Assembly (NCBI GenBank): GCA_024641505.1
Contig: JAHECY010000001.1
Location: forward strand, 124,001-188,000
DNA length: 64,000 bases
Direction: 5' to 3'
Source of the DNA: Gammaproteobacteria bacterium
GTDB taxonomy: Bacteria; Pseudomonadota; Gammaproteobacteria; SG8-11
Shown: piece after piece, positions 1 to 64,000 of the stretch
Position numbering within the stretch: position 1 is the first letter of the stretch
Layout: each line of letters opens with the position of its first letter
Notes under the pieces: model-generated
The model's input: only the letters and a program-made list of their open reading frames with translations
The model's database searches: none
What the model was told of the DNA's origin: nothing
Translations under genes and position numbers: made by a program

Positions 1-1184
1 AATATTCAAACATCAAACGGAACAGGGATGCCGCCACCTCCGGCAAAGATGCGCCGGCATCCTTAACGCAAGCGGAAAATCCTGGTAGCCCTGAAACATC
101 CGGTGACAATGTCGCCGTGGCACCTGATAAGGCGAGTATGGAAGATCCTGATAATGAGACTGTCACAGCTGATGTAACGACTAGCGATTTCGGGAATATA
201 CTGAATAGTGCAGCTGATGTCATGGAGCCCTCGGCATTGGTAGATGCGCAATCCACCCCTGTAGAAAATTCAGATGTCTTTGACTCAGCTGATCATAATG
301 ACAGAGATTCGCCGTCAGACGAAATGCAATTACCGAATTCTTATCGATTAGACGCCAGCGCATTAGCAGGGCGAGAGTCGTTTACTGCAAACCATTCCAT
401 GGTAAACCCCGCATCCGGCGACTCTGCCAGGTCCCGTTTTGATGGACGCCAAACGAGTCGAAGTGGATCACTGCAAGTGGCCGTTGCCGAATTACCGCAA
501 ACGCAGAAAAAGCCATTGGAACCTGTTGTTATGTTGCAATCGAATCTGCATCGTGACGTGTTGACAGAAGCGGTTTCGGGCACAAATGAGGATGTCGTTT
601 CTGGCACGGGATTGGACGCGAGTGCGGATACGGGTGTTGGAACGGATCGGCAGCAAACCAACCAAAATATGTCGGGCCAATTATCACCAGACCAGTCAAC
701 TACCGCCAAGAATTCCTCGGATCAGCTGCGGCAAAATTTCACTATTTTACAGCCGGCTGGAAGCCAAGCATGGAGGGAACATTTTGGCGATAGAATTGTG
801 TTTCTGGTCAAGAACGGTGTACCAGAGGCTGGTTTAGCGCTCAACCCTCCACATCTAGGGCCACTGGAAGTAAAAATCAGTTTGGTGAATGATCAGGTGA
901 ATATTACATTTTCAGCGAATTCTCATGTTACCCGTGAGATTCTTGAACAAGCTTTGCCGAGGCTGAAAGAATTGCTGAGTGATGCCGGCATTGGTATGGG
1001 AGAGGTTGACATTTCAGGTCATTCTGATCAATCTGGTAACCATCAACGTTCTTTAGCAAAACGTTTTGGCGACAATAATACGAACATCGACGGCAAACGA
1101 AATGCAGAATCAAGCGGGCACATCGAGAGCATCGAAGGCAGCATCGAAAACGCGTCTCCTGGGTTGCTCAACATATATGTGTAA
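1..1184 (+). CDS. fliK: Flagellar hook-length control protein FliK, 3' part
   Basis: C-terminal part of the exported ruler protein that sets hook length and then contacts FlhB to switch export from hook to filament subunits. The frame is open from base 3 with no start in view, so the N-terminus lies outside the window. The first 230 or so visible residues are low-complexity (Ser, Asp, Thr, Gln), as expected of the unfolded ruler. The last 110 hold the conserved Flg_hook domain: LNPPHLGPLEVKI, then a strand like NITFSAN, then the helix REILEQALPRLKELL. In pseudomonad-type gene order fliL follows directly; here it lies 10.6 kb downstream behind a chemosensory cluster. The family is clear; the length and start of the full protein are unknown. 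Confidence 0.93.
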   Translation, partial: YSNIKRNRDAATSGKDAPASLTQAENPGSPETSGDNVAVAPDKASMEDPDNETVTADVTTSDFGNILNSAADVMEPSALVDAQSTPVENSDVFDSADHNDRDSPSDEMQLPNSYRLDASALAGRESFTANHSMVNPASGDSARSRFDGRQTSRSGSLQVAVAELPQTQKKPLEPVVMLQSNLHRDVLTEAVSGTNEDVVSGTGLDASADTGVGTDRQQTNQNMSGQLSPDQSTTAKNSSDQLRQNFTILQPAGSQAWREHFGDRIVFLVKNGVPEAGLALNPPHLGPLEVKISLVNDQVNITFSANSHVTREILEQALPRLKELLSDAGIGMGEVDISGHSDQSGNHQRSLAKRFGDNNTNIDGKRNAESSGHIESIEGSIENASPGLLNIYV

Positions 1185-1535
1185 GCAACGATATTAATGG
1201 TAACGGTTTACCAAGTGCACGGCGCCGTGTTTCTCCGTATATAACCTTCTATTGATCCACAGTTGAGTGCCACGCCCGGTTCTATCGGTTTACAGTCCAT
1301 CCGTGGGCCCTATGTTTGTAAAGTCTGTTCTGTAAAACGTCAGAAAGTGTGTATTTAAACACCGCTAGAGCGTTGATTTCCGTAGTTCACAATTTTTCAC
1401 CCGATAAATTTCAATACTCGTTCAAATACCGGGACGGTATACCGATAGAAGATCAGACGTTTCATGAATCAATATTAGCGAATATTTTCCGTGGTATGTT
1501 GATGCTCGATTATAAGCAGAGTCTGGGGCTTGCGG
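1185..1535. other. Intergenic gap between fliK and the STAS gene
   Basis: About 350 bases without a convincing gene. It contains a perfect 12-base palindrome, CACGGCGCCGTG at 1218-1229, followed by TTTC, which could form a weak terminator for fliK but has no real loop or T-run. A 75-codon GTG frame (1349-1576) runs through the second half and into the STAS gene; it resembles no family I know and has only a weak ribosome site. The promoter of the first chemosensory cluster probably lies here, but no clear sigma-70, sigma-54 or sigma-28 pair could be picked. Confidence 0.4.
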
Positions 1536-1823
1536 ATGAACAATACTGTAAAAATAGAATTATCGCCATTTGTTGAGATTAGTGACGTTGTCAATATGAT
1601 GGCAAAATTGAAAAATTCTGTGAAGGAAGAAGGTGCGAATATTGTCCTGTGTGCAGGGGCAGTTGAGCGTATTGATACCGCCTCGTTGCAATTGCTGGCG
1701 TCATTCATCAGTTATGCGCAGGCGCACAACTTTAACGTGTCCTGGGATAGTGTCAGCGAACAGGCCAAAAGGGCGGCTTGGCTTACAGGTATGAACGATA
1801 ATCTGTTACTGGCGGAAGCTTGA
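1536..1823 (+). CDS. STAS-domain protein (anti-sigma-factor-antagonist type, HsbA/RsbV-like)
   Basis: Single-domain STAS protein of 95 residues. The family includes SpoIIAA, RsbV and pseudomonad HsbA, cytoplasmic switch proteins that bind a partner depending on phosphorylation at one Ser/Thr. The signature loop here is RIDTASLQLLAS, so the phospho-acceptor expected by homology is Thr48, right after Asp47. ATG 1536 is chosen over a TTG two codons upstream because GGGG lies a few bases before it. It heads the first chemosensory cluster, and a REC-PP2C-HATPase protein that could phosphorylate and dephosphorylate it closes the same cluster. Such STAS proteins also occur beside che genes without a known role, so the partner is inferred. 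Confidence 0.8.
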   Translation: MNNTVKIELSPFVEISDVVNMMAKLKNSVKEEGANIVLCAGAVERIDTASLQLLASFISYAQAHNFNVSWDSVSEQAKRAAWLTGMNDNLLLAEA

Positions 1824-1863
1824 AGTTTTGGATCAGTAACCGGGAACGATACGGAGTATGGTA

Positions 1864-2226
1864 ATGAGTAGCATTCTTGTGGTAGATGACTCGGCCTCCA
1901 TGAGGCAAATGGTTGTTTTTACGTTAAAGGGAGCGGGTTACGAGGTGGAGGAAGCAGTAGACGGCATGGATGCGTTAAAAAAGGCCAAATTGCGGTCATT
2001 TAATATAGTGGTGACTGACGTCAATATGCCGAATATGGATGGGATTTCGCTAATCAAGGAGTTGCGTGGCCTTAATGACTACAGGTTCACTCCATTGTTG
2101 ATGTTAACTACGGAGTCCGGTGCAGACAAAAAACAGGAAGGTAAAGCAGCGGGCGCGACTGGTTGGATGGTAAAGCCGTTCAATCCGGAACAATTGCTTG
2201 CCACCATTAAAAAAGTTATTGGCTGA
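1864..2226 (+). CDS. cheY: Chemotaxis response regulator CheY (cluster 1)
   Basis: Stand-alone receiver domain of 120 residues, the diffusible output or phosphate-sink regulator phosphorylated by CheA. The acidic pair is in ILVVDDSAS, the phospho-acceptor Asp is in VVTDVNMPNMDG, the switch Thr is in LLMLTTES, and the conserved Lys is in MVKPF. ATG 1864 is chosen over ATG 1858 because GGAG lies 7 bases before it and only one base before the upstream codon; MSSILVVDDSASMRQMV also matches the usual start of this subgroup. It differs clearly from the second CheY (DDFSTMRRI type), which looks like the flagellar-motor CheY, so this one may serve a different output or act as a sink. Confidence 0.93.
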   Translation: MSSILVVDDSASMRQMVVFTLKGAGYEVEEAVDGMDALKKAKLRSFNIVVTDVNMPNMDGISLIKELRGLNDYRFTPLLMLTTESGADKKQEGKAAGATGWMVKPFNPEQLLATIKKVIG

Positions 2227-2264
2227 TATAGGAAGCCTGTTGAAAAGGAGCGTGGGTTTACATT

Positions 2265-4286
2265 ATGAGTATTGATATCAGTCAATTTTTGCATACCTTC
2301 TTTGAGGAAAGCTTTGAAGGTTTGGATGCGATGGAAAACAACTTGCTGCATATGGACGTGAATTCCTGCGATGTAGAAGAAATCAATACCATCTTTCGTG
2401 TAGCTCATTCGGTCAAAGGCGGCGCGGCGACATTCGGTTTGAAGGCCGTAGCGGAATTTACCCATTCGATGGAAACCCTGCTGGATCAGATACGTGGGGG
2501 TGAAAAAACATTGAGCGATGAGGGGGTTGACGTTTTATTACGCTCGGTAGATGTTTTACGTTCCATGTTGGCAAATTCAAAAGCGGGAAACGAGCTTGAC
2601 TTTATTGAAAGTGAAGAAATAAAAAAGCGGCTGGATGAATTGCTTGACAAGGGGTCAAGTAAAAAGACTGTTATGAAACCCGTCGTGGAAAGAAAAGATG
2701 ATCAACAGATTACCAATTGGGAAATTAAGTTTATCCCCGAAACAGGGTTGTTTAAGAGCGGTAATGACCCGGTGCGGATGTTCAGGGGGCTGTCTGAATT
2801 GGGAATCATGGAAGCCACAGTAAACGCAGAATCACTTCCTGATTTTGAATCTTTGAACCCAGAGGAGTGTCATCTGAGTTGGGATATCACAATCAGCGGT
2901 AAGATCAGTAAAGAGCAAATAGCAGAGATATTCGAGTGGGTAGCAGACGATTGTAAACTCACGATAACTTCCGTAGAGGAAGAAGCAACAGCGCAGCTCG
3001 TAGAAAATATGGTTCCGGAAGATGTAAAAATAGTAGTTCCGATTGTAAAGCCCATGCCTGGCAAGGAAGGACGTGCAACTCAGACAGAATCCGCTTCGAT
3101 TCGCGTTAGTATCGACAAAGTTGATGATCTTATTAACATGGTTGGAGAATTGGTTATCACACAATCCATGCTCGGGCAACTTGGGCAGGATTTTGAAATG
3201 TCTAAAATCGAAAAGTTATCCGATGGCCTGGCTCAGTTGGAACGAAACACCCGAGAGCTCCAGGAAAGTGTGATGCGTATCCGTATGTTACCGATTAGTT
3301 TTGTATTTCAGAGGTTTCCACGAATAGTGCGCGATCTAAGTACCAAACTCGGTAAGAAAGTAGAATTAATTATGAATGGGGAAAGCACCGAACTGGATAA
3401 AACGGTGATGGAAAAAATAGGTGACCCGTTGGTGCATCTGGTACGAAATTCTCTTGACCATGGTATTGAGATGCCGGAGATGCGGCGAAAATCCGGTAAA
3501 GACGAAATCGGCCTGATAACTCTGAATGCGTTTCACCAAGGCGGTAACATTGTTATCGAAATTATCGATGATGGTAAGGGACTGGACAAAGCTAAGATTC
3601 TGGAAAAGGCCAGGGCTCGTGGTTTGGTTGGAAGCGATGAGGATTTTGGGGATGACAAGGTAGCAGATTTAATTTTTGCGCCAGGGTTGTCAACTGCGGA
3701 GGTCGTCAGTGACGTATCCGGGCGCGGTGTCGGCATGGATGTGGTACGGAAAAATATTAAATCATTAGGCGGGAATGTTGAGGTGCGAACCGAAGCCGGC
3801 AAGGGCAGTAGGTTCACCATTCGGTTACCGTTAACGCTGGCGATCCTGGATGGTCAGTTGGTCCGGGTTGGTGAGGAAACTTACATTGTACCGTTGGTTT
3901 CAATAATAGAGACTCTGCAAATCAAGAAAAAATATATCAACGACATCGCCGGCAAAGCGCAGATGTACCGACTGCGCGAAGATTATATTCCAATTATTCG
4001 TCTTTATCAGTCGTTTGGATTGAAGCCGGATCAAGAGCATCTTGAAAATGGTCTGTTGGTTGTGGTTGAAGGTGATGGGCAAAAAGCCGGCCTGTTCGTC
4101 GATGATTTATTGAGTCAGCAGCAAGTAGTAATAAAAAGTCTGGAAACGAATTTTCAAAAAGTACAGGGTCTCTCGGGAGCGACTATTCTGGGAGATGGTA
4201 CGGTCGCATTGATACTTGATATATCGGGATTATTGGCTTCTGCAAAAGACAGTGCTCAGATGCAAGCCTCCGGCGCGGCGGCCTAG
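2265..4286 (+). CDS. cheA: Chemotaxis histidine kinase CheA (cluster 1, with P2 domain)
   Basis: Sensor kinase of 673 residues with all five classical modules. P1 has the phospho-accepting His48 in AHSVKGGAATFG. A folded P2-like CheY-binding segment lies at about 148-245 (starting WEIKFIPETGLF). P3 dimerisation starts near 275. P4 kinase has the N box HLVRNSLDHGIE, G1 DDGKGLD and G2 GRGVGMDVV. The P5 CheW-like domain begins near 526. GGAG precedes ATG 2265 by about 16 bases. Inside the cell it should form an array with the CheW that follows it and with receptors encoded elsewhere. The second CheA in the window lacks P2, so the two kinases probably find their regulators differently. Confidence 0.96.
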   Translation: MSIDISQFLHTFFEESFEGLDAMENNLLHMDVNSCDVEEINTIFRVAHSVKGGAATFGLKAVAEFTHSMETLLDQIRGGEKTLSDEGVDVLLRSVDVLRSMLANSKAGNELDFIESEEIKKRLDELLDKGSSKKTVMKPVVERKDDQQITNWEIKFIPETGLFKSGNDPVRMFRGLSELGIMEATVNAESLPDFESLNPEECHLSWDITISGKISKEQIAEIFEWVADDCKLTITSVEEEATAQLVENMVPEDVKIVVPIVKPMPGKEGRATQTESASIRVSIDKVDDLINMVGELVITQSMLGQLGQDFEMSKIEKLSDGLAQLERNTRELQESVMRIRMLPISFVFQRFPRIVRDLSTKLGKKVELIMNGESTELDKTVMEKIGDPLVHLVRNSLDHGIEMPEMRRKSGKDEIGLITLNAFHQGGNIVIEIIDDGKGLDKAKILEKARARGLVGSDEDFGDDKVADLIFAPGLSTAEVVSDVSGRGVGMDVVRKNIKSLGGNVEVRTEAGKGSRFTIRLPLTLAILDGQLVRVGEETYIVPLVSIIETLQIKKKYINDIAGKAQMYRLREDYIPIIRLYQSFGLKPDQEHLENGLLVVVEGDGQKAGLFVDDLLSQQQVVIKSLETNFQKVQGLSGATILGDGTVALILDISGLLASAKDSAQMQASGAAA

Positions 4287-4315
4287 ATGTTAAAAAACTG
4301 GCGGAAAAATAAGTC

Positions 4316-4840
4316 ATGAGAAGCGAAAACAACGGTAGTGACGTATCCTATAGTGCTGCAGACACCCAGGCCGACGGACAGGGCCAATATTTGACATTTA
4401 TTCTTGCTGGTGAAGAATATGGTGTGGATATTCTTCGCGTACAGGAGATAAAAGGATGGGATACCGTGACGCCAATTCCGAATACTCCCTCATACATAAA
4501 GGGCGTAATCAACCTGCGTGGCACCATTGTTCCGATCGTGGATTTGCGTACCAGGTTCGGTATGGTATCGATCGAATATGGACCGACAACCGTCGTAATA
4601 GTTTTAAGGACCACTACAGTCACCGGGTCAACCATACTGGGAATTGTGGTAGACGGAGTTTCAGAGGTTTACAACATAAGGCAGGAAGAAATCAAGGAGC
4701 CGCCACAAATGGGTAAAGAGGCGGACATTCGTTTTGTTTACGGTCTGGCAACAATCGAAGAAAAAATGATTATTCTGATGGACGTTGATCAGGTGCTTAA
4801 TGAAAAGGAAATGGCTGTCGTAGAAAAATTAGTCGCCTAG
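4316..4840 (+). CDS. cheW: Chemotaxis coupling protein CheW (cluster 1)
   Basis: Adaptor of 174 residues that joins chemoreceptors to the P5 domain of CheA. After a short acidic N-terminus come the two SH3-like beta barrels: YLTFILAGEEYGVDILRVQEI, the conserved TPIPNTPSYIKGVINLRGTIVPIVDLR block, and the closing GLATIEEKMIILMDVD segment. It starts 30 bases after cheA and is followed closely by the ParA-type gene. The full conserved core makes a coupling role for the cheA just upstream very likely. No chemoreceptor gene lies next to it. Confidence 0.95.
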   Translation: MRSENNGSDVSYSAADTQADGQGQYLTFILAGEEYGVDILRVQEIKGWDTVTPIPNTPSYIKGVINLRGTIVPIVDLRTRFGMVSIEYGPTTVVIVLRTTTVTGSTILGIVVDGVSEVYNIRQEEIKEPPQMGKEADIRFVYGLATIEEKMIILMDVDQVLNEKEMAVVEKLVA

Positions 4841-4853
4841 TCAGGAGTGAAAA

Positions 4854-5633
4854 GTGAAAATTCTCGCCGTTATGAACCAAAAGGGTGGTGTAGGAAAGAC
4901 GACGACGGCAGGCAGCATGGCGCACGAACTGGCGCGCATCGGACATCGAGTACTGGTCATGGATTTGGATCCTCAAGGTCACCTAACGGATAGTTTTGGC
5001 GTCAAAAGCAAGTCCGGGCCAGGTACCGCGGAAATTCTCAATGGCTGCCTGGGTGTTCACGACTTGGCATCTCAAATTCGCGATAGTTTGTTTATGATCA
5101 AGGGTAACCGCGGTCTGATGGGGCTAGAAGGCCGCGTTGGTGAAGGCATGGTATCATATTTAAAACTACATCATGCACTTCATGACATTAACGTAACGTA
5201 TGACTACGTTATTCTTGACTGTCCTCCCTCCAGTGGATTTATCTCTCTTAACGCATTGTTTGCCTCAGATGAGATAGTGATGCCGATAACCGGCGACTAT
5301 CTGGCGCTGCATGGTGCTGCTGGATTTCTCAATATTTTGCAGAGAATACGGCAGATAAGAAAACGGGAAATGAAACATTGGATCGTGTTGACGAGATTTC
5401 AGCCGCGAAGGAAGCTTGCCATGGAGGTGCGCAATAAAATAATGGAACATTATCCGCAGCACGTATTGGCAACTGTGGTACGCGAGAACGTGGCGCTCGC
5501 CGAGTGTCCCGGTTTTGGCCTTTCGATTTTTGAATATGCGGCTGCTAGTACCGGCGCCGCCGATTATTCAGCTTTGGTGCTTGACTACTTACATGGTAAT
5601 ACCATGAAAACCTGTAGCGCTAACGTCGCTTAG
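4854..5633 (+). CDS. ParA/MinD-family ATPase inside che cluster 1 (PpfA-like by context)
   Basis: P-loop ATPase of 259 residues of the family that moves or positions cargo on the nucleoid or at the pole. The deviant Walker A is KGGVGKTT (Lys10 and Lys15), the Walker A' region is VLVMDLDPQG, and the switch segment is YVILDCPPSSG. The GTG start at 4854 has AGGAG six bases upstream. Lying between cheW and cheR, it resembles in position PpfA of Rhodobacter, which distributes a cytoplasmic chemosensory array, rather than a plasmid ParA; there is no ParB or parS-like gene beside it. The sequence is also close to Soj-type proteins, so the cargo is inferred from context. Confidence 0.85.
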   Translation: MKILAVMNQKGGVGKTTTAGSMAHELARIGHRVLVMDLDPQGHLTDSFGVKSKSGPGTAEILNGCLGVHDLASQIRDSLFMIKGNRGLMGLEGRVGEGMVSYLKLHHALHDINVTYDYVILDCPPSSGFISLNALFASDEIVMPITGDYLALHGAAGFLNILQRIRQIRKREMKHWIVLTRFQPRRKLAMEVRNKIMEHYPQHVLATVVRENVALAECPGFGLSIFEYAAASTGAADYSALVLDYLHGNTMKTCSANVA

Positions 5634-5707
5634 TGTTTTACTGGATCAAATTACGAATAAATATTCGTTGAAGGCAGCATATTAAACTCTTAAGAGCATG
5701 TGTCTAA

Positions 5708-6544
5708 ATGGAAAAACAGAGAGAATTTTATTTTACGGACAAAGATTTCGATTCCATACGTAAACTTGTCTATGAACGCACCGGAATTAATTTGTCAACC
5801 GCAAAGCGGGATATGGTTTACAGTCGTCTGGTACGACGGCTTCGGCAGCTTGGTCTGGAAAAATTTTCGGATTATACGGACATGTTGCACGAAGGAGATG
5901 ATCATGAATTGGTGCAGTTTACCAATGCATTAACGACAAATTTGACGTCATTTTTCCGAGAACCACACCACTTCATATATTTGGGCAAGACCATCATTCC
6001 ATATTTACTGCAGAATAACAAAAACACTCGACGCATCAGAGTGTGGTCGGCGGGATGCTCTACTGGCGAAGAACCCTACTCAATCGCTATAACTTTGTTG
6101 GAAAACATACCGCGCATTAGAGAGTGGGATATCAAAATACTAGCCACCGACCTGGATTCAAATGTTCTGGAGAAAGCACGCAAAGGCATCTATCAGGCGG
6201 ATCGGGTTCGCGATCTCGATGCGAAAGTTGTTCGTGACTGGTTTAGTAAGGAGTCAGACGGAAGCGCGCAGTATGTAAAAATAAGAGAAGATGCGCGTCA
6301 GCTCATTACCTTTAACCAGTTAAATCTTATGGAAAAGTGGCCGATGAAGGGAAGCTTTGACGTAATATTTTGCAGGAACGTCGTTATTTATTTTGACAAA
6401 GAAACTCAGAAAGTTCTGTTTGACCGCTATGCCGATGCGCTCACGGTTGATGGGCATATATTTTTAGGCCACTCAGAGACGATGTACAAGGTCAGTGACA
6501 GGTTTGATCTAATAGGTCAAACGATGTACAGGAGAAAACGATGA
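5708..6544 (+). CDS. cheR: Chemoreceptor methyltransferase CheR
   Basis: S-adenosylmethionine-dependent methyltransferase (278 residues) that methylates glutamates on chemoreceptors during adaptation. An all-helical CheR_N domain (about 1-80) precedes the catalytic domain with the SAM-binding motif VWSAGCSTGEEPYSIAI and the family motif FCRNVVIYFD. It is the only cheR in the window, so it may serve both chemosensory arrays unless another lies elsewhere. No TPR tail or pentapeptide-binding extension is attached. The 74-base gap before it holds AAGAGC upstream of ATG 5708. Confidence 0.95.
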   Translation: MEKQREFYFTDKDFDSIRKLVYERTGINLSTAKRDMVYSRLVRRLRQLGLEKFSDYTDMLHEGDDHELVQFTNALTTNLTSFFREPHHFIYLGKTIIPYLLQNNKNTRRIRVWSAGCSTGEEPYSIAITLLENIPRIREWDIKILATDLDSNVLEKARKGIYQADRVRDLDAKVVRDWFSKESDGSAQYVKIREDARQLITFNQLNLMEKWPMKGSFDVIFCRNVVIYFDKETQKVLFDRYADALTVDGHIFLGHSETMYKVSDRFDLIGQTMYRRKR

Positions 6545-6570
6545 ACGCGGAAAGTATCGAGATATTTTGA

Positions 6571-7209
6571 ATGATTAAGATGCAAAAAGTGGACTTGCCT
6601 GCGCCGTTACCAAGTTTCAGGGGCATTAATCGATATTGGGATAACGAACGCGAAATAGTCGTGGCAAAAATACTGCCTGGGGAGTATTACGTGACGGTGA
6701 TGGACGAGGGTGTGGCGACGGTGCTAGGGTCGTGTATTTCCGCATGCGTTCGCGATCGTAATCTTAATATCGGTGGCATGAATCACTTCATGTTACCGGC
6801 TAACAGGGAACAAAGCCTTGGGGATACCAGAATAGATATAAGCGCCTCAAATCGTTACGGGAATTATGCCATGGAATCGTTGATAAACGATATTTTGAAG
6901 AATGGCGGCAAGCGAGTTAATCTGGAAATAAAAATAGTGGGCGGCGGCAGGATTCTGGAAAAAATGACCAATATCGGTTTGATGAATATAGATTTTGTGA
7001 AGCATTATATTCAGGACGAGGCACTAAATCTTGTCGGAGAGGATGTGGGTGACATTTACCCGCGAAAGGTTCTGTACTTTCCCAGCACCGGTCGATTGTT
7101 GGTAAAACGACTGCGGTCACTGCATAACAACTCCATTATCGAACGCGAAAGCTCATACTCGAAAGTGTTGGAAAGTTCAAAGATCGGCGGCGACGTGGAA
7201 TTGTTTTAG
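6571..7209 (+). CDS. cheD: Chemoreceptor glutamine deamidase CheD
   Basis: CheD removes the amide from receptor glutamines, making sites for CheR and CheB. The catalytic Cys55 lies in [13 protein letters not shown] and the His72 17 residues later in GGMNHFMLP, the spacing seen in characterised CheDs; Thr50 is the likely third residue. The 212-residue length is within the usual range, with a longer N-terminus than the shortest members. A nine-codon frame overlaps the cheR stop and ends right before ATG 6571; it is probably not a gene. The order cheR-cheD-cheB is a standard adaptation module. Confidence 0.95.
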
Positions 7210-7219
7210 GAAGACTTGT

Positions 7220-8311
7220 ATGTCAGATAAGAAAAGAATACGCGTGCTGATATGCGATGATTCGGCATTAATCAGACAAATACTCACAAAAATAATCAGT
7301 TCGGACAATAATCTTGAAGTGGTCGGGTCAGCACATGATCCCTATATGGCCCGGGAATTAATTAAGGAATTGAATCCTGACGTATTAACACTGGATGTTG
7401 AAATGCCAAAAATGGATGGGGTAACGTTTCTTCGTAATTTGATGCGACTACGCCCCATGCCGGTGGTAATGATTTCGTCGCTTACGGAAAAAGGCGCAAA
7501 TATCACTCTGCAGGCACTCGAGTTCGGAGCCGTTGACTTTGTCGCCAAGCCAAAGTTGGATGTGCACAACACATTGGGGCAGTATGCAGAGGAAATCATA
7601 GCAAAAATAAAGATGGCGGCGAAAGTTAACATATCGAAACTTTCAGCAGATGCAACGAACCTGAAAGTCACACCTAAATTGAGTGCCGATGCCATATTGG
7701 AAAAGAACAGTGGCAAGCAATTCCTGAAAACCACGGACAAGATTATAGCCTTGGGCGCATCAACAGGTGGCACGGAGGCAATTAAGGAAGTGTTGCAACG
7801 CTTGCCTGCGGGTACTCCCGGTATCGTAATTACCCAACACATACCGGAAGCCTTCAGTGGTCCATTTGCGCGTCGAATGAACAATTGTTCCGATATGACC
7901 GTATTTGAAGCGTCTGATGGCCAGCAGATTTTGCCGGGGCATGTTTATATCGCGCCGGGTAACAAGCATTTGGTAATAGAACGCAGTGGTGCACGCTATA
8001 TATGCAAACTTCATGACGGCCCACCCGTTAATCGTCATAAACCCAGCGTTGATGTGATGTTTAGATCCGTCGCCCAGAATGTGGGATTCAATGCTATCGG
8101 CGTTATTCTCACCGGTATGGGAGACGATGGCGCGCGTGGTATGAAGGAGATGAAAGATCAGGGGGCGCCAACTATCGCTCAGGATGAGAAATCGAGTGTT
8201 GTATGGGGAATGCCAGGGGAAGCGGTCAAATGTGGTGGTGTCGATAGTATTCTGGATTTGTACGATATTCCGGCCAAAATACTGAACCTCGTAAAATATC
8301 ATGGAAATTAG
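7220..8311 (+). CDS. cheB: Chemoreceptor methylesterase/deamidase CheB
   Basis: Two-domain adaptation enzyme of 363 residues. The N-terminal receiver carries the expected phospho-acceptor Asp59 ([11 protein letters not shown]). After a linker, the esterase domain shows the catalytic triad motifs [12 protein letters not shown] (Ser), [10 protein letters not shown] (His) and [11 protein letters not shown] (Asp). Phosphorylation by CheA relieves the block by the receiver. A GGAAG ribosome site lies eight bases before ATG 7220. This is the only cheB seen; the second che cluster, where cheB normally follows cheA, lacks one. Confidence 0.96.
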
Positions 8312-8511
8312 ACTTGTCACAATCACCTGTCGTCACCGACAGACCCATTAATAAAAAGCAATTCAATACGGGTTACAATCGCAAATCATATTCGTATTAG
8401 GTCGAAGGTGTGGTTAAGTTCCATGTACTTTCGGCGATGCAACTGTCAAAATAATGCCTGAATTAACAATTGGTATTCCCGGCAACCAACGAAATATTCA
8501 AGCAAATCGAT

Positions 8512-10227
8512 ATGTCCCAAACATTGAGAATTTTGATCGTCGATGATGATCGCACGAATATTGTGGTATTGAAGGCAATGCTCACGCGTTTCAACTATCA
8601 AACCATAATCGCGAACAATGGTATGGAAGCGGTTCAAAAGTTTGAATCCGAATCTCCGGATATGGTGCTGATGGACGTTATGATGCCGGTAATGAATGGG
8701 TATGAAGCTACACGACGCATAAAAAAGCTGGCCGGCGAAGAATTTATACCCGTCATCTTTTTAACCGCCGTTACCGAAGACAATGCGCTGGCGGAATGTG
8801 TGCGCTGTGGTGGCGATGACTTCATTACCAAACCCTATAATCATATCATTCTTAAATCCAAGATTGATGCAATGGTACGCATTAAGGACATGAATAAAAC
8901 CATTGTATTGCAAAACAAGGAGTTGTCCTATCACCACGACAGATTGAGACAAGAACAAGAGATTGCGGAAAAAATATTTTCAAATATCGTCAGGAGCGGA
9001 TACCGTCATGTTCCCGGATTGCAGTATTACATGTCACCTATCGCGCTTTTTAATGGTGACTTGTTTTTATACGCATTACGGCCGAACGGCTATCTCAATA
9101 TTCTGGTAGGTGATTTTACCGGGCATGGATTATCCGCTGCAGTGGGCGCAGTTCCGGTTTCAGATTTATTTTATGCCATGACGTCAAATGGTTTCTCAAT
9201 CAGTGATATCGTGGTGGCGATCAACAATAAACTATTCGATATTCTGCCGCGTTATTTATTTTTCGCCGTTGTCGTTATGGAAATCGACAGCGTGGAAAAT
9301 AACGTCACTCTGTGGAATGGCGGCATGCCTGATGTGCTGATTTGCGGGTCGGATGGTTCGGTCAAGAAACGGGCAACATCAAAATATGTGCCTATGGGGA
9401 TACTTCCACCGCTCAAATTCGACAAATCCACAGAAGTGATCAACATGCATCCGGGGGACCGGATCTATGTCTATTCGGACGGACTAACGGAGCTTGCCAA
9501 TTCGCATGGTGTGATGCTGGGTCAGGATGGGTTCGAGCGAATGTTGCAACAAGTCGGGAATGCTGGCGGCAACCATCAGAAAATAGTCGCGGCGATCAAA
9601 GACTATTCGGAAGGCAAGCCACAAGCGGATGACATAACATTCGCGGAAATAGATATTTCCGGACAGCGCTACGCCATGAACGTGGAGCCAGTAAATATTG
9701 CTGTCGGTAAATATTTGCCAATGAACTGGAGCCTCGAACTCAAACTGGAAAAGGCGTTACTGGCCAGTTTCGATCCGTTGCCGTTTTTGATAAAAAGCAT
9801 ATTCGATATGCAGGGATTGCAGGCGCATAAGGAAAAGATTCATATCATTCTGTCGGAACTGATCAGTAATGCGGTAGAGCATGGGATACTGGGGTTGGAT
9901 TCAAAGGTGAGGGAAACACCCGCCGGATTCAGTTCATACTATGAAGCGCGGGAAAGATTGTTACACAATAGTAATCCGGGATGGTTGAATATTCATGTCA
10001 GTCATGGCAATGAATCAGGCATCGGTAATCTGGTCATTAGAATAGAAGACAGTGGAGCGGGGTTTGATTACATAAATTCAACAATGGATCTGGCGAACAA
10101 TGATGGTAAGAGCGGTCGGGGGATTCCGCTGGTGCGCGCCATATGCGACCGCCTGGAATATTCCAATGGCGGGAGCATGGTGGAAGCAGTGTATAGTTGG
10201 GATAGCCACGCAACTATCACCGGATAG
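8512..10227 (+). CDS. Receiver-PP2C phosphatase-HATPase protein (HsbR-like partner-switch regulator)
   Basis: Three-domain signalling protein of 571 residues. The receiver is at 1-125 with phospho-acceptor Asp55 (VLMDVMMPVMNG). An RsbU/SpoIIE-type PP2C domain follows (GDFTGHGLSAAVG, VYSDGLTEL, QADDITFAEI). The C-terminal RsbW-type HATPase has the N box ELISNAVEHG, G1 EDSGAGFDY and G2 GRGIPLVRA. The layout matches Pseudomonas HsbR, which both phosphorylates and dephosphorylates the STAS protein HsbA and so links a phosphorelay to FlgM and biofilm control. Here the STAS gene sits at the other end of the same cluster, so CheA-dependent control is plausible but inferred. ATG 8512 is preferred to TTG 8470 because SQTLRILIVDDD is the normal receiver start. 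Confidence 0.9.
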   Translation: MSQTLRILIVDDDRTNIVVLKAMLTRFNYQTIIANNGMEAVQKFESESPDMVLMDVMMPVMNGYEATRRIKKLAGEEFIPVIFLTAVTEDNALAECVRCGGDDFITKPYNHIILKSKIDAMVRIKDMNKTIVLQNKELSYHHDRLRQEQEIAEKIFSNIVRSGYRHVPGLQYYMSPIALFNGDLFLYALRPNGYLNILVGDFTGHGLSAAVGAVPVSDLFYAMTSNGFSISDIVVAINNKLFDILPRYLFFAVVVMEIDSVENNVTLWNGGMPDVLICGSDGSVKKRATSKYVPMGILPPLKFDKSTEVINMHPGDRIYVYSDGLTELANSHGVMLGQDGFERMLQQVGNAGGNHQKIVAAIKDYSEGKPQADDITFAEIDISGQRYAMNVEPVNIAVGKYLPMNWSLELKLEKALLASFDPLPFLIKSIFDMQGLQAHKEKIHIILSELISNAVEHGILGLDSKVRETPAGFSSYYEARERLLHNSNPGWLNIHVSHGNESGIGNLVIRIEDSGAGFDYINSTMDLANNDGKSGRGIPLVRAICDRLEYSNGGSMVEAVYSWDSHATITG

Positions 10228-10253
10228 GTAAACCCGGTGGGCCTTGCATATCT

Positions 10254-10272
10254 AATCCAATCCAATCCAATC
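10254..10272. repeat. Short tandem repeat (AATCC)
   Basis: Three full AATCC units plus AATC in tandem, in the gap between the HsbR-like gene and the cytochrome c peroxidase-like gene. It lies outside coding sequence. Such tracts can vary in copy number by slipped replication, but nothing here shows a function. Confidence 0.8.
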
Positions 10273-10351
10273 GATTTCGAGACTGGCAGACTATGACGGT
10301 TACCCGTGGCACGATTTTATGCTGGTCCACCAAGCAACAGTGTTTGGCGCA

Positions 10352-11479
10352 TTATTGCCGCACAAAGCTTCTGAAAGACACGCCTGGTGAATTCGGTAGA
10401 ACCGGTAATTTTATATCCGGAGGTACCCCGGTAAGCGCTACCAGAAAGGCCTTGATGGCGGTAACCTCCTGTGTATTCAATTCTTTCTTAAGTTGGGTGA
10501 TGGCCATGACGCGTATCGCGGACTCGAGGTCGGGGGCTGAACCGTTATGGAAATACGGCGCGGTTAGTGCGATATTGCGCAGCGGCGGTACGCGCCACAA
10601 GCGCTTGTCAGCGGGATTCTTGGTCACTTCATAGACGCCAAGATCGTCGAGTAGACGCAGTTCGCTGTCATAAGCAGTACCGGGATGGTTTGGAAATAAC
10701 TCGTAAAACCCGTCGCCAAGTTGCATGGCGGGTCCCGGAGCCGGTCCCGCAAAATTGACGCCAAAATGACATGCCAGGCAACCCACCTGGTTAAACAATT
10801 CCATACCTTTTTTCTCGAGAGCGGATAACGCCGTGGCATCGCCCTTGATATACAGGTCGAAACGGCTGCCGGGCGTCATCAGTGAGCGCATGAAAGTCGC
10901 CAGTGCTTTGGCAATGTTTCCTGTGGTCAGTGCGGGACTGTCGTCGCCAAACGCATTGTTAAATGCGATTTGGTATTCCTCTAACGCCTGTAAGCGTCGT
11001 TCCACCAGAACCAGATCGTGCACTCCCATGATGTCAGGCGCGGATAAGTGTTCAACAACGAGATTTTCCAGAGATTTACTTCTACCATCCCAGAAATAGA
11101 CCGTCTGCAGACCAATATTGAGTAGCGTGGGACTTGAACGACGGGTATGCGTGGAAGCTGCGCCCATCGACACTGCGCGACCGTCGTTGGCGCCACTGCT
11201 CAAGGAGTGGCACGAATCACACGTTAAATTCCCTGCCATGGACAGCCGGGGATCGAAAAACAGTGTCTTGCCAAGGTCGATCTTTGCCGCGGTCATGGCA
11301 TTGTCTCGGGGTACCAGAGGTTGCTCCGGCAAAGCTTGAAAATAGTCGAATGCGCTGACCGGAAGTGCCAGCAGGCAGCAGGTAATGACAAGCAGCCAAC
11401 GTTCAACGGTACAGTGGGTACTGAAGGAATTCAGGGGGGTCCGATCTTGAGACGGGGCCTGCCGGAAACGTATCTGCAT
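10352..11479 (-). CDS. Di-heme cytochrome c peroxidase / MauG-family protein
   Basis: Exported di-heme c-type cytochrome of 375 residues. Cytochrome c peroxidases of this family reduce hydrogen peroxide in the periplasm with electrons from small cytochromes; MauG-like members oxidise protein side chains. Two heme motifs are visible, CDSCH and CLACH, with the typical GKTLFFDPRLS entry and FHNGSAPDLESAI near the C-terminus. A hydrophobic segment WLLVITCCLLALPVSA ending in an AxA-like site marks a signal peptide. The start is set at ATG 11479 because GGAG lies nine bases before it. It is the only - strand gene between fliK and base 30350 and has no evident link to motility. Peroxidase versus MauG-type activity cannot be settled here. 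Confidence 0.88.
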   Translation of the reverse strand: MQIRFRQAPSQDRTPLNSFSTHCTVERWLLVITCCLLALPVSAFDYFQALPEQPLVPRDNAMTAAKIDLGKTLFFDPRLSMAGNLTCDSCHSLSSGANDGRAVSMGAASTHTRRSSPTLLNIGLQTVYFWDGRSKSLENLVVEHLSAPDIMGVHDLVLVERRLQALEEYQIAFNNAFGDDSPALTTGNIAKALATFMRSLMTPGSRFDLYIKGDATALSALEKKGMELFNQVGCLACHFGVNFAGPAPGPAMQLGDGFYELFPNHPGTAYDSELRLLDDLGVYEVTKNPADKRLWRVPPLRNIALTAPYFHNGSAPDLESAIRVMAITQLKKELNTQEVTAIKAFLVALTGVPPDIKLPVLPNSPGVSFRSFVRQ

Positions 11480-11750
11480 GCTTAGTTTCTCCATTAACAA
11501 CGACGTCAGCGATTCTAGATAATACAGGTCCTGACGAGAATTGTGGCCGGTAGTGCTGCAAGTGGATTCGGCCGTCAGTTCAAGGCAAGAATATTACATA
11601 TTAATAATATTGATAATAATGTCGGGCGCGTTTTGTGAAAGCGATGTTTTCACGGATGTTGTCTGAGAATAACGAGTCAAATAACTGTCAGCATCCGGTA
11701 AATCCATTATAACCCTCTGTTAAACAAAATAAAATAACAAGAATTGCCCA
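11480..11750. other. Divergent gap between the peroxidase-like gene and fliL
   Basis: About 270 bases with no gene, AT-rich towards the fliL side (for example TAAACAAAATAAAATAACAA near 11720). It must hold the leftward promoter of the peroxidase-like gene and any upstream sites for the sigma-54 activator of fliL. I could not pick a specific activator site. Confidence 0.5.
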
Positions 11751-11766
11751 TGGCATATTGTTTGCA
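11751..11766 (+). promoter_or_regulatory. Sigma-54-type promoter of the fliL operon
   Basis: TGGCATATTGTTTGCA matches the sigma-54 (RpoN) -24/-12 pattern: GG and GC separated by exactly ten bases, with TGGCA and TTGCA flanks. It lies 44 bases upstream of fliL. In polar-flagellated gammaproteobacteria the class II or III flagellar operons, including fliL-fliR, are commonly under RpoN with FleQ- or FlrC-type activators, which fits. Confidence 0.75.
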
Positions 11767-11810
11767 CAAGTCTTGAAACTTCAACGTGTTAATCCAGCAG
11801 GGAACTATAT

Positions 11811-12350
11811 ATGGCCAAAGAAGAGGAGACCCAGGAAAAACCACAGACAAAATCCGTGCCTTGGGTAATGATTATATTGACCGTTATTTTATCGCTAGTA
11901 TTCGTTGTGGGTACGATTTTAGGGACCTTGTATTTTGCAGGTGTGCTGTCAGGGGGCAAAGATAAAACTCAGGAAGTAGCCACCACGGACGGGGAAGAGA
12001 CAGTTGTCGAAGAGCCGAAAGCTGAGCACAGTCAGGCTATTTATTTGCCACTGGATCCTGCATTCGTTGTCAATTTCGAGGGCAAAGGGCCAGCGCGCTT
12101 TTTACAGATCAACGTGGAAGTCATGACGCGTAATCCGGATATGGAAGAACATATCAAGAAGCATATGCCCGCGATCCGCAACAATCTGGTGTTTTTATTC
12201 GGGAGTCAGACCTATGACAATGTGGCTACCTTGGAAGGTAAGGAAAAGCTGCGTTCGGCGGCACTGGAGGAAGTAAAAAAGATTATGGATACCGAAGTGG
12301 GTGATTCCGCAATTGAAGCCCTGTATTTCACAAGTTTTGTAATGCAGTAA
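11811..12350 (+). CDS. fliL: Flagellar basal-body associated protein FliL
   Basis: Single-pass inner-membrane protein (179 residues) that surrounds the stator and supports motor torque. A short charged cytoplasmic N-terminus is followed by one membrane helix (WVMIILTVILSLVFVVGTILGTLYFA, about 19-44), an acidic linker, and the periplasmic domain starting YLPLDPAFVVNFEG. It ends in the usual FTSFVMQ. It opens the fliLMNOPQR run, four bases ahead of fliM. Confidence 0.95.
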   Translation: MAKEEETQEKPQTKSVPWVMIILTVILSLVFVVGTILGTLYFAGVLSGGKDKTQEVATTDGEETVVEEPKAEHSQAIYLPLDPAFVVNFEGKGPARFLQINVEVMTRNPDMEEHIKKHMPAIRNNLVFLFGSQTYDNVATLEGKEKLRSAALEEVKKIMDTEVGDSAIEALYFTSFVMQ

Positions 12351-12354
12351 CCAT

Positions 12355-13338
12355 ATGGCGGTAAATGACCTCTTGTCGCAAGATGAAATCGACGCTTTGC
12401 TGCACGGCGTCGACAACGGTGACATCGGTGCCGGAGGTGAAGCGGGCACGGAGGGCAAGGTTCAACAGTATGATTTTGCCAGTCAGGACCGGATTGTTCG
12501 CGGGCGTATGCCCACCCTGGAAATGATCAACGAAAGATTCGCGCGTTATTTTCGTATCAGTCTGTTCAATCTGCTGCGCCGCACGCCGGAAATCTCGGTC
12601 GGTGGTGTGCAGATGCTGAAATTCGCCGAATATGTACATTCACTCTTTGTTCCCACCAGCTTGAATTTGACGCGAATTCCCCCCTTGCGCGGCAGTGCGC
12701 TGGTGGTGTTCGATCCGAAGCTGGTTTTTTCCGTGGTGGAGAACTTTTTTGGTGGCGATGGCCGGTTTCACGCGAAGATCGAAGGTCGAGAATTCACGCA
12801 GACTGAAATGCGAGTGGTTACTTTGATGCTGGAAGGTGTTTATAAAAACATGAAAGAAGCCTGGGCGCCGGTGTTGGATGTGGAATTTCAGTACCTCAAT
12901 ACCGAGGTCAATCCGCATTTCGCCAATATTGTAAGCCCGACGGAAGTGGTTGTGGTCAGTACATTTCACATTGAATTGGAGGGTGGTGGTGGCGATCTTC
13001 ATGTCACCATGCCTTATTCCATGCTCGAACCGATGCGGGAATTGCTGGATGCCGGCATCCAAAGTGACCGTACAGAAAATGATGAACGTTGGATTAACGC
13101 ATTACGCGAGGATGTTGGTAATGCCCGGGTGGAGTTGGCGGTAAAGCTGTCACACACCGAGTTGACGTTGCGAGAGATCCTTGACTTGGAGCCGGGAGAT
13201 ATTATTCCCATTGAAATGCCGCAATACCTGCTGGCCAGGGCGGAAGGGGTACCGGTTTTTATCGGTAGGCACGGCGTGCACCGAGGCAATCTGGCAATTC
13301 AAGTGGTGCGGGGTTACATACCCAAGGATGACGCCTGA
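12355..13338 (+). CDS. fliM: Flagellar motor switch protein FliM
   Basis: C-ring protein (327 residues) that binds phosphorylated CheY and reverses rotation. The N-terminal CheY-binding peptide is LLSQDEIDALLHG (residues 6-18). The middle CheC-like domain and the C-terminal SpoA domain (ILDLEPGDIIPIEMP) follow. The N-terminal motif closely resembles three tandem motifs found in the linker of the second CheA in this window. Gene order and length are standard. Confidence 0.97.
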   Translation: MAVNDLLSQDEIDALLHGVDNGDIGAGGEAGTEGKVQQYDFASQDRIVRGRMPTLEMINERFARYFRISLFNLLRRTPEISVGGVQMLKFAEYVHSLFVPTSLNLTRIPPLRGSALVVFDPKLVFSVVENFFGGDGRFHAKIEGREFTQTEMRVVTLMLEGVYKNMKEAWAPVLDVEFQYLNTEVNPHFANIVSPTEVVVVSTFHIELEGGGGDLHVTMPYSMLEPMRELLDAGIQSDRTENDERWINALREDVGNARVELAVKLSHTELTLREILDLEPGDIIPIEMPQYLLARAEGVPVFIGRHGVHRGNLAIQVVRGYIPKDDA

Positions 13339-13365
13339 AATGACGATTAGTTACGGGGTAATGTT

Positions 13366-13773
13366 ATGAGTGACAATGGAAATTCTGACCAGCAACAAGC
13401 CGCGGATGAATGGGAAGCGGCGCTGGCTCAGCAAGCCGGAAAATCATCTGGTGAAATCAACGCAGCGTCACTGGACGCCCTGGAGTCGAAGGGCAGCGGT
13501 CCGACTATGGAAGAAACGAATCTGGATGTGATACTGGAGATTCCGGTAACGCTCGCCATGGAAGTTGGCCGAACCAGTATCAGTATCAGAAATTTACTGC
13601 ACTTGAATCAGGGCTCGGTGGTGGAGCTGGACAGGATTGCCGGAGAACCTCTGGACATTCTGGTGAACGGCACGCTGATCGCACATGGGGAAGTGGTGAT
13701 CGTCAATGAGAAATACGGTATCAGATTGACTGATGTCATCAGTCCCTCGGAACGTATCAGGAAATTGAAATGA
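13366..13773 (+). CDS. fliN: Flagellar motor switch protein FliN
   Basis: Small C-ring subunit of 135 residues that forms the base of the switch and docks the FliH export cargo. The C-terminal SpoA domain is clear (ILEIPVTLAMEVGRTSISIRN, then LDILVNGTLIAHGEVVIVNEKYGIRLTDV). The variable N-terminus has the common DEWEAALAQQ stretch. Its stop overlaps the fliO start in an ATGA junction. Confidence 0.97.
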   Translation: MSDNGNSDQQQAADEWEAALAQQAGKSSGEINAASLDALESKGSGPTMEETNLDVILEIPVTLAMEVGRTSISIRNLLHLNQGSVVELDRIAGEPLDILVNGTLIAHGEVVIVNEKYGIRLTDVISPSERIRKLK

Positions 13774-14219
13774 ATCATGGTGTGTCACGCACAGGCTTTG
13801 TCTTGATGTGTCTGCTGCAGTCAGCAGCAGAGGGGGCGGAAGTGGTGCGTGGTGCCGGTGCCGCGGCACCGCCGGATCCTATATCCGCCGGAACACTGGT
13901 GCAGGTGGTGTTGGGGTTGGGGATTATTCTGGCACTGATTGTCGGTGGCGCGTTGGTGTTGCGGCGAATGGGGTATTGGCAAATGTCGCATAGCGGCGCG
14001 CTGAAAATAGTCGCGGGTATGTCGATCGGGCCGCGTGAAAGAATTATTGTCGTGCAAGTAGGGGAACAGCAACTATTGCTGGGTATTACGCCAGGCCGGA
14101 TTGCGAGCCTGGCGGAATTGAAAGATCGTCTGGTGGTGCGTGAGCCGGGAATGCCGGAAATTCCGTTTAAAAATCGCCTCATGGGCATTCTTCATGACAG
14201 GTATGGTAAGGACGTGTAG
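13770..14219 (+). CDS. fliO: Flagellar biosynthetic protein FliO
   Basis: Small membrane protein (149 residues) that helps assemble the FliP ring of the export gate. One strong membrane helix ([24 protein letters not shown]) is followed by the conserved cytoplasmic stretch [28 protein letters not shown]. An N-terminal hydrophobic stretch may act as a signal peptide, as in many FliOs. Translation is probably coupled to fliN through the ATGA overlap. Confidence 0.93.
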
Positions 14220-14244
14220 CTACACAACAATGGCGGTAACGAGC

Positions 14245-14994
14245 ATGCGATTTATCCTGGTTTTATTGTGTTTCCTGATCACTCTTTGGTTACCGGCCTT
14301 GGCGCTGGCGGCGGACCCAGGTATTCCTGCATTGTCTATTGTTACTGGGAAATCCGGCGAACAAACGATTACTTTAAGCTTGCAAGTGCTCGCTTTGATG
14401 ACCGCGCTGACTTTCCTGCCGGCGGCTTTGATAATGATGACATCATTCACGCGCATTATTATCGTGCTGGCCATTATTAGACAAGCGGTCGGCCTGCAAT
14501 CCGCTCCGCCAAATCAAATATTGATAGGATTGGCGCTGTTTTTGACGTTCTTTATCATGACTCCGGTGTTTACCAATGTCTATCAGAATGCGTTGCAACC
14601 ATATGTGGAAGAAAAGATTGAAATGCATGAAGCACTTGATCGCGCCAAGGTGCCGATTCGACATTTTATGATGAATCAGACCCGGGAAACCGATTTGACC
14701 ATGTTTTCCGGGATCGCCAACCAAGTAATGCCGTCTAATCTTGATGATGTGCCCTTTGCCACATTATTACCGGCATTTGTAACCAGTGAGCTGAAAACAG
14801 CATTTCAAATCGGATTTCTGGTTTTCATACCGTTTTTAATCATCGATTTAGTGGTGGCCAGCGTGTTGATGGCTATGGGTATGATGATGTTGTCACCAAT
14901 GATAATAGCCCTGCCATTCAAAATTATGCTGTTTGTGCTGGTTGACGGATGGACGCTGTTGATCGGAACCTTGGCTTCGAGTTTTTATGTCTAG
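14245..14994 (+). CDS. fliP: Flagellar export gate protein FliP
   Basis: Core subunit of the type III export gate. The N-terminus [20 protein letters not shown] is a cleavable signal peptide as in E. coli FliP. The mature protein has the conserved [25 protein letters not shown] block and the C-terminal membrane helices ending in [14 protein letters not shown]. The frame is open further upstream into fliO; ATG 14245 is chosen because it places the signal peptide at the very N-terminus, and ATG 14230 is the alternative. It lies in the standard fliOPQR order. Confidence 0.94.
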
Positions 14995-15003
14995 GAGGAT
15001 GTC

Positions 15004-15273
15004 ATGACACCGGATACCATTGTTACGATCGGGCGGCAGGCCATAGAAATCACTGTTTTATTGCTTTCGATCATATTGATTCCGTCACTGCTGATCGGTG
15101 TTTTGGTGAGCATGTTTCAGGCAGCGACTCAAATTAATGAAATGACACTAACGTTTATACCGAAGCTGCTGGTGATGTTTGTAGTGCTTCTCGTAGGGGG
15201 AGCCTGGATGCTGGGACTGGTCGTCGATTATACCAGGCGCCTGATCGATAACATCCCAAGTCTTATCGGTTAA
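15004..15273 (+). CDS. fliQ: Flagellar export gate protein FliQ
   Basis: Small export gate subunit of 89 residues with two membrane helices (ITVLLLSIILIPSLLIGVLVSMFQ and LLVMFVVLLVGGAWMLGLVVDY) joined by the conserved QAATQINEMTLTFIPK loop. AGGAGG lies directly upstream of ATG 15004. Length and order are typical. Confidence 0.97.
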   Translation: MTPDTIVTIGRQAIEITVLLLSIILIPSLLIGVLVSMFQAATQINEMTLTFIPKLLVMFVVLLVGGAWMLGLVVDYTRRLIDNIPSLIG

Positions 15274-15297
15274 CCGTCGACAGATACGGGTGGTGAC

Positions 15298-16083
15298 ATG
15301 GCCTTGGTTAGCGTAGCGGCAGGAGAAATAAACACCCTGGTGAGTGCGTACTTGTGGCCGTTTTTCAGGATCGCGGGTTTGGTCGGCGCGGCGCCGATAT
15401 TTGGCGTGCAATTCGTACCATCTCAGGTAAAACTGGTTTTTGCCATGGCCATTACTGTTTTACTGGTGCCCCTGATCCCGCCCGGACCCGTTATTGAACT
15501 ATTCAGTCCGCAGGCATTCCTGATTCTGTTACAGCAACTACTTATCGGCTTGTCGATCGGCGTGGTCGTAAACATGTTGTTTAATATATTTATAGTTGGT
15601 GGCCAAATCATTGCCACCAATATGGGACTTGGGTTTGCCACAGTGGTTGATCCGCAAGGTGGCGTTTCCGTACCGGTTTTAAGTCAGTTCTATATTTATC
15701 TCACGTCCTTGATGTTTCTTGCCCTCAACGGGCACTTATTATTGATCGAGGTGCTTTCCCATAGCTTTACCGCCATGCCCGTAGGAATTGGCGGGATGGA
15801 ACAGGAAATGCTGTGGCAGATGGTGCAATGGGCCGGCGAGATTTTCAGCAGCGGCGTGTTACTGGCGTTGCCGGCGCTCGCGGCGCTATTGCTGGTCAAT
15901 GTCGCCTTGGGTGTGGTCATGAGAGCGGCACCGCAGTTCAATATCATGTCTATCGGTTTTCCTATCACGCTGACTGTAGGGTTCATCGTAGTAATGGTGA
16001 GTTTACCGGCAATCGTACCTTTGTTCACCCAGGGGCTGATTGGTTCGATGTCATTTATTGAACGTGTTTTTCTGGGAGGGTAG
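15298..16083 (+). CDS. fliR: Flagellar export gate protein FliR
   Basis: Export gate subunit of 261 residues with five to six membrane helices. Conserved features are the N-terminal RIAGLVGAAPIFG region, the GLGFATVVDPQGG loop and the C-terminal APQFNIMSIGFPITLTVGF stretch. Its stop codon is followed without a gap by the GTG of flhB. Confidence 0.96.
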   Translation: MALVSVAAGEINTLVSAYLWPFFRIAGLVGAAPIFGVQFVPSQVKLVFAMAITVLLVPLIPPGPVIELFSPQAFLILLQQLLIGLSIGVVVNMLFNIFIVGGQIIATNMGLGFATVVDPQGGVSVPVLSQFYIYLTSLMFLALNGHLLLIEVLSHSFTAMPVGIGGMEQEMLWQMVQWAGEIFSSGVLLALPALAALLLVNVALGVVMRAAPQFNIMSIGFPITLTVGFIVVMVSLPAIVPLFTQGLIGSMSFIERVFLGG

Positions 16084-17214
16084 GTGGCAGAAGAACAAGA
16101 AGACCGCACAGAAGAACCTAGTGGTAAGCGACGCGAGGATGCGCGTCGCAAAGGTCAGGTGGCACGTTCCCGGGAGCTGAATTCGACGTTGGTAATGGTG
16201 GCAGCGGCGCTGGTGTTTATGGCATCAGGCGCATATCTCGCAGATGGCATGATACACATAGCCACGAGCCATCTGAGCATGGATCGCGCGACAGTGATGG
16301 ATAGCAACCAGCTTATGAACAAGCTGGTGAATGCGATCACCGATGGGCTTTTGTTATTGGTACCGTTTCTGATCGTCATGCTGCTGGTGGCGCTTGCTGC
16401 GCCGATGGCCCTTGGCGGTATGGTATTCAGCGCAGAGCAACTCAAGCCGAATTTTGGCAAGCTGAATCCAATCAAGGGATTGGGGCGGATCTTTTCTACC
16501 CGGGGGCTGGCCGAATTGGTCAAGGCTCTATTGAAGTTCATGCTGGTGGGAACGATTGCCGCGGGCTGGATCTGGCATCAAGCGGATACCTTGTTACTGA
16601 TGAGTACCATGCCCATCGAAGTCGCGTTGCATGAGATCGGCATGCAGGCAGGGTTGGGTTTGCTGGTATTTTGTTCCGCCATGGTTCTGATTGCCGCCAT
16701 CGATGTACCGGTGCAGCTGTGGGAGCATACCCGCCAATTGCGGATGACTAAGCAGGAGCAGAAAGATGAGTTGCGTCAGTCTGACGGTGACCCACACTTG
16801 CGCGGTCGAATGCGCCAATTACAAAGGGAGCGCGCCAATCAGCGCATGATCTCCGAAGTACCGAAGGCGGATGTTGTCGTCATGAATCCGAACCATTATG
16901 CCGTCGCCTTACGATATCAACCAGATAAGAACAACGCGCCGATAGTGGTCGCCAAAGGTATGAATCTCATGGCATTGCAAATACGGGACATCGGTGTACA
17001 ACATGATGTACCCATTGTGCGCAGCCCGCCTCTGGCGCGTACCTTGTACTATCACGCGAAAGTAGGCCGCGAAATTCCCGCGGGTCTGTTTCTTGCCGTG
17101 GCTCAGTTGCTTGCATATGTCTATCAACTTCGGCGCGCCACGGGACCGCAGTCCGCCAAGTCCCAGGAAGTACCGGAGTTTCCCATTCCCGATGAACTAC
17201 GGAGGGATGACTAA
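16084..17214 (+). CDS. flhB: Flagellar export gate switch protein FlhB
   Basis: Export gate protein (376 residues) whose cytoplasmic domain cuts itself and thereby switches export specificity when FliK signals hook completion. The N-terminus is the usual EDRTEEPSGKRREDARRKGQVARS, followed by four membrane helices and the C-terminal domain. The self-cleavage site reads N-P-N-H (VVMNPNHYAVALRY) instead of the near-universal N-P-T-H. The cleaving Asn-Pro bond is intact, so processing is still expected, perhaps at another rate. The GTG start abuts the fliR stop. Confidence 0.96.
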   Translation: MAEEQEDRTEEPSGKRREDARRKGQVARSRELNSTLVMVAAALVFMASGAYLADGMIHIATSHLSMDRATVMDSNQLMNKLVNAITDGLLLLVPFLIVMLLVALAAPMALGGMVFSAEQLKPNFGKLNPIKGLGRIFSTRGLAELVKALLKFMLVGTIAAGWIWHQADTLLLMSTMPIEVALHEIGMQAGLGLLVFCSAMVLIAAIDVPVQLWEHTRQLRMTKQEQKDELRQSDGDPHLRGRMRQLQRERANQRMISEVPKADVVVMNPNHYAVALRYQPDKNNAPIVVAKGMNLMALQIRDIGVQHDVPIVRSPPLARTLYYHAKVGREIPAGLFLAVAQLLAYVYQLRRATGPQSAKSQEVPEFPIPDELRRDD

Positions 17215-17217
17215 ACC

Positions 17218-19305
17218 ATGACTCCCAACGTAATGTCGAGTTTGCGGGTTATTTTACGCAGCGGTTTTGGCATACCGATACTGGTGCTGATGTTATTGGC
17301 GATGGTCGTCGTTCCATTGCCACCGTTCATGCTCGATATGCTTTTTACTTTTAATATCGCCTTGTCAATGATTGTGTTGCTCGGCAGCGTTTATACCGGT
17401 AAGCCTCTGGATTTGTCGGTATTCCCAACGATTCTGCTGGTCGCGACATTACTGCGCTTAAGTCTCAATATCGCCTCGACACGGGTTGTGTTGCTGCACG
17501 GCCACGATGGTACGGATGCGGCAGGACGTGTCATCGAGGCTTTCGGTAATTTTGTGGTTGGCGGCAATTACGCGGTCGGCATAGTAATATTTGCGATTTT
17601 GGTGGTGATCAATTTTGTCGTAGTCACCAAAGGTGCAACGCGCATCTCGGAAGTCAGCGCACGGTTCACCTTGGATTCGATGCCGGGCAAGCAAATGGCG
17701 GTGGACGCGGACTTAAACGCCGGTCTGATCACCCAGGAACAAGCCTTGGCGCGGCGCGCTGAAATTGTCCAGGAGGCGGATTTTTACGGTGCCATGGACG
17801 GTGCCAGCAAATTTGTGCGCGGTGACGCCGTCGCCGGCATTATCATTATGCTGGTGACCATTATTGGTGGTCTGGTGGTGGGCGTGGTACAGCACAATAT
17901 GGCGATGGGGCAGGCCATGCAGAATTACACATTGCTGACCATCGGCGACGGCCTGGTCGCGCAAATACCTGCACTGGTGCTGGCGACTTCCGCCGGTATC
18001 ATTGTCACCCGGGTGTCATCTTCTGTCGAGTTGGGCAGCCAGGTTATTAATCAACTGTTCGAGCGCCCAAGGGCCCTTTATACCACGGCGGGGATTATGG
18101 CCACCGTCGGTTTCGTACCGGGCATGCCCAATGTGGCATTCTTGACATTGGCGTCGATGATCGCGGGTCTGGCGCAGTATATGTCCCGAAAGCAAAAACA
18201 CCAGGCCGAGGCCGACGCACAACCCATCCCGATACCTGAAAAAACCGAACCTGTCGATTTAAGCTGGGACGATGTTCAGCCAGTGGATCTCATTGGCCTC
18301 GAAGTGGGTTATCGGCTTATTCCCTTGGTAGACAAGAATCAGGGCGGGCAGTTGATGGCCAGGATCAAGGGTGTGCGCAAGAAACTCTCGCAGGATTTGG
18401 GCTTTCTGGTACCTGCGGTTCATATCCGGGATAACCTGGATTTGGCGCCCAGCACCTACCGCATAATATTAATGGGTGTCAGTGTCGGCGAGGCGGATAT
18501 CCATACTAATCGTGAGCTCGCGATTGATCCCGGGCAGGTGTTTGGCGATTTAGCGGGAATTAAAACCCGAGATCCCGCCTTTGGTTTGCCTGCAATTTGG
18601 ATCAACAGCACAGACAAAGACCATGCACAGTCCTTAGGCTATACCGTAGTGGATGCCAGTACCGTGGTGGCGACCCATTTAAGTCATGTGCTGCAAACCC
18701 ATGCCCATGAACTTCTGGGACGCGAGGAGGTACAGAACCTCTTGGACAAGCTCGCCCAAAGCGCGCCGAAACTGATAGAAGAACTGGTTCCCAAGGCGAT
18801 GTCACTCGGTACGGTATTAAAGGTGATGAAAAACTTGCTGGAAGAAAACGTACCCATTCGCGACATACGCAGTATCGCCGAAACCTTGGCGGACCATGCG
18901 GGAGTCAGTCAAGACCCTGTCGTATTGACTGCGGCTGTGCGGGTGGCTTTGGGGCGCTCAATTATTCAGCAGATCAACGGAATGGATACTGAAATTCCGG
19001 TAATGACATTGGACGCGTCGCTGGAACACATATTGCATCAAGCAGTAAAGTCCGGCTCTGAAGAATGGGTTGGTATTGAACCTGGTTTAGCGGAGCGTTT
19101 ACAACGGTCATTGGTGATGCAAGCTCAGCGGCAGGAGGTCGCGGGCGAACCAGCGATATTACTGGTTTCTTCGGTGATACGACCTTTGTTGGCGCGGCTT
19201 TTGCGACAAGCATCTCCGGTGATTCATGTGTTGGCTTTCAATGAAGTGCCGGATAACAAACAAATAAAGATTGTTGCCGCGATTGGCGGGAAGTCAGCGG
19301 CGTAG
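17218..19305 (+). CDS. flhA: Flagellar export gate protein FlhA
   Basis: Largest export gate subunit (695 residues): about eight membrane helices in the first 330 residues, then the cytoplasmic domain that forms the nonameric docking ring for chaperone-substrate complexes. The FHIPEP-family block RISEVSARFTLDSMPGKQMA is present, as is the conserved AIDPG stretch of the cytoplasmic domain. It follows flhB by three bases, so the two are co-translated. Confidence 0.97.
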   Translation: MTPNVMSSLRVILRSGFGIPILVLMLLAMVVVPLPPFMLDMLFTFNIALSMIVLLGSVYTGKPLDLSVFPTILLVATLLRLSLNIASTRVVLLHGHDGTDAAGRVIEAFGNFVVGGNYAVGIVIFAILVVINFVVVTKGATRISEVSARFTLDSMPGKQMAVDADLNAGLITQEQALARRAEIVQEADFYGAMDGASKFVRGDAVAGIIIMLVTIIGGLVVGVVQHNMAMGQAMQNYTLLTIGDGLVAQIPALVLATSAGIIVTRVSSSVELGSQVINQLFERPRALYTTAGIMATVGFVPGMPNVAFLTLASMIAGLAQYMSRKQKHQAEADAQPIPIPEKTEPVDLSWDDVQPVDLIGLEVGYRLIPLVDKNQGGQLMARIKGVRKKLSQDLGFLVPAVHIRDNLDLAPSTYRIILMGVSVGEADIHTNRELAIDPGQVFGDLAGIKTRDPAFGLPAIWINSTDKDHAQSLGYTVVDASTVVATHLSHVLQTHAHELLGREEVQNLLDKLAQSAPKLIEELVPKAMSLGTVLKVMKNLLEENVPIRDIRSIAETLADHAGVSQDPVVLTAAVRVALGRSIIQQINGMDTEIPVMTLDASLEHILHQAVKSGSEEWVGIEPGLAERLQRSLVMQAQRQEVAGEPAILLVSSVIRPLLARLLRQASPVIHVLAFNEVPDNKQIKIVAAIGGKSAA

Positions 19306-19350
19306 CGATGCAACCAGTGATATTAACGTCTAATCCGGTTATATGCATAT

Positions 19351-20712
19351 ATGAAAATTAAACGATTCGTGGCGTCCGATATGCGGCAAGCCATCCGCAA
19401 TGTAAGCAAAGATTTAGGACCAGAAGCGGTCATTATATCCAATGCCAAAACAGCAGAGGGTATTGAAATTGTCGCCGCCGTGGATTACGACGAAACTTTG
19501 TTTCGCGTAAGTATCGTGTCACCCGCAGCGGATTCCAGTCCCGAGGACGAGTCGACAGATCAAGAAATTTCCATTGCTAGTCCCGCGCAAGCGCCGGCCG
19601 TATCGGCCACCGATAAACCTGCAGAATTAAAAACAGCGGAGGTAAAATCTGGGTTGAAGCCAGCAGTCGCAGCTTCGGCACCAAACGCGCCCGCGTCCAG
19701 GATACCGGCAACGTCCAAGCCTAATTTGCCGGTGACTTCGCCAACACGCCGAGCAAACTCCGGGGTTATCACCCCGGTGGCATTGAAAGACTTGCAATCG
19801 GAACTTGGCGTACTGCGCAACATGATGGAGTCCCAGTTGGAAGGATTGGCTTTTGGCGAAATGGCGCGACGGCATCCGCTGCGCAGTAAGTTGATCCGAT
19901 ATCTGGTGAGTTATGGATTTGATGCGGATATTTGTCGGAGGGAAGCTGACAAAATAGACGACAGTCTCAGTTTTGTAAAAGCCTGGCGCGCAATATTGCT
20001 GAATATCGGCAAGGCTTTGCCGCTGGTGCAGGCAGATATAATGGAAAAGGGTGGCATTATCAGTCTGGTGGGTCCAACCGGTGTGGGCAAGACCACGACC
20101 ATCGCAAAGTTGGCGGCGAATTATTCCCTAAAGTTCGGCAGCAAGAACATTGCCCTTATTACCACAGATAACTACCGAATCGGTGCTCATGAACAATTGC
20201 GAACCTACGCGCGTATCCTGGGAATAGCGGTATATGGCACCAAGCATGCGGGTGCATTGGCCGACACTATCAATATGTTACACGATAAAAAACTTATCCT
20301 GGTCGATACCGCCGGTATCAGTCAACGTGATGAACGTCTGCATCAGCAGTTGGAGATGATACAGAAAGCGATGCCTGAGAGTGTCAATTATCTGGTATTG
20401 TCCGCGGCGACACAGGCGAGAAGTTACGCGCAGATTGTCAAAGCATATCAAAGCATACCATTGGCCGGTTGTATTTTTACCAAGTTGGATGAGTGCGTAA
20501 ATCTCGGTGGCGCGTTATCTGCAGCCATCAAGTTCAAGTTGCCCATCGCATATGTCAGTAATGGCCAAAAAGTACCGGAAGATATGCATCAGGCAACCGC
20601 GACATCTTTAATTAAGCAAGCGATCACCATGGCGCAACGAACCCCTGGATCTACCGGGGATGAAGTGTTGGAAAAAGTAAAAACAGGAAATATGGTAAAT
20701 GCTAACGTCTGA
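19351..20712 (+). CDS. flhF: Flagellar GTPase FlhF
   Basis: SRP-type GTPase (453 residues) that places the flagellum at the cell pole. A basic N-terminus (MKIKRFVASDMRQAIRNV) and a long Ala/Pro-rich linker precede the NG domain with G1 GPTGVGKTTTIAKLA (around 240), LVDTAGISQRD (G3) and FTKLDE (G4). Its end overlaps flhG by 14 bases. The presence of flhF and flhG together argues for polar rather than peritrichous flagella. Confidence 0.96.
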   Translation: MKIKRFVASDMRQAIRNVSKDLGPEAVIISNAKTAEGIEIVAAVDYDETLFRVSIVSPAADSSPEDESTDQEISIASPAQAPAVSATDKPAELKTAEVKSGLKPAVAASAPNAPASRIPATSKPNLPVTSPTRRANSGVITPVALKDLQSELGVLRNMMESQLEGLAFGEMARRHPLRSKLIRYLVSYGFDADICRREADKIDDSLSFVKAWRAILLNIGKALPLVQADIMEKGGIISLVGPTGVGKTTTIAKLAANYSLKFGSKNIALITTDNYRIGAHEQLRTYARILGIAVYGTKHAGALADTINMLHDKKLILVDTAGISQRDERLHQQLEMIQKAMPESVNYLVLSAATQARSYAQIVKAYQSIPLAGCIFTKLDECVNLGGALSAAIKFKLPIAYVSNGQKVPEDMHQATATSLIKQAITMAQRTPGSTGDEVLEKVKTGNMVNANV

Positions 20713-21580
20713 GTTGATTCAGGATCAGGAAGCGCAATCGCGCTGGCCGGGCGCCTCACGTCCCGTGCAAGTGGTTGCGATTACTGGCGGCAAAGGTGGC
20801 GTTGGCAAGACTAACGTATCGGTAAATCTAGCGGTGGCCATGGCGCAGGACGGTAAAAAAGTGCTGTTGCTTGACGGCGATATGGGGTTGGCAAATGTCG
20901 ATGTGTTACTCGGGCTGAAACCGCTGAGCAATATTAGTCATGTACTCAGCGGCGAAATGGCGCTTGCGGATATAATCATGCGCGGGCCCGCCGGAGTGCG
21001 GGTCATACCCGCGGCTTCCGGCCTTTCGAAACTCGCTGCCCTGGGATCGGCGCAACATGCGGGATTAATCAACGCTTTCAGTGACCTGGGCGCGGACATC
21101 GATACCTTGATTATCGATACCGCGGCAGGGATTTCTCCGAACGTTACCAGTTACAGTCGCGCAGCTCAGGAAGTGGTCGTCGTGCTGTGCGATGAGCCGG
21201 CGGCGATTACCGATTCTTATGCGCTGATAAAGGTCTTGAGCAAGGAGTTTGGCGTCAGCCGGTTTCGCATAATAGCCAATATGGTCGATGGCAGTCAGGA
21301 TGGTCGCACGCTGTTTAATAAACTCCTGAGGGTAACCGACAGGTATCTGGATGTGGCCCTTGATTTCATTGGATCAATACCGCAAGACGAGTATTTGAAG
21401 CGCGCGGTACAAAGACAAAAAGCGGTTATTGAAGCTTACCCGCGCAGTAAAGCAGCCGTCGCTATCCGTAAGATTGCACAGAAAGCTTATGCATGGCCTT
21501 TGCCCACCCGGGCTCAGGGCCATATGGAATTTTTCCTGGAGCGTTTGATACACGCAAGTCGTGTTTCTGAGGGGTGTTAG
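20699..21580 (+). CDS. flhG: Flagellar number regulator FlhG (FleN), MinD-type ATPase
   Basis: MinD-like ATPase of 293 residues that limits flagellar number by acting on FlhF and, in pseudomonads, on FleQ. The P-loop is TGGKGGVGKTNVSVNLA, followed by VLLLDGDMGLANVDVLLGL. The N-terminus carries DQEAQSR (residues 9-15), a fair match to the DQAxxLR motif by which FlhG stimulates the FlhF GTPase. A C-terminal amphipathic stretch (HMEFFLERLIHAS) may contact the membrane. It is one of three ParA/MinD proteins in this locus. Confidence 0.94.
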   Translation: MLTSELIQDQEAQSRWPGASRPVQVVAITGGKGGVGKTNVSVNLAVAMAQDGKKVLLLDGDMGLANVDVLLGLKPLSNISHVLSGEMALADIIMRGPAGVRVIPAASGLSKLAALGSAQHAGLINAFSDLGADIDTLIIDTAAGISPNVTSYSRAAQEVVVVLCDEPAAITDSYALIKVLSKEFGVSRFRIIANMVDGSQDGRTLFNKLLRVTDRYLDVALDFIGSIPQDEYLKRAVQRQKAVIEAYPRSKAAVAIRKIAQKAYAWPLPTRAQGHMEFFLERLIHASRVSEGC

Positions 21581-21582
21581 TA

Positions 21583-22323
21583 ATGAGCGCAACGGCACCA
21601 CATTTGGCAAAGCAGGTTTCGGGGAAAAAAAAGAATAAGGACGACGATCTGGTGGCGAAGTATGCACCGTTGGTAAAACGCATAGCATATCACCTGATTA
21701 GCAGACTTCCGCCCAGTGTATTACCTGACGATTTGATACAGGCGGGAATGATTGGGCTGTTAGAAGCCGCCCGCAACTACAATTCCGACCAAGGCGCCAG
21801 CTTTGAAACCTACGCCGGTATCAGGATTCGTGGCGCGATGCTGGACGAAATCAGGAAGAATGATTGGGCTCCAAGATCCGTGCATCGCAAAGCGCGTATG
21901 GTAGCGGAAGTGGTTCGCGAGATTGAAAATCGTACCGGACGTGACGCCAGAGACCATGAAATAGCGGATTCACTTGGCTTGAGCCTCGATGAATATCATC
22001 ATTTATTACAGGATGCCAATGGTCATAAGGTTTTCAGTTATGACGACCTGGGCGTGGATGATGATTCCATGTCTTGCGGTCTTTCCGAGTCGCTGCCTGA
22101 ACCCCTGGAAGGCCTGCAGAGAGAAGATTTCAAGCGGAACTTATCGCAAGCGATCGCCAGTTTACCGGAACGTGAACGACTCGTGATGTCACTCTATTAC
22201 GACAAGGAGCTGAATTTGCGGGAAATTGGCGCGGTGATCGGTGTAAGTGAGTCGCGTGTGAGTCAGATTCACAGTCAGGCAGTTATCCGGTTACAGGCAC
22301 GCATGAGCAGTTGGAATAACTGA
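21583..22323 (+). CDS. fliA: RNA polymerase sigma factor FliA (sigma-28)
   Basis: Flagellar sigma factor of 246 residues that directs late motility and chemotaxis genes and is held in check by FlgM. Region 2 (YAPLVKRIAYHLISRLPPSV, then DLIQAGMIGLLEAARNY), region 3 and the region 4 helix-turn-helix (LNLREIGAVIGVSESRVSQIHSQA) are all visible. ATG 21583 is used rather than the in-frame GTG at 21574 because GAGGGG lies about seven bases before it. The STAS and HsbR-like proteins upstream could feed into FlgM and so into this factor, by analogy with Pseudomonas. Confidence 0.96.
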   Translation: MSATAPHLAKQVSGKKKNKDDDLVAKYAPLVKRIAYHLISRLPPSVLPDDLIQAGMIGLLEAARNYNSDQGASFETYAGIRIRGAMLDEIRKNDWAPRSVHRKARMVAEVVREIENRTGRDARDHEIADSLGLSLDEYHHLLQDANGHKVFSYDDLGVDDDSMSCGLSESLPEPLEGLQREDFKRNLSQAIASLPERERLVMSLYYDKELNLREIGAVIGVSESRVSQIHSQAVIRLQARMSSWNN

Positions 22324-22359
22324 AGTTTTATTCGTTAGCGATTTATCAGTGGTTGCATG

Positions 22360-22390
22360 AGGCTGACAGTGGTAACACCGCTGTCAGCCT
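22360..22390 (+). terminator. Hairpin after fliA, possible weak terminator
   Basis: A perfect 10-base inverted repeat, AGGCTGACAG and CTGTCAGCCT, with an inner GGT/ACC pair, so the stem can extend almost to the loop. There is no strong T-run behind it. It may end or attenuate the flhAFG-fliA transcript and separate it from the cheY-cheA operon. Confidence 0.5.
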
Positions 22391-22430
22391 TAAGTTTATA
22401 GGATGTGTGGATTTGTCACAAAAATTTGCA

Positions 22431-22461
22431 GTCAAAGCATCAAGTTTTCGTCAACTTTGAC
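22431..22461. repeat. Inverted repeat upstream of the second cheY
   Basis: GTCAAAG and CTTTGAC form a perfect 7-base inverted repeat 17 bases apart, about 33 bases before the cheY start. It could be an operator or a chance match in AT-rich sequence; no regulator is known for it. Confidence 0.35.
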
Positions 22462-22493
22462 AACATATGTAATGACATAGCTCGATTTGGAGA

Positions 22494-22892
22494 ATGCCGT
22501 TGAATAAAGATATGCGCATCTTAGTCGTTGATGACTTCTCGACGATGCGGCGAATCATCAAGAATCTGCTGCGTGATCTTGGCCTCAACAATACTCAGGA
22601 GGCGGATGACGGTTTGACTGCTTTGCCGATGTTGCAGGCCGGTGGCTTTGACTTTTTGATTACCGATTGGAATATGCCCGGTATGCAAGGCATTGATTTG
22701 TTGCGTGCGGTACGTGCCGACGCGCAATTGAAATCTCTTCCGGTATTAATGGTTACGGCGGAGCAGAAACGCGAACAGATCATCACTGCAGCGGAAGCAG
22801 GGGTGAATGGCTATATTGTTAAGCCGTTTACCGCAGTGACGCTGAAAGAAAAGATCGACAAAATATTCGCGCGTGTCGACGCTGCCAAGTAA
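22494..22892 (+). CDS. cheY: Chemotaxis response regulator CheY (cluster 2, flagellar motor type)
   Basis: Receiver protein of 132 residues close to the CheY of enterics and pseudomonads: [23 protein letters not shown], phospho-acceptor in [12 protein letters not shown], Thr in VLMVTAEQ and Lys in YIVKPF. This is the form expected to bind FliM and change motor direction. The called ATG has GGAG only one base upstream; a TTG six bases later (22500) has ideal spacing and would give MNKDMRIL, so the true start may be there. Normally cheZ follows; here cheA does. Confidence 0.95.
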
Positions 22893-23069
22893 CGCAAATG
22901 CCACGTTGGTGCAGCACACGCAAATACGATACACGTTAGTTATCAAATCGGGGAAGTCGCATGGCGCTGCATGTCATGATTGGCTGGCGGACCATTAACA
23001 TGTTTTATGAGAGCACGGTTGCATGCGCGGCCATAAGCGACACAGATTCGTAGAGAATCCGAGGTAACC

Positions 23070-25268
23070 ATGGGATTGGATGCGGATCATGAATTGTTGG
23101 GTGACTTTCTCACGGAAGCTGGAGAAATTCTCGATTTGTTGAATGAACAACTGGTCGATCTTGAACACCGTCCAGATGATCATGCGCTGCTAAATGCGGT
23201 GTTCCGCGGATTCCACACTATTAAGGGTGGTGCCGGATTTTTGCAATTGCACGCGATCGTCGCGGTTTGTCATCGGGCGGAAGACGTTTTTAACCTGTTG
23301 CGTAACGGTGTGCGGCAGGTGAATGCAGAACTCATGGACGTGATTTTGCCGGTACTGGATGTCGTTAACAACCAGTTTGCCAGTTTGCGCGCCGGCGAGA
23401 ATCCGGTGCATGCTCCGGATTCATTAATTTCGGCACTCGAACAACTGTCCAAACCGCCCCAGGCACCGCCTGAGACGCAGTCAGGCGCCGGAGCAGACGT
23501 CAGCGATCCCGTGGACCAGGAGTTTGAACAATTGCTGGCGGCTGCGGAGGTTCCAGCGTCGGCTGTTCCTGCCGACAATAATCCGCCAGCGCAATTGGCG
23601 ACAATTTCCAGTGACGATATATCAGAAGATGAATTTGACGCGTTGTTGGATGAATTGCATGGCAGGGGTGGCGCTCCCGGCAGCGCTGTAATTTCCCACG
23701 GCGCGGAAACCAGCGACGACATAACGGAAGCGGAGTTTGACGCCCTGTTGGACCAGTTACACGGGTCATCCGGTGTGCCCGGAAAGATAGATAATACCGC
23801 GCGCATTTCGACCCCGCTTTCGCCGGTTAAGCCCTCGATGCCGGTGGCCGCGTCAACCGCAGATATTTCCGAGGCGGAATTCGATGCCCTGTTGGATAGC
23901 CTCCATGGAAAAAGCGGCGTTCCGGGCGCAGACCGGGGTATTGCCGGAGATCCGACTCCCGCCAGTAAACCAGCGCCCCCGGTACCGTCAGCGGTAACTC
24001 GACCTGCGGTAACCGCGAGCACTCGAAATCCGGTCCAGCCCGAACACGCAGGTAAGACTGCCCCCGGCAACACCCATGACGCCAGCAGTGCCGCGCAAGC
24101 GGACAACAGTATTCGGGTCGATACCAGGCGCCTGGATCATATTATGAATTTGGTCGGTGAACTGGTACTGGTACGGAATCGCATATCGACATTAGAAAGC
24201 AGTCGTATAGATGACGTTACCGCGAAGGTGGTCGCGAATCTCGATATTGTTACGTCCGATTTACATGCAGCGGTGATGAAAACGCGCATGCAACCCGTGA
24301 AAAAAGTTTTCGGCCGGTTCCCGCGCGTGGTACGCGATCTGTCGCGTACTCTGAAAAAGCAGGTACAACTTGAATTGGTGGGTGAAGAGACGGACCTGGA
24401 TAAAAATCTGGTTGATGCGCTTGCCGATCCACTGGTGCATTTAGTACGCAACGCGGTTGACCACGGTATCGAAATTCCGGAAGTGCGAGAACGCGCCGGC
24501 AAACCGTCGATGGGAACGGTAATTCTGGCAGCCCGCCAAGAGGGGGATCACATCTTATTGTCGATCCAGGACGACGGTGCGGGCATCGATGCGGAAAAAC
24601 TTCGACAAAAGGTTGTCGAGAAAGGCTTAATGGATGAAGTGGCGGCGCAACGTCTGGATAAGAAAGATTGCTTCAATCTGATTTTCATGCCGGGATTTTC
24701 CACGAAAGAAGAAATTTCCGATGTCTCCGGGCGCGGCGTGGGCATGGATGTGGTACGCAGTCGAATAAATCAACTCAATGGTTCGGTTGATATTGATTCC
24801 ACCGTCGGCATGGGTACCACGCTCACCATTAAGGTGCCACTGACGCTGGCTATCATGCCAACATTGATGGTGCATCTTGGCGCACAGGTTTATGCACTGC
24901 CCTTGGTGAATGTCAACGAAATACTGAACATAGACCTGACCCGTACCAATAAAGTGGATGGCCAGGAGGTGGTGCTGGTACGCGACCGGGTGTTGCCGGT
25001 GTTTTATTTGGCTCGTTGGTTGTCGACGCAACGCGCGGTCAGCCATTTTCCCCACGAGGGGCATGTGGTGGTGGTCAATATTGGAAGCCAGCAAATTGGA
25101 TTGGTGGTGGATGACTTAATCGGTCAGGAAGAGGTGGTAATAAAACCGCTGGGCCCCATGCTGCAAAGAATCAGGGGATTGGCAGGCGCCACGATCACCG
25201 GCAATGGACGAGTGGCCCTGATTTTGGATCTACAGGAACTCTTGACTGTGCACGCAGTGGCGGGCTAA
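23070..25268 (+). CDS. cheA: Chemotaxis histidine kinase CheA (cluster 2, no P2, FliM-like repeats in linker)
   Basis: Kinase of 732 residues. The P1 domain carries His49 in FHTIKGGAGFL. P3 starts near 347 (SIRVDTRRLDHIMNLVGELV), P4 has HLVRNAVDHGIEIPE, DDGAGIDAE and GRGVGMDVV, and P5 starts near 596. Between about 125 and 345 no folded P2 domain is seen. Instead there is a Pro/Ala/Ser-rich linker with three copies of a motif like ISEAEFDALLDSLHGKSGVPG, at about residues 182, 216 and 265, and a weaker fourth (DQEFEQLL) near 150. Related motifs occur in pseudomonad CheAs. Their likeness to the FliM CheY-binding peptide suggests that they dock response regulators. Confidence 0.96.
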   Translation: MGLDADHELLGDFLTEAGEILDLLNEQLVDLEHRPDDHALLNAVFRGFHTIKGGAGFLQLHAIVAVCHRAEDVFNLLRNGVRQVNAELMDVILPVLDVVNNQFASLRAGENPVHAPDSLISALEQLSKPPQAPPETQSGAGADVSDPVDQEFEQLLAAAEVPASAVPADNNPPAQLATISSDDISEDEFDALLDELHGRGGAPGSAVISHGAETSDDITEAEFDALLDQLHGSSGVPGKIDNTARISTPLSPVKPSMPVAASTADISEAEFDALLDSLHGKSGVPGADRGIAGDPTPASKPAPPVPSAVTRPAVTASTRNPVQPEHAGKTAPGNTHDASSAAQADNSIRVDTRRLDHIMNLVGELVLVRNRISTLESSRIDDVTAKVVANLDIVTSDLHAAVMKTRMQPVKKVFGRFPRVVRDLSRTLKKQVQLELVGEETDLDKNLVDALADPLVHLVRNAVDHGIEIPEVRERAGKPSMGTVILAARQEGDHILLSIQDDGAGIDAEKLRQKVVEKGLMDEVAAQRLDKKDCFNLIFMPGFSTKEEISDVSGRGVGMDVVRSRINQLNGSVDIDSTVGMGTTLTIKVPLTLAIMPTLMVHLGAQVYALPLVNVNEILNIDLTRTNKVDGQEVVLVRDRVLPVFYLARWLSTQRAVSHFPHEGHVVVVNIGSQQIGLVVDDLIGQEEVVIKPLGPMLQRIRGLAGATITGNGRVALILDLQELLTVHAVAG
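23613..23927 (+). repeat. Three coding repeats in the cheA linker
   Basis: Three units of about 66-69 bases (near 23613-23681, 23715-23783 and 23862-23927), each coding for D-(I)-(S/T)-E-x-E-F-D-A-L-L-D-x-L-H-G followed by a Gly/Pro-rich turn. The spacers differ in length and sequence, and codon choice differs between copies. The peptide is therefore conserved rather than freshly duplicated. Confidence 0.85.
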
Positions 25269-25346
25269 CGGAGCATTGATTTCCACTGTTGAGATCGGGG
25301 CGTTATCCGATACAGGTACATGGTTAGATGCACAGGTTATTGATCG

Positions 25347-26087
25347 GTGGATATCCTTAGTATACTAGGGTTAATAATCGGATTCAGTGGCATATTGATT
25401 GGTCAATCCTTGGAAGGCGGCCAACTCGATTCCCTGCTCAATGGTCCGGCGTTGCTGATAGTATTTGGCGGCTCTTTGGGTGCGGTTATGGTGCAATCGC
25501 AACCCGATACCTTTGTGCGCGCCATGCGGTTGTTGAAATGGATTTTTCTGCCGCCGCCGAGCGTGCAGTTGATACAGATCCGGAAAATTGTCAGTTGGAG
25601 CAATATCGCCCGTAAGGAAGGCCTGCTGGGGTTGGAAGCGATGGTCGAAGAAGAGCAAGACTTGTTTGCTCAAAAAGCTTTGCAACTTCTGGTAGACGGC
25701 AGTGAGCCGGCGATGATACGCAGCATTATGGAAGTGGAAATCGATACCCAGGAGCAGAAGGATATACTGGCCGCTAAAGTCTGGGACGGTCTTGGCGGCT
25801 ATAGCCCCACTATCGGAATTATCGGTGCGGTAATTGGTTTAATACATGTCATGCAAAATCTCGCCGACCCCGCTATGTTGGGGGCGGGGGTAGCTACGGC
25901 ATTTGTGGCGACCATCTATGGAGTCGGTATGGCGAATCTGGTGTTCATTCCCATCGCCGGCAAGCTTCGGGCATTGATCGCCAGTCAGTCGATGGTTCGC
26001 GATATGTTGGTGGAAGGTATTGTGTCGATAGCTGAAGGGGAAAATCCCCGAAATATTGAAATCAAACTTAAGGGATATCTCAAGTAG
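25347..26087 (+). CDS. motC: Flagellar stator protein, MotA/PomA family (MotC type)
   Basis: Stator subunit A of 246 residues with four membrane helices, the cytoplasmic loop between helices 2 and 3, and the conserved YSPTIGIIGAVIGLIHVMQNL segment that carries the Pro residues for torque generation. GTG 25347 begins MDILSILGLIIGFSGILIGQSLEGG, the normal start of this family, though the ribosome site is weak. In pseudomonads the stator pair at this position beside cheA is MotCD. The coupling ion is not certain. Confidence 0.93.
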   Translation: MDILSILGLIIGFSGILIGQSLEGGQLDSLLNGPALLIVFGGSLGAVMVQSQPDTFVRAMRLLKWIFLPPPSVQLIQIRKIVSWSNIARKEGLLGLEAMVEEEQDLFAQKALQLLVDGSEPAMIRSIMEVEIDTQEQKDILAAKVWDGLGGYSPTIGIIGAVIGLIHVMQNLADPAMLGAGVATAFVATIYGVGMANLVFIPIAGKLRALIASQSMVRDMLVEGIVSIAEGENPRNIEIKLKGYLK

Positions 26088-26097
26088 AGAAAAACTG

Positions 26098-26892
26098 ATG
26101 CGACGCAGACAAAGACTGGAGGAAGAATCGAATCGCGACCGCTGGTTGATATCCTACGCGGATTTCATCACGCTGCTATTTGCATTCTTTGTGGTGATGT
26201 ACTCGATTTCTTCGGTAAATGAGGGCAAGTATCGGGTGCTTTCAGATTCCATCGTGCGTGCGTTCAGCGCGGATGCCAGCAATCTGGTGCCGGCACCGGC
26301 GGCGGAAAGCCGGGTGTCGGATCAAGCTCTGGCACCGGTGCCGCAAATTGTGCCGATACCGGCGCGACCATTGCAAGAGAGTCTGTCACAGAAAGCGTTA
26401 AAAATGAATGCCATGCAGCAACTGGCAGAGCAAGTAAGTTCCGGCTTCGACGACCTGGTAGTACGTGGTTTGATAAGCGTGGATCGTAACAAGGATTCTA
26501 TCGTCGTGGAAATCAACTCGGAACTGTTATTTGCCATTGGTAGTGCGACGCTGTTTTCGGCGGCTGTGGATATCCTGTCCCGAACCGCTGCCACGCTGGC
26601 AAAGAATACTCTATATATAGAGGTAGAAGGTTTTACCGATAACCTGCCGATCCAGACTTCCGTATTTCCGTCGAACTGGGAGTTATCCGCTGCACGTGCC
26701 GCCAGCGTGGTGCACTTGTTCACCAAGCTCGGTATCGACCCGGGGCGCATGGTCGCGGTCGGATATGGAGAGCATCGACCCAAGGTCAGCAATAATACGG
26801 AACAGGGACGCAGGCAAAATCGACGCGTAGTGCTGGTGATATCGAGCAGTCCCCGCAATGCCATACCCAGCCTGGGAATAGATAAGATATGA
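26098..26892 (+). CDS. motD: Flagellar stator protein, MotB family (MotD type)
   Basis: Stator subunit B of 264 residues: basic N-terminus, one membrane helix containing the ion-binding Asp (LISYADFITLLFAFFVVMYS), a plug/linker region, and the C-terminal OmpA-like peptidoglycan-binding domain (IEVEGFTDNLPIQ, then NWELSAARAASVV and VGYGEHRP). ATG 26098 is chosen because it starts just before the membrane helix and follows AGAG; an in-frame TTG lies further up inside motC. Its stop overlaps the next start as ATGA. Confidence 0.94.
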   Translation: MRRRQRLEEESNRDRWLISYADFITLLFAFFVVMYSISSVNEGKYRVLSDSIVRAFSADASNLVPAPAAESRVSDQALAPVPQIVPIPARPLQESLSQKALKMNAMQQLAEQVSSGFDDLVVRGLISVDRNKDSIVVEINSELLFAIGSATLFSAAVDILSRTAATLAKNTLYIEVEGFTDNLPIQTSVFPSNWELSAARAASVVHLFTKLGIDPGRMVAVGYGEHRPKVSNNTEQGRRQNRRVVLVISSSPRNAIPSLGIDKI

Positions 26893-27773
26893 CACGGGTA
26901 ATTCATAATGGTGTTGCCGCGCCGGTGGCCGGCAGGGTGCATGATCAAACGGCTTCCGGTACTGTTGGCAAGCAGTTGGCAATGCCCCAAGTATGGACCA
27001 TTGCCAACCAGAAGGGAGGCGTGGGCAAGACCACAACCGTTGTGACGCTTGCTGGCCTGCTTGCCCGACAGGGCAAGCGAGTGTTGATGCTTGACCTGGA
27101 TCCGCAAGGATCCCTGAGCATCTATTTTGATTACAATCCTGAAACCGTCCGTCTCGGGGTCTATGAGTTGTTTATCGCTGATCATGCGCCGGATGCCAAT
27201 GGCGTGCGCAAGCTGGTTCAAGAAACTCATTTCGATAATCTGCAATTGATTCCAGCAACCTGTTCTATGGCGACCCTGGATCGCAAGCTTGGGACCCGTA
27301 CCGGCAAGGGATTGGTGATCAAGGATTGTATTCGCGCATTCGCGGGCATGTATGATCATGTGTTGATCGATTGTTCGCCGTCGCTTGGTATTCTATTGGT
27401 CAACGCGTTAGCTGCCTGCGACCGGATTATTATTCCCGTGCAAACGGAATTTCTCGCAATCAAGGGCTTGGAGCGCATGCTGCACACGCTGACCATGATC
27501 AGCCGTTCGACTGGACGGGAATTACCCTATGTTATTTTGCCCACCATGTATGACAAACGCACCCGAGCCGCGGGCCATAGCTTGGCACAAATCAAGCAAC
27601 AATTCGGCAACAAAGTTTGGGAGCCGGTGATTCCCGTGAACACCGAATTTCGGGAAGCCAGCCGTACCGGTATTCCCCTGTCACTACGTTCACCCCAGGA
27701 TCGAGGCGTTTGTGCCTACCGTGAACTTTGTGATCATTTGTTGCTAGTGGACCGGACAATAGTGGATAAATAG
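26889..27773 (+). CDS. ParA-family ATPase of the polar chemotaxis cluster (ParC-like)
   Basis: ATPase of 294 residues related to Pseudomonas and Vibrio ParC, which brings chemotaxis arrays to the old pole. The P-loop NQKGGVGKTTTVVTLAGLLA is followed by VLMLDLDPQGS and VLIDCSPSLG. The ATGA overlap with motD gives a 31-residue N-terminal extension without similarity to the family; ATG 26982 (MPQVWTIANQKGG) would give the family-typical start. Neither has a strong ribosome site, so coupling from motD favours the longer form and homology the shorter. The next gene is its likely partner. Confidence 0.9.
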   Translation: MTRVIHNGVAAPVAGRVHDQTASGTVGKQLAMPQVWTIANQKGGVGKTTTVVTLAGLLARQGKRVLMLDLDPQGSLSIYFDYNPETVRLGVYELFIADHAPDANGVRKLVQETHFDNLQLIPATCSMATLDRKLGTRTGKGLVIKDCIRAFAGMYDHVLIDCSPSLGILLVNALAACDRIIIPVQTEFLAIKGLERMLHTLTMISRSTGRELPYVILPTMYDKRTRAAGHSLAQIKQQFGNKVWEPVIPVNTEFREASRTGIPLSLRSPQDRGVCAYRELCDHLLLVDRTIVDK

Positions 27774-27788
27774 GCGGAGACTCGAACA

Positions 27789-28295
27789 ATGATGTATACC
27801 AACGACCGGAGTGATGCGCTGCTGCTGGAATATTTTGATGAACTACTTGGGGGCGAGATTCCGGCGTCCCTTCCGGCAACGACCTCTGAGGACTATCTGA
27901 CATTTTATTGGGGGCGTCTCAAACTGGCGATTCGAAAAGAGGAATTGCGCGGTGTTTGCGAGTTTCCCGAGGATGCCGATCCGTGCATGCTCGGTGCAAT
28001 CGATTACCAGGGGGCAACGGCACGGGTCGTGGACCTCAGTAAGTTATTGCGGCCGGCGGCGGCAAGTTCCAGCCTACGGGCACCCATGGCGCCATACCGG
28101 TGTTTGGTTGTGGTGCAGGGCGGCAAATGGGCGTTGCCTTGCCATCGGATTGGTGGCATGCAGAAAATTCATCCGACGGATATTCGGCAGCGTAGCGACC
28201 GGACCTCACGAGAATGGTTACTTGGTACAAGTTTACGCGAGCAATGTGTGGTATTGGATGTGCCAGCAATAGTTGCTGGTTGTCTCGGAAAATGA
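27789..28295 (+). CDS. CheW-domain protein, ParP-like
   Basis: Protein of 168 residues with one divergent CheW-like domain (DYLTFYWGRLKLAIRKEELRGV, then MLGAIDYQGATARVVDLSKLL). It lies between the ParC-like ATPase and the canonical cheW, the position of ParP in vibrios and of PA1463-type proteins in pseudomonads. ParP links ParC to CheA and receptors through its CheW-like (AIF) domain. It lacks the strong INLRG signature of true CheW, which has IDYQG here. It is shorter than vibrio ParP, having only about 40 residues before the domain. The assignment rests on context plus the degenerate domain. Confidence 0.78.
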   Translation: MMYTNDRSDALLLEYFDELLGGEIPASLPATTSEDYLTFYWGRLKLAIRKEELRGVCEFPEDADPCMLGAIDYQGATARVVDLSKLLRPAAASSSLRAPMAPYRCLVVVQGGKWALPCHRIGGMQKIHPTDIRQRSDRTSREWLLGTSLREQCVVLDVPAIVAGCLGK

Positions 28296-28372
28296 CTGAA
28301 CAGTGGTACGTATTGTGCTGTAAAGAAGGCATAAATGAGGCTCGGCAGGGTGATTTGGCATGAGGATTTATA

Positions 28373-28852
28373 ATGGCATTTGGTGATCTGCAACGGAAGG
28401 ACGATCTGGTCTCGCGCTGGGTCACCTTTATGCTGGACAATGAGAAATATTGTATTGATGTCATGCAGGCGCAGGAAGTGTTGCATATGTCGGAAATTAC
28501 TCCTGTGCCCGGGGCACCTCCTTATGTGATTGGCATCATCAACCTGCGCGGCAACGTGGTTACCGTAATCGATACTCGTAAGCGCTTCGGGTTACCGTCC
28601 AAAGATCCAGACGAAATATCACGTATCGTAATCGTCAAGATCAGGGACTGTTATCTCGGCATGCTGGTTGATAGCGTTGCAGATGTCGTGGACTTAAGAC
28701 ACGATGAAATCGAATCTGCGCCCAATGTGGGTAACCGTGCCAGTTCTCAGTTCATTCAAGGGGTGGCAAGTTTACAGGGTGAACTGCTGATCATCATAGA
28801 TCTAGAGAAATTCGTGGTGCAGGATGAACAAAATGATTCCAGCCTGTTTTAA
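28373..28852 (+). CDS. cheW: Chemotaxis coupling protein CheW (cluster 2)
   Basis: Canonical CheW of 159 residues: WVTFMLDNEKYCIDVMQAQEVL, TPVPGAPPYVIGIINLRGNVVTVIDTRKRFG, and a complete C-terminal barrel ending in LLIIIDLEKFV. It should couple the second CheA to membrane receptors at the pole. It differs from the cluster 1 CheW over most of its length, so each array probably has its own adaptor. Confidence 0.96.
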   Translation: MAFGDLQRKDDLVSRWVTFMLDNEKYCIDVMQAQEVLHMSEITPVPGAPPYVIGIINLRGNVVTVIDTRKRFGLPSKDPDEISRIVIVKIRDCYLGMLVDSVADVVDLRHDEIESAPNVGNRASSQFIQGVASLQGELLIIIDLEKFVVQDEQNDSSLF

Positions 28853-28877
28853 CAATTGGTGAATTTGGGGGCGAAAA

Positions 28878-29279
28878 ATGCCAGAAACTAGTCTTATCCT
28901 GTCAGTAATCGGTCTGTTATTACAAGCGGTGACATTCACCGGCTTAGTACTGTTATGGCTGGTGGTACGTGACCAGAAAAGCCAGTTCGAATTGCTGGAA
29001 CGGCGTTGGCGCCATGACAGCCGCGCGCTACATACCGGCGAAGACCGGATCAGTCGGCGCATCGACGTTGCTGAGCATAAGTTGAACGCGCTTGTCGAGC
29101 AGGTGGGACAAGTCGAACTGCACACGCCTACATCGGGGACATATCAGTTTGCGCAGCATCTTGCGGGGCAGGGTGCGCCAGTGGACGCGCTGGTTGATCG
29201 GTGTGGCCTTTCCCTGGGCGAAGCTGAATTGATAACTACGATCAAGCAGATTCAGCAGAAATCTCAATTGAGCGCCTGA
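28878..29279 (+). CDS. DUF2802 family protein
   Basis: Protein of 133 residues that follows cheW in many pseudomonad-type motility loci (the PA1465 position). An N-terminal membrane helix (LILSVIGLLLQAVTFTGLVLLWLVV) is followed by a charged, probably coiled segment and the conserved C-terminal part AQHLAGQGAPVDALVDRCGLSLGEAELI, which has a helix-turn-helix look. The function is unknown. Steady linkage to cheW suggests a role in the polar array or flagellum. Confidence 0.85.
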   Translation: MPETSLILSVIGLLLQAVTFTGLVLLWLVVRDQKSQFELLERRWRHDSRALHTGEDRISRRIDVAEHKLNALVEQVGQVELHTPTSGTYQFAQHLAGQGAPVDALVDRCGLSLGEAELITTIKQIQQKSQLSA

Positions 29280-29304
29280 TTTCGCGTTCATTACCTGCAG
29301 TAAC

Positions 29305-29338
29305 GCCAATACCTGCCGATAACCAGTCGGGTATTGGC
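29305..29338. repeat. Nine-base inverted repeat after the DUF2802 gene
   Basis: GCCAATACC and GGTATTGGC form a perfect 9-base stem around a 16-base loop, just after the DUF2802 stop. No T-run follows. It may be a weak terminator or processing site at the end of the chemotaxis operon. It overlaps a possible TTG start of the next frame, which argues for the later ATG there. Confidence 0.5.
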
Positions 29339-29366
29339 CAACTTTGCTGGTGTGATCAGTAAGCAA

Positions 29367-30350
29367 ATGAAATCAGGCATAAGTAAGCATTTGTTGTGGT
29401 ACACCCGACGTGGTGCAGTAATTCGCGGTCCATTCCCCCCCGGTCAGATTCGTCGCTATTTGTTACTAGGGCGTATCATCGCCACTGATGAGATCAGCAC
29501 CGACCAGATTAACTGGTGCCAGGCTCGGGACCATGAAGATGTTTTTCCGGAAGAACTGAAAGCTGATTTAAGCGATCCTGCGGCACGCGAGAGACTGCGT
29601 CTGGCGCGGGTTCGCGAAGATGAGCGTATCCGTGATCGCCGTCTGGAACCGCGCTATGAAGTCAGCCAGGAAGAGGAGGTGCCGCAGCGCTCTGGTGTTG
29701 ACCGGCGAAAGATTGAAGATGTGCTGACGTTGAGCAGCAGGCAGCAGCGCAGGAGGATTGCTCTGCACGACGCTCCAGTCAAGCAACGTACGCGTATCCT
29801 TGCGCTGGGCGTGACCGGAATTTTTATCTGCGTGCTGCTGATCTCAATACTGTTGACCCCGGAATCGGAACCCTTTGGGTTTCAATGTCTGCAATCACCG
29901 GTGCCAGGCGTCAATTGGTCAAATTGTAAAAAAACCACCATGGCGTTGCGCGGTCTGGATCTGAGGCGAGCGCAGATGAACAGCACCCATTTTGACGACA
30001 GCGATTTGAGTAATACGGATTTTAGCTACAGCGCGATGGAATACGCCGATTTCACACGCGTGACAATGGCGCACGCGCGCTTTGAACATGTGCAGCTCAA
30101 AGGCGCGGTATTCCGCAGTACGAGCTTGCGGGATACCAGTATGCAATCAGCTCAATTGACATACGCGTCGTTTCAGGATGCGACGCTCAGCAATGTCAAT
30201 CTGGAAAATGCGGACTTGTCGAACGCCGATTTTAAAGGCGCTGTACTGTCTGAGGTAAATTTCAACGGTGCTAAACTTGTGAATGCAATCTGGATCGATG
30301 GCCGTCATTGCGGCGCGAAATCCATCGGCATGTGCGTACCGGTACCCTAG
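29367..30350 (+). CDS. GYF_2-like and pentapeptide-repeat membrane protein
   Basis: Protein of 327 residues in three parts. The N-terminal 55 residues (LLWYTRRGAVIRGPFPPGQI, then INWCQARDHEDVF) look like a GYF_2/DUF4339 domain. A charged linker and one membrane helix (LALGVTGIFICVLLISILL) follow. The last 115 residues are pentapeptide repeats of A(D/N)LSN type (for example LSNTDF, MEYADF, LENADLSNADFKGA) that would fold as a right-handed quadrilateral helix outside the cytoplasm. ATG 29367 is chosen over GTG 29352 and TTG 29334. It is the last + strand gene of the motility locus, but no motility role is known for this layout. Confidence 0.8.
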   Translation: MKSGISKHLLWYTRRGAVIRGPFPPGQIRRYLLLGRIIATDEISTDQINWCQARDHEDVFPEELKADLSDPAARERLRLARVREDERIRDRRLEPRYEVSQEEEVPQRSGVDRRKIEDVLTLSSRQQRRRIALHDAPVKQRTRILALGVTGIFICVLLISILLTPESEPFGFQCLQSPVPGVNWSNCKKTTMALRGLDLRRAQMNSTHFDDSDLSNTDFSYSAMEYADFTRVTMAHARFEHVQLKGAVFRSTSLRDTSMQSAQLTYASFQDATLSNVNLENADLSNADFKGAVLSEVNFNGAKLVNAIWIDGRHCGAKSIGMCVPVP

Positions 30351-30357
30351 AGGACGA

Positions 30358-30945
30358 TCACCGGCCTTTTTCTTCAATGTAGATAGTGGTGTAGCGCGAC
30401 ACACGGAATGTGTCTGACCAATAGTCGGCACGCAAGCCTGTCTTTATCTTCAGTTGATGCCAGAAATCTTCTGGCCTCGATAAAGTATCCCACACGCTGG
30501 GCAGGAAAGTGCCACGCTGTCGGCCGCACTCCAGGATCAGTCCATCTATGCCCGGACGCAACTGCTTTATCAGATCGGATTCGGAAGTGAATACCAGTGG
30601 GATTGCCGGCGCCAGCACGGATACACTTATCGACACGAGCCCCAACTCGTCAGGAGTCAATGGGTCGAAGCGTGGATCTAGAAAAGCGGCGCGGTAGGCA
30701 TTGTCGCTGACTTCCTGAGCCAATGCCATGCGTGCTTCCAGACTGCCGATGCAGCCGCGTAACTGACCGGACATTTGTAATGTCACAAAGCAGGCGCGCG
30801 GCTCACGCAACGCCGGTGTGCAGGAGGGCAACGGTACCGGCAAGCTGACATTATGCGTAAAACCATGAGTGATGGAGTGTCGTGCGATATCCAGCAGACG
30901 GTCACTTTCCTCCGCGCTGTATACCTTTTCACTATTGGATGACAT
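30358..30945 (-). CDS. AmmeMemoRadiSam system protein A (AMMECR1 domain)
   Basis: AMMECR1-fold protein of 195 residues with the family hallmarks ACFVTLQMSGQLRGCIGSLEA, DPRFDPLTPDELGLVSISVSVL and FLPSVW. In the genome-defined AmmeMemoRadiSam system it accompanies a Memo-like protein and a radical SAM enzyme (AmrS); its biochemical role is unsettled. It overlaps the Memo-like gene upstream, so the two are co-translated. No radical SAM gene is next to them here. Confidence 0.9.
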   Translation of the reverse strand: MSSNSEKVYSAEESDRLLDIARHSITHGFTHNVSLPVPLPSCTPALREPRACFVTLQMSGQLRGCIGSLEARMALAQEVSDNAYRAAFLDPRFDPLTPDELGLVSISVSVLAPAIPLVFTSESDLIKQLRPGIDGLILECGRQRGTFLPSVWDTLSRPEDFWHQLKIKTGLRADYWSDTFRVSRYTTIYIEEKGR

Positions 30946-31717
30946 AGGCACCGTAACCTACCACCTGATCGCGCGTACCGGCGGTATCGCCGGAATTGCG
31001 CAAATCCAGCATCTTGCAGTGCAGCGCTTTTTTCTTTGCCAGACGTAATAGACCACTGATTGGATTACGACCGCAGGCATCATCGTAGCCAATATCCTGG
31101 TAACGTAGATTTTCTATGGCGCGGGATGTGGCGCGGTCTTTGTTACGTGCAGTGTCATAATCATGATAGTGGCTCAAATCGGAGCTGATAACGATCAGGG
31201 TTTCCTGGCCGTTCCACACGAAATCCAGCAAGCCGCTGACCTCGTCGGCGGTGCTGTCACCCACTACCAGTGGTAAGAGATCGAATGCCTGAGGTAAAGC
31301 CATCTGCAGAAAAGGCAGATGTACTTCCAGGCTATGTTCCAGCTGATGCGCCTGGTCCAGACAGGTTACCATGCCGTGGTTGATCAGGGTCCGCACCAGC
31401 TCCTGATCAATGGTTACATTGCCAAGTGGTGTTGCGAATGCCGATGCCGAACTGGCGGCGATGCCGATTAGAGGAATGCGATGCGATGGCCCCAGCAATA
31501 CCACACGCCGAATTTCCGTCCGTTGACGCAGCAGGACATAGGCGCTTGCCGCCACCGGACCGGAATACATGTAGCCGGCGTGCGGCACAATCAGCGCCTT
31601 GGGAACATCGCCACTGTCGATCGCCTGATCAAGCATGGATTGCACAGTATTGCGCAGGATCTCCGGGTCTTCCGGGTAGAACATGCCTGCAACTGCGGGT
31701 AGTCTGGTTGTGGCCAT
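30932..31717 (-). CDS. AmmeMemoRadiSam system protein B (Memo-like)
   Basis: Memo-family protein of 261 residues, similar in fold to class III ring-opening dioxygenases. It begins TRLPAVAGMFYPEDPEIL and contains the metal-site motifs VPHAGYMYSGPVAA and HSLEVHLPFLQ and the SSDLSHYHDYDTA stretch. The start at ATG 31717 (AAGGGA upstream) replaces a 30-residue N-terminal run without family similarity. The reaction is unknown in bacteria. It is transcribed with protein A and lies just downstream of acs. Confidence 0.9.
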   Translation of the reverse strand: MATTRLPAVAGMFYPEDPEILRNTVQSMLDQAIDSGDVPKALIVPHAGYMYSGPVAASAYVLLRQRTEIRRVVLLGPSHRIPLIGIAASSASAFATPLGNVTIDQELVRTLINHGMVTCLDQAHQLEHSLEVHLPFLQMALPQAFDLLPLVVGDSTADEVSGLLDFVWNGQETLIVISSDLSHYHDYDTARNKDRATSRAIENLRYQDIGYDDACGRNPISGLLRLAKKKALHCKMLDLRNSGDTAGTRDQVVGYGAYVIQ

Positions 31718-31817
31718 GGTCGTATTTCCCTTGAAGCGGCGCACCGGACACCGACCAGCGCGGGCATGGTGATTGATTGTTGCTGTGCTTGCGATCAGAT
31801 TACCCAATAACGCTGGC

Positions 31818-33755
31818 TTAAGGCTGCTGCCGGTTTTTGATCAGGTTCTCCACTACCGACGGATCCGCGAGCGTGGAAGTGTCACCCAGACTGTCAAGCT
31901 CGTTGGCGGCGATTTTTCGCAAGATACGTCGCATGATTTTCCCGGAGCGGGTTTTCGGCAGCGCTGGCGCCCACTGGATGACGTCCGGTTTTGCGATAGC
32001 GCCGATTTCCTTGCGTACCAAGTCGATCAATTGTTTACGTAATTCGTCCGTGGCGGTGATGCCGGCCATCGGCGTTACGTAAGCGTAGATACCCTGTCCT
32101 TTGATGTCATGGGGAAAGCCAACAACTGCGGCTTCCGCTACGGCTTCATGCAATACCAATGCGCTTTCCACCTCCGCGGTACCCAAGCGATGTCCTGAAA
32201 CATTGAGCACATCATCGACACGGCCGGTGATCCAATAGTAGCCGTCCTTGTCCCGGCGGGCACCATCACCGGAGAAATAGTTTCCGGGAAACATCTTGAA
32301 ATAGGTGTCATAAAAACGCTGTTGGTCACCATACACGGTACGCATCTGGCCCGGCCAGGGCCGGGTGATCACCAGATTACCGGCCGCTTCGCCTTCAAGT
32401 ATCTTGCCTTGATCATCCACCAATGCCGGTACCACTCCGAAAAATGGCCGGGTTGCGGAACCTGGTTTCAGTGCGGTGCAACCGGGCAGAGGAGTTATGA
32501 GGATACCGCCGGTTTCCGTTTGCCACCAGGTGTCGACGATAGGGCAGCGGCCTTCGCCCACCACTTTGTGATACCACTCCCAGGCTTCCGGATTGATCGG
32601 TTCGCCGACACTGCCCAGCAGGCGCAGACTTTGTCGCGAGGTCGCTGTTACGGGTGCGTCGCCCTCACGCATCAAGGCGCGAATTGCGGTGGGTGCGGTA
32701 TAGAAAATATTGACCGCGTGCTTATCGATAACTTGCCAGAAACGCGAGGCATCTGGGTATGTGGGTATGCCTTCGAACATAAGAGTAATTGCGCCATTGG
32801 CCAGCGGGCCGTAGACGATGTAGGTATGACCGGTGATCCAACCGACGTCGGCGGTGCACCAGTACACATCACCATCCTGATAGTTAAAAATATATTTATG
32901 CGTGATGGCGGCAAACAGCAGATAACCACCGGTAGTGTGCAACACTCCCTTGGGTTTACCGGTTGAACCCGACGTGTAGAGAATAAACAGTGGGTCTTCC
33001 GCGTCCATTTGTTCCGGCGGGCAGTCAGTGGCGGCGTCGCGGGTGAGCTCGTGATACCAGACATCGCGCTTGGCATGCCAGTTGATTTTGCCACCGGTAC
33101 GTTTGACCACCACCACGGTATGTACATTGGGACATGCCGCCAGAGCTTGATCGGTATTGGCTTTGAGGGGCACGGTTTTCCTGCCGCGCAGGCCTTCGTC
33201 GGCGGTTATCACCGCTTGACAGTCGGAGTCCAGTATTCGATCTTTGAGTGATTCCGGTGAGAAACCGCCGAACACAACGGAATGTACGGCGCCAATGCGC
33301 GTGCAGGCGAGCATGGCTACCGCCGCTTCCGGGATCATGGGCATATAGATGCACACGCGATCCCCTTTCTTTATGCCTCTGGACTTAAGGCTGTTGGCGA
33401 ATTTACAGACGGCCTCGTGTAATTGCCGATAAGTGATTTTGTTTTGTTCCTTTGGATCATCGCCTTCCCAGATGATCGCAGTCTGGTCGCCTCGCTTGGC
33501 CAAGTGGCGATCCAGACAGTTATAACTGACATTGAGCTTGCCGCCTTGAAACCATTTGATCGAGGCTTTGTTGTAGTCCCACTCAAGCACCCGGTTCCAT
33601 GGTTGCGACCAGTCTAGAAAGACGTTGGCCTGTTCCGACCAGAAAGCCTCAGGTTCGCTCACGGAACGTTGATACATCTCCTGATATTGTTGTTCTGAGA
33701 TCAAGGCATGTGCGGCGAAATTGGCGGGGACATCATAAATTTTCTCATCGGACAT
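31818..33755 (-). CDS. acs: Acetyl-coenzyme A synthetase
   Basis: AMP-forming acetate-CoA ligase of 645 residues that turns acetate, ATP and CoA into acetyl-CoA. The adenylation motif [11 protein letters not shown], the WWQTETGG motif and the C-terminal [11 protein letters not shown], whose Lys is the usual regulatory acetylation site, are all present. ATG 33755 ([10 protein letters not shown]) has GAGAGG upstream; the frame runs 26 codons further but without similarity. Length is typical of Acs. Confidence 0.97.
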
Positions 33756-33895
33756 GAAGTTACCTCTCAATATAGTTATTCTGGTAACAGTGTTCTGAGC
33801 TTGTTCGCGCAGACACCGTGATGTTGCTCTCACTATAGAATATTTTTTGTATTAAGGGTACGGAGTCCCCACTTAAAGGCAAGGGTTTGGCGAAT

Positions 33896-34798
33896 TCACG
33901 CGTGGTTACTGGTGACTTCCATGAGGTGGGTAAGCTTGCCCGGGTCCCAGGTAGTGACCGCCCAGGCGAGAATTTCTTCAGCACTGCCATAACGCAGGTG
34001 CGGATCAGGATTTTGACCCATCAATTGCAGGGCTGACAACAGTGTCGGGACGGGATTGTTGATCGGAATCGGGGGTGCCAGATTCTGTTTGCTGAGTTTT
34101 TGGCCAGCGGTGTTCACTACCAGCGGTAAGTGCAAATAACCGGGTGTTGGATAGGTCAGCAGCTGCTGCAAGTGGATTTGCATGGGGGTGCAACTTAGTA
34201 GATCCGCACCGCGTACCACTTCAGTAACTTCCTGTTCCGCGTCATCGACAACAACCGCTAACTGATAGGCAAATTGACCATCGGCGCGCTGGATCACGAA
34301 ATCGCCGATGTCCTGTTCGAGATTCCAGGTACATGCACCTTGCACGCGATCGATCATGGAAATTTCAGTGGATTCAGTTGTTATGCGTAAAGCGACAGGT
34401 TTGGCACCGTGATGTTCCCGGCGACGGCAGGTGCCTGGATAAATCGGGCCACTCGGGCCAGCCTGGGCGATGTCGGCGATTTCCCGGCGAGTACAGCTAC
34501 AGGCGTAGACGATACCCAGTGATTGCAGGTGATTGAGCGCTTCTTGGTAAGCTGCACCACGCCGGCTTTGATAGATCACCGTATGATCCCAATACAACGC
34601 GTAATTTTCGAGAGTGCGCAGAATAGCGTCACTCGCGCCTGTTACGGTCCGTTGCAGGTCAAGATCTTCCATGCGCACCAACCACTGCCCAGATTGGTTT
34701 CGTGCCTGGCAATAGCTGCCAACAGCGGCGACCAGAGAACCTAAGTGCAGCGGTCCGGTTGGTGAGGGAGCGAAGCGTCCGCAACAGTGTTTGTGCAT
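33896..34798 (-). CDS. gluQ: Glutamyl-Q tRNA(Asp) synthetase
   Basis: Shortened glutamyl-tRNA synthetase paralogue (300 residues) that attaches glutamate to queuosine in tRNA(Asp). The class I signature FAPSPTGPLHLGSL (HIGH-like), a zinc-site region with CSC and TCR, and a KMSKS-like GQKLSKQN are visible; the anticodon-binding half of a true GltX is absent. ATG 34798 is used; a GTG two codons up is possible. It follows dksA on the same strand, a linkage conserved across gammaproteobacteria. Confidence 0.96.
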   Translation of the reverse strand: MHKHCCGRFAPSPTGPLHLGSLVAAVGSYCQARNQSGQWLVRMEDLDLQRTVTGASDAILRTLENYALYWDHTVIYQSRRGAAYQEALNHLQSLGIVYACSCTRREIADIAQAGPSGPIYPGTCRRREHHGAKPVALRITTESTEISMIDRVQGACTWNLEQDIGDFVIQRADGQFAYQLAVVVDDAEQEVTEVVRGADLLSCTPMQIHLQQLLTYPTPGYLHLPLVVNTAGQKLSKQNLAPPIPINNPVPTLLSALQLMGQNPDPHLRYGSAEEILAWAVTTWDPGKLTHLMEVTSNHA

Positions 34799-34874
34799 TG
34801 GCACGAAGCGGTCCGGCTGCCGATACTCTTGATCTTTATTTTCGAAGAGTCAGTTACCGAGTCTCTGGCATTTA

Positions 34875-35312
34875 TTAACCCTTAAGTTGCTTTTCCTTGA
34901 TTTCTTCCAATTCTTTGCAGTCAATGCATTGGCTGGCGGTAGGGCGGGCTTCCAAACGGCGTATGCCGATTTCTACACCGCAGATTGTGCAGTAACCATA
35001 ATCACCCTTGCCGAGATTTTCCAGGGATTCTTCGATTTTCTTGATCAGCTTGCGTTCGCGGTCACGGGTCCGCAGTTCGAGAGTAAAATCCGATTCCTGA
35101 GACGCCCGGTCATTGGGGTCGGGAAACGAATTGGCTTCGTCCTGAAGGTGATGCACGGTTTCATCTACCTTTTCCATCAGTTCCTTCTTCCAGCCGTTCA
35201 GAATCTGGCGAAAATGGGCTACCTGATCTTCATTCATGTACTCCTCACCTTTCTTTTCTTTGTAAGGAGTAAAACCAGTGTACTCAACGCTGGCTGATGA
35301 TTTTTTGGCCAT
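34875..35312 (-). CDS. dksA: RNA polymerase-binding transcription factor DksA
   Basis: DksA (145 residues) enters the RNA polymerase secondary channel and, with ppGpp, adjusts rRNA and amino-acid promoters in the stringent response. The coiled-coil tip has FPDPNDRASQESDF with the key acidic residues, and the C4 zinc finger is CTICGVEIGIRRL with CIDC. The N-terminal YTPYKEKKGEEYM-like region (here FTPYKEKKGEEYM) is typical. An AT-rich stretch upstream probably holds its promoter. Confidence 0.98.
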   Translation of the reverse strand: MAKKSSASVEYTGFTPYKEKKGEEYMNEDQVAHFRQILNGWKKELMEKVDETVHHLQDEANSFPDPNDRASQESDFTLELRTRDRERKLIKKIEESLENLGKGDYGYCTICGVEIGIRRLEARPTASQCIDCKELEEIKEKQLKG

Positions 35313-35540
35313 ATTAACGATCTCCCATCATCGGATTCTTAAAAACAAGCGCGCATTCATACCAGAAATACCTATGCTGTGCAATAATCGACGCTACTGG
35401 CTGTACGGCGAAGAATATAATTATCTATATTATCATAAAGTTATAAATTATCCTCTGTATAAATAATGATAAGTTGGCGGGTTCGTGAGGCACTTGTGAC
35501 GACCCTACAAACCCAAAACCAAATCCATGTGAGGAATAAA
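35313..35540. promoter_or_regulatory. Divergent region between dksA and the HAD gene
   Basis: About 230 bases between the two outward-facing genes. The middle (roughly 35410-35470) is strongly AT-rich with several TATAAT-like hexamers on both strands, consistent with back-to-back promoters, but no single -35/-10 pair stands out. An ATG at 35466 starts a longer version of the HAD frame with no family similarity in the extra 25 residues. Confidence 0.4.
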
Positions 35541-36305
35541 TTGAAACTGGAAGCGTTGTTATTCGATGTTGACGGAACGTTGGCGGACACCGAACGTGAT
35601 GGTCACCGCGTAGCTTTTAATAAAGCATTTAAGGAATTGCACTTGGATTGGGAGTGGAGTGTTTCCCTCTACGGGAAACTCCTGTCGGTTACTGGTGGTA
35701 AGGAACGAATACGCTATTATTTGCGGGAATATCATCAAACCTTCTCGGCACCCGGGAATTTGTCGGAATTCATTGCGGCTATCCATGCCCGTAAAACCGA
35801 GATATATACCACGATGCTGGAACAGGGCGGCATTCCCTTGCGCCCTGGTGTTCGGCGGTTACTCGCGGAAGCGCGTACTCGTGGCTATCGACTGGCCATC
35901 GCGACCACGACCACGCCGGCCAACGTACTGGCTTTGCTCGAGCATGCCCTGGCGCCGGGATCCGCAGCCTGGTTTGAGGTGATTGCGGCGGGAGATATTG
36001 TGCCGGCAAAAAAACCCGCTCCGGATATCTATACTTATGCGTTGGAAAAGCTGGGCCTTGCCGCTCAACAGTGCATTGCTTTTGAGGATTCCGCTAATGG
36101 CATCAGGTCGTCCATGGATGCGGGTTTAAAAACTATTGTGACCGTTAATGATTATACCCGGCATGATGATTTCGATGCGGCCGCACTCGTTCTTGATCAT
36201 CTGGGTGAACCGGATATGCCGTGCACCGTGGTCATGGGGAGGCAATTTGAGCCGCGTTATGTGGATATGAACGTAGTAGAAAAAGTATTTCACGATGAAT
36301 TCTAA
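35541..36305 (+). CDS. HAD-family phosphatase, CbbY type
   Basis: Haloacid-dehalogenase hydrolase of 254 residues with a cap domain. Motif I is LLFDVDGTLADTE, motif II is in LAIATTTTP, motif III is the Lys of KKPAPDIY, and motif IV is FEDSANGIRS. CbbY proteins act on sugar phosphates such as xylulose-1,5-bisphosphate and often occur with Calvin-cycle genes, but no such genes are near here. A TTG at 35541 with GAGGAATAAA before it gives LKLEALLFDVDGT, the usual start and length; ATG 35466 is the alternative. The exact substrate is unknown. Confidence 0.88.
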   Translation: MKLEALLFDVDGTLADTERDGHRVAFNKAFKELHLDWEWSVSLYGKLLSVTGGKERIRYYLREYHQTFSAPGNLSEFIAAIHARKTEIYTTMLEQGGIPLRPGVRRLLAEARTRGYRLAIATTTTPANVLALLEHALAPGSAAWFEVIAAGDIVPAKKPAPDIYTYALEKLGLAAQQCIAFEDSANGIRSSMDAGLKTIVTVNDYTRHDDFDAAALVLDHLGEPDMPCTVVMGRQFEPRYVDMNVVEKVFHDEF

Positions 36306-37473
36306 CGGCAACGCGCCGCACCCTTTGGCGTCACGGATGCAGGGCATAGAACCGTTTCATGTCATGGACGTATTGGCCCGGGCGCGCCAGTTGGAAAACC
36401 AGGGCGTCGACGTGGTACACATGGAAATTGGTGAGCCGGATTTTGATACACCGTCGCCGATCATCGAGGCCGGTATCAGGGCATTGCAGGACGGACACAC
36501 GCATTACACGCCTGCTTTGGGGTTGTGGGAGTTGCGCCAGGCGATTGCGGCGTTCTACCGGCAGCGTTTCGCGGTCACGGTAGACCCGCAATGCATCGTC
36601 ATTACCCCGGGCGCATCGGGTGCCTTACTGCTGGCGCTGGGGGTGATAGCTGACCGGGATCAAAAAATTCTGATGGCGGATCCCGGCTACCCATGCAACC
36701 GGCACTTCGTGCGTTTTCTCGAAGGAAAAGCCTCCAGTATTCCAGTTTCCGCTAACGAGCGCTATCAGCTAACCGCGGATTTAGTGGCGCGTTACTGGGA
36801 TTCGGATACCGTCGCCGCATTGATTGCGACTCCTGCTAATCCCACCGGCGGCGTCGTATCGGGTCCGCAGATGGCGGCCATGGCGCAAGTCGCGCGCGAA
36901 CGTGGTGGCGTACTACTGGTGGATGAGATCTATCAGGGTTTGGTCTACGACCAGCAAAGCGTGAGCGCTCTGGCATGGGCGAATGATGTATTCGTGATTA
37001 ACAGCTTTTCAAAATATTTTTGCATGACCGGATGGCGCCTGGGCTGGTTGGTCGTTCCAGAGGCCTATCTCGATCCAATTAACAAGCTGGCACAAAATAT
37101 TTTCCTGGCAGCATCAACGCCGGCGCAATACGCGGCTCTGGCAGCGTTTGCACCGGAGACCATATCACTCCTGGAGCAGCGTCGCCGCGAATTCCAGGAG
37201 CGACGTGATTTTCTGCTGCCGGCGCTGCGTGCACTGGGATTCAAAGTGCCGGTAATACCCGATGGTGCGTTCTATCTATATGCGGATGCCGCGGATCTGA
37301 CCGATGACAGCTATCGTTTCGCCGTGGAATTGCTGAATACGGCGGGTGTGGCAATTACTCCCGGCATTGATTTTGGTACTCATAAAGCCAAGACGCACGT
37401 GCGCTTCGCTTACACAACTTCACTGGCCAGGCTGCACGAAGGTGTAGAACGCATTGCTCGATTTCTAAGTTGA
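36295..37473 (+). CDS. Class I/II pyridoxal-phosphate aminotransferase
   Basis: Fold-type I aminotransferase of 392 residues, close to aspartate/alanine transaminase-like enzymes. Recognisable are HMEIGEPDFDTP, the ATPANPTGGV loop, the YQGLVYD stretch, and the Schiff-base Lys in NSFSKYFCMTGWRLGW. The start overlaps the HAD gene by 11 bases, so the two are probably co-expressed. The amino-acid substrate cannot be read from the sequence. Confidence 0.92.
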   Translation: MNSNGNAPHPLASRMQGIEPFHVMDVLARARQLENQGVDVVHMEIGEPDFDTPSPIIEAGIRALQDGHTHYTPALGLWELRQAIAAFYRQRFAVTVDPQCIVITPGASGALLLALGVIADRDQKILMADPGYPCNRHFVRFLEGKASSIPVSANERYQLTADLVARYWDSDTVAALIATPANPTGGVVSGPQMAAMAQVARERGGVLLVDEIYQGLVYDQQSVSALAWANDVFVINSFSKYFCMTGWRLGWLVVPEAYLDPINKLAQNIFLAASTPAQYAALAAFAPETISLLEQRRREFQERRDFLLPALRALGFKVPVIPDGAFYLYADAADLTDDSYRFAVELLNTAGVAITPGIDFGTHKAKTHVRFAYTTSLARLHEGVERIARFLS

Positions 37474-37474
37474 T

Positions 37475-37506
37475 CCACCCACGGGTTCAGGGCGTGGTGG
37501 TTTTTT
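37475..37506 (+). terminator. Rho-independent terminator after the aminotransferase
   Basis: CCACCCACG and CGTGGTGG form a stem around GGTTCAGGG, followed by TTTTTT. It lies two bases after the aminotransferase stop and overlaps the 3' end of the convergent cysZ gene. Confidence 0.75.
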
Positions 37507-38230
37507 GAAATTTCTCAACCCACAGCGCCGTGGCTCCGGCGACGGCGGCGGGTAACACCAGAAAATTGGCGATGGGAATTAACGTCGCTACCGACGTGGC
37601 GAAGCCAAATCCCATGGTTTGGAGCCGTCGCTCAGACATTTTTTTCTTGTTGTCCGGAAACTTAAAGCCGTGATTGGCCATCGGGTAATCCATGTATTCC
37701 AGGGAAAGGCTCCAAGCGGTATATAAGATCCAAAGAAAAGGCGCGACAATCTGTACCATAGGAATGACAAAAAGCACCATTAAAACGCACGTCCACATCG
37801 CCAGATAAAGAAATTTTTTGATCTCCATGGCGACGCCGGGGATGAAATCCGCCAGGGCTTTTTTCCAGCCACCGGCTTGTTCGGGTTTGCGGCCGGTGAG
37901 GTATTCTTCGACCGCTTCCGCCAACAGGCTATTAAAAGGTCCGCTGAATATATTTGCCGCCAGTGAAAAGGTGTAAAACGTCACCAGCAATGCGGTGACC
38001 AGAAACAAAATCCAGAATAACCAACTTAACCAGGCAAGCCAGTCGGGTAGCGCGGGCTGAATTTGCTGCACAAAAGTGTCGAAGTAGCGCATGCCAACGG
38101 CAATCACGCTGGAAAAAAAAGCGATATTAATCAGAAGCGGTATGACGACATAGGCGCGTATCCCCGGTTTGGTGATCAGGGAAAAGCCGCGCACTAAATA
38201 CCAGGCGCCGGAAACAGGATTCGTAATCAT
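37487..38230 (-). CDS. cysZ: Sulfate transporter CysZ family protein
   Basis: Membrane protein of 247 residues of the CysZ/EI24 family; CysZ brings sulfate into the cell for cysteine synthesis. Membrane segments include YVVIPLLINIAFFSSVIAVG, LSWLFWILFLVTALLVTFY and the central LAMWTCVLMVLFVIPMVQIVAPFLWILYTA, with the family motif SGPFNSLLAEAVEEYLTG. It is convergent with the aminotransferase gene. No other sulfate assimilation gene is nearby. Confidence 0.9.
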   Translation of the reverse strand: MITNPVSGAWYLVRGFSLITKPGIRAYVVIPLLINIAFFSSVIAVGMRYFDTFVQQIQPALPDWLAWLSWLFWILFLVTALLVTFYTFSLAANIFSGPFNSLLAEAVEEYLTGRKPEQAGGWKKALADFIPGVAMEIKKFLYLAMWTCVLMVLFVIPMVQIVAPFLWILYTAWSLSLEYMDYPMANHGFKFPDNKKKMSERRLQTMGFGFATSVATLIPIANFLVLPAAVAGATALWVEKFQKTTTP

Positions 38231-38486
38231 GGACTACCTCTACTCTATGGGGGGGAAGCATAACATAAATCGGATATGCGGTAAGCTCAGGAGTTTGTTA
38301 CGAATCTGGAATGAACATTGGTAAATGTCGCCGTCGCTGAGTGCATTATTACCGCGGTTCCATCACCTTGCGACGGTAACTGCCTTGGGTAATTGTTCAC
38401 AAACGATTTGCTGTATTTGTAACCGACTTCCGGCGCAAGCGGGACTATTCTGGCAACCATGTCGAAGCTACCCTGGAGAAACCGCT

Positions 38487-38819
38487 ATGAAAATACCTAT
38501 TCGAGTACCATGCCTGATTGCTCTGATCTTCAGTCTCAGCGCGTTACAAAGTCCCGTCTGGGCGTATAACGCCAATCCTGCCTATGAATGGATTATGCAA
38601 CAATTATTCAGTCCGGACGCGGAACAACTGTATCGGGAGCAACACGGTTTGGTGTTTATCTATGCCGGGCTCACGGACCAGGACGTAGAGAATGCCCTGG
38701 ACCAGAATTTTGATCGCATTGAAGCGATGATGTTCGTGGCGACGATACACACGGATGCCGATGGTAATGTACTGCGGGATGCGGACACTGGAGCCGTGGA
38801 AACGGATGGCGGTTGTTAA
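38487..38819 (+). CDS. Small exported protein, unknown
   Basis: Unrecognised protein of 110 residues. A signal peptide is clear (MKIPIRVPCLIALIFSLSAL, then PVWA with cleavage before YNANPAY). The mature part is acidic, with a helix-like region rich in Glu, Gln and Asp and an end in GGC. The frame is open further upstream but ATG 38487 has TGGAGA before it and puts the signal peptide first. The similar leader CCTGGAGAAACC recurs before the next gene. It stands alone between cysZ and another small exported protein. Confidence 0.65.
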   Translation: MKIPIRVPCLIALIFSLSALQSPVWAYNANPAYEWIMQQLFSPDAEQLYREQHGLVFIYAGLTDQDVENALDQNFDRIEAMMFVATIHTDADGNVLRDADTGAVETDGGC

Positions 38820-39025
38820 ACGGCAAAACGTCGCCCTCACGGACGTTGCGGGCGCCAGTTAATTACCGTAATATAAAGGTGGTAATGTGCTTATCTTGAG
38901 TGCTGCTGTACATGGACTGTCCCTGGTGACTTGTCGGGCGATCTGGCTACAATATCAGCTTATGGCAGTTTAATGCCGCTGTTGGAAGCTTGCCCTGATC
39001 CCTGGAGAAACCACTGGAGGTGCGA

Positions 39026-39601
39026 ATGCTGTTGCGGATAGGTGTATGCCTTTTACTTTTACTATCTGTTACCACGGTGCGTGCCGGTACCTTTCAGGTG
39101 GGAGGTAGTTATTTCACGCGTGTCAATATCTGGTATGAAAATCCGGATAACATTCCCTCCACCAATTACCATCGGGGGGATATGATCCCGGTGAATTCCA
39201 AGGTCGTCCTGAAACGCTTGGCGAGAAATGTCATAGTCTTTGAAGATGAAGATGGGCAACCTTATACCATCATCCACAACAGCGGTTATGTAAGGATGTC
39301 GACCAAAGAGCTGTTTTCCCGTCTGTTTTCCACTAAAGACACGATGCTGGGTGACGAAAATTACGCCAAGTTCACTGACTTGGAGAAAGAAAATATTATG
39401 AACGGCACTGTCGTCGAGGGCATGAGTAAGGACGCCGTGATCATGGCATACGGCTATCCTCCGACCCATAAAACACCCTCTTTGAGTCGCTCAGTGTGGC
39501 GCTACTGGGACGCACGAGTCGAGCAAATGGTGGTTTATTTCAAAGGCGGTAAAGTGTCTAAAATCGACTATTACTTGCCCGGGCAATTTCTCATTAGGTG
39601 A
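39026..39601 (+). CDS. Exported SmpA/OmlA-like domain protein
   Basis: Protein of 191 residues with a signal peptide (IGVCLLLLLSVTTVRAG). The last part resembles the BamE/SmpA fold: a GMSKDAVIMAYGYPP helix-turn followed by SVWRYWDARVEQMVVYFKGGKVSKIDYY. The N-terminal half (TRVNIWYENPDNIPSTNYHRGDMIP) is not recognised. It lacks a lipobox, unlike true BamE, which is present elsewhere in the window. GGAGG precedes ATG 39026 at good spacing. The function is unknown; an envelope role is likely. Confidence 0.72.
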   Translation: MLLRIGVCLLLLLSVTTVRAGTFQVGGSYFTRVNIWYENPDNIPSTNYHRGDMIPVNSKVVLKRLARNVIVFEDEDGQPYTIIHNSGYVRMSTKELFSRLFSTKDTMLGDENYAKFTDLEKENIMNGTVVEGMSKDAVIMAYGYPPTHKTPSLSRSVWRYWDARVEQMVVYFKGGKVSKIDYYLPGQFLIR

Positions 39602-39794
39602 GGTTTCATCAAGCGCTGCATGGGTACCGCCGGTTTCATGTTTCCGGCCTGATCCGGTCCGTACAGAATTTGCCCAATAATCCTTACTATAATAATTGTT
39701 AGAGTTAAATAATAGTGAAAACAAGCCGCTAACCTTTCGAATCCGTCTTTTGATCCCGCCCTGGTGGTGATGAATAACTGGTCGAGTGCAGCTG

Positions 39795-41630
39795 ATGACC
39801 CTCGCGAAATCGACATGGCTACGGCACGCTTTGGTTGCCCTGTGCGGGGGAGTCCTTGGTGTGTGCCTGGCAACTGTTTACCTGGCAATGGCGGCAACGC
39901 CAATAACCGATATCCCTGTTCCTCTGCAAATCATCCAGGAAGTCACCAGCTTGGCGGCCTTGGGCGAGCGTATTAATGAGGCGCATTTCTGGATATTGCT
40001 GTGCGTAAGCCTAAGTAGTATTGCATTGTGGCTGTTAGTCGTGGGACAACTTGACCCAGCGCTCGCCGGGTGGCGCTACTGGCGCCTGGCACATCCTTGG
40101 CGGTGCGCGCTGCGCGTGTTGGCAAGCGGGGCATTGGTGATGATATTCACGACGCGCTTCCTGTATGTATCACTGGCGGGTGATGGTACACAACCGGTGC
40201 TGAGCGCGGCGATATCGGCATTTATGGTATTTGGTCTGGCGTGGATAATTATTACGCCACGGAGGAGTGACCAAAATCAGCATCACGGCCACATGAAGCG
40301 CTGGCGTACGCTGTTACCTGTATTCTGTTGGGGTGGCGCATATGGCATATTGCTAGTCGTCATGTGTGTTTTGGCCTTTGGTTTCGGATATCACAGTTAC
40401 ATTTCAGTTGTTGCGGAAGCGTTGGATCGTTCAGGTGACATCAGTAGCTTCGTCTTGCAACGTCTGGTGATAGCGCTGACATTGACCGTTGCTGTGTTGT
40501 CTTTAGTCGCCTATAGCGTACTGCCCGCGTTTCGAATCCTGGATGGAGGATGGCGGTATCGTCTCGAGTCGAGCCGTAGTGCGGTAATTGTCATGGCAGC
40601 GATCGCCGGACTGCTGACGATATCAGTACCGATGGTGCCGGCATTCTTTGACTTGAACAAAGCCAGTTTGATCGAGGCCGCGCAACTGGATAAATTATCA
40701 CCGGACAAGCTTGTCCTGGTGCAGTTTTGCGGCGATCTCTTGTGTGAGGATAACGCCGCCACAACACCAAAATCGCCACTAAAAATTCAACCTTGGCCAT
40801 CGCAGTTGAGAGTTATCAGTCAATTTACGAGCGCAGATGTGATGCTGAGTGAGCAAGCGGTACCGTTGTTGCAGGACTTCATCATGAATCGGGCGCAAAG
40901 TAGCGTCTATCGCAAACGGGCGCTGCTCGCCCTGGCCGCGATTTATGAACGGCTTTGGTTGCCATACCAGGAGTTTCATGTCTACGATGAATTGGAACGC
41001 CAGGGGGAGTTGCCCTATGGCCGGGCTTTGGCGCATATTTGGCGTCAGGTTCGCTGGCTGGAACAAAGCGCACCGGTAAATTACTTGACCGTGGAAGATT
41101 TGGATCTGTTGTCGGACCCTAAGCTTTTTGCTATCCAGGGGCGGGTCGCGGCGCGTTTGTCAGAGGTGTGGCGTCGATTTGGCGATGCACATCGGGCAGA
41201 GCAACTGATGACGGTTGCCCGGAATACCGGTTATCAGGCAGCTCAATCCGCGGCGCACTCCGGTGCTGAGGATTTCTCGGTGCGTAATGGCACCATTGTT
41301 GGGCGATTACGGATAGGGTCGGGAACTCCCGCCGGTATACGTATAGCGCTGTTCCATGTGAGCGAACGCGAGGTGCGGGAGAATACCGTTGCCGCCGCCA
41401 CGTTGACGGACAGCACTAATGTGGTCGATAGTATTTTGTTGAGTGATGATGGTGATTTCTCATTCACGAATTTGACCGGGGGGTATTACCATCTGGCTAT
41501 GCTGGCACCTGCCGAATTGTTGTCTGGCGTTAACGATAAGATTACGGATAAGATCCCCGGTATGATCGTGCTGGACGGCGAACAACCGGACGTCGATTTG
41601 GACATCATTTCGATTGGTCAGAAAGAATGA
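39795..41630 (+). CDS. Seven-TM membrane protein with large C-terminal soluble domain, unknown
   Basis: Protein of 611 residues not matching a family I know. About seven membrane helices occupy the first 300 residues (for example HALVALCGGVLGVCLATVYL and WILLCVSLSSIALWLLVVGQ). After these comes a soluble region of about 310 residues with helical, TPR-like stretches, and then a beta-rich end (TIVGRLRIGSGTPAGIRIALF) like a carboxypeptidase-regulatory domain. ATG 39795 is used, with GTG 39786 in frame. It precedes the MoxR-DUF58-transglutaminase operon by 68 bases on the same strand, so a shared role in envelope protein processing is possible. Confidence 0.65.
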   Translation: MTLAKSTWLRHALVALCGGVLGVCLATVYLAMAATPITDIPVPLQIIQEVTSLAALGERINEAHFWILLCVSLSSIALWLLVVGQLDPALAGWRYWRLAHPWRCALRVLASGALVMIFTTRFLYVSLAGDGTQPVLSAAISAFMVFGLAWIIITPRRSDQNQHHGHMKRWRTLLPVFCWGGAYGILLVVMCVLAFGFGYHSYISVVAEALDRSGDISSFVLQRLVIALTLTVAVLSLVAYSVLPAFRILDGGWRYRLESSRSAVIVMAAIAGLLTISVPMVPAFFDLNKASLIEAAQLDKLSPDKLVLVQFCGDLLCEDNAATTPKSPLKIQPWPSQLRVISQFTSADVMLSEQAVPLLQDFIMNRAQSSVYRKRALLALAAIYERLWLPYQEFHVYDELERQGELPYGRALAHIWRQVRWLEQSAPVNYLTVEDLDLLSDPKLFAIQGRVAARLSEVWRRFGDAHRAEQLMTVARNTGYQAAQSAAHSGAEDFSVRNGTIVGRLRIGSGTPAGIRIALFHVSEREVRENTVAAATLTDSTNVVDSILLSDDGDFSFTNLTGGYYHLAMLAPAELLSGVNDKITDKIPGMIVLDGEQPDVDLDIISIGQKE

Positions 41631-41698
41631 GATCGCACTTTCGTTAGTTTATCACTTGGTGTACCTAAAACATATATAATGGGCGATCCGGCATTCCT

Positions 41699-42652
41699 AT
41701 GGATATATCAACCGTTACGACAGGACCCAGGCAAACTTATCAAAGAGTCCTGGATAATCTGTTGTCTGTGATAAAAGGCAAGGAAGACGCTTTGCGTAAA
41801 TTGCTGGCGGCATTCTTTACGGGCCAGCATGTATTGCTGGAAGATGTTCCAGGCACCGGAAAAACCACTTTGGCGAAGGCATTGGCCGCAAGTTTACGTT
41901 GCAGTTTTCAACGCATCCAGTTCACGCCGGATTTGCTGCCCTCGGATATTGTCGGGGTAACTGTTTTCAACCAGCAGAGCCGCGAATTTAATTTTCACCG
42001 CGGCCCGATTTTCGCGCAAGTTTTGTTAACGGACGAAATCAACCGGGCATCACCCAGGACCCAATCCGCGTTGCTTGAGGCGATGGCGGAAAAACAGGTG
42101 AGTGTCGACGGCGTGCGTTATCCATTGGATAATGCGTTTTTTGTCATTGCTACACAAAACCCCCTGGAGTCACATGGCACATATCCGCTGCCGGAAGCGC
42201 AGATGGACAGATTTGGCATGCGTTTTTCTCTTGGTTATGTACCACCAGAACTCGAGGTACAGATGCTCAATGACCAGCAAGGCGACGGTCCATTGGCTGG
42301 TTTGCAGCCATGCGCGGATGGAGACGATCTTGTGGGAATGAAGCGAGCGATCGATCACGTGCATATCAGTGAGGAACTGAAGCGCTATATTGTTGATCTG
42401 GTGGCAGCCACACGCAATAGCCCCGGGATCAGGATCGGTGCCAGTTTTCGCGCTTCCCAAACACTCATGCGGATCAGTAAGGCGCTCGCCTTATTCGATG
42501 ACAGGGATTTCGTGACGCCTGATTTGATTCAGGAAGTTGCGTCCAGCGTTCTGGCGCACCGGTTGTGCCTTGATTCTCAAAGTCGATTCAATGGTGTCAG
42601 CGCAGACCTTGTGGTGCAGGACATATTGCGAAAGATTCCCCCGCCAACGTGA
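41699..42652 (+). CDS. MoxR-family AAA ATPase
   Basis: AAA+ ATPase of 317 residues, thought to act as a chaperone for metal or complex insertion. Walker A is EDVPGTGKTTLAKALA, Walker B is LLTDEINRASPRTQ, and sensor 1 is VIATQNPLESHGTYPLPEAQ. The MoxR-DUF58-transglutaminase order is conserved in gammaproteobacteria. Its stop overlaps the GTG start of the DUF58 gene by three bases, so the two are probably coupled. Confidence 0.95.
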   Translation: MDISTVTTGPRQTYQRVLDNLLSVIKGKEDALRKLLAAFFTGQHVLLEDVPGTGKTTLAKALAASLRCSFQRIQFTPDLLPSDIVGVTVFNQQSREFNFHRGPIFAQVLLTDEINRASPRTQSALLEAMAEKQVSVDGVRYPLDNAFFVIATQNPLESHGTYPLPEAQMDRFGMRFSLGYVPPELEVQMLNDQQGDGPLAGLQPCADGDDLVGMKRAIDHVHISEELKRYIVDLVAATRNSPGIRIGASFRASQTLMRISKALALFDDRDFVTPDLIQEVASSVLAHRLCLDSQSRFNGVSADLVVQDILRKIPPPT

Positions 42653-44049
42653 CGCAGACTCCGGTATCATTGCGTATGAAGAATTTCCAGCGAGTGCATC
42701 GATTGAGCCGCTGGATTTCTCACCGATTGACCATTGCTGGAAAATATGTCGTCGTCGCAATGGTAGTCAGCGGAATATTGGGATTCGATACCACCCGTAA
42801 TTTGAGCTATCAAATTCATGCATTGCTGCTGGCGATCTGTTGCATTGCGTTAGTGAGCGCGCGCTTTAATCGGCCGCGATGCGAATTTCGGCGGAGTGTG
42901 ACGGGCTTGGCCACCGTGGGTGAAGTTCTGCGCTACCAGATCGTAGTCACCAATTGTTCAAATAGAATTCTCACCGATCTCTATTTGGTCGATGAGATTC
43001 AATCTCCATACCCGGATTCTTCACGAGCGATGCGTGAATATCGCGACGATCATCATCAGGAAAACTGGTTTGATCGCAAAGTGGGTTTTCCGCGTTGGCG
43101 CCGATTCATGCGCATGGCCGCAGGAGCTGATTCCGCCGTTGTCGAATCTTTTGATCTCGCTCCGTATCAGACAAAATATCTGGATTTGGAAATTCGACCG
43201 CTTCGCCGTGGAACGCTTCGTTTTTCAAAAATTAATCTAGGGTGTCCCGATCCTTTTGGTTTGTACCGTAGTACGATAACTGCTGTGATGCCGGAGTCTA
43301 TGGTGATTTTGCCGCGAAGGTATGCGGTGCCGGAGTATGCGCTTGGCAACCACAGGCATCACAATCCTGGAGGGGTTGTGTTTGCCTCAGCCGTCGGCGA
43401 ATCCGGGGAGTTTCACAGTTTGCGCGACTACCGTCCAGACGATCCCCTGCGTCATATTCATTGGCGCAGTTGGGCGCGGTTGGGCGTGCCGGTCGTAAAG
43501 ACGTATGAAGATGAATATTTTGTGCGTCATGCCTTGATTTTGGACACCTTTGCTGAAACCACGAATAACATTTTGTTCGAATGCGCGGTCAGCGTGGCTG
43601 CTTCTCTGGTTTGCAGATTGGAAGATCAAGATTCGCTTCTGGATCTGGTGTTTTACTCGAACGAGATTCATCGATTTACCGCCGGTCGTCATGTAGCCAA
43701 TTCGCAGGCTATGCTGGAACTTTTGGCGCTGGTGCAACCGCACACCAAAGAGGAGTTTTCCATTCTTAGTGACAGCGTCAAACACGGCGGCGGTTCACTC
43801 GCCGGTGCTATTTGCGTGTTTCTAGGGTGGGATAAAGCACGTAGTGATCTCGTGCGTTGGTTGGAGATCAGGGGTGTGAAAGTAGTGGTGCTGGTAATTA
43901 GCGTCGATAGTTCAACTGGAGGCGAGTCCGGCTTGCCTGGTACGCCATCGGCAACGGAGTTGATGCCTGCTAGGTTGATTCGGATTTCAGCGAACGATCC
44001 GGTGTCGAGTTTGTCGCGAATTTCTAAAGTGGTTGGGAATGCGCGCTGA
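42649..44049 (+). CDS. DUF58 domain-containing protein
   Basis: Protein of 466 residues. Two hydrophobic segments (around TIAGKYVVVAMVVSGILGF and IHALLLAICCIALVSA) anchor it. The DUF58 core HSLRDYRPDDPLRHIHWRSWARLGVPVVKTYEDEY lies in the second half and is followed by a von Willebrand A-like region. DUF58 proteins nearly always accompany MoxR ATPases; the function is not established. It starts at GTG inside the moxR stop and ends in an ATGA overlap with the transglutaminase gene. Confidence 0.92.
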   Translation: MTQTPVSLRMKNFQRVHRLSRWISHRLTIAGKYVVVAMVVSGILGFDTTRNLSYQIHALLLAICCIALVSARFNRPRCEFRRSVTGLATVGEVLRYQIVVTNCSNRILTDLYLVDEIQSPYPDSSRAMREYRDDHHQENWFDRKVGFPRWRRFMRMAAGADSAVVESFDLAPYQTKYLDLEIRPLRRGTLRFSKINLGCPDPFGLYRSTITAVMPESMVILPRRYAVPEYALGNHRHHNPGGVVFASAVGESGEFHSLRDYRPDDPLRHIHWRSWARLGVPVVKTYEDEYFVRHALILDTFAETTNNILFECAVSVAASLVCRLEDQDSLLDLVFYSNEIHRFTAGRHVANSQAMLELLALVQPHTKEEFSILSDSVKHGGGSLAGAICVFLGWDKARSDLVRWLEIRGVKVVVLVISVDSSTGGESGLPGTPSATELMPARLIRISANDPVSSLSRISKVVGNAR

Positions 44050-46052
44050 TGACCAGAAATGCACACATGCCAGCGGGATTGTTGGGTTGTACCATGGCGC
44101 TATGGGCCTGGAAGATGGACTTGACTTTGCTTGGGATGATGATGGCGGCACTGGTCGAGATCCCTGTATGGCTACCCTGGCGGCTCCAATTTAATAAACT
44201 CGAATTCATCCGAATATCCGATTTGACTTCAGTGATACTGGCCTGTGTGAGTGTTTTTTTTCTGGTTCAGCAATTGCAGGAAGGTCTGTTCGCTACGATA
44301 AGTTGGATGCCGGCCATTGGCTTTCCGTTGCTGTGCGCTCAGGTTTATAGCGAACTTCAGGCGGTGCCAATGGCCGCCCTGATCTACAGATTGCGCGGCA
44401 ACAAGGCATATTATGGGACCGGTTGGCCGGAAACCATTGATCTTCGTCCAGGCTATTTTGCGCTCACCCTGATTGCGATTTTTGTCGCCGCTCGCCATGA
44501 ACAGTGGCTGTACCCGGTGGCATGCGCGCTGGTTTTCTGGTTGTTATGGAAAAAGCGCACACGCATGAATCGAAAAATTGTCTGGGGCTTGCTGGCCACG
44601 GCGGCGGCGCTGTCGGGATATGTCACGCAAGTAGGACTCAACAATGTTACCGTGTCAATTCAAAATCGTATTGCGCAATGGATGATGGAGGATTGGAGTA
44701 AACGGAATCTGCTGCACGCTTCAACTTCGCTTGGACAAATCGGGCGCCTCAAGCAATCGGATAGGATCATCATGCGTATAGATACTGACCATCTCGGTGC
44801 GATGTATTTGCGTCAAGCCGGCTATAACCAATTGATCGACACGTATTGGCATGGTGGCGGCAGCGAGGGAAGTGTGCTTGAGAAATTGCCGGGTACGGAT
44901 GTCTGGTTGTTGGGAAAGAGCACGGTTGATCAGCAGAAGCAACTAACGATATCCACCGAACTGTCCGACGGAGTGGGCGTTCTGGCATTACCCGCGGGAA
45001 CTCGCGCTTTGGAAATCCATGAAAATGTAGTTCTAAGCCATAACCGAAACGGTGCTGTCACCGTGGAGGGATATAGCGGCAGCGCAGACTATACCGCCTA
45101 TTATCAGGAACACACGGCGGAAGCGGATCTTCCCGAGGCAATCGATTTGTGGTTGTCAAAAGAGCAACGTGCTTTTGTGGCCCCCATGCTCAGAGAGTTG
45201 CTATTGGACGGATACGATGCGCGTGGTATTGCCACCACGCTGCGCGGTCATTTTCAGAATGCATTTACCTATTCTCTGGTGCAGGGTCAAATGTTCGAAA
45301 AACACCCGCTGCCATACTTTCTTTACCAAAGTCATAGCGGTCATTGCGAGTACTTTGCGACCGCCGGCGTATTATTGTTACGCGCCAAGGGGATACCCGC
45401 GAGATATATGACCGGCTACTTGATGACGGAGTACGATGCTGAGCGTCGGCAATACCTGGTGCGAGAGCGTCATGCGCATGCATGGGTCAGTGCCTACGTC
45501 GATGGCCAATGGGAAGACTGGGATTTTACGCCGGCGCAATGGCTGGCATTGGAGGAAGATGCCAGCGCGTGGTGGGTGGGTGCATATAATCTGGGATCGC
45601 ATGCCTGGTACGATGTGAAACACTGGATCACGGGGCATCGTGATGATTTTAATTTATATGTGACGATCCTTGGTGGAATACTGTTACTGGGGTATCTGAT
45701 AAAGGATTTCGCGAAGACTGATTGGCATGCCGCCTGGAAACGTCTAACACCGCAGGCCGGTGATATGCGCGATTTATGGCCGGGCAAAGATTCTGCGCTT
45801 TATGATATTACGGCCTATTTGGAAAGCCATATTGCACCGCGTTCTTCAGGAGAGACGCTAGCTCGGTGGATTACCCGTTTGGAATCGACTGGCAGGTTGC
45901 AGACTACGTCCCTGAAATTACTTCTCGAACAACACTATCGCATGCGTTTTGGCGTGAAATCACCGGGTATTGAAGTGGAACTGCGCGCTGGAGTCGAAGC
46001 ATGGTTTGCGGACCAGGGCATAGCCAGGCCAGCCGCGCGCCCACGCCGGTAG
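44049..46052 (+). CDS. TgpA-like transglutaminase-domain membrane protein
   Basis: Protein of 667 residues related to Pseudomonas TgpA. An N-terminal DUF3488-type block of membrane helices is followed by a periplasmic transglutaminase core. The catalytic Cys is in SHSGHCEYFATAGVLLLRAKG, the His in ERHAHAWVSAYV, and the Asp in WEDWDFTP. One more helix (LYVTILGGILLLGYLI) and a DUF4129-type C-terminus follow. The triad is intact. It completes the MoxR-DUF58-TgpA operon; the substrate is unknown, although TgpA is essential in P. aeruginosa. Confidence 0.93.
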   Translation: MTRNAHMPAGLLGCTMALWAWKMDLTLLGMMMAALVEIPVWLPWRLQFNKLEFIRISDLTSVILACVSVFFLVQQLQEGLFATISWMPAIGFPLLCAQVYSELQAVPMAALIYRLRGNKAYYGTGWPETIDLRPGYFALTLIAIFVAARHEQWLYPVACALVFWLLWKKRTRMNRKIVWGLLATAAALSGYVTQVGLNNVTVSIQNRIAQWMMEDWSKRNLLHASTSLGQIGRLKQSDRIIMRIDTDHLGAMYLRQAGYNQLIDTYWHGGGSEGSVLEKLPGTDVWLLGKSTVDQQKQLTISTELSDGVGVLALPAGTRALEIHENVVLSHNRNGAVTVEGYSGSADYTAYYQEHTAEADLPEAIDLWLSKEQRAFVAPMLRELLLDGYDARGIATTLRGHFQNAFTYSLVQGQMFEKHPLPYFLYQSHSGHCEYFATAGVLLLRAKGIPARYMTGYLMTEYDAERRQYLVRERHAHAWVSAYVDGQWEDWDFTPAQWLALEEDASAWWVGAYNLGSHAWYDVKHWITGHRDDFNLYVTILGGILLLGYLIKDFAKTDWHAAWKRLTPQAGDMRDLWPGKDSALYDITAYLESHIAPRSSGETLARWITRLESTGRLQTTSLKLLLEQHYRMRFGVKSPGIEVELRAGVEAWFADQGIARPAARPRR

Positions 46053-46204
46053 TGTTTCCATGGCACCGGGCGCAGCTGAAGCGTGACATCGCGCAATACG
46101 AATCCAGTTACAAGGTTTATAACATGATGCGTTACGACGCGGGTGGGTTTTCAGTCACTGACCATGTGCTGACGCGGTCACTGATCGTGGCAGCAAGATT
46201 GATG

Positions 46205-46543
46205 TTACAGGGTGCCGGATTCGGTCAGGTTTTTTCGGGAGCGTGAGGGCGCACTTGGAGTCCGCCGGGAAAACGCGCCTAAATATTGCCGTCGCAAATT
46301 GTCGTAAATTCCGCTGGCGATGGCGATGCCGCTGAAAATAATCACAAGTTGAACGACGCAGGCTTTCCAGCCGTCCACGTGCTGACCCATGCGGTACATA
46401 TGAAAGTGCAAAGTGGTTGCTTCGTCCGCAAAATCGATAATGCGCAGGAGGACCATGAGATAGATGAAAAAAAACACGGTTAGCCCCGAACCAAAGCGAC
46501 TGATTTCGGGGTGTTGTCGCAACACGGCTACAAGGGAACGCAC
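46205..46543 (-). CDS. Small membrane protein, unknown
   Basis: Possible gene of 112 residues with a GTG start preceded by AGGA at good spacing. Two membrane segments (SGLTVFFFIYLMVLLRIIDFA and CVVQLVIIFSGIAIASGIY) separate short charged regions; the C-terminus is basic (FSRRTPSAPSRSRKN). No family is recognised. It is convergent with the transglutaminase gene across a 150-base gap that holds only a doubtful frame. Confidence 0.5.
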   Translation of the reverse strand: MRSLVAVLRQHPEISRFGSGLTVFFFIYLMVLLRIIDFADEATTLHFHMYRMGQHVDGWKACVVQLVIIFSGIAIASGIYDNLRRQYLGAFSRRTPSAPSRSRKNLTESGTL

Positions 46544-46771
46544 GTTAATATCCTGTCGGCGGTAACATTTGTGATCACGGTGAGATATGTATCGGCCCTG
46601 GCGACAAAAGAATCAAGAACAGATTCACAAATACCAAGCAAAATTCCGGTATGACGGGCGCTGGCCGCCGTGGTAAATATACAGATAATATTTTGCCCGG
46701 GGAATTTGTATTAACAAGGCATATATCAATATACGGAAGGGATATAACACAAGCATCAATCAATGCAACTG
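46544..46771. other. Gap between the small membrane protein and the beta-propeller gene
   Basis: About 230 AT-rich bases without a supported gene. Overlapping frames on both strands run into the propeller gene and look like shadows. It probably holds the promoter of the small membrane protein gene (46205-46543, - strand). Confidence 0.4.
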
Positions 46772-47689
46772 CTATCGTTCCAATAGCGCCAAGCCAAAGC
46801 CGGTACCACCGTACCCGTTGCCGTTGTAGAGCAGGCAACGCTGGCCCTGATGGTCAAAGACGAAAGGGTACTCGATCATTTCGGAATCCCATCCGCTGGT
46901 GGCGACTTCTATTCCAGCCTGCCGGTCATGGCGTTGCCACTGACGACCATCATCGGATTCAGCATAACCGATGCGGTAACTGTGGCCACGGTAGGAATAC
47001 CACATGCGCCAACGGTCGCTATCACGCAGTACCGAAGGTCGCGATATGGCGTATTCCTGTTCGTTGGCATAGTCGATGGCGATAATCCCATTTCGTTGCC
47101 AGTCAATGCCGTTAGGCGACTCAGCGTATTTTATGTGATACCGGTGTTCCGGAACACCACCGCGCAAGCGCCAACCGGTGCACGATAAATACCACATACG
47201 CCAACAGTCTTGATCCGGGAGCACGCAACAACTGGCACAGAAATGAGGTTCCCGTGGGGAGCGATCGACAATTGGCCCATTTGCATAACGTTGGTACGGT
47301 TCGTCATGCGTGCTGATTGCCAAACCGATCGAATTTCGAAACGGGACCGTGACCCCCAAGTTCCAACCGATGTAATAAAGAAACTTCTTGCCCTGCGACT
47401 GTGCAAGCCAGGTGGCCATGGCCCCACTGTCATCAAATTCACCAAGATTTCCCGGAACAAGTACCGGAGTGGCGGATAGTTCTAGAATCTGCTGCGGCCG
47501 ATCAATGTCGATAATGACATAGCCAGTAAAGCTTCTGTTTGCACCGTCCCTTGAACTGAAATAGATCTTGAATAAATTGCCGCCCAAGTTCTCGGCGATA
47601 GGCACGGCTGCATGAGTTTGCATCCAGGGAAATTCCCCGGTCGGGCAAAAAATACGGCCGACTTTCCGCCACTTGTAATTCGAACGCAT
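46772..47689 (-). CDS. Five-bladed beta-propeller protein, glycosidase-like (GH32/43/62 superfamily)
   Basis: Protein of 305 residues with repeating beta-propeller elements: FKIYFSSRDGANRSFTGYV, KFLYYIGWNLG, WRMWYLSCTGW, HIKYAESPNGIDWQR, WRMWYSYRGHSYRIGYAES and RCLLYNGNGYGGTGFGLAL. Similar proteins occur in surface-polysaccharide and sugar-nucleotide loci, and their activity is rarely tested. No signal peptide is seen, so it should be cytoplasmic. GGGGAG lies just before ATG 47689. It stands alone between a small unknown gene and ssrA, downstream of the ssrA 3' end. Confidence 0.75.
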   Translation of the reverse strand: MRSNYKWRKVGRIFCPTGEFPWMQTHAAVPIAENLGGNLFKIYFSSRDGANRSFTGYVIIDIDRPQQILELSATPVLVPGNLGEFDDSGAMATWLAQSQGKKFLYYIGWNLGVTVPFRNSIGLAISTHDEPYQRYANGPIVDRSPREPHFCASCCVLPDQDCWRMWYLSCTGWRLRGGVPEHRYHIKYAESPNGIDWQRNGIIAIDYANEQEYAISRPSVLRDSDRWRMWYSYRGHSYRIGYAESDDGRQWQRHDRQAGIEVATSGWDSEMIEYPFVFDHQGQRCLLYNGNGYGGTGFGLALLER

Positions 47690-47757
47690 GTGCTCCCCAA
47701 TGTTGTCGGCATTGTTACGAGCCTTTGATCAGCGCGGCGGTAAGCATTTGCCGGCAT

Positions 47758-47808
47758 AAAAAAGAAACCCGTGATCCATATTTGAATTACTGGAGCACGG
47801 GTTTCTTC
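47758..47808 (-). terminator. Rho-independent terminator of ssrA
   Basis: Read on the - strand, AAGAAACCCGTG pairs with CACGGGTTTCTT around a loop of 24 bases, and the second arm runs into TTTTTT. It starts six bases after the CCA end of the tmRNA. Confidence 0.85.
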
Positions 47809-47813
47809 TAAAA

Positions 47814-48176
47814 TGGTGGAGGCGGCGGGGATCGAACCCGCGTCCGTAAATCCTCCGCCTTCGGTTCTACATGCGTAGTCTGCCTTTAAGTTTAGCTGGC
47901 CACTAACCCGGCAGACGGGGAAAATAACCAGCGAGTTCGGTTAGGTTTTAACGCATCGACCCCGAACGAGTTTCAGCGCGATCTTGTGAGAGTCGACTCC
48001 TGGAATCCAGGTGCACAAGCACACACCGGGCAGAAGGCATTACACTGTTTTTTAAGCAGCTAACGCGTAGTTGTCGTCGTTGGCAACTATAAGGTTTGCA
48101 GCTGGATTTACGAGGTTATCTGCGCCTCGGCATGCCCCTCAGGTTTTGTGACCCACGTCGAAACCAGGTCGCCCCC
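47814..48176 (-). ncRNA. ssrA: Transfer-messenger RNA (tmRNA)
   Basis: tmRNA of about 363 bases that rescues ribosomes stalled on broken messages and tags the product for proteolysis. The 5' end GGGGGCGACCTGGTTTCGACG and the 3' end with GGTTCGATCCCCGCCGCC and the encoded CCA form the tRNA-like domain. The reading frame for the tag gives (A)ANDDNYALAA followed by TAA, near 48052-48085. Its protein partner smpB lies directly upstream on the same strand. Confidence 0.96.
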
Positions 48177-48192
48177 ATTTAGGTTGGTTCTT

Positions 48193-48221
48193 ATGACAGT
48201 GTACCGCGCCGGATAGTTCAA
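48193..48221 (-). promoter_or_regulatory. Probable sigma-70 promoter of ssrA
   Basis: On the - strand TTGAAC and TGTCAT are separated by 17 bases, placing the start about ten bases before the mature tmRNA 5' end. This suits a short leader removed by RNase P. The -10 is a poor match, so this is a moderate call. Confidence 0.45.
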
Positions 48222-48255
48222 TTCCATGAGAATTTTACGGCACAAAAGTACAGGA

Positions 48256-48738
48256 TCAGCGTTTACCCGCTTTAAGGAGACGGCCTTTCTCCCGGGCCCA
48301 GTCACGGTCTTTTTCCGTTTCCCGCTTGTCGTGTTGTTTCTTGCCTTTGGCCAGCCCAATATCCACCTTGGCGCGTCCCCCTTTCCAATAGAGGGCGGTA
48401 GCGATCAAGGCATATCCTTTGCGTTCTACGGCGCCAATCAACTTATTGAGCTCTTCACGGTGCAGCAGGAGTTTGCGTGTACGGGTGGGGTCTGGGATGA
48501 AATGGGTGGAGACCGTGGGCAGGGGCGTAATGAGCGCTCCCAGAAGGTAGGCCTCGCCGTCTTTGATTAGCACATAGCTGTCCACCAACTGACATTTACC
48601 CGCGCGCAGGCTTTTAACCTCCCAGCCTTGAAGAGCAATACCCGCCTCGTACCGTTCTTCGAAGAAGTATTCGTGCCAGGCTTTTTTATTCTGAGCGATA
48701 GTCTTATTGCCGGCTTTTTTCTGATCTTTATTTGACAT
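48256..48738 (-). CDS. smpB: SsrA-binding protein SmpB
   Basis: RNA-binding protein of 160 residues that delivers tmRNA to stalled ribosomes. The core has [40 protein letters not shown] and [23 protein letters not shown], then the basic C-terminal tail that enters the mRNA channel. ATG 48738 is preferred over an in-frame TTG upstream. It is next to ssrA, as in many gammaproteobacteria. Confidence 0.97.
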
Positions 48739-48906
48739 AGTTTGGCGGATTGGCAACCAGCAGTGGTGAATAACGCCTCGAGTTGAGTTTTGACACCAAA
48801 CTCAGCCTCTAACAGCGTGATTTGTAAACGATTTAGTGGAGCTTCCCTTGTGTCGTCAGCGGATATCGCTGAAAATGGCAGGCAACAATAACAACGGAGG
48901 CCTGAA

Positions 48907-50274
48907 ATGGCAACTCATCGAGAATCTATGCACGGACAGTGGTCCTCCCGTTGGGCATTTATCCTGGCGGCCACAGGTTCCGCGGTAGGTTTGGGGAATA
49001 TCTGGAAATTCCCTTATATGGCAGGGGAGAATGGTGGGGGTGCCTTCGTCCTGGTCTATCTGCTGTGCGTCGCGTTGATTGGAATCCCCATTATGATGGC
49101 GGAAGTGTTGATCGGTCGCCATGGTCGTCGTAGTCCCACAAATACCTTGATGGAAATTTGTAAGGAACAGCACCACAGTCAATGGTGGCAGTTAATTGGC
49201 TGGAGTGGCATGCTGGTGGGATTTTTAATCCTTTCCTATTACAGCGTTATCGCCGGTTGGACGCTGGCGTATGTGTTCCGCGCCGGCTCCGGTACGTTCA
49301 CCGCATTGGGTGGCGATGCGGTGGGCAAGATATTCAGCGATTTTATCAGCGATCCCGAGCGCCTGTTGGCCTGGCATACCATTTTTATGGGACTGACCAT
49401 GGTGGTGGTGGCACGAGGTGTTAAAAGTGGGCTGGAAACAGCGGTGACTTATCTGATGCCTGCGCTGTTTGTACTCCTGCTGATATTAGTGGGTTATGCC
49501 ATGAATACCGGCTATTTCACCGAGGGACTCAGTTTCCTGTTCAAACCGGATTTTTCCAAAATCAGTGCCAACGGCGTGCTGGCGGCCATGGGTCAGGCGT
49601 TTTTCAGTCTGAGCATCGGCATGGGCGCGATCATGATTTACGGTTCCTATCTCCCCCAGGACGCCTCTATTACGCGCTCCAGCATCATTATTGCGCTGGC
49701 CGATACCCTGGTGGCGATACTTGCCGGCGTCGCTATTTTCCCTATCGTGTTTGCCAACGGTCTGGATCCGGCGCAAAGTGTCGGTTTGGTGTTTAACACC
49801 TTGCCCATTGCGTTCGGTAATATGCCCGGCGGCGCGTTTTTTGGCATGCTGTTTTTCATTTTGCTGGCCTTTGCCGCCTGGACATCCGCCATTTCCCTGA
49901 TTGAGCCGATGGTGACGTGGCTGGTGGAATCCTTAGGCATGAACCGGGTAACGGCTGTGGTCTGGACCGGCGCATGCGCCTGGTTATTGGGAATCGGAAC
50001 TATTTTCTCTTTTAACCTCTGGTCCGATTACACTATCAACAAAATGAGTTTCTTTGATGTGTTGGATTATCTGACATCCAATGTTTTACTGCCGTTGGGT
50101 GGAATTCTTATCACGATCTTTGCAGTGTGGATCATGTCGGAAAAATCCACGCGCGAAGAATTGAGCATTAGCCATGAACAAGGCTATTCCATATGGCGTT
50201 TTGTTTTACGTTATATCACGCCTGTTGCAATGTTTTTTGTTTTGCTCAAGGTAGCGGGGATTATCGGGAGTTAA
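48907..50274 (+). CDS. Sodium-dependent symporter, neurotransmitter:sodium symporter (SNF) family
   Basis: Membrane transporter of 455 residues in the LeuT/SNF family, which couples sodium to uptake of amino acids or related amines. The sodium-site region of helix 1 is WAFILAATGSAVGLGNIWKFPY with the unwound AVGLGN part, followed by GENGGGAFVLVYLLCV; about eleven to twelve helices follow. AGGCCTG precedes ATG 48907. It sits between smpB and ratA, which are often adjacent, so it is an insertion in a conserved block. The substrate is unknown. Confidence 0.92.
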   Translation: MATHRESMHGQWSSRWAFILAATGSAVGLGNIWKFPYMAGENGGGAFVLVYLLCVALIGIPIMMAEVLIGRHGRRSPTNTLMEICKEQHHSQWWQLIGWSGMLVGFLILSYYSVIAGWTLAYVFRAGSGTFTALGGDAVGKIFSDFISDPERLLAWHTIFMGLTMVVVARGVKSGLETAVTYLMPALFVLLLILVGYAMNTGYFTEGLSFLFKPDFSKISANGVLAAMGQAFFSLSIGMGAIMIYGSYLPQDASITRSSIIIALADTLVAILAGVAIFPIVFANGLDPAQSVGLVFNTLPIAFGNMPGGAFFGMLFFILLAFAAWTSAISLIEPMVTWLVESLGMNRVTAVVWTGACAWLLGIGTIFSFNLWSDYTINKMSFFDVLDYLTSNVLLPLGGILITIFAVWIMSEKSTREELSISHEQGYSIWRFVLRYITPVAMFFVLLKVAGIIGS

Positions 50275-50286
50275 TTGGAGTCAAGC

Positions 50287-50718
50287 ATGCCGGTTATCAA
50301 AAAAAGCGCTTTGTTGCCCTATAGCGCCCTGCAAATGTACGCGTTGGTGGACGATATCAACAGCTATGCCGGGTTCTTGCCCTGGTGCGGGGCAGCGGCA
50401 GAACTAGCACGGAATGATGAAGAAGTGCGTGCCAGCATTACCATTGACCACAAGGGCATCAAGAAGGCATTTACTACGCTGAACCGTCACCAACCCGGCA
50501 AGATGATCGAAATGCGCCTGGTGGAAGGGCCGTTTCGGGTACTGGAAGGCTTTTGGAGGTTTGAGGATCTCGGTGCCAACGGTTGTAAAGTGTCTTTGGA
50601 CCTGGAATTCGAGTTTGCCAGTAAGTTAATAGCGTTCGCTGTCGGACCGGTATTCAGCCAAATTGCCAATAACCTGGTCGATGCATTTTGCGCACGCGCA
50701 CGGGAGATCTATGGTTGA
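50287..50718 (+). CDS. ratA: RatA family START-like protein
   Basis: START-like (polyketide cyclase/COQ10 type) protein of 143 residues: SALLPYSALQMYALVDDINSYAGFLPWCG at the start and FEFASKLIAFAVGPVFSQIANNLVDAF at the end. In E. coli RatA was described as blocking 70S assembly, and relatives bind ubiquinone. ATG 50287 has GGAG six bases before it. It overlaps rnfH, as usual. Confidence 0.94.
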   Translation: MPVIKKSALLPYSALQMYALVDDINSYAGFLPWCGAAAELARNDEEVRASITIDHKGIKKAFTTLNRHQPGKMIEMRLVEGPFRVLEGFWRFEDLGANGCKVSLDLEFEFASKLIAFAVGPVFSQIANNLVDAFCARAREIYG

Positions 50719-51016
50719 GCCTTTGATTGAGGTGGAAATCGCCTATGCGTTACGTGAACGTCAAACGCTAATCCCATTGTCCGTGGCTCCGGGCACCACG
50801 GTGGCGCAAGCCATCGAGCAAAGTGCGATTAAGGAGCATTACCCGGATATTGATCTGCAACGGAACAAAGTCGGGGTTTTTAGTCGCTTGTGCAAATTGG
50901 ATCAGGAATTGCGGGCTGGCGATCGGGTGGAGATCTATCGAGCCTTGATTGCGGATCCCAAGGAAGTGCGTAAAAAACGCGCGGCGGAAGGGAAGGTCAT
51001 GAAAAAAGGTGGGTGA
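50711..51016 (+). CDS. rnfH: RnfH family protein (RatB)
   Basis: Ubiquitin-like-fold protein of 101 residues (UPF0125) with IEVEIAYALRERQTLIPLSV, FSRLCKLDQELRAGDRVEIYRALIADPKEVRKKRA. It overlaps the ratA 3' end and is paired with it across gammaproteobacteria. No enzyme activity is known. A downstream basic tail is typical. Confidence 0.93.
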   Translation: MVEPLIEVEIAYALRERQTLIPLSVAPGTTVAQAIEQSAIKEHYPDIDLQRNKVGVFSRLCKLDQELRAGDRVEIYRALIADPKEVRKKRAAEGKVMKKGG

Positions 51017-51129
51017 GTCGATCACCAATCAGCGCGGTGTTTAGCCAAAGAGACAGTGCGAGAAATCGGCTTGCCTCCCGGGCGCCAGCTGGGTACGCAG
51101 GCGCCAGTGGCGCACGGAGATCAATCGGA

Positions 51130-51459
51130 TCAGTCGTCAAGTTTAACGACTGCGCTGGGAAATTGGTCTATCTTCACCGCCTTGTCATTCTCAAAAAAGA
51201 CCGTAATCCGGGCCAATTCCCTTTGTTCGCCGATAATTTCATAGTTATAAACATAGTCCCAACGGTTTTCATGAAACACATCGCTGATCAGCGGTGTGCC
51301 CATGAGAAACCGGACCTGACTTTTATCCATGCCGACGGTAAGTTTGTCCGTGTTCTTGGGTTCCAGAACATTGCCTTGCTGAATGTCTGGTTGGTGAACC
51401 GTGCACGCTGCCAGGAGCAGGGTTGCAATGCACAATAGATAAATGCGAAGCTTATCCAT
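51130..51459 (-). CDS. bamE: Outer membrane assembly lipoprotein BamE
   Basis: Small lipoprotein (109 residues) of the BAM complex that inserts beta-barrel proteins. The signal peptide ends in the lipobox LLLAAC with lipidated Cys19, and the SmpA/OmlA fold shows LTVGMDKSQVRFLMGTPL and ENRWDYVYNY. It is divergent from fur, the standard arrangement. Confidence 0.96.
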   Translation of the reverse strand: MDKLRIYLLCIATLLLAACTVHQPDIQQGNVLEPKNTDKLTVGMDKSQVRFLMGTPLISDVFHENRWDYVYNYEIIGEQRELARITVFFENDKAVKIDQFPSAVVKLDD

Positions 51460-51510
51460 AGAAAAATACTCGGGTTTACGACAAGCCCTCCATTATACGC
51501 CGGAGTTCTC

Positions 51511-51936
51511 ATGACGGTAAGCCAGGAATTAAAAAAAGCGGGTCTCAAGACGACGATGCCGCGGTTGCGGATTCTGGAGTTCCTGGAAAACAGCCGCAAC
51601 CGACATATGAGCGCCGAGGAAATCTACCAGATTCTCAAAGATGCGGGCGAAGATGTAGGATTGGCCACCGTTTATCGAGTCTTGACCCAGTTTGAAACCG
51701 CCGGTTTGGTGATGCGCCATAAGTTTGAGGATGGGCGCTCGGTCTATGAGCTGGACCAGGGTGAGCATCATGACCACATCCTCTGTGTTAAATGTGGTCG
51801 TGTAGATGAGTTTATCGATGAAACCATCGAAAAACGGCAACGCGCCATTGCCGATGAAAACGGTTATGCGATGACAGATCATGCCTTGTATATCTACGGC
51901 ATCTGTCCCAAATGCCAAAAAGCGGCTGCAGGCTGA
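51511..51936 (+). CDS. fur: Ferric uptake regulator Fur
   Basis: Iron-responsive repressor of 141 residues. The winged helix includes MPRLRILEFLENSRNRHMSAEEIYQIL and VGLATVYRVLTQFETAGLV; the metal-binding part has EHHDHILCVKCGRVDEF and CPKCQ. The gene is divergent from bamE with a 51-base gap. No clear Fur box could be identified there. Confidence 0.97.
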   Translation: MTVSQELKKAGLKTTMPRLRILEFLENSRNRHMSAEEIYQILKDAGEDVGLATVYRVLTQFETAGLVMRHKFEDGRSVYELDQGEHHDHILCVKCGRVDEFIDETIEKRQRAIADENGYAMTDHALYIYGICPKCQKAAAG

Positions 51937-52103
51937 GAGTTATTACTGGATTTCCGGATTCCCGGGGTCCGGTTCCCGCCACTGAACTATTTCCCGCAAT
52001 GGTCGATATCACTGACTGGTACTCCCAAAGGCGCACAATACGGTGTGACAAACCGTATGGCGACCATCGAACAATGAAGCCAGGTATGAAACGGCGGCCT
52101 ATT

Positions 52104-53486
52104 ATGAACAAATATTGGCGTAAACCGGTTAGATTGTTTCCTATTTTCCTGTTGGGAATATGTCTGTGCGCCGTACTGTCAGTTGCCCAGGGGCAAGTTA
52201 CTGATGTGCCACCGACGGCGAGAAATGCCCTGTTGCGGGACCTGCAGCAGCGGCTATCCGCGCTGCGGTCAACGCACCTTACCTACCAGGTACACAAGAA
52301 AGGGCAGGATGCAGTGCTCGAATTCTTCCATAGCCAGAAACATCGCTATTGGTTGATAACAACGAATATCAATACCGGTCGTAAGTCCCGTTTATTTGCC
52401 TATGTTGATCTGGAAAAAGGTCGATTGATTCAGCCCGATGCCAAACAACCCCGCGAAGCTACCATCATGGATCTTGGTAATATGCTGCAGTTGACCAACG
52501 AAAATAATCCCTGGTCGGTATACGCGGCGGCATTACAGGAAAAAACCGCTACAGTGCTGGCTGCACCGGGCACCGGGAAACTTGCGCCCAAAATGGTGTT
52601 GGATTTTTCCATCCAAGGGGAAGAATTGGCGCTTGCCCTTGGACTACAGCAAGCCACAGACGATCGGTCGGTGGATGTTTCCTGGCTGCGTTCGGAACTG
52701 TTTACGAATGCAGAACAGGTTACCCGGGATGATAACGAAGTCGTGCTCGTGTTACCGGACGCGCACCGTGTGCGTATCGAAACCCAAACCGGATTGCTGC
52801 TGGAAGACAGTTGGCAAAGCGAGATACCGGAAAATATGCGTGGTATAGTGCGCGTTAAAGATGAAGCCATTACCCGAGATGTCGCCGCAAGCGCCCACTA
52901 TCCCGACCTGCCAAAGCTTAAGCTCAAGGATGCCTTGCTGGACAGTCTGATTGAGCCTTATTTCAGGTTGTTCATGACGGGCTTAATAGCGGGTAATGTT
53001 GACGATGCCAGCATCGTAAGCGTGTTCGATGAGTATCGTAAGCCCTTTGTGGAGCACGTGGCAGTTACCGCGGTTCGCTATTGGTCGAAAGCCTACCCCC
53101 AGGAATTAAATGCCGAGGGTTCCCGAAAAGAATTGCTGGCATCAATGCAACAACAATTGGAGCGGCAGTATCGGAACTATGTGTTTGAGCAGTCGGATGC
53201 ATTCATTACTTTGCAGCAGTTTGTAGCAATGGAGTCGCTGCATGAAGCATTAATGGAGCAATTCTTGCCCCCCGGCATGGAAAACGCTATCACTATGCCG
53301 GAAACGCTCGATCTGCAGAAATTTCCCGTGGCGGTTCAGAACGTTTTGCGGCGCTCATATCAAGATGCCTTTGTCGGCTACACCACTGGCAACATCGCGG
53401 CACTTGTGGCGGCGGTGTTGGACCGGGTGGCGAAGAGCAGTTCGATTCGTAATCCTCTGGCGCAGTCACAGGCAGCGCCTCACTAG
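52104..53486 (+). CDS. Large exported protein, unknown
   Basis: Protein of 460 residues with a signal peptide (LFPIFLLGICLCAVLSVAQG). The first third after it (LRSTHLTYQVHKKGQDAVLEFFHSQKHRYWL) could be a LolA-like beta sheet, but this is weak. A helical second half (LLDSLIEPYFRLFMTGLIAGN, then QQQLERQYRNYVF) has no membrane segment. The frame is open back into fur; ATG 52104 starts the signal peptide and ATG 52086 is the alternative. It is the first gene of the accessory stretch between fur and recN. Confidence 0.6.
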   Translation: MNKYWRKPVRLFPIFLLGICLCAVLSVAQGQVTDVPPTARNALLRDLQQRLSALRSTHLTYQVHKKGQDAVLEFFHSQKHRYWLITTNINTGRKSRLFAYVDLEKGRLIQPDAKQPREATIMDLGNMLQLTNENNPWSVYAAALQEKTATVLAAPGTGKLAPKMVLDFSIQGEELALALGLQQATDDRSVDVSWLRSELFTNAEQVTRDDNEVVLVLPDAHRVRIETQTGLLLEDSWQSEIPENMRGIVRVKDEAITRDVAASAHYPDLPKLKLKDALLDSLIEPYFRLFMTGLIAGNVDDASIVSVFDEYRKPFVEHVAVTAVRYWSKAYPQELNAEGSRKELLASMQQQLERQYRNYVFEQSDAFITLQQFVAMESLHEALMEQFLPPGMENAITMPETLDLQKFPVAVQNVLRRSYQDAFVGYTTGNIAALVAAVLDRVAKSSSIRNPLAQSQAAPH

Positions 53487-53604
53487 TCGATTTCCTGATA
53501 TCAATATAATAGAAAGTACGGCGGTTCATCCCCCTAAAGATCCATGGCGCTTGAAAGTGTGATCTGATTCACAAAAATGACCGCCAGCGCTTCCGTCCGG
53601 CAAT

Positions 53605-53626
53605 TATTGGGAATACTATCCCAATA
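53605..53626. promoter_or_regulatory. Palindromic operator-like site before the DUF6502 gene
   Basis: TATTGGGA and TCCCAATA form a perfect 8-base inverted repeat with a 6-base centre, 25 bases before the DUF6502 start. The centre contains TACTAT, a fair -10 hexamer, so a dimeric regulator bound here would block transcription. The next gene has a helix-turn-helix-like segment and is a candidate for binding it. Confidence 0.55.
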
Positions 53627-53650
53627 TGTCAGCAAGTAAGGAACTCAGTC

Positions 53651-54484
53651 ATGTCCAATGGTGGCATGCAATCAGCGTTGACCAGTGCCGTGCTCCGCCT
53701 GCTGAAGCCGCTAGTGCGTATTTTGCTGCGTCACGGCGTAGCCTTTGGCGGCTTCAGCGAGTTGGTGAAGCGCGCTTACGTGGAAGTGGCATTTGAAGGG
53801 TTTGACGTCAAAGGCAGAAAACAAACCGATTCACGAGTGGCGACGCTCACCGGTTTGTCTCGCAAGGAGGTCAAACGCATCAAGGAGCTGCCTGAAGAAC
53901 ATGATAGTGAATCGATTGTGCGTTATAACCGTGCGGCACGCGTTGTGTTCGGATGGGTGCACGACGAACGCTATCAGCGGCAGGATAGGGAATCCCTGGA
54001 TTTGGCTTTTGACGGTGCCGAGACCTCGTTCAGCAGTCTGGTAAAAGAATACAGCGGTGACGTGCCGCCGCGCGCAATCCTGGATGAGCTGCTGCAAGTT
54101 GGAGTAGTAAGCCGCGACGCCAATGGCAATATCCACCTGCTCAAACGTGCCTATATCCCTTCCGCCGGCAAGATCGATTTGATGGCCTATCTCGGTGTCG
54201 ATGTCGGTGGTCTGCTCGCGACCATGGATCATAACATTCATGAGCTGGGTCCCGAGCCGTATTTTCAGCGCAAAGTCTATTACGACAATATACCTGAAGA
54301 AACTCTGGTGCAGTTACGCGCCATGGTGCGCGACAAAGGCCAACCGATACTGGAAGAGTTCGATAAATGGCTGGCGCAGCACGATCGTGATGTGAATCCG
54401 AAGATTAAAGGCACTGGCCGTAAAGGCGCCGGAATCGGGATTTACTATTTTGAAAATGATGAAGACGAGGAGCCTCGTTCATGA
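53651..54484 (+). CDS. DUF6502 family protein
   Basis: Protein of 277 residues recognised as DUF6502 from its N-terminal half: LLKPLVRILLRHGVAFGGFSELVKRAYVEVAFEGF, then SRVATLTGLSRKEVKRIKEL, which reads as a helix-turn-helix. No signal peptide or membrane helix. The C-terminus is basic and then acidic (ending in ENDEDEEPRS). It overlaps the DUF5666 lipoprotein gene by ATGA, so the two are co-translated and likely work in one process. The function is unknown; regulation of its partner is a reasonable guess. Confidence 0.82.
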   Translation: MSNGGMQSALTSAVLRLLKPLVRILLRHGVAFGGFSELVKRAYVEVAFEGFDVKGRKQTDSRVATLTGLSRKEVKRIKELPEEHDSESIVRYNRAARVVFGWVHDERYQRQDRESLDLAFDGAETSFSSLVKEYSGDVPPRAILDELLQVGVVSRDANGNIHLLKRAYIPSAGKIDLMAYLGVDVGGLLATMDHNIHELGPEPYFQRKVYYDNIPEETLVQLRAMVRDKGQPILEEFDKWLAQHDRDVNPKIKGTGRKGAGIGIYYFENDEDEEPRS

Positions 54485-55854
54485 AACGCCTTGCAATAAT
54501 CGTTGGTACCGTTGTGGTACTGCTATTGAGTGCCTGCGGAGGTGGTGAGACCGGTACCGGCCAGGTGCCGGGAAAAGATCTTGCCATTGGCACCATTACC
54601 GGATTTGGCAGCGTATTTGTCAATGGTGTGGAATTTGAAACCACCGGCACTGACATCTCACTGGAAGGCAACATAATAACCCAGAATGAATTGCGCATCG
54701 GTATGGTGGTGCAGGTGCAAGGCACCATCAATGCTGATGGTGTCAGCGGCAACGCGAGCAGTATTGTGGCGGAAGAAGAAATAAAAGGCGTTATCGATGC
54801 CATTATCAATGGCAGCGCGCTTGTCGTACTTGGCCAGACGGTGCAAATCGGGCCGGATACCCGGTTCGAGGAAGCTGCCGCTATCACAGATTTGCAGATT
54901 GGCGATATGGTGGATGTCAGCGGCTATCTTAAGCAGGAAGGCATAATTGTCGCCACCCGTATCGAAAAGAAAAGCACCATGGATACACCGAAGGTCATCG
55001 GTATCGTCCGCAATCTGGATGTCAATACACATACCTTCGTACTTGCCGCATTGACCGTGGATTATAGCGCTGCAGAAATCGAGGGTTTCACGGGCAACCG
55101 TCTTTCCGAAGGTGGTCTGGTGGCCGTCAGCGGGCAGGCGGGCGGCAGTGGCATGCTCATAGTTGCGGAAAAGATAAAAGGGCGCAGTAGCGTGCTGCCG
55201 GATGCGGATGAGTTTACGCTGGAAGGTTTTGTCACGGATTACGTTTCCGCCGCGTCCTTTGCCGTGAATCATATCCCTGTTCATACTAATGCGTTGACCG
55301 AATTTGATGGCGGTTTATCTGGAGATGTTGCGCTGGGTGCCAAACTTGAAGTAGAAGGCACACTGACCGACGGTGTGTTATTGGCGCAACATGTCAGTTT
55401 TGGTGAAAGTATTAAAATAGCGTCGCAAGTCGCGTTGGTCGACACGTCTGCCAAATCCTTCACTTTGGTCGGCATGGAAGGGATATCTTTGGCGGTGAAT
55501 GTCAACACGGAGGTTTCCGGTATCAGCCAGTTCTCTGCCTTACTCCCGGGTCAATTTGTCAAGGTCCGAGGTAATCTCACCGGCAATGGGCAAGTACTTA
55601 CCACTAAGTTGGAAGTTGACGCAGAGGGGAGTGAAGTGGTGCTCCAGGGCGCGGTAACTGCGGTACAGGACCCTGCGGTGACTATTTTAGGCGTTGCTAT
55701 CGACACTGCTCTGTGGGCCGACGAGCAGTTCGAGGGGGGCGCTGAAGCAGGTCGCCAGGGCTTTTTCTCTTCGTTAGCGCCCGGTGACTTGGTCAACGCC
55801 AATGGTGCCCTCGTCAACGGCGTGATCCAGTGGGATTCCCTGTCATTGGAATAA
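54481..55854 (+). CDS. DUF5666 repeat lipoprotein
   Basis: Lipoprotein of 457 residues. The signal peptide ends in LLLSACGGG (lipidated Cys19). The rest is a chain of about six repeats of 60-70 residues, each with a strand pattern like IGTITGFGSVFVNGVEFET or VIGIVRNLDVNTHTFVLAALTVDYS, recognisable as DUF5666 and probably OB- or beta-barrel-like. It should sit in the envelope. Its function is unknown. A second, damaged copy follows about 190 bases downstream in the same frame. Confidence 0.85.
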   Translation: MKRLAIIVGTVVVLLLSACGGGETGTGQVPGKDLAIGTITGFGSVFVNGVEFETTGTDISLEGNIITQNELRIGMVVQVQGTINADGVSGNASSIVAEEEIKGVIDAIINGSALVVLGQTVQIGPDTRFEEAAAITDLQIGDMVDVSGYLKQEGIIVATRIEKKSTMDTPKVIGIVRNLDVNTHTFVLAALTVDYSAAEIEGFTGNRLSEGGLVAVSGQAGGSGMLIVAEKIKGRSSVLPDADEFTLEGFVTDYVSAASFAVNHIPVHTNALTEFDGGLSGDVALGAKLEVEGTLTDGVLLAQHVSFGESIKIASQVALVDTSAKSFTLVGMEGISLAVNVNTEVSGISQFSALLPGQFVKVRGNLTGNGQVLTTKLEVDAEGSEVVLQGAVTAVQDPAVTILGVAIDTALWADEQFEGGAEAGRQGFFSSLAPGDLVNANGALVNGVIQWDSLSLE

Positions 55855-56040
55855 TTTCCATCTAGCCTACAGGCTCCAGGCGGTGCGCTGTCGGTGTACC
55901 GCGGGCATGGCAATCCCCCGTTCATTTCGAGCGCCGGATTTTGCTGAAATACCGTCGAAACTCGGCCTGATGACTGCTTCAGCTTGCTAAGGTTTACATC
56001 GTTAACCTCTTGAATTGTCCGGGCCGGCCATATGTTGTGA

Positions 56041-56931
56041 TCCACTTCAGACGTCAAAGCCGCCAGTCATAGTGGCGAAGAAATCGAAGTCAAGGGCGTG
56101 ATCTCCGAACTGAACGACACAAGTTTCATGCTGGGCGGCTTGACCGTGGATTATAGCGGCGCCCAGACAGAGATTACCCTGGCCGATGGGCTGTATGTGG
56201 AAGTGAAATCCACTCAACCGTTGACCGGCAGCACCCTGATTGCCAGTAAAGTTGAAATGCAGGAGGACGGTAAGAAAGGTGAAGCAGGTACTGAAGGCGA
56301 AGAACTTGAGCTCCAGGGAGTGGTAACCACAGGCTTGTCTGGTGAAGCATTTGGATTAAATGGCCAGACCGTGATGATCAATGGCGACACTGAATTTGAA
56401 CATGGCACTGACGCGAGCTTGCTGGCAGGCACCTTCGTGAAGATGGAGGGGGAATTCAATCAGGATGGGGTGCTGGTGGCCAAGAGCGTCAATTTCGAGA
56501 ATGAAGGTGATAATCAGATCAAAGCTTTCGTCACCAGCAAAGGCGACGGTACCATCAATGTTCTGGGGCTGACTATCAACATCAATAACAGTACCACCAT
56601 GGTGGATGAGCAGGATGAAGGCGTGGTACCGGTGCGCTATTTCAGTCTGGCGGACATCCACGACAACGACTATGTGCAGCTGGATGTCTATCGGGATGAC
56701 GCCGGTAATCTGATCGCGACGCGCCTGCAGCGTGATGATGCGGCCGGTCATGTGACCGAGGTGCAGGCCAAACTTGATGCGGAAATCACTGCAGGTGATG
56801 CCCGCTTTACCCTGCTGGGCGTTACCGTGATTACCAATGGCCATGGTATCGATGCGCTGAGCGGCGATGAAATCACCGTTCAGGGTGATTTCAATAATGG
56901 AGCATTGACCGCCAGCGTCATTGGCAACTAG
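56041..56931 (+). pseudogene. 5'-truncated DUF5666 paralogue
   Basis: The frame opens right after an in-frame TGA (56038-56040) and already codes for repeat-like protein (ASHSGEEIEVKGVISELND) before any possible start; the first start-like codon is GTG 56098. There is no signal peptide or ribosome site. Four DUF5666 repeats remain (for example FMLGGLTVDYSGAQTEI), homologous to repeats of the gene upstream, with an exact 19-base match covering L-T-V-D-Y-S. It is best read as the 3' part of a tandem duplicate that lost its 5' end. The intact remaining frame may mean that the loss is recent or that the piece is still translated. Confidence 0.7.
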
Positions 56932-56956
56932 TTCTTCCTCTAGAGTGCATCAATTG

Positions 56957-56982
56957 AGCGGCCTACGGGCCGCTTTTTTTTT
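56957..56982 (+). terminator. Rho-independent terminator
   Basis: AGCGGCC and GGCCGCT form a 7-base stem with a 4-base loop, followed by a run of nine Ts. It lies 26 bases after the truncated DUF5666 frame and marks the end of that transcript. Confidence 0.88.
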
Positions 56983-57121
56983 GGGAAAAAATCACACCAT
57001 TTTCACTCAAAATAGCGTCGTTGAGGTGCCGTCCGAAGGCATAGGATAGTCCCATGCAGTCAAGAAACAGTGTCTCTGCATTGATACTAAACTTCATCAA
57101 TTGTTATAGGAGGAAATAACC

Positions 57122-57364
57122 ATGAGTCATGAATCTTTGAAATCCGGCGGTGACGCTTTCAATCAGGGTTTAGCGGGTTCCCAGTCCGGCAATGTGGACA
57201 GTGCCGGGGTCGGCACCGGTCTGGGAGTGCTGGGCTCTTTGGGGCTTGGTCTGGGTGGCTCTGCAGCCGCCAGCGGTTGGGCCGGTGTTGCGCAAGGTCA
57301 GGAAGCCAAAGGCGGCGATGTTGCTGATAACACTTCCATCGGTGACGTCAATATCAACACCTAA
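57122..57364 (+). CDS. Small glycine-rich protein 1, unknown
   Basis: Protein of 80 residues with no recognised family. About a third is glycine; there is no cysteine and no classical signal peptide. The layout is N-terminal LKSGGDAFNQGLAGSQSGNV, then a hydrophobic Gly/Leu/Ala stretch (GVGTGLGVLGSLGLGLGG), then a C-terminal tail GGDVADNTSIGDVNINT. TAGGAGG sits eight or so bases before the ATG, a very strong ribosome site. A paralogue with the same layout follows after 39 bases. Secretion without a signal peptide, a bacteriocin-like peptide or an assembly subunit are all possible. Confidence 0.75.
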   Translation: MSHESLKSGGDAFNQGLAGSQSGNVDSAGVGTGLGVLGSLGLGLGGSAAASGWAGVAQGQEAKGGDVADNTSIGDVNINT

Positions 57365-57403
57365 GACTTACACTTACATCATTTGACAAATAAGGAGATT
57401 ACC

Positions 57404-57676
57404 ATGAGCGACATATTCGAAGTGGGCGCCCCCGGGCATCAAGGCAACCTGAAATCCGGTGGTGACGCCGGCAATATCGGGGCCGCGGGGTCGGCGTCAG
57501 GCAATGTTGACAGCTCCGGAGTGGGTGCTGGCATCGGGGCCCTGTTAGGCGCCGGCCTGGGCGGTGGTTTCAGTCTCGCGGGCAGTGGTGATGCCTATAC
57601 CGGGCAACACCAGTCAGCCAATGGCGGCGATGTGGCGGATAACACCAGCATCGGTGATATCAACATCAATACCTAA
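57404..57676 (+). CDS. Small glycine-rich protein 2, unknown
   Basis: Paralogue (90 residues) of the gene just upstream, with ten more residues at the N-terminus (MSDIFEVGAPGHQGN). The shared blocks are LKSGGDAxNxGxAGSxSGNVDSxGVG and the C-terminal GGDVADNTSIGDININT. The middle hydrophobic stretch GIGALLGAGLGGGFSLAG keeps its composition but not its sequence. TAAGGAG precedes ATG 57404. A strong terminator follows, so the two genes form one short transcript. The function is unknown. Confidence 0.75.
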   Translation: MSDIFEVGAPGHQGNLKSGGDAGNIGAAGSASGNVDSSGVGAGIGALLGAGLGGGFSLAGSGDAYTGQHQSANGGDVADNTSIGDININT

Positions 57677-57701
57677 AACACAGCGGTATGCAATGCCGAA
57701 G

Positions 57702-57733
57702 ACGCGGCACCATGGGGTGCCGCGTGTGTTTTT
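57702..57733 (+). terminator. Rho-independent terminator after the glycine-rich pair
   Basis: ACGCGGCACC and GGTGCCGCGT make a perfect 10-base stem with a 4-base loop, followed by GTGTTTTT. It closes the two-gene unit and separates it from convergent recN. Confidence 0.88.
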
Positions 57734-57770
57734 AGTGATCGACAAAGTCGACTGTGCGCGTAACATTAAT

Positions 57771-59459
57771 TTATTCCGGCGACATTTCCCCACGGCCGCG
57801 TTGCACCATTTCCCGGGCATGAGCCACCGTCTGCTCGGTAACTTCCAGGCCTCCCAGCATGCGGGCTACTTCCATGACGCGATGTTCTGCCAGCAGGTGA
57901 TCAATGCCGGTATGCGTTTTCTTGCCGTCGGTGCGTTTATTGACCTGGAGATGATGATGGCCGAGGGCGGCGACCTGCGGCAGGTGGGTGACGCACAGTA
58001 CCTGCCGTTCTCGTCCCAAAGCACGCAGTTTCTGGCCCACCAGTTCCGCGACACTGCCGCCGACACCGACATCGACTTCGTCGAAAATCAGCGTTGGTAC
58101 GCCGTATTGGGAATTCACCACCTGGATGCACAAACTAATGCGCGACAACTCACCACCGGACGCGATTTTTGCCAGGGGACGAGCAGGCTGGCCAGGATTG
58201 GTGCTGACGAGGAATTCCACCCGGTTACAGCCGGATGCGTTGATGCCTTCCGTGCCCTCAATCCGCGTCACCTGGATGGTTAACATGGCGCCCTTTAGTC
58301 CCAACTCCTGCATATGCTCGGTTACCTGCTGGCCCAGTGACAGCGCGCTCTTGACGCGCAGGGCAGACAGCAGTGACGCTTCGCGCCAGTAGTCAACATG
58401 CGCTTTTTCGATATCACCATTGAGCGTCAGTACACGCCCTTGCATAGTCTCGAGATTACGCAGTTCCTGGTCCAGAGCCTCTGCCAATGCCGGTATGGCA
58501 TCAAGTTCCACATGGTGTTTGCGAGCCAGATCATGGAAATCCGCGATGCGTTGTTCAACCAGTTGCAGACGTTCCGGGTCGCTCTCGATATCGTCCAGGT
58601 AATGCCGCAATTCAATAACACCTTCCTGAGCCTGGATCTGGGCGTTAGTCAATAACTCGATTACGGTGCCGATGCGCTCGTCGTAAACCTGCAGCTTTTG
58701 CAGTTGATTCAGGGTGCTGGAGAGTTGCTGCAATATGGATGGACCGGAATCGGTTTTTAACTGGGCCAGGCACTGTTGTCCGGATTCGAGAATCTGCCGG
58801 GCATGAGCCAGGCGGTTGTGTTCGGCGGTCAACTCAGCCGATTCGCCGGGGTGGGCGTTGAATACCGCCAGCTCGTCCAATTGGTAACGTAACAGCTCAA
58901 TGCGGTCTGAGACATTGTGCTGGGTTCCTGATAATCGATCCCGCTCCTGCTGCAAATGCGTGATCGTCCGGTGGCATGACTGCACGGCGTCGATTTGTTT
59001 ATCGTGTTTGCCGAAATCGTCCAACAAGGCACGTTGGGTCGTCCCTTTCATCAGTGTCTGGTGGGCGTGTTGGCCGTGAATATCCACCAGCATTTCACCC
59101 AGTTCGCGTACCGCTTGTACGGTGGCGGGTATGCTATTGACGTAACAACGGGAGCCTCCTTCCCGATTTACCGTGCGTCGTAATTGGCATTCAGATCCAT
59201 TGTCGAGTTCATGTTTCTGCAACCAGGCGAGGGCCGGTGCAGTGGCATGTACGTCAAATGTGGCGCTGATATCCGCCTTTTCCGCGCCATGACGCACGGT
59301 GGCGCTATCGGCGCGGTCGCCCAGCACCAGGCCCAGCGCATCGATCAGAATTGACTTGCCGGCCCCGGTTTCGCCGGTGAGCACGGTAAAACCTGTGGCC
59401 AGATCAAGGTCCAAATCCTGCACAATCGCAAAATTATTGATATGTATATGTGTCAGCAT
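57771..59459 (-). CDS. recN: DNA repair protein RecN
   Basis: SMC-like ATPase of 562 residues active in double-strand break repair. Walker A is LTGETGAGKSILIDALG near the N-terminus; the coiled-coil middle is interrupted by the hinge; the C-terminal signature ASGGELSRISLCIQVV and Walker B PTLIFDEVDVGVGG complete the ATPase. The gene is followed upstream by nadK on the same strand. Confidence 0.97.
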   Translation of the reverse strand: MLTHIHINNFAIVQDLDLDLATGFTVLTGETGAGKSILIDALGLVLGDRADSATVRHGAEKADISATFDVHATAPALAWLQKHELDNGSECQLRRTVNREGGSRCYVNSIPATVQAVRELGEMLVDIHGQHAHQTLMKGTTQRALLDDFGKHDKQIDAVQSCHRTITHLQQERDRLSGTQHNVSDRIELLRYQLDELAVFNAHPGESAELTAEHNRLAHARQILESGQQCLAQLKTDSGPSILQQLSSTLNQLQKLQVYDERIGTVIELLTNAQIQAQEGVIELRHYLDDIESDPERLQLVEQRIADFHDLARKHHVELDAIPALAEALDQELRNLETMQGRVLTLNGDIEKAHVDYWREASLLSALRVKSALSLGQQVTEHMQELGLKGAMLTIQVTRIEGTEGINASGCNRVEFLVSTNPGQPARPLAKIASGGELSRISLCIQVVNSQYGVPTLIFDEVDVGVGGSVAELVGQKLRALGRERQVLCVTHLPQVAALGHHHLQVNKRTDGKKTHTGIDHLLAEHRVMEVARMLGGLEVTEQTVAHAREMVQRGRGEMSPE

Positions 59460-59477
59460 AAGGTGTTAGAAAAAGAG

Positions 59478-60356
59478 TTAAAGACGTTCACTCCAGTGTA
59501 ATTTTGCGCGCAATATATCGTAGTAGTCGTAGTCCCGAGGGTGTACCAGACGTACATTCTTGGTTTTTTTACGCACGATCACCTTGTCGCCGGATATCAA
59601 CCCCAGATTGATCTGTCCATCACAGGTTACTTGGGCCGGTGAACCCACATGTTCCTTGACTTCAATGCGGATCTCGCTGTTGGCATCGATGACAATCGGT
59701 CGGTTGCTCATGGTGTGCGGGCAGATCGGTACCAGCACCATTGCCATCAGTGATGGATGTAATATGGGACCCCCTCCAGACAGCGCGTAGGCAGTAGACC
59801 CGGTGGGAGTGGAAACGATCAAGCCATCGGAGCGAATGGTGTTCACATATTGATTATTGATATAGGTTTTTATCTCGATGAGGCGAGCAACGTCCCATTT
59901 GTGCATTACCACATCATTGAAAGCGTCACTGCTGCTGATGATTTCACCTTCTCTTTCTATATATACATGGAGAAGGAATCGATCCTCGACGGTATATTCA
60001 CCGGAAAGAATATCATTCAAGGGGTCACGGATGTGTGAGGATGATATATCCGTCAGAAATCCCAGGCGACCGCGATTAATACCGAGCAGAGGCACTTCAT
60101 AGTCGGCCATGGACCGGGCGGTATTCAGCAGGGTACCATCGCCGCCCACGATAATGATCAAATCACAGCATTCACCTAAGGAATGGCGCGTCGCGGTCTC
60201 CATGGGCCACTTGGGGACATGTTCGGCGGTGCCTTCATCGAGTATTACCCTGACGTTTCTGTCCTTAAGGTATGCGCCAAGTTCGGTGATCGTGCTATGA
60301 ATCGTGGGATCATTGTAACGACCTATCAAACCCACGGTGTTGAACGCTTGCGCCAT
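59478..60356 (-). CDS. nadK: NAD kinase
   Basis: ATP-NAD kinase of 292 residues that makes NADP. The GGDGT motif is in IIVVGGDGTLLNTARSM and the substrate loop is STPTGSTAYALSGGGPIL. ATG 60356 has AAGGAG upstream. It is divergent from hrcA and co-directional with recN, the common gammaproteobacterial arrangement. Confidence 0.97.
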   Translation of the reverse strand: MAQAFNTVGLIGRYNDPTIHSTITELGAYLKDRNVRVILDEGTAEHVPKWPMETATRHSLGECCDLIIIVGGDGTLLNTARSMADYEVPLLGINRGRLGFLTDISSSHIRDPLNDILSGEYTVEDRFLLHVYIEREGEIISSSDAFNDVVMHKWDVARLIEIKTYINNQYVNTIRSDGLIVSTPTGSTAYALSGGGPILHPSLMAMVLVPICPHTMSNRPIVIDANSEIRIEVKEHVGSPAQVTCDGQINLGLISGDKVIVRKKTKNVRLVHPRDYDYYDILRAKLHWSERL

Positions 60357-60648
60357 CAACTTCTCCTTTTAGCGGCAAAGGTAGCATGACACGGCAGGCG
60401 CGCCAATAACGTCTCGCCGAAATCGACTTCGGGGTCAAATATTGAGAGCAATGAAGGGTAAAGTGGCGAAACTTTGGGCGTACCGACGCTGGATTGTGAT
60501 CAAGCCCTAAAAATAATGTCAACAATTACAATAATGTAGCTCTTATGTCTTGAATGCCTATCGATTATTCGTTAGTTTTACATGTCTATTTCTGCCCTTG
60601 AGAGTCGTTAGTTCGACGTGATCCTGGCCATCGTTTTGTGTCCTGTGA
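60357..60648. promoter_or_regulatory. Divergent region between nadK and hrcA
   Basis: About 290 bases without a gene. It should hold the promoters of nadK and hrcA. A CTTGAA at 60549-60554 might be a heat-shock -35, but no CCCCAT-like -10 follows at proper distance. The CIRCE inverted repeat (TTAGCACTC with GAGTGCTAA) to which HrcA binds was looked for and not found here. Confidence 0.45.
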
Positions 60649-61686
60649 ATGACTGATATTTCCTTGAATGACCGTGCGCGGCATTTATTGCGAGCACTAA
60701 TTGATCGGTATATTGCCGAAGGTACGCCGGTGGGTTCCAGTATCCTCGCCAAAGAGTCGGGGCTTGAGCTGAGTTCGGCCACAGTACGCAATGTCCTGGC
60801 GGATCTGGAAGACATGGGATTGATAACTTCACCCCATACCTCCTCGGGGAGGGTCCCTACGGCGCAAGGCTACCGGGTTTTTGTGGACAATCTGCTGACA
60901 TTAGAGCCGCTTGATGTTGTGCAGATCGATAAATTGAAATCCCAATTGAAATATTTACAGGGGGCGGCGGGCCTGGTGCAATCAGCCTCAAATCTCATTT
61001 CCGGTATTACCCGGATGGCTGGAATCGTCACCATACCGATCCGGGAAGAAACCCGGGTACAACACATCGAATTTTTACCATTGGGCGATAAACGTGTCTT
61101 GGTGGTTTTGATTATTGGATCGGAAGAAATTCAAAACCGTGTCATTTGCACTGAACGAAACTACAGTCGGGACGAGTTACAGCAGGCCGCCAATTACCTT
61201 AATGAAAAATTGGCTGGGCGCGGCGTGGAAGAGGTGAAGCGGGTTCTGGTGCATGAGTTGGAAGCGACGAAACGCCAAATGGACAAATTAATGGTTACGG
61301 CATTGGAAATGGCCCGGCAAATCCTGACTAAAGATAATAAGGGCGGGGACTACGTACTGTCGGGTGAGGTGCAGCTCATGACCTACCAGGATATTTCTGA
61401 TGTGGCAAAATTGCGGGAATTGTTTGAAGCATTTAACGAAAAACGCGAGATTCTTCATTTGTTTGACCATGTACTACAGGCCGAAGGTGTGCAAATTTTC
61501 ATCGGTGAGGAGTCCGGATATGCGCCCCTGGGAAATTGCAGTGTCGTCACCTCTCCTTATCGAGTGAACGGGAAAGTGCTGGGCGTTTTGGGTATCATTG
61601 GGCCCACACGCATGAATTACCGACAAGTCATCCCGATTGTCGATATTACGGCGAAATTACTGGGTTCTGCCTTGAAGCAGGAGTGA
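60649..61686 (+). CDS. hrcA: Heat-inducible transcription repressor HrcA
   Basis: Repressor of 345 residues that binds CIRCE elements and is refolded by GroEL. The N-terminal winged helix (LIDRYIAEGTPVGSSILAKESGLELSSATVRNVLADLEDMGLI) is followed by the ARTAQGYR-like wing (GRVPTAQGYRVFVD) and the GAF-like and insertion domains. Its 3' end contains the likely sigma-32 promoter of grpE. Because no CIRCE is seen before hrcA, grpE or dnaK, its targets probably lie elsewhere, such as groES. Confidence 0.95.
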   Translation: MTDISLNDRARHLLRALIDRYIAEGTPVGSSILAKESGLELSSATVRNVLADLEDMGLITSPHTSSGRVPTAQGYRVFVDNLLTLEPLDVVQIDKLKSQLKYLQGAAGLVQSASNLISGITRMAGIVTIPIREETRVQHIEFLPLGDKRVLVVLIIGSEEIQNRVICTERNYSRDELQQAANYLNEKLAGRGVEEVKRVLVHELEATKRQMDKLMVTALEMARQILTKDNKGGDYVLSGEVQLMTYQDISDVAKLRELFEAFNEKREILHLFDHVLQAEGVQIFIGEESGYAPLGNCSVVTSPYRVNGKVLGVLGIIGPTRMNYRQVIPIVDITAKLLGSALKQE

Positions 61687-61698
61687 TGGGCCACATAT
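61671..61698 (+). promoter_or_regulatory. Sigma-32-type heat-shock promoter of grpE
   Basis: CTTGAAG at 61671-61677 and CCACATAT at 61691-61698, 13 bases apart, match the sigma-32 consensus CTTGAAA / CCCCATNT in all but two informative positions. The site overlaps the hrcA end and lies about 70 bases before grpE. Confidence 0.65.
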
Positions 61699-61768
61699 AG
61701 TGGGCAGTTTGGTGATCCTGATGCCTGGCAGGATTGGATTGCCGCTTAAATATAAGCAGGAGCTTTAT

Positions 61769-62413
61769 ATGAAAAATACAGAGACTAACCACGCAGAAGC
61801 CCCTACACTTAGCGATGTGGTCGAGCAATCGGATGAGAAATCCGAGCAACAACGTCAAGTTGAAAATAAGGAGCAAATGGCTTCTTCGGATGTGCAGATT
61901 CAGGAGTTGACGGCTAAACTCAAGGATACTGAATCCAAGGCGGCAGACTACCAGGATCAGGTATTACGCGCTAAAGCGGAAGTCGAAAATATGCGGCGGC
62001 GTATGGAACGGGACGTTGAAAAAGCCCACAAATTCGCGCTTGAAGGTTTTGCTCAGGAATTGTTGGGCGTCGTTGACAGCTTGGAATTGGGTCTTGTGGC
62101 CGCCAATGAGGAAAGCGCAACCATTGAAAAACTCAAGGAAGGTAAAGAATTAACCTTGCGTTTGCTGCGGAACGCGATGGAGAAATTTAATATTAAAGAA
62201 ATCAATCCTGTTAATGCTCCTTTTAATCCTGAGTTACACCAGGCAATGACGATGCAGGAGTCCAGCGAACAGGAGCCAAACACGGTTTTACTGGTATTTC
62301 AAAAGGGCTATCTGTTGAACGACCGGTTGATACGGCCCGCGCGGGTCGTCGTGGCGAAAGCGCCTGCTCCCGCCTCGGAATCCCCGCCGACAGAAAATAA
62401 CGAGAATAATTAA
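61769..62413 (+). CDS. grpE: Nucleotide exchange factor GrpE
   Basis: Co-chaperone of 214 residues that exchanges ADP on DnaK. A long N-terminal coiled coil (LTAKLKDTESKAADYQDQVLRAKAEVENMRRR) leads to the beta-wing domain with NPFNPELHQAMTM-like sequence (APFNPELHQAMTM) and QKGYLLNDRLIRPARVVV. ATG 61769 (GCAGGAG upstream) is preferred over the longer open frame. It sits between hrcA and dnaK. Confidence 0.96.
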   Translation: MKNTETNHAEAPTLSDVVEQSDEKSEQQRQVENKEQMASSDVQIQELTAKLKDTESKAADYQDQVLRAKAEVENMRRRMERDVEKAHKFALEGFAQELLGVVDSLELGLVAANEESATIEKLKEGKELTLRLLRNAMEKFNIKEINPVNAPFNPELHQAMTMQESSEQEPNTVLLVFQKGYLLNDRLIRPARVVVAKAPAPASESPPTENNENN

Positions 62414-62435
62414 CGGCAGAAATGTGGTCACTGCG

Positions 62436-62463
62436 CTTGAAAATCGGGGAAGCATCCCCACCT
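62436..62463 (+). promoter_or_regulatory. Sigma-32-type heat-shock promoter of dnaK
   Basis: CTTGAAA and CCCCACCT separated by 13 bases, an almost perfect sigma-32 promoter, 67 bases before the dnaK start. It lets dnaK be induced separately from grpE. Confidence 0.78.
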
Positions 62464-62529
62464 TCAGCGTAGTTGCGTAACCATATGATTGTGTGAGAAA
62501 TAACTTATTCAGCTTGAAGGAAAACGAAA

Positions 62530-64000
62530 ATGGGTAGAATCATCGGCATAGACCTGGGTACCACAAATTCCTGCGTGGCAGTCATGGAGGGTGGTAAACC
62601 CCGGGTTATCGAGAACAGTGAAGGTGACCGTACGACGCCTTCCGTCATCGCATTTACCAGCGATGGTGAAGTGCTGGTCGGGCAATCCGCTAAGCGTCAA
62701 GCTGTGACAAACCCACAGAATACATTGTTTGCCATCAAGCGCCTTATTGGCCGTCGTTTCAGCGATGATGTGGTCCAGCGCGATATTAAAATGGTGCCTT
62801 ACCGCATAGTTCCCGCGGATAATGGTGATGCCTGGGTAGAAGGCAGTGGTCGTAAAATGGCGCCACCGGAAGTCTCCGCCCGGGTACTGATGAAAATGAA
62901 GAAAACCGCCGAGGAATATCTTGGCGAGCCGGTCAGTGAAGCCGTAATTACGGTGCCGGCCTATTTCAATGATTCACAGCGCCAGGCGACAAAGGACGCC
63001 GGTAAAATCGCCGGCCTGGAAGTTAAACGCATAATCAACGAGCCCACTGCGGCAGCGTTGGCTTATGGTATGGATAAAAAACGTGGCGACTCGAAAATCG
63101 CCGTGTTTGACCTGGGAGGCGGTACCTTCGATATTTCCATTATCGAAATCGCGGAAGTGGAAGGGGAGCACCAATTCGAGGTGCTGTCCACCAATGGTGA
63201 TACCTTTCTCGGTGGCGAAGATTTCGACCTGCGCGTTATCGAATATCTGGCGGCGGAATTCAAGAAAGATCAGGGTATCGATTTACACAAGGACCCCTTG
63301 GCACTGCAACGCCTTAAAGAAGCGGCAGAGAAAGCCAAAATCGAGCTGTCTTCCAGTCAACAGACGGATGTGAACTTACCCTATATTACCGCCGATGCCG
63401 CCGGACCCAAGCATCTCAATATCAAGCTGACTCGGGCGAAGCTGGAGTCGTTGGTGGAAGAGCTGATCACCCGTACCCTGGCGCCGTGTCGTACCGCAAT
63501 CAAGGATGCCGGTCTCGGCGTTACCGAGATTGACGAAGTGATCCTGGTGGGTGGTCAGACCCGGATGCCCAAAGTGCAGGAAACCGTTAAGAACTTCTTC
63601 GGTAAGGAACCCCGTAAGGACGTGAATCCCGATGAAGCCGTTGCTGTTGGCGCGGCGATCCAAGGGGGTGTGCTCGGTGGGGAAGTTAAAGATGTATTAT
63701 TGCTCGACGTGACACCGCTGTCGCTGGGTATCGAAACCATGGGTGGCGTCATGACCAAGCTCATCGAAAAAAATACTACGATCCCAACCAAAGCCAACCA
63801 GGTTTTCTCCACTGCGGACGACAATCAGACCGCGGTTACCGTACATGTGCTGCAAGGCGAACGTGAACAAGCAGCGGCGAACAAGTCTTTGGGGCGCTTT
63901 GATCTGACGGATATTCCGACCGCGCCCCGCGGTGTGCCGCAGATCGAAGTCACTTTTGACATTGATGCCAATGGTATTTTGCATGTATCCGCCAAGGACA
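62530..64000 (+). CDS. dnaK: Chaperone DnaK (Hsp70), 5' part
   Basis: Hsp70 chaperone, open to the window edge, about 490 codons visible of the usual 640. The nucleotide-binding domain shows [57 protein letters not shown] and [12 protein letters not shown], then the linker [13 protein letters not shown] and the start of the substrate-binding domain. GAAGGA lies upstream of ATG 62530. The missing 3' end is due to the window. Confidence 0.98.

Follow-up and report, generated by a model that had tools for sequence, protein, structure and literature searches.

Repeated FliM- and CheZ-like peptides in the P2-less linker of an F6-like CheA as probable docking sites for CheY

Introduction

In the chemotaxis kinase CheA, the P2 domain (PF07194 / PF09078) is a folded unit of about 70-90 residues that lies between P1 and P3 and presumably brings CheY to P1. 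For the E. coli proteins a Kd of 900 uM was reported for isolated P1 and CheY and of 0.5 uM for P2 and CheY (PMC5705603). Because the affinity of P1 for CheY is this low, a kinase lacking P2 would gain from another docking element. In a survey of 13,673 CheA proteins over half were without P2 and the linker was called unstructured (PMC10542144, PMC10782961). The portions of these two papers available to us contain no mention of docking motifs in P2-less linkers and state no answer to how such kinases bring CheY in. Moreover, our literature search, which included the letters of the motif described below, found no paper describing these motifs.

Two known kinds of CheY- or ParP-binding element are relevant for the comparison. 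The first comprises the CheY ligands of the motor protein FliM and of the phosphatase CheZ. The FliM motif bound by CheY-P has been named EIDALL (PMC9126983), and CheY3 of Vibrio cholerae fits and binds FliM (PMC3774744). The second is the localization and inheritance domain (LID), through which Vibrio CheA interacts with the AIF domain of ParP so that the array is anchored at the pole. LID is described as located between P2 and P3 and as confined to CheAs that come with ParC/ParP (PMC5706961, PMC7534058). Here we describe the linker of the second CheA encoded in a window of 64,000 nucleotides from a gammaproteobacterial genome (GCA_024641505.1, contig JAHECY010000001.1, positions 124,001 to 188,000) and compare it with these systems.

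Results and Discussion

The gene cheA2 (23070..25268, + strand), recognised by its open reading frame and by Pfam, encodes a 732-aa CheA of the polar-flagellum type (F6-like). Pfam places P1 at residues 8-99, P3 at 346-405, P4 at 453-592 and P5 at 599-726. Between P1 and P3 there was no Pfam match, and a profile comparison of the linker with E. coli P2 gave no match either. In line with the first-pass annotation of the window, and with the predicted disorder of the linker, no folded P2 is detectable in CheA2. The linker as scored here (aa 128-345, 218 aa) has a high content of Ala, Pro, Ser and Asp; at the site of P2 it offers only linear peptides. Three copies of the motif D-I-[ST]-E-x-E-F-D-A-L-L-D-x-L-H-G, 17 residues each, begin at aa 182, 216 and 264; they had been reported correctly for positions 23610-23930. 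Repeat 1 (DDISEDEFDALLDELHG; 23613..23663, + strand) spans aa 182-198 with a predicted helix at aa 186-198, and repeat 2 (DDITEAEFDALLDQLHG; 23715..23765, + strand) spans aa 216-232 with a predicted helix at aa 220-230. Repeat 3 (ADISEAEFDALLDSLHG; 23859..23909, + strand), the copy nearest to P3, comprises aa 264-280 with a predicted helix at aa 268-280. A weaker, degenerate fourth copy (DPVDQEFEQLLAAAEVP; 23505..23555, + strand) lies at about aa 146-162 and forms a short helix in the CheY2 fusion model discussed below.

The best pair of 15-mers within the linker has 13 residues alike, compared with at most 8 in 100 shuffles, and this test excludes a chance origin of the repeats. On the DNA level the repeat pairs are identical at only 38-41 of 63 positions (60-65%), with 9-11 synonymous codon changes in each pair, which shows that the repeats are old and that the peptide has been conserved while the DNA drifted. 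The back-translated pattern EF[DE]xLL[DE]xLHG matched 85 of 274 gammaproteobacterial genomes, whereas the reversed control pattern had no match among the same 274; in the source genome it hits the three CheA2 sites only. AlphaFold predicts a disordered linker in which each copy forms a separate helix, 11-13 residues long, with block pLDDT values of about 70-83 for these helices. In these models the repeats are thus short helices, as are the CheY-binding peptides of the FliM/CheZ type.

The motif is not restricted to the source organism. Within this CheA class 112 complete relatives were scored, and every one of them has it, in one to seven copies. These comprise a locus set (80 relatives fetched, 78 with a readable CheA), in which 78 of 78 carry two to four copies, and an independent sample of 34 complete CheAs drawn evenly across the class, all of which have one to seven copies. 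The locus search was partly seeded with DISEAEFD; only 2 of the 78 loci contain this string, and the independent sample concurs. Nine further CheAs of this type, reached through their CheY, carry the motif without exception (9/9). By comparison, none of 16 CheAs of other classes has it, and several of these possess a P2-like domain. The motif is hence a trait of the whole class of flagellar CheA. CheA proteins of Vibrio and Pseudomonas probably carry similar motifs. The highest copy number was seen in a relative (G033; L084:7051-10254) whose CheA has seven copies spread over a linker about 575 aa long.

The class resembles the F6 type as described in PMC7184735. Relatives share the gene order fliA-cheY-cheZ-cheA-cheB-motCD-parC-parP-cheW, and P3-P5 of CheA2 is 51-71% identical to members of the class as against at most 48% to other full-length CheAs; these two features place CheA2 with the F6 type. 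We call it F6-like, since the assignment was made by resemblance and not by a class HMM; the domain order fits, and the cluster is without CheZ and CheB. In the window this cluster holds no cheB, and no cheZ is present in the gap between cheY2 and cheA2 (22893-23069). Likewise, no CheZ was found in the source genome, which is 99.5% complete, or in one congener searched. A CheX gene is encoded unlinked on another contig of the source genome (G000:C204), and a further MAG (L071:4578-7130) likewise has cheY immediately before cheA, without an intervening cheZ.

The first-pass annotation had compared the repeats with the N-terminal CheY-binding motif of FliM, and this likeness is real. FliM of the window was identified by Pfam and carries the motif LLSQDEIDALLHG (12370..12408, + strand). 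A BLOSUM profile was built from 29 other FliM N-termini, leaving out FliM of the window, and used to score all 19,216 12-mers of the genes in the window. FliM of the window ranked first, followed by repeat 1 (z 5.5) and repeat 3 (z 4.8), while repeat 2 came sixth (z 4.5) after two unrelated peptides. All three repeats (ranks 2, 3 and 6) contain, at the level of sequence, the core [DEQ]-[IVF]-[DE]-x-L-L after [ST]-[QE]. The repeats and the FliM peptide share [LI]-S-[QE]-x-E-[IF]-D-A-L-L in a short helix beside a flexible stretch, and the repeats read EFDALL where FliM has EIDALL. The repeats differ in that they sit in the kinase and not in the motor, have Phe in place of Ile, extend to D-x-L-H-G and occur in several copies. 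The two unrelated 12-mers scored 24.5 and 24.3, close to the 22.9-30.0 of the repeats, so that one might think of a generic acidic amphipathic linker helix which converged by chance. This explanation is hardly credible, as E-F-[DE]-x-L-L is near-invariant across families even though the spacers between the copies diverge.

A second parallel, which was missing from the first-pass annotation, is the CheY-binding tail of CheZ (...SQDQVDDLLDSLGF). The C-terminus of E. coli CheZ reads ASQDQVDDLLDSLGF and repeat 3, for comparison, ISEAEFDALLDSLHG; the CheZ tails from the loci of neighbouring relatives follow QD[DE]VDDLLSSLGF. Common to the repeats and the tail is x-[ST]-[QE]-D-x-[VF]-D-x-L-L-[DS]-x-L-[GH], and the match runs through D-x-L-L-[DS]-x-L-[GH]. 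The CheZ peptide belongs to a phosphatase and occurs once, at the C-terminus, whereas the CheA copies are internal and repeated, and the Phe of the repeats is Ile or Val in the core of FliM and CheZ. Scored against a profile of CheZ tails, repeat 1 takes sixth place and repeats 2 and 3 fall outside the top ten; the CheZ parallel thus rests mainly on side-by-side reading. The earlier proposal of FliM mimicry can accordingly be kept as regards the likeness, with imitation being a way of reading the sequence, and it is widened by the class-wide occurrence, the range of one to seven copies and the CheZ parallel.

The most likely overall interpretation is that the repeats are class-wide, multivalent docking peptides of the FliM/CheZ type with CheY as the partner. 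Kinases of this class would have no folded P2, and one to seven short helical linker peptides would do its work. The binding site for each of them on the cognate CheY would be the alpha4-beta5-alpha5 face, as it is for FliM and CheZ. A subunit would offer three such sites, a dimer six and a polar array many, so that CheY would be concentrated beside phospho-P1, and phosphotransfer would become faster through this docking. After the transfer CheY-P would move off to FliM, which bears the same kind of ligand. We consider it probable that the repeats are multivalent CheY-docking peptides which take the place of P2. What was observed directly is that the repeats exist, are conserved across the class, resemble the FliM and CheZ peptides and are predicted as helices, and that no P2 can be detected; binding of CheY, on that particular face and with an effect on phosphotransfer, is what we infer from this. 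Points that count against CheY docking are the Phe in the core of the repeats, where FliM and CheZ have Ile or Val, and the preference of the FliM and CheZ peptides for CheY-P, i.e. the product and not the substrate of the kinase.

The presumed partner is CheY2 (cheY2; 22494..22892, + strand), which scores above the cut-off of the NCBIfam CheY equivalog. Among solved structures it is nearest to V. cholerae CheY3 (3to5), with 82% identity, and the matches listed in a PDB fold search were all CheY-type structures. In Pseudomonas putida a pull-down with CheA yielded CheY and CheZ (PMC11978298). To model the complex, which the first-pass annotation had proposed, CheY2 was fused to the N-terminal part of CheA by reading through in-frame stops, using an alignment of CheY-(CheZ)-CheA with 25 rows. 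The model had a pTM of 0.38 and gave no usable placement. It did contain the helices and brought no gain from the tethered CheY2: the repeat helices are as confident without CheY, and AlphaFold thus gives no evidence of docking. Owing to the shallow alignment, the model is no argument against docking either. F6 and F7 CheY proteins have been compared at residues facing P1 and P2 (PMC7184735); in a small sample of 19 extra loci, four of these residues (92/94/103/117) did not cleanly track the docking type.

Further support for CheY comes from the partners that can be missing. At least one locus or genome that bears the motif does without CheZ, and the same is true of CheB and of ParC/ParP. In the relative G022 the motif persists, with CheZ lacking from the complete genome and ParC/ParP from the locus (best ParA-family match 33%). 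Four copies occur in the locus of G001 and two in that of G012, neither of which has a ParC gene; nor has the locus of G010, with two degenerate copies. For none of these four relatives does the best ParA-family match exceed 40% identity. CheY, on the other hand, adjoins CheA in the loci reaching far enough upstream. As CheW and receptors are likewise always expected, this elimination argues for CheY, short of proof. The repeats could bind such another part of the array (CheW, receptor tips or P4/P5 of CheA) or regulate the kinase, and the expected presence of CheW and receptors in every system would agree with that. There is no sequence parallel in hand for these partners, whereas one was found for CheY ligands, and we regard this option as improbable.

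The main rival to CheY docking is that the repeats are or contain LID. LID of Vibrio CheA, which is defined by its binding to ParP and is compared here by its description, shares with the repeats the linker region and the kind of gene cluster, one that includes ParC and ParP; since the repeats lie in that linker, LID could correspond to a single copy or to the full set. A ParC gene is present in most loci that bear the motif, the window among them, and a gene for a ParP-like protein in many. In the window these are a parC-like gene for a ParA-family ATPase (26889..27773, + strand; mostly 47-56% identical to the genes in the parC position of relatives) and a parP-like gene for a short CheW-domain protein of 168 aa (27789..28295, + strand; Pfam CheW, positioned after parC). 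They are followed by cheW (28373..28852, + strand), an open reading frame whose homologues occupy the corresponding position in relatives. In addition, the P3-proximal copy often has a tail of its own, and consequently may have a separate partner. LID was said to occur only with ParC/ParP; the motif is nevertheless kept in G022, G012 and G001, and in degenerate form in G010, in loci that have no ParC gene. Moreover, LID accounts for neither the likeness to FliM and CheZ nor the multiple copies. These findings argue against LID as the general role of the repeats, and we consider this explanation unlikely.

The tail of the P3-proximal copy was observed in Oceanospirillales (L013-L082), where this copy often ends with LQxxGxGAF and not with LHG. 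From its sequence, this copy may have a separate role in many Oceanospirillales. A combined arrangement is conceivable in which the copies on the P1 side serve as docking sites for the receivers of CheY, and also of CheB or CheV, while ParP is bound by the P3-proximal copy. The differing third-copy tail in many Oceanospirillales and the variation from one to seven copies would fit; the third copy resembles the others in the window and in Sedimenticola, and such a division of labour appears rather less probable than LID itself.

A conserved, repeated peptide in a large class of flagellar CheAs offers a direct and testable answer to how CheY is recruited without P2. If CheY docking holds true, kinase and motor share one type of ligand, which bears on the hand-off of the signal and on the separation of parallel pathways. 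For the F6 class as a whole, we see an even chance that CheY is docked through multivalent motifs of the FliM/CheZ type. Kinase, phosphatase and motor would then compete for one face of CheY, as all of them use variants of one peptide; the number (1-7) and sequence of the motifs would set the hold on CheY, and pathway specificity would lie in peptide versus folded P2. Taken together, the earlier interpretation is partly supported and widened: the repeats and the FliM likeness stand, and CheY docking is their most likely role.

The other chemotaxis cluster of the window contains cheA1 (2265..4286, + strand), for which a normal P2 had been claimed. This is plausible, because the product is collinear with and 45% identical to E. 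coli CheA and has a conserved domain of about 90 aa at the place of P2 (about aa 150-245). Formal detection of this P2-like domain was weak (hhalign E 0.02, probability 2%); Pfam gave no P2 match, and a PDB sequence search with the profile of the cluster 1 P2 found no P2. Besides, the ParP-like protein of the cheA2 cluster, with 168 aa compared with 203-286 in relatives, apparently lacks the long linker. Its N-terminus (SDALLLEYFDELLGGE) fits the conserved ParP motif ALxxYLDxLL, which is faintly like the CheA repeats.

Follow-up and report, generated by a model that had tools for sequence, protein, structure and literature searches.

The window, a 64,000-nucleotide stretch of a Gammaproteobacteria MAG (4.78 Mb in 222 contigs), encodes a pair of small glycine-rich proteins (Table 1). 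An earlier note on this DNA had described both reading frames, their ribosome-binding sites, and a terminator, and we found all of these in place (AGGAGG, AAGGAG, and a 10-pair hairpin with a T tract). Neither protein contains cysteine or has a signal-peptide-like start, in agreement with the same note. It had also assigned the pair to no known family; searches of Pfam and NCBIfam likewise returned zero matches for the window proteins even at E ≤ 10, and the small proteins had no relative in the PDB at E ≤ 1. The R-body (RebB) family, considered as a candidate for small multicopy proteins, was ruled out because there was no Pfam or NCBIfam match.

Table 1. Positions of the paired genes and associated features in the window
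Feature	Position	Strand	Description or basis
Precursor-like protein 1	57122..57364	+	80 aa, Gly-rich; ORF with strong RBS; family member, orphan
Precursor-like protein 2	57404..57676	+	90 aa from ATG at 57404, Gly-rich; strong RBS; orphan
N-terminal block K-S-G-G-D, protein 1	57140..57154	+	K and D/E invariant in family
N-terminal block K-S-G-G-D, protein 2	57452..57466	+	Family alignment
C-terminal tail GGDVADNTSIGDVNINT, protein 1	57311..57361	+	All 37 proteins keep the D and T of D-N-T
C-terminal tail GGDVADNTSIGDININT, protein 2	57623..57673	+	Sequence and family alignment
Shine-Dalgarno AGGAGG, protein 1	57108..57113	+	Sequence
Shine-Dalgarno AAGGAG, protein 2	57392..57397	+	Sequence
Terminator hairpin, 10 pairs, then T tract; 3′ of pair	57702..57725	+	
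41-bp upstream element, consensus GGGWAWWWWTCACAYY...	56982..57022	+	Leave-one-out matrix scan

The two proteins share the tail GGDVADNTSIGD(V/I)NINT. Eight of the last 17 codons differ between protein 1 and protein 2, and seven of these differences are silent (including a TCC/AGC serine change), the sole replacement being V/I; the codon comparison reproduces the count given previously. The tail and the N-terminal block are the most constrained parts of the proteins (pN/pS of 0.22 and 0.28, respectively, vs 0.53 in the middle, for ten proteins of this genus), and the low value in the tail, together with the silent codon changes, bears out the strong selection that had been proposed for it. An old duplication had been proposed as well. 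The family is indeed old and present in many copies, but proteins 1 and 2 are not sisters: their mutual identity is ~65–68%, compared with 75% between protein 1 and the copy carried by contig C53 and 70% between protein 2 and the C204 copy.

In the sister species (genus mate UBA6920, G001), the order DUF6502 - DUF5666 - recN is the same, but the site is empty: neither the pair nor an additional, partial DUF5666 copy occurs there. The window has a DUF5666 lipoprotein gene at 54481-55854, and the second, partial DUF5666-like ORF (56098-56931), which has no signal peptide and is missing at the equivalent G001 site, adjoins the inserted pair.

Conservation and Distribution of the Protein Family

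Seven members of the family are encoded in the host genome. C115 carries the window pair, C169 a tandem pair, and C204, C53, and C158 a single copy each. G001 has four members. The profile search that the earlier note had suggested recovered homologues with the same N-terminal block and tail in at least 12 other genomes, from Magnetococcales and other Pseudomonadota, and because both blocks recur in this way, the pair is not a product of chance. All carriers identified are MAGs. In the three genomes of other genera in the same taxonomic family, we found neither the family nor the ATP-grasp ligase described below (ligase A), a joint absence that favors the graspetide-like interpretation proposed in the Discussion.

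Family proteins are ~77–91 aa long and glycine rich (22%–42% Gly), and are often encoded in tandem. A conserved block lies close to each terminus (K-x-G-G-D on the N side, D-N-T-x-I-G on the C side), and the glycine-rich middle between these blocks is variable. All 37 proteins aligned from 13 genomes (a set that omits one frameshifted copy in G378) fit K-x-[GSA]-G-[DE] ... D-[NQ]-T-x-[ILM]-G-x(5,6)-end, the K and D of this pattern being 41–67 residues apart. The only invariant graspetide-competent residues in these 37 proteins are the donors K and T and the acceptors D/E and D, with one donor and one acceptor at each end. The pattern K is the sole lysine in 28 of the 37 proteins, and the columns examined showed no further invariant Ser, Thr, Asp, Glu, or Lys. 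A C-terminal Ser or Thr is missing in four proteins, the last residue of the family being S, T, G, or F.

The tail had been suggested to act as a sorting or assembly signal. We rejected a sorting tag common to other proteins, because in five genomes the tail pattern occurred only in family genes. G378 has three tandem members on contig C38; one of them (L102:439-698) carries a frameshift, and the neighboring gene for ATP-grasp A is truncated by the contig end. The Magnetococcales MAG G273 carries a member (L049:2512-2769) between genes that by eye are larE-like and larB-like, which is an orphan case outside the genus of the window.

Five orphan upstream regions, from four independent loci, share a 41-bp element located 100–130 bp 5′ of the start; besides the window site, it lies at L038:8764, L039:1624, L043:9019, and L044:9244. 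In a leave-one-out matrix scan, the left-out sites were recovered with 0 to 11 better positions in ~350,000 (3 for the window site and 0 for three of the others). The element is suggestive only, because its register was chosen by eye on TCACA. We recognized no known promoter type in it.

ATP-Grasp Proteins and an Exporter Encoded Beside Family Members

On C169, the two family members adjoin genes for two ATP-grasp proteins, A (L040:10651-11640) and B (L040:11663-12706). The same contig encodes three outer-membrane efflux (TolC-type) proteins, an FHA protein, HlyD, a PP2C phosphatase, and a 1055-aa ABC exporter with two cNMP-binding domains, membrane and ATPase domains, and a C39 peptidase domain that keeps the catalytic Q, C, H, and D. 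The HlyD gene is cut by the end of C169 and resumes on C158, where a family member lies directly upstream of it; as the two contigs overlap by 134 bp at 99% identity, they form one continuous locus, and the host genome thus has three members in the locus and four orphans. We found no second such locus in this genome. A gene for a HemN-like radical SAM protein (L040:6708-8132) lies downstream of the PP2C gene, and a subtilase gene that could encode a maturation protease (L039:353-1591) lies directly upstream of the orphan member on C53.

A profile of ligase A matched, among PDB entries, PsnB 7DRM (1e-30), MdnC, MdnB, CdnC, 9BOU, and AMdnB; the next match was to the RimK-like alpha-L-glutamate ligase 7QYR (0.006). 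By these profile matches, ligase A belongs to the graspetide-synthetase clade. Its best NCBIfam model was TIGR04187, ATP-grasp ribosomal peptide maturase (70.6 bits), and its scores lay far below the curated cut-offs of TIGR04184, TIGR04185, and TIGR04187 (MvdC/MvdD, GRASP_SAV_5884), at 52–71 vs 350–475 bits. Ligase A keeps the K, QE, and D-x-N positions of ATP-grasp enzymes, and when aligned to PsnB it retains the Lys of the ATP site, Gln-Glu, D/E-x-N, and two Arg. In PsnB, the acceptor carboxylate is probably bound by these two Arg. Homology between A and B is evident (hhalign 99.5%, 20% identity), but in B, Arg replaces the Lys of the KP motif, the metal-binding Asn is mostly Asp, and D-x-N is mostly lost; B is thus probably impaired as an enzyme.

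We examined how often the ligase and the family occur together. The ligase A profile detected 7/398 genomes in a phylum scan, and the precursor profile detected the same seven plus G378, in which the precursors lie at a contig end and A begins right 3′ of them. Close relatives of ligase A turned up in seven more genomes in class scans; members are adjacent to the ligase in four of these (G872, G980, G486, and G796), and the G1059 contig stops a short way upstream of the ligase gene. No precursor was found near the ligase in G967 or G883, which counts against a graspetide-like system. Overall, family members directly adjoin the ligase in 13/16 ligase-carrying genomes, and B and a type I exporter are usually encoded there too. 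Two of the three Magnetococcales MAGs have two or three tandem members between B and A and exporter genes upstream of B, and in G273 four members adjoin A in addition to the orphan. Among the first loci examined, all those with sequence for the relevant flank encode B (L040, L045, L050, L051, L068, and L071), as do G872, G980, G486, G796, and G967.

Viral and plasmid origins were considered and rejected: viral contigs contained no relative of ligase A, and the one remote plasmid match was to a different ATP-grasp. At L053:4991-8593, on a contig that also carries ATP-grasp genes ~20 kb away, there are genes for a PqqD-like protein, an NTP_transf_5 nucleotidyltransferase, a subtilase, and a protein that has no Pfam match and is kinase-like by eye.

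Discussion

We propose that the window proteins are likely to be orphan precursors of a graspetide-like (RiPP-like) system that would yield an ATP-grasp-cross-linked, type-I-exported peptide, with the window pair matured in trans. The assignment to the graspetide kind is made by the enzyme and the layout, and not as a proven graspetide: an ATP-grasp ligase of the graspetide-synthetase clade is encoded with the precursors at family clusters, and for the window pair it is encoded in the same genome, in trans. Ligase A, perhaps assisted by B, would spend ATP to activate the invariant carboxylates, which would then be joined to the invariant Lys and Thr. In the simplest form, the N-terminal block would be tied to the C-terminal tail around a glycine-rich loop; this connectivity is a guess, although the presence of one donor and one acceptor at each end fits bonds that tie the ends together, and one or two bonds would suit two donors and two acceptors. 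The product would then leave the cell, the C39 domain possibly cleaving it, and the window pair, which lacks linked machinery, would be processed by the single C169/C158 locus.

The earlier note had proposed looking in other genomes for a linked exporter and had suggested that the pair may be an undescribed secreted or self-assembling system. An exporter (ABC-C39, HlyD, and TolC) is encoded at sister loci, so the link to secretion stands, and the family is apparently undescribed; the conserved ends, because an ATP-grasp is encoded beside the family, are more likely to be cross-linking substrates than a sorting or assembly signal alone. Several observations count against a graspetide-like system. 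The leader motif Phhx(1,2)h, a non-obligatory feature, is not conserved in the family alignment; the tail is nearly invariant, whereas graspetide cores often vary; ligase A scores far below the NCBIfam cut-offs; GG occurs in both conserved blocks, but the context is noncanonical for C39 cleavage and the usual hydrophobic residues before the GG site are missing; and the window pair lies on a different contig from the machinery.

The family might instead consist of exported structural or adhesive self-assembling glycine-rich proteins, with the ATP-grasp pair acting otherwise, for example in RimK-like C-terminal amino-acid addition of the kind known for ribosomal protein S6. The proteins are long and conserved rather than short cores, the glycine-rich middle is silk-like, and there are many copies with a near-invariant C terminus, all of which would suit such a role. 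We nevertheless consider it unlikely, because the ligase profile favors graspetide synthetases (1e-30) over 7QYR (0.006), and because it is the C-terminal residue that varies and the internal K, D/E, D, and T that are fixed. A further and rather unlikely scheme is that ligase A links the Lys of one protein to the tail Asp of the next (or to its own), which would create an isopeptide-bonded fiber or coat, or very large lariats, with the scattered orphan genes feeding one machine. If true, the use of an ATP-grasp as a polymerizing cross-linker of extracellular material would be new for this enzyme class.

It is very unlikely that the small proteins are bacteriocins or microcins with double-glycine leaders, cut by C39 after GG and exported as short unmodified toxins or signals. 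The linked C39 exporter with its intact catalytic set and the GG in both blocks are compatible with this, but within this genus only a very short, variable stretch precedes the first GG (e.g., MPLKSGG), the second GG lacks the usual hydrophobic residues in front of it, we recognized no immunity gene, the small proteins match nothing in Pfam, and the linked ATP-grasp would be left unexplained. Also very unlikely is that the pair is a non-functional stray duplicate kept by chance after a segmental insertion, as the empty site in the sister species and the partial DUF5666 copy directly upstream might suggest, because the open frames, strong ribosome-binding sites, terminator, common upstream element, and silent tail codon differences (seven of eight) indicate continuing selection.

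The graspetide-like interpretation can be compared with known systems. Plesiocin cores are repeated Thr/Glu. Ligase A is homologous to the plesiocin enzyme PsnB and keeps its ATP-grasp motifs and two Arg positions, but the similarity is remote, the family precursors differ from that of plesiocin, and the loci described here add a degenerate B, a full type I exporter, three TolC-type proteins, and FHA. The microviridin system (MdnA with MdnB and MdnC) resembles ours in having two ATP-grasp proteins per locus, and both MdnC and MdnB match the profile; in our system, however, Arg replaces the KP Lys of the second ATP-grasp, whose D-x-N is mostly lost, and the precursors have no PFFARFL leader motif and are glycine rich with conserved ends. 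The fuscimiditide synthetase joins N- and C-terminal stem tags around loops of 4–258 residues (PMC12291112), and the cross-linking of N-side and C-side stems around a loop in ThfA/ThfB (PMC12291112) is comparable to the conserved ends and variable middle seen here. Unlike our family, fuscimiditide uses only Thr and Asp as donors and acceptors, and we noticed no O-methyltransferase in the family loci. The rosaritide system (MirA-D, graspetide group 21) combines a graspetide synthetase with a PpiC-type protein and a C39 ABC exporter (PMC13097080), and a PpiC-domain protein is encoded upstream of HlyD in L068. Rosaritide is actinobacterial, no HlyD or TolC is described for it (PMC13097080), and its partner is the PpiC-type MirC, whereas here ATP-grasp B is the more constant neighbor.

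Graspetide surveys list, in their main texts, 174 families (PMC8939145) and 43 groups (PMC13097080), report the leader motif in about half of graspetide precursors (PMC8939145), and include C39 exporters, HlyD, and PpiC-type partners (PMC8939145, PMC13097080). The same main texts make no mention of Magnetococcales, cyclic-nucleotide-binding, FHA, or TolC, and an unnamed survey group may include the present system, as the comparison is with main texts only. A search for literature naming RiPPs together with Magnetococcales returned nothing relevant.

The proposed interpretation would give a divergent branch of graspetide-synthetase-like enzymes, found in Gammaproteobacteria, Magnetococcales, and other Pseudomonadota, its own precursor family; this branch comes with a full type I exporter and, as a possible partner, a degenerate second ATP-grasp. 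Members that lie far from the maturation locus, such as the window pair, would be missed by neighborhood-based mining, and the four invariant residues make the predicted chemistry directly testable.
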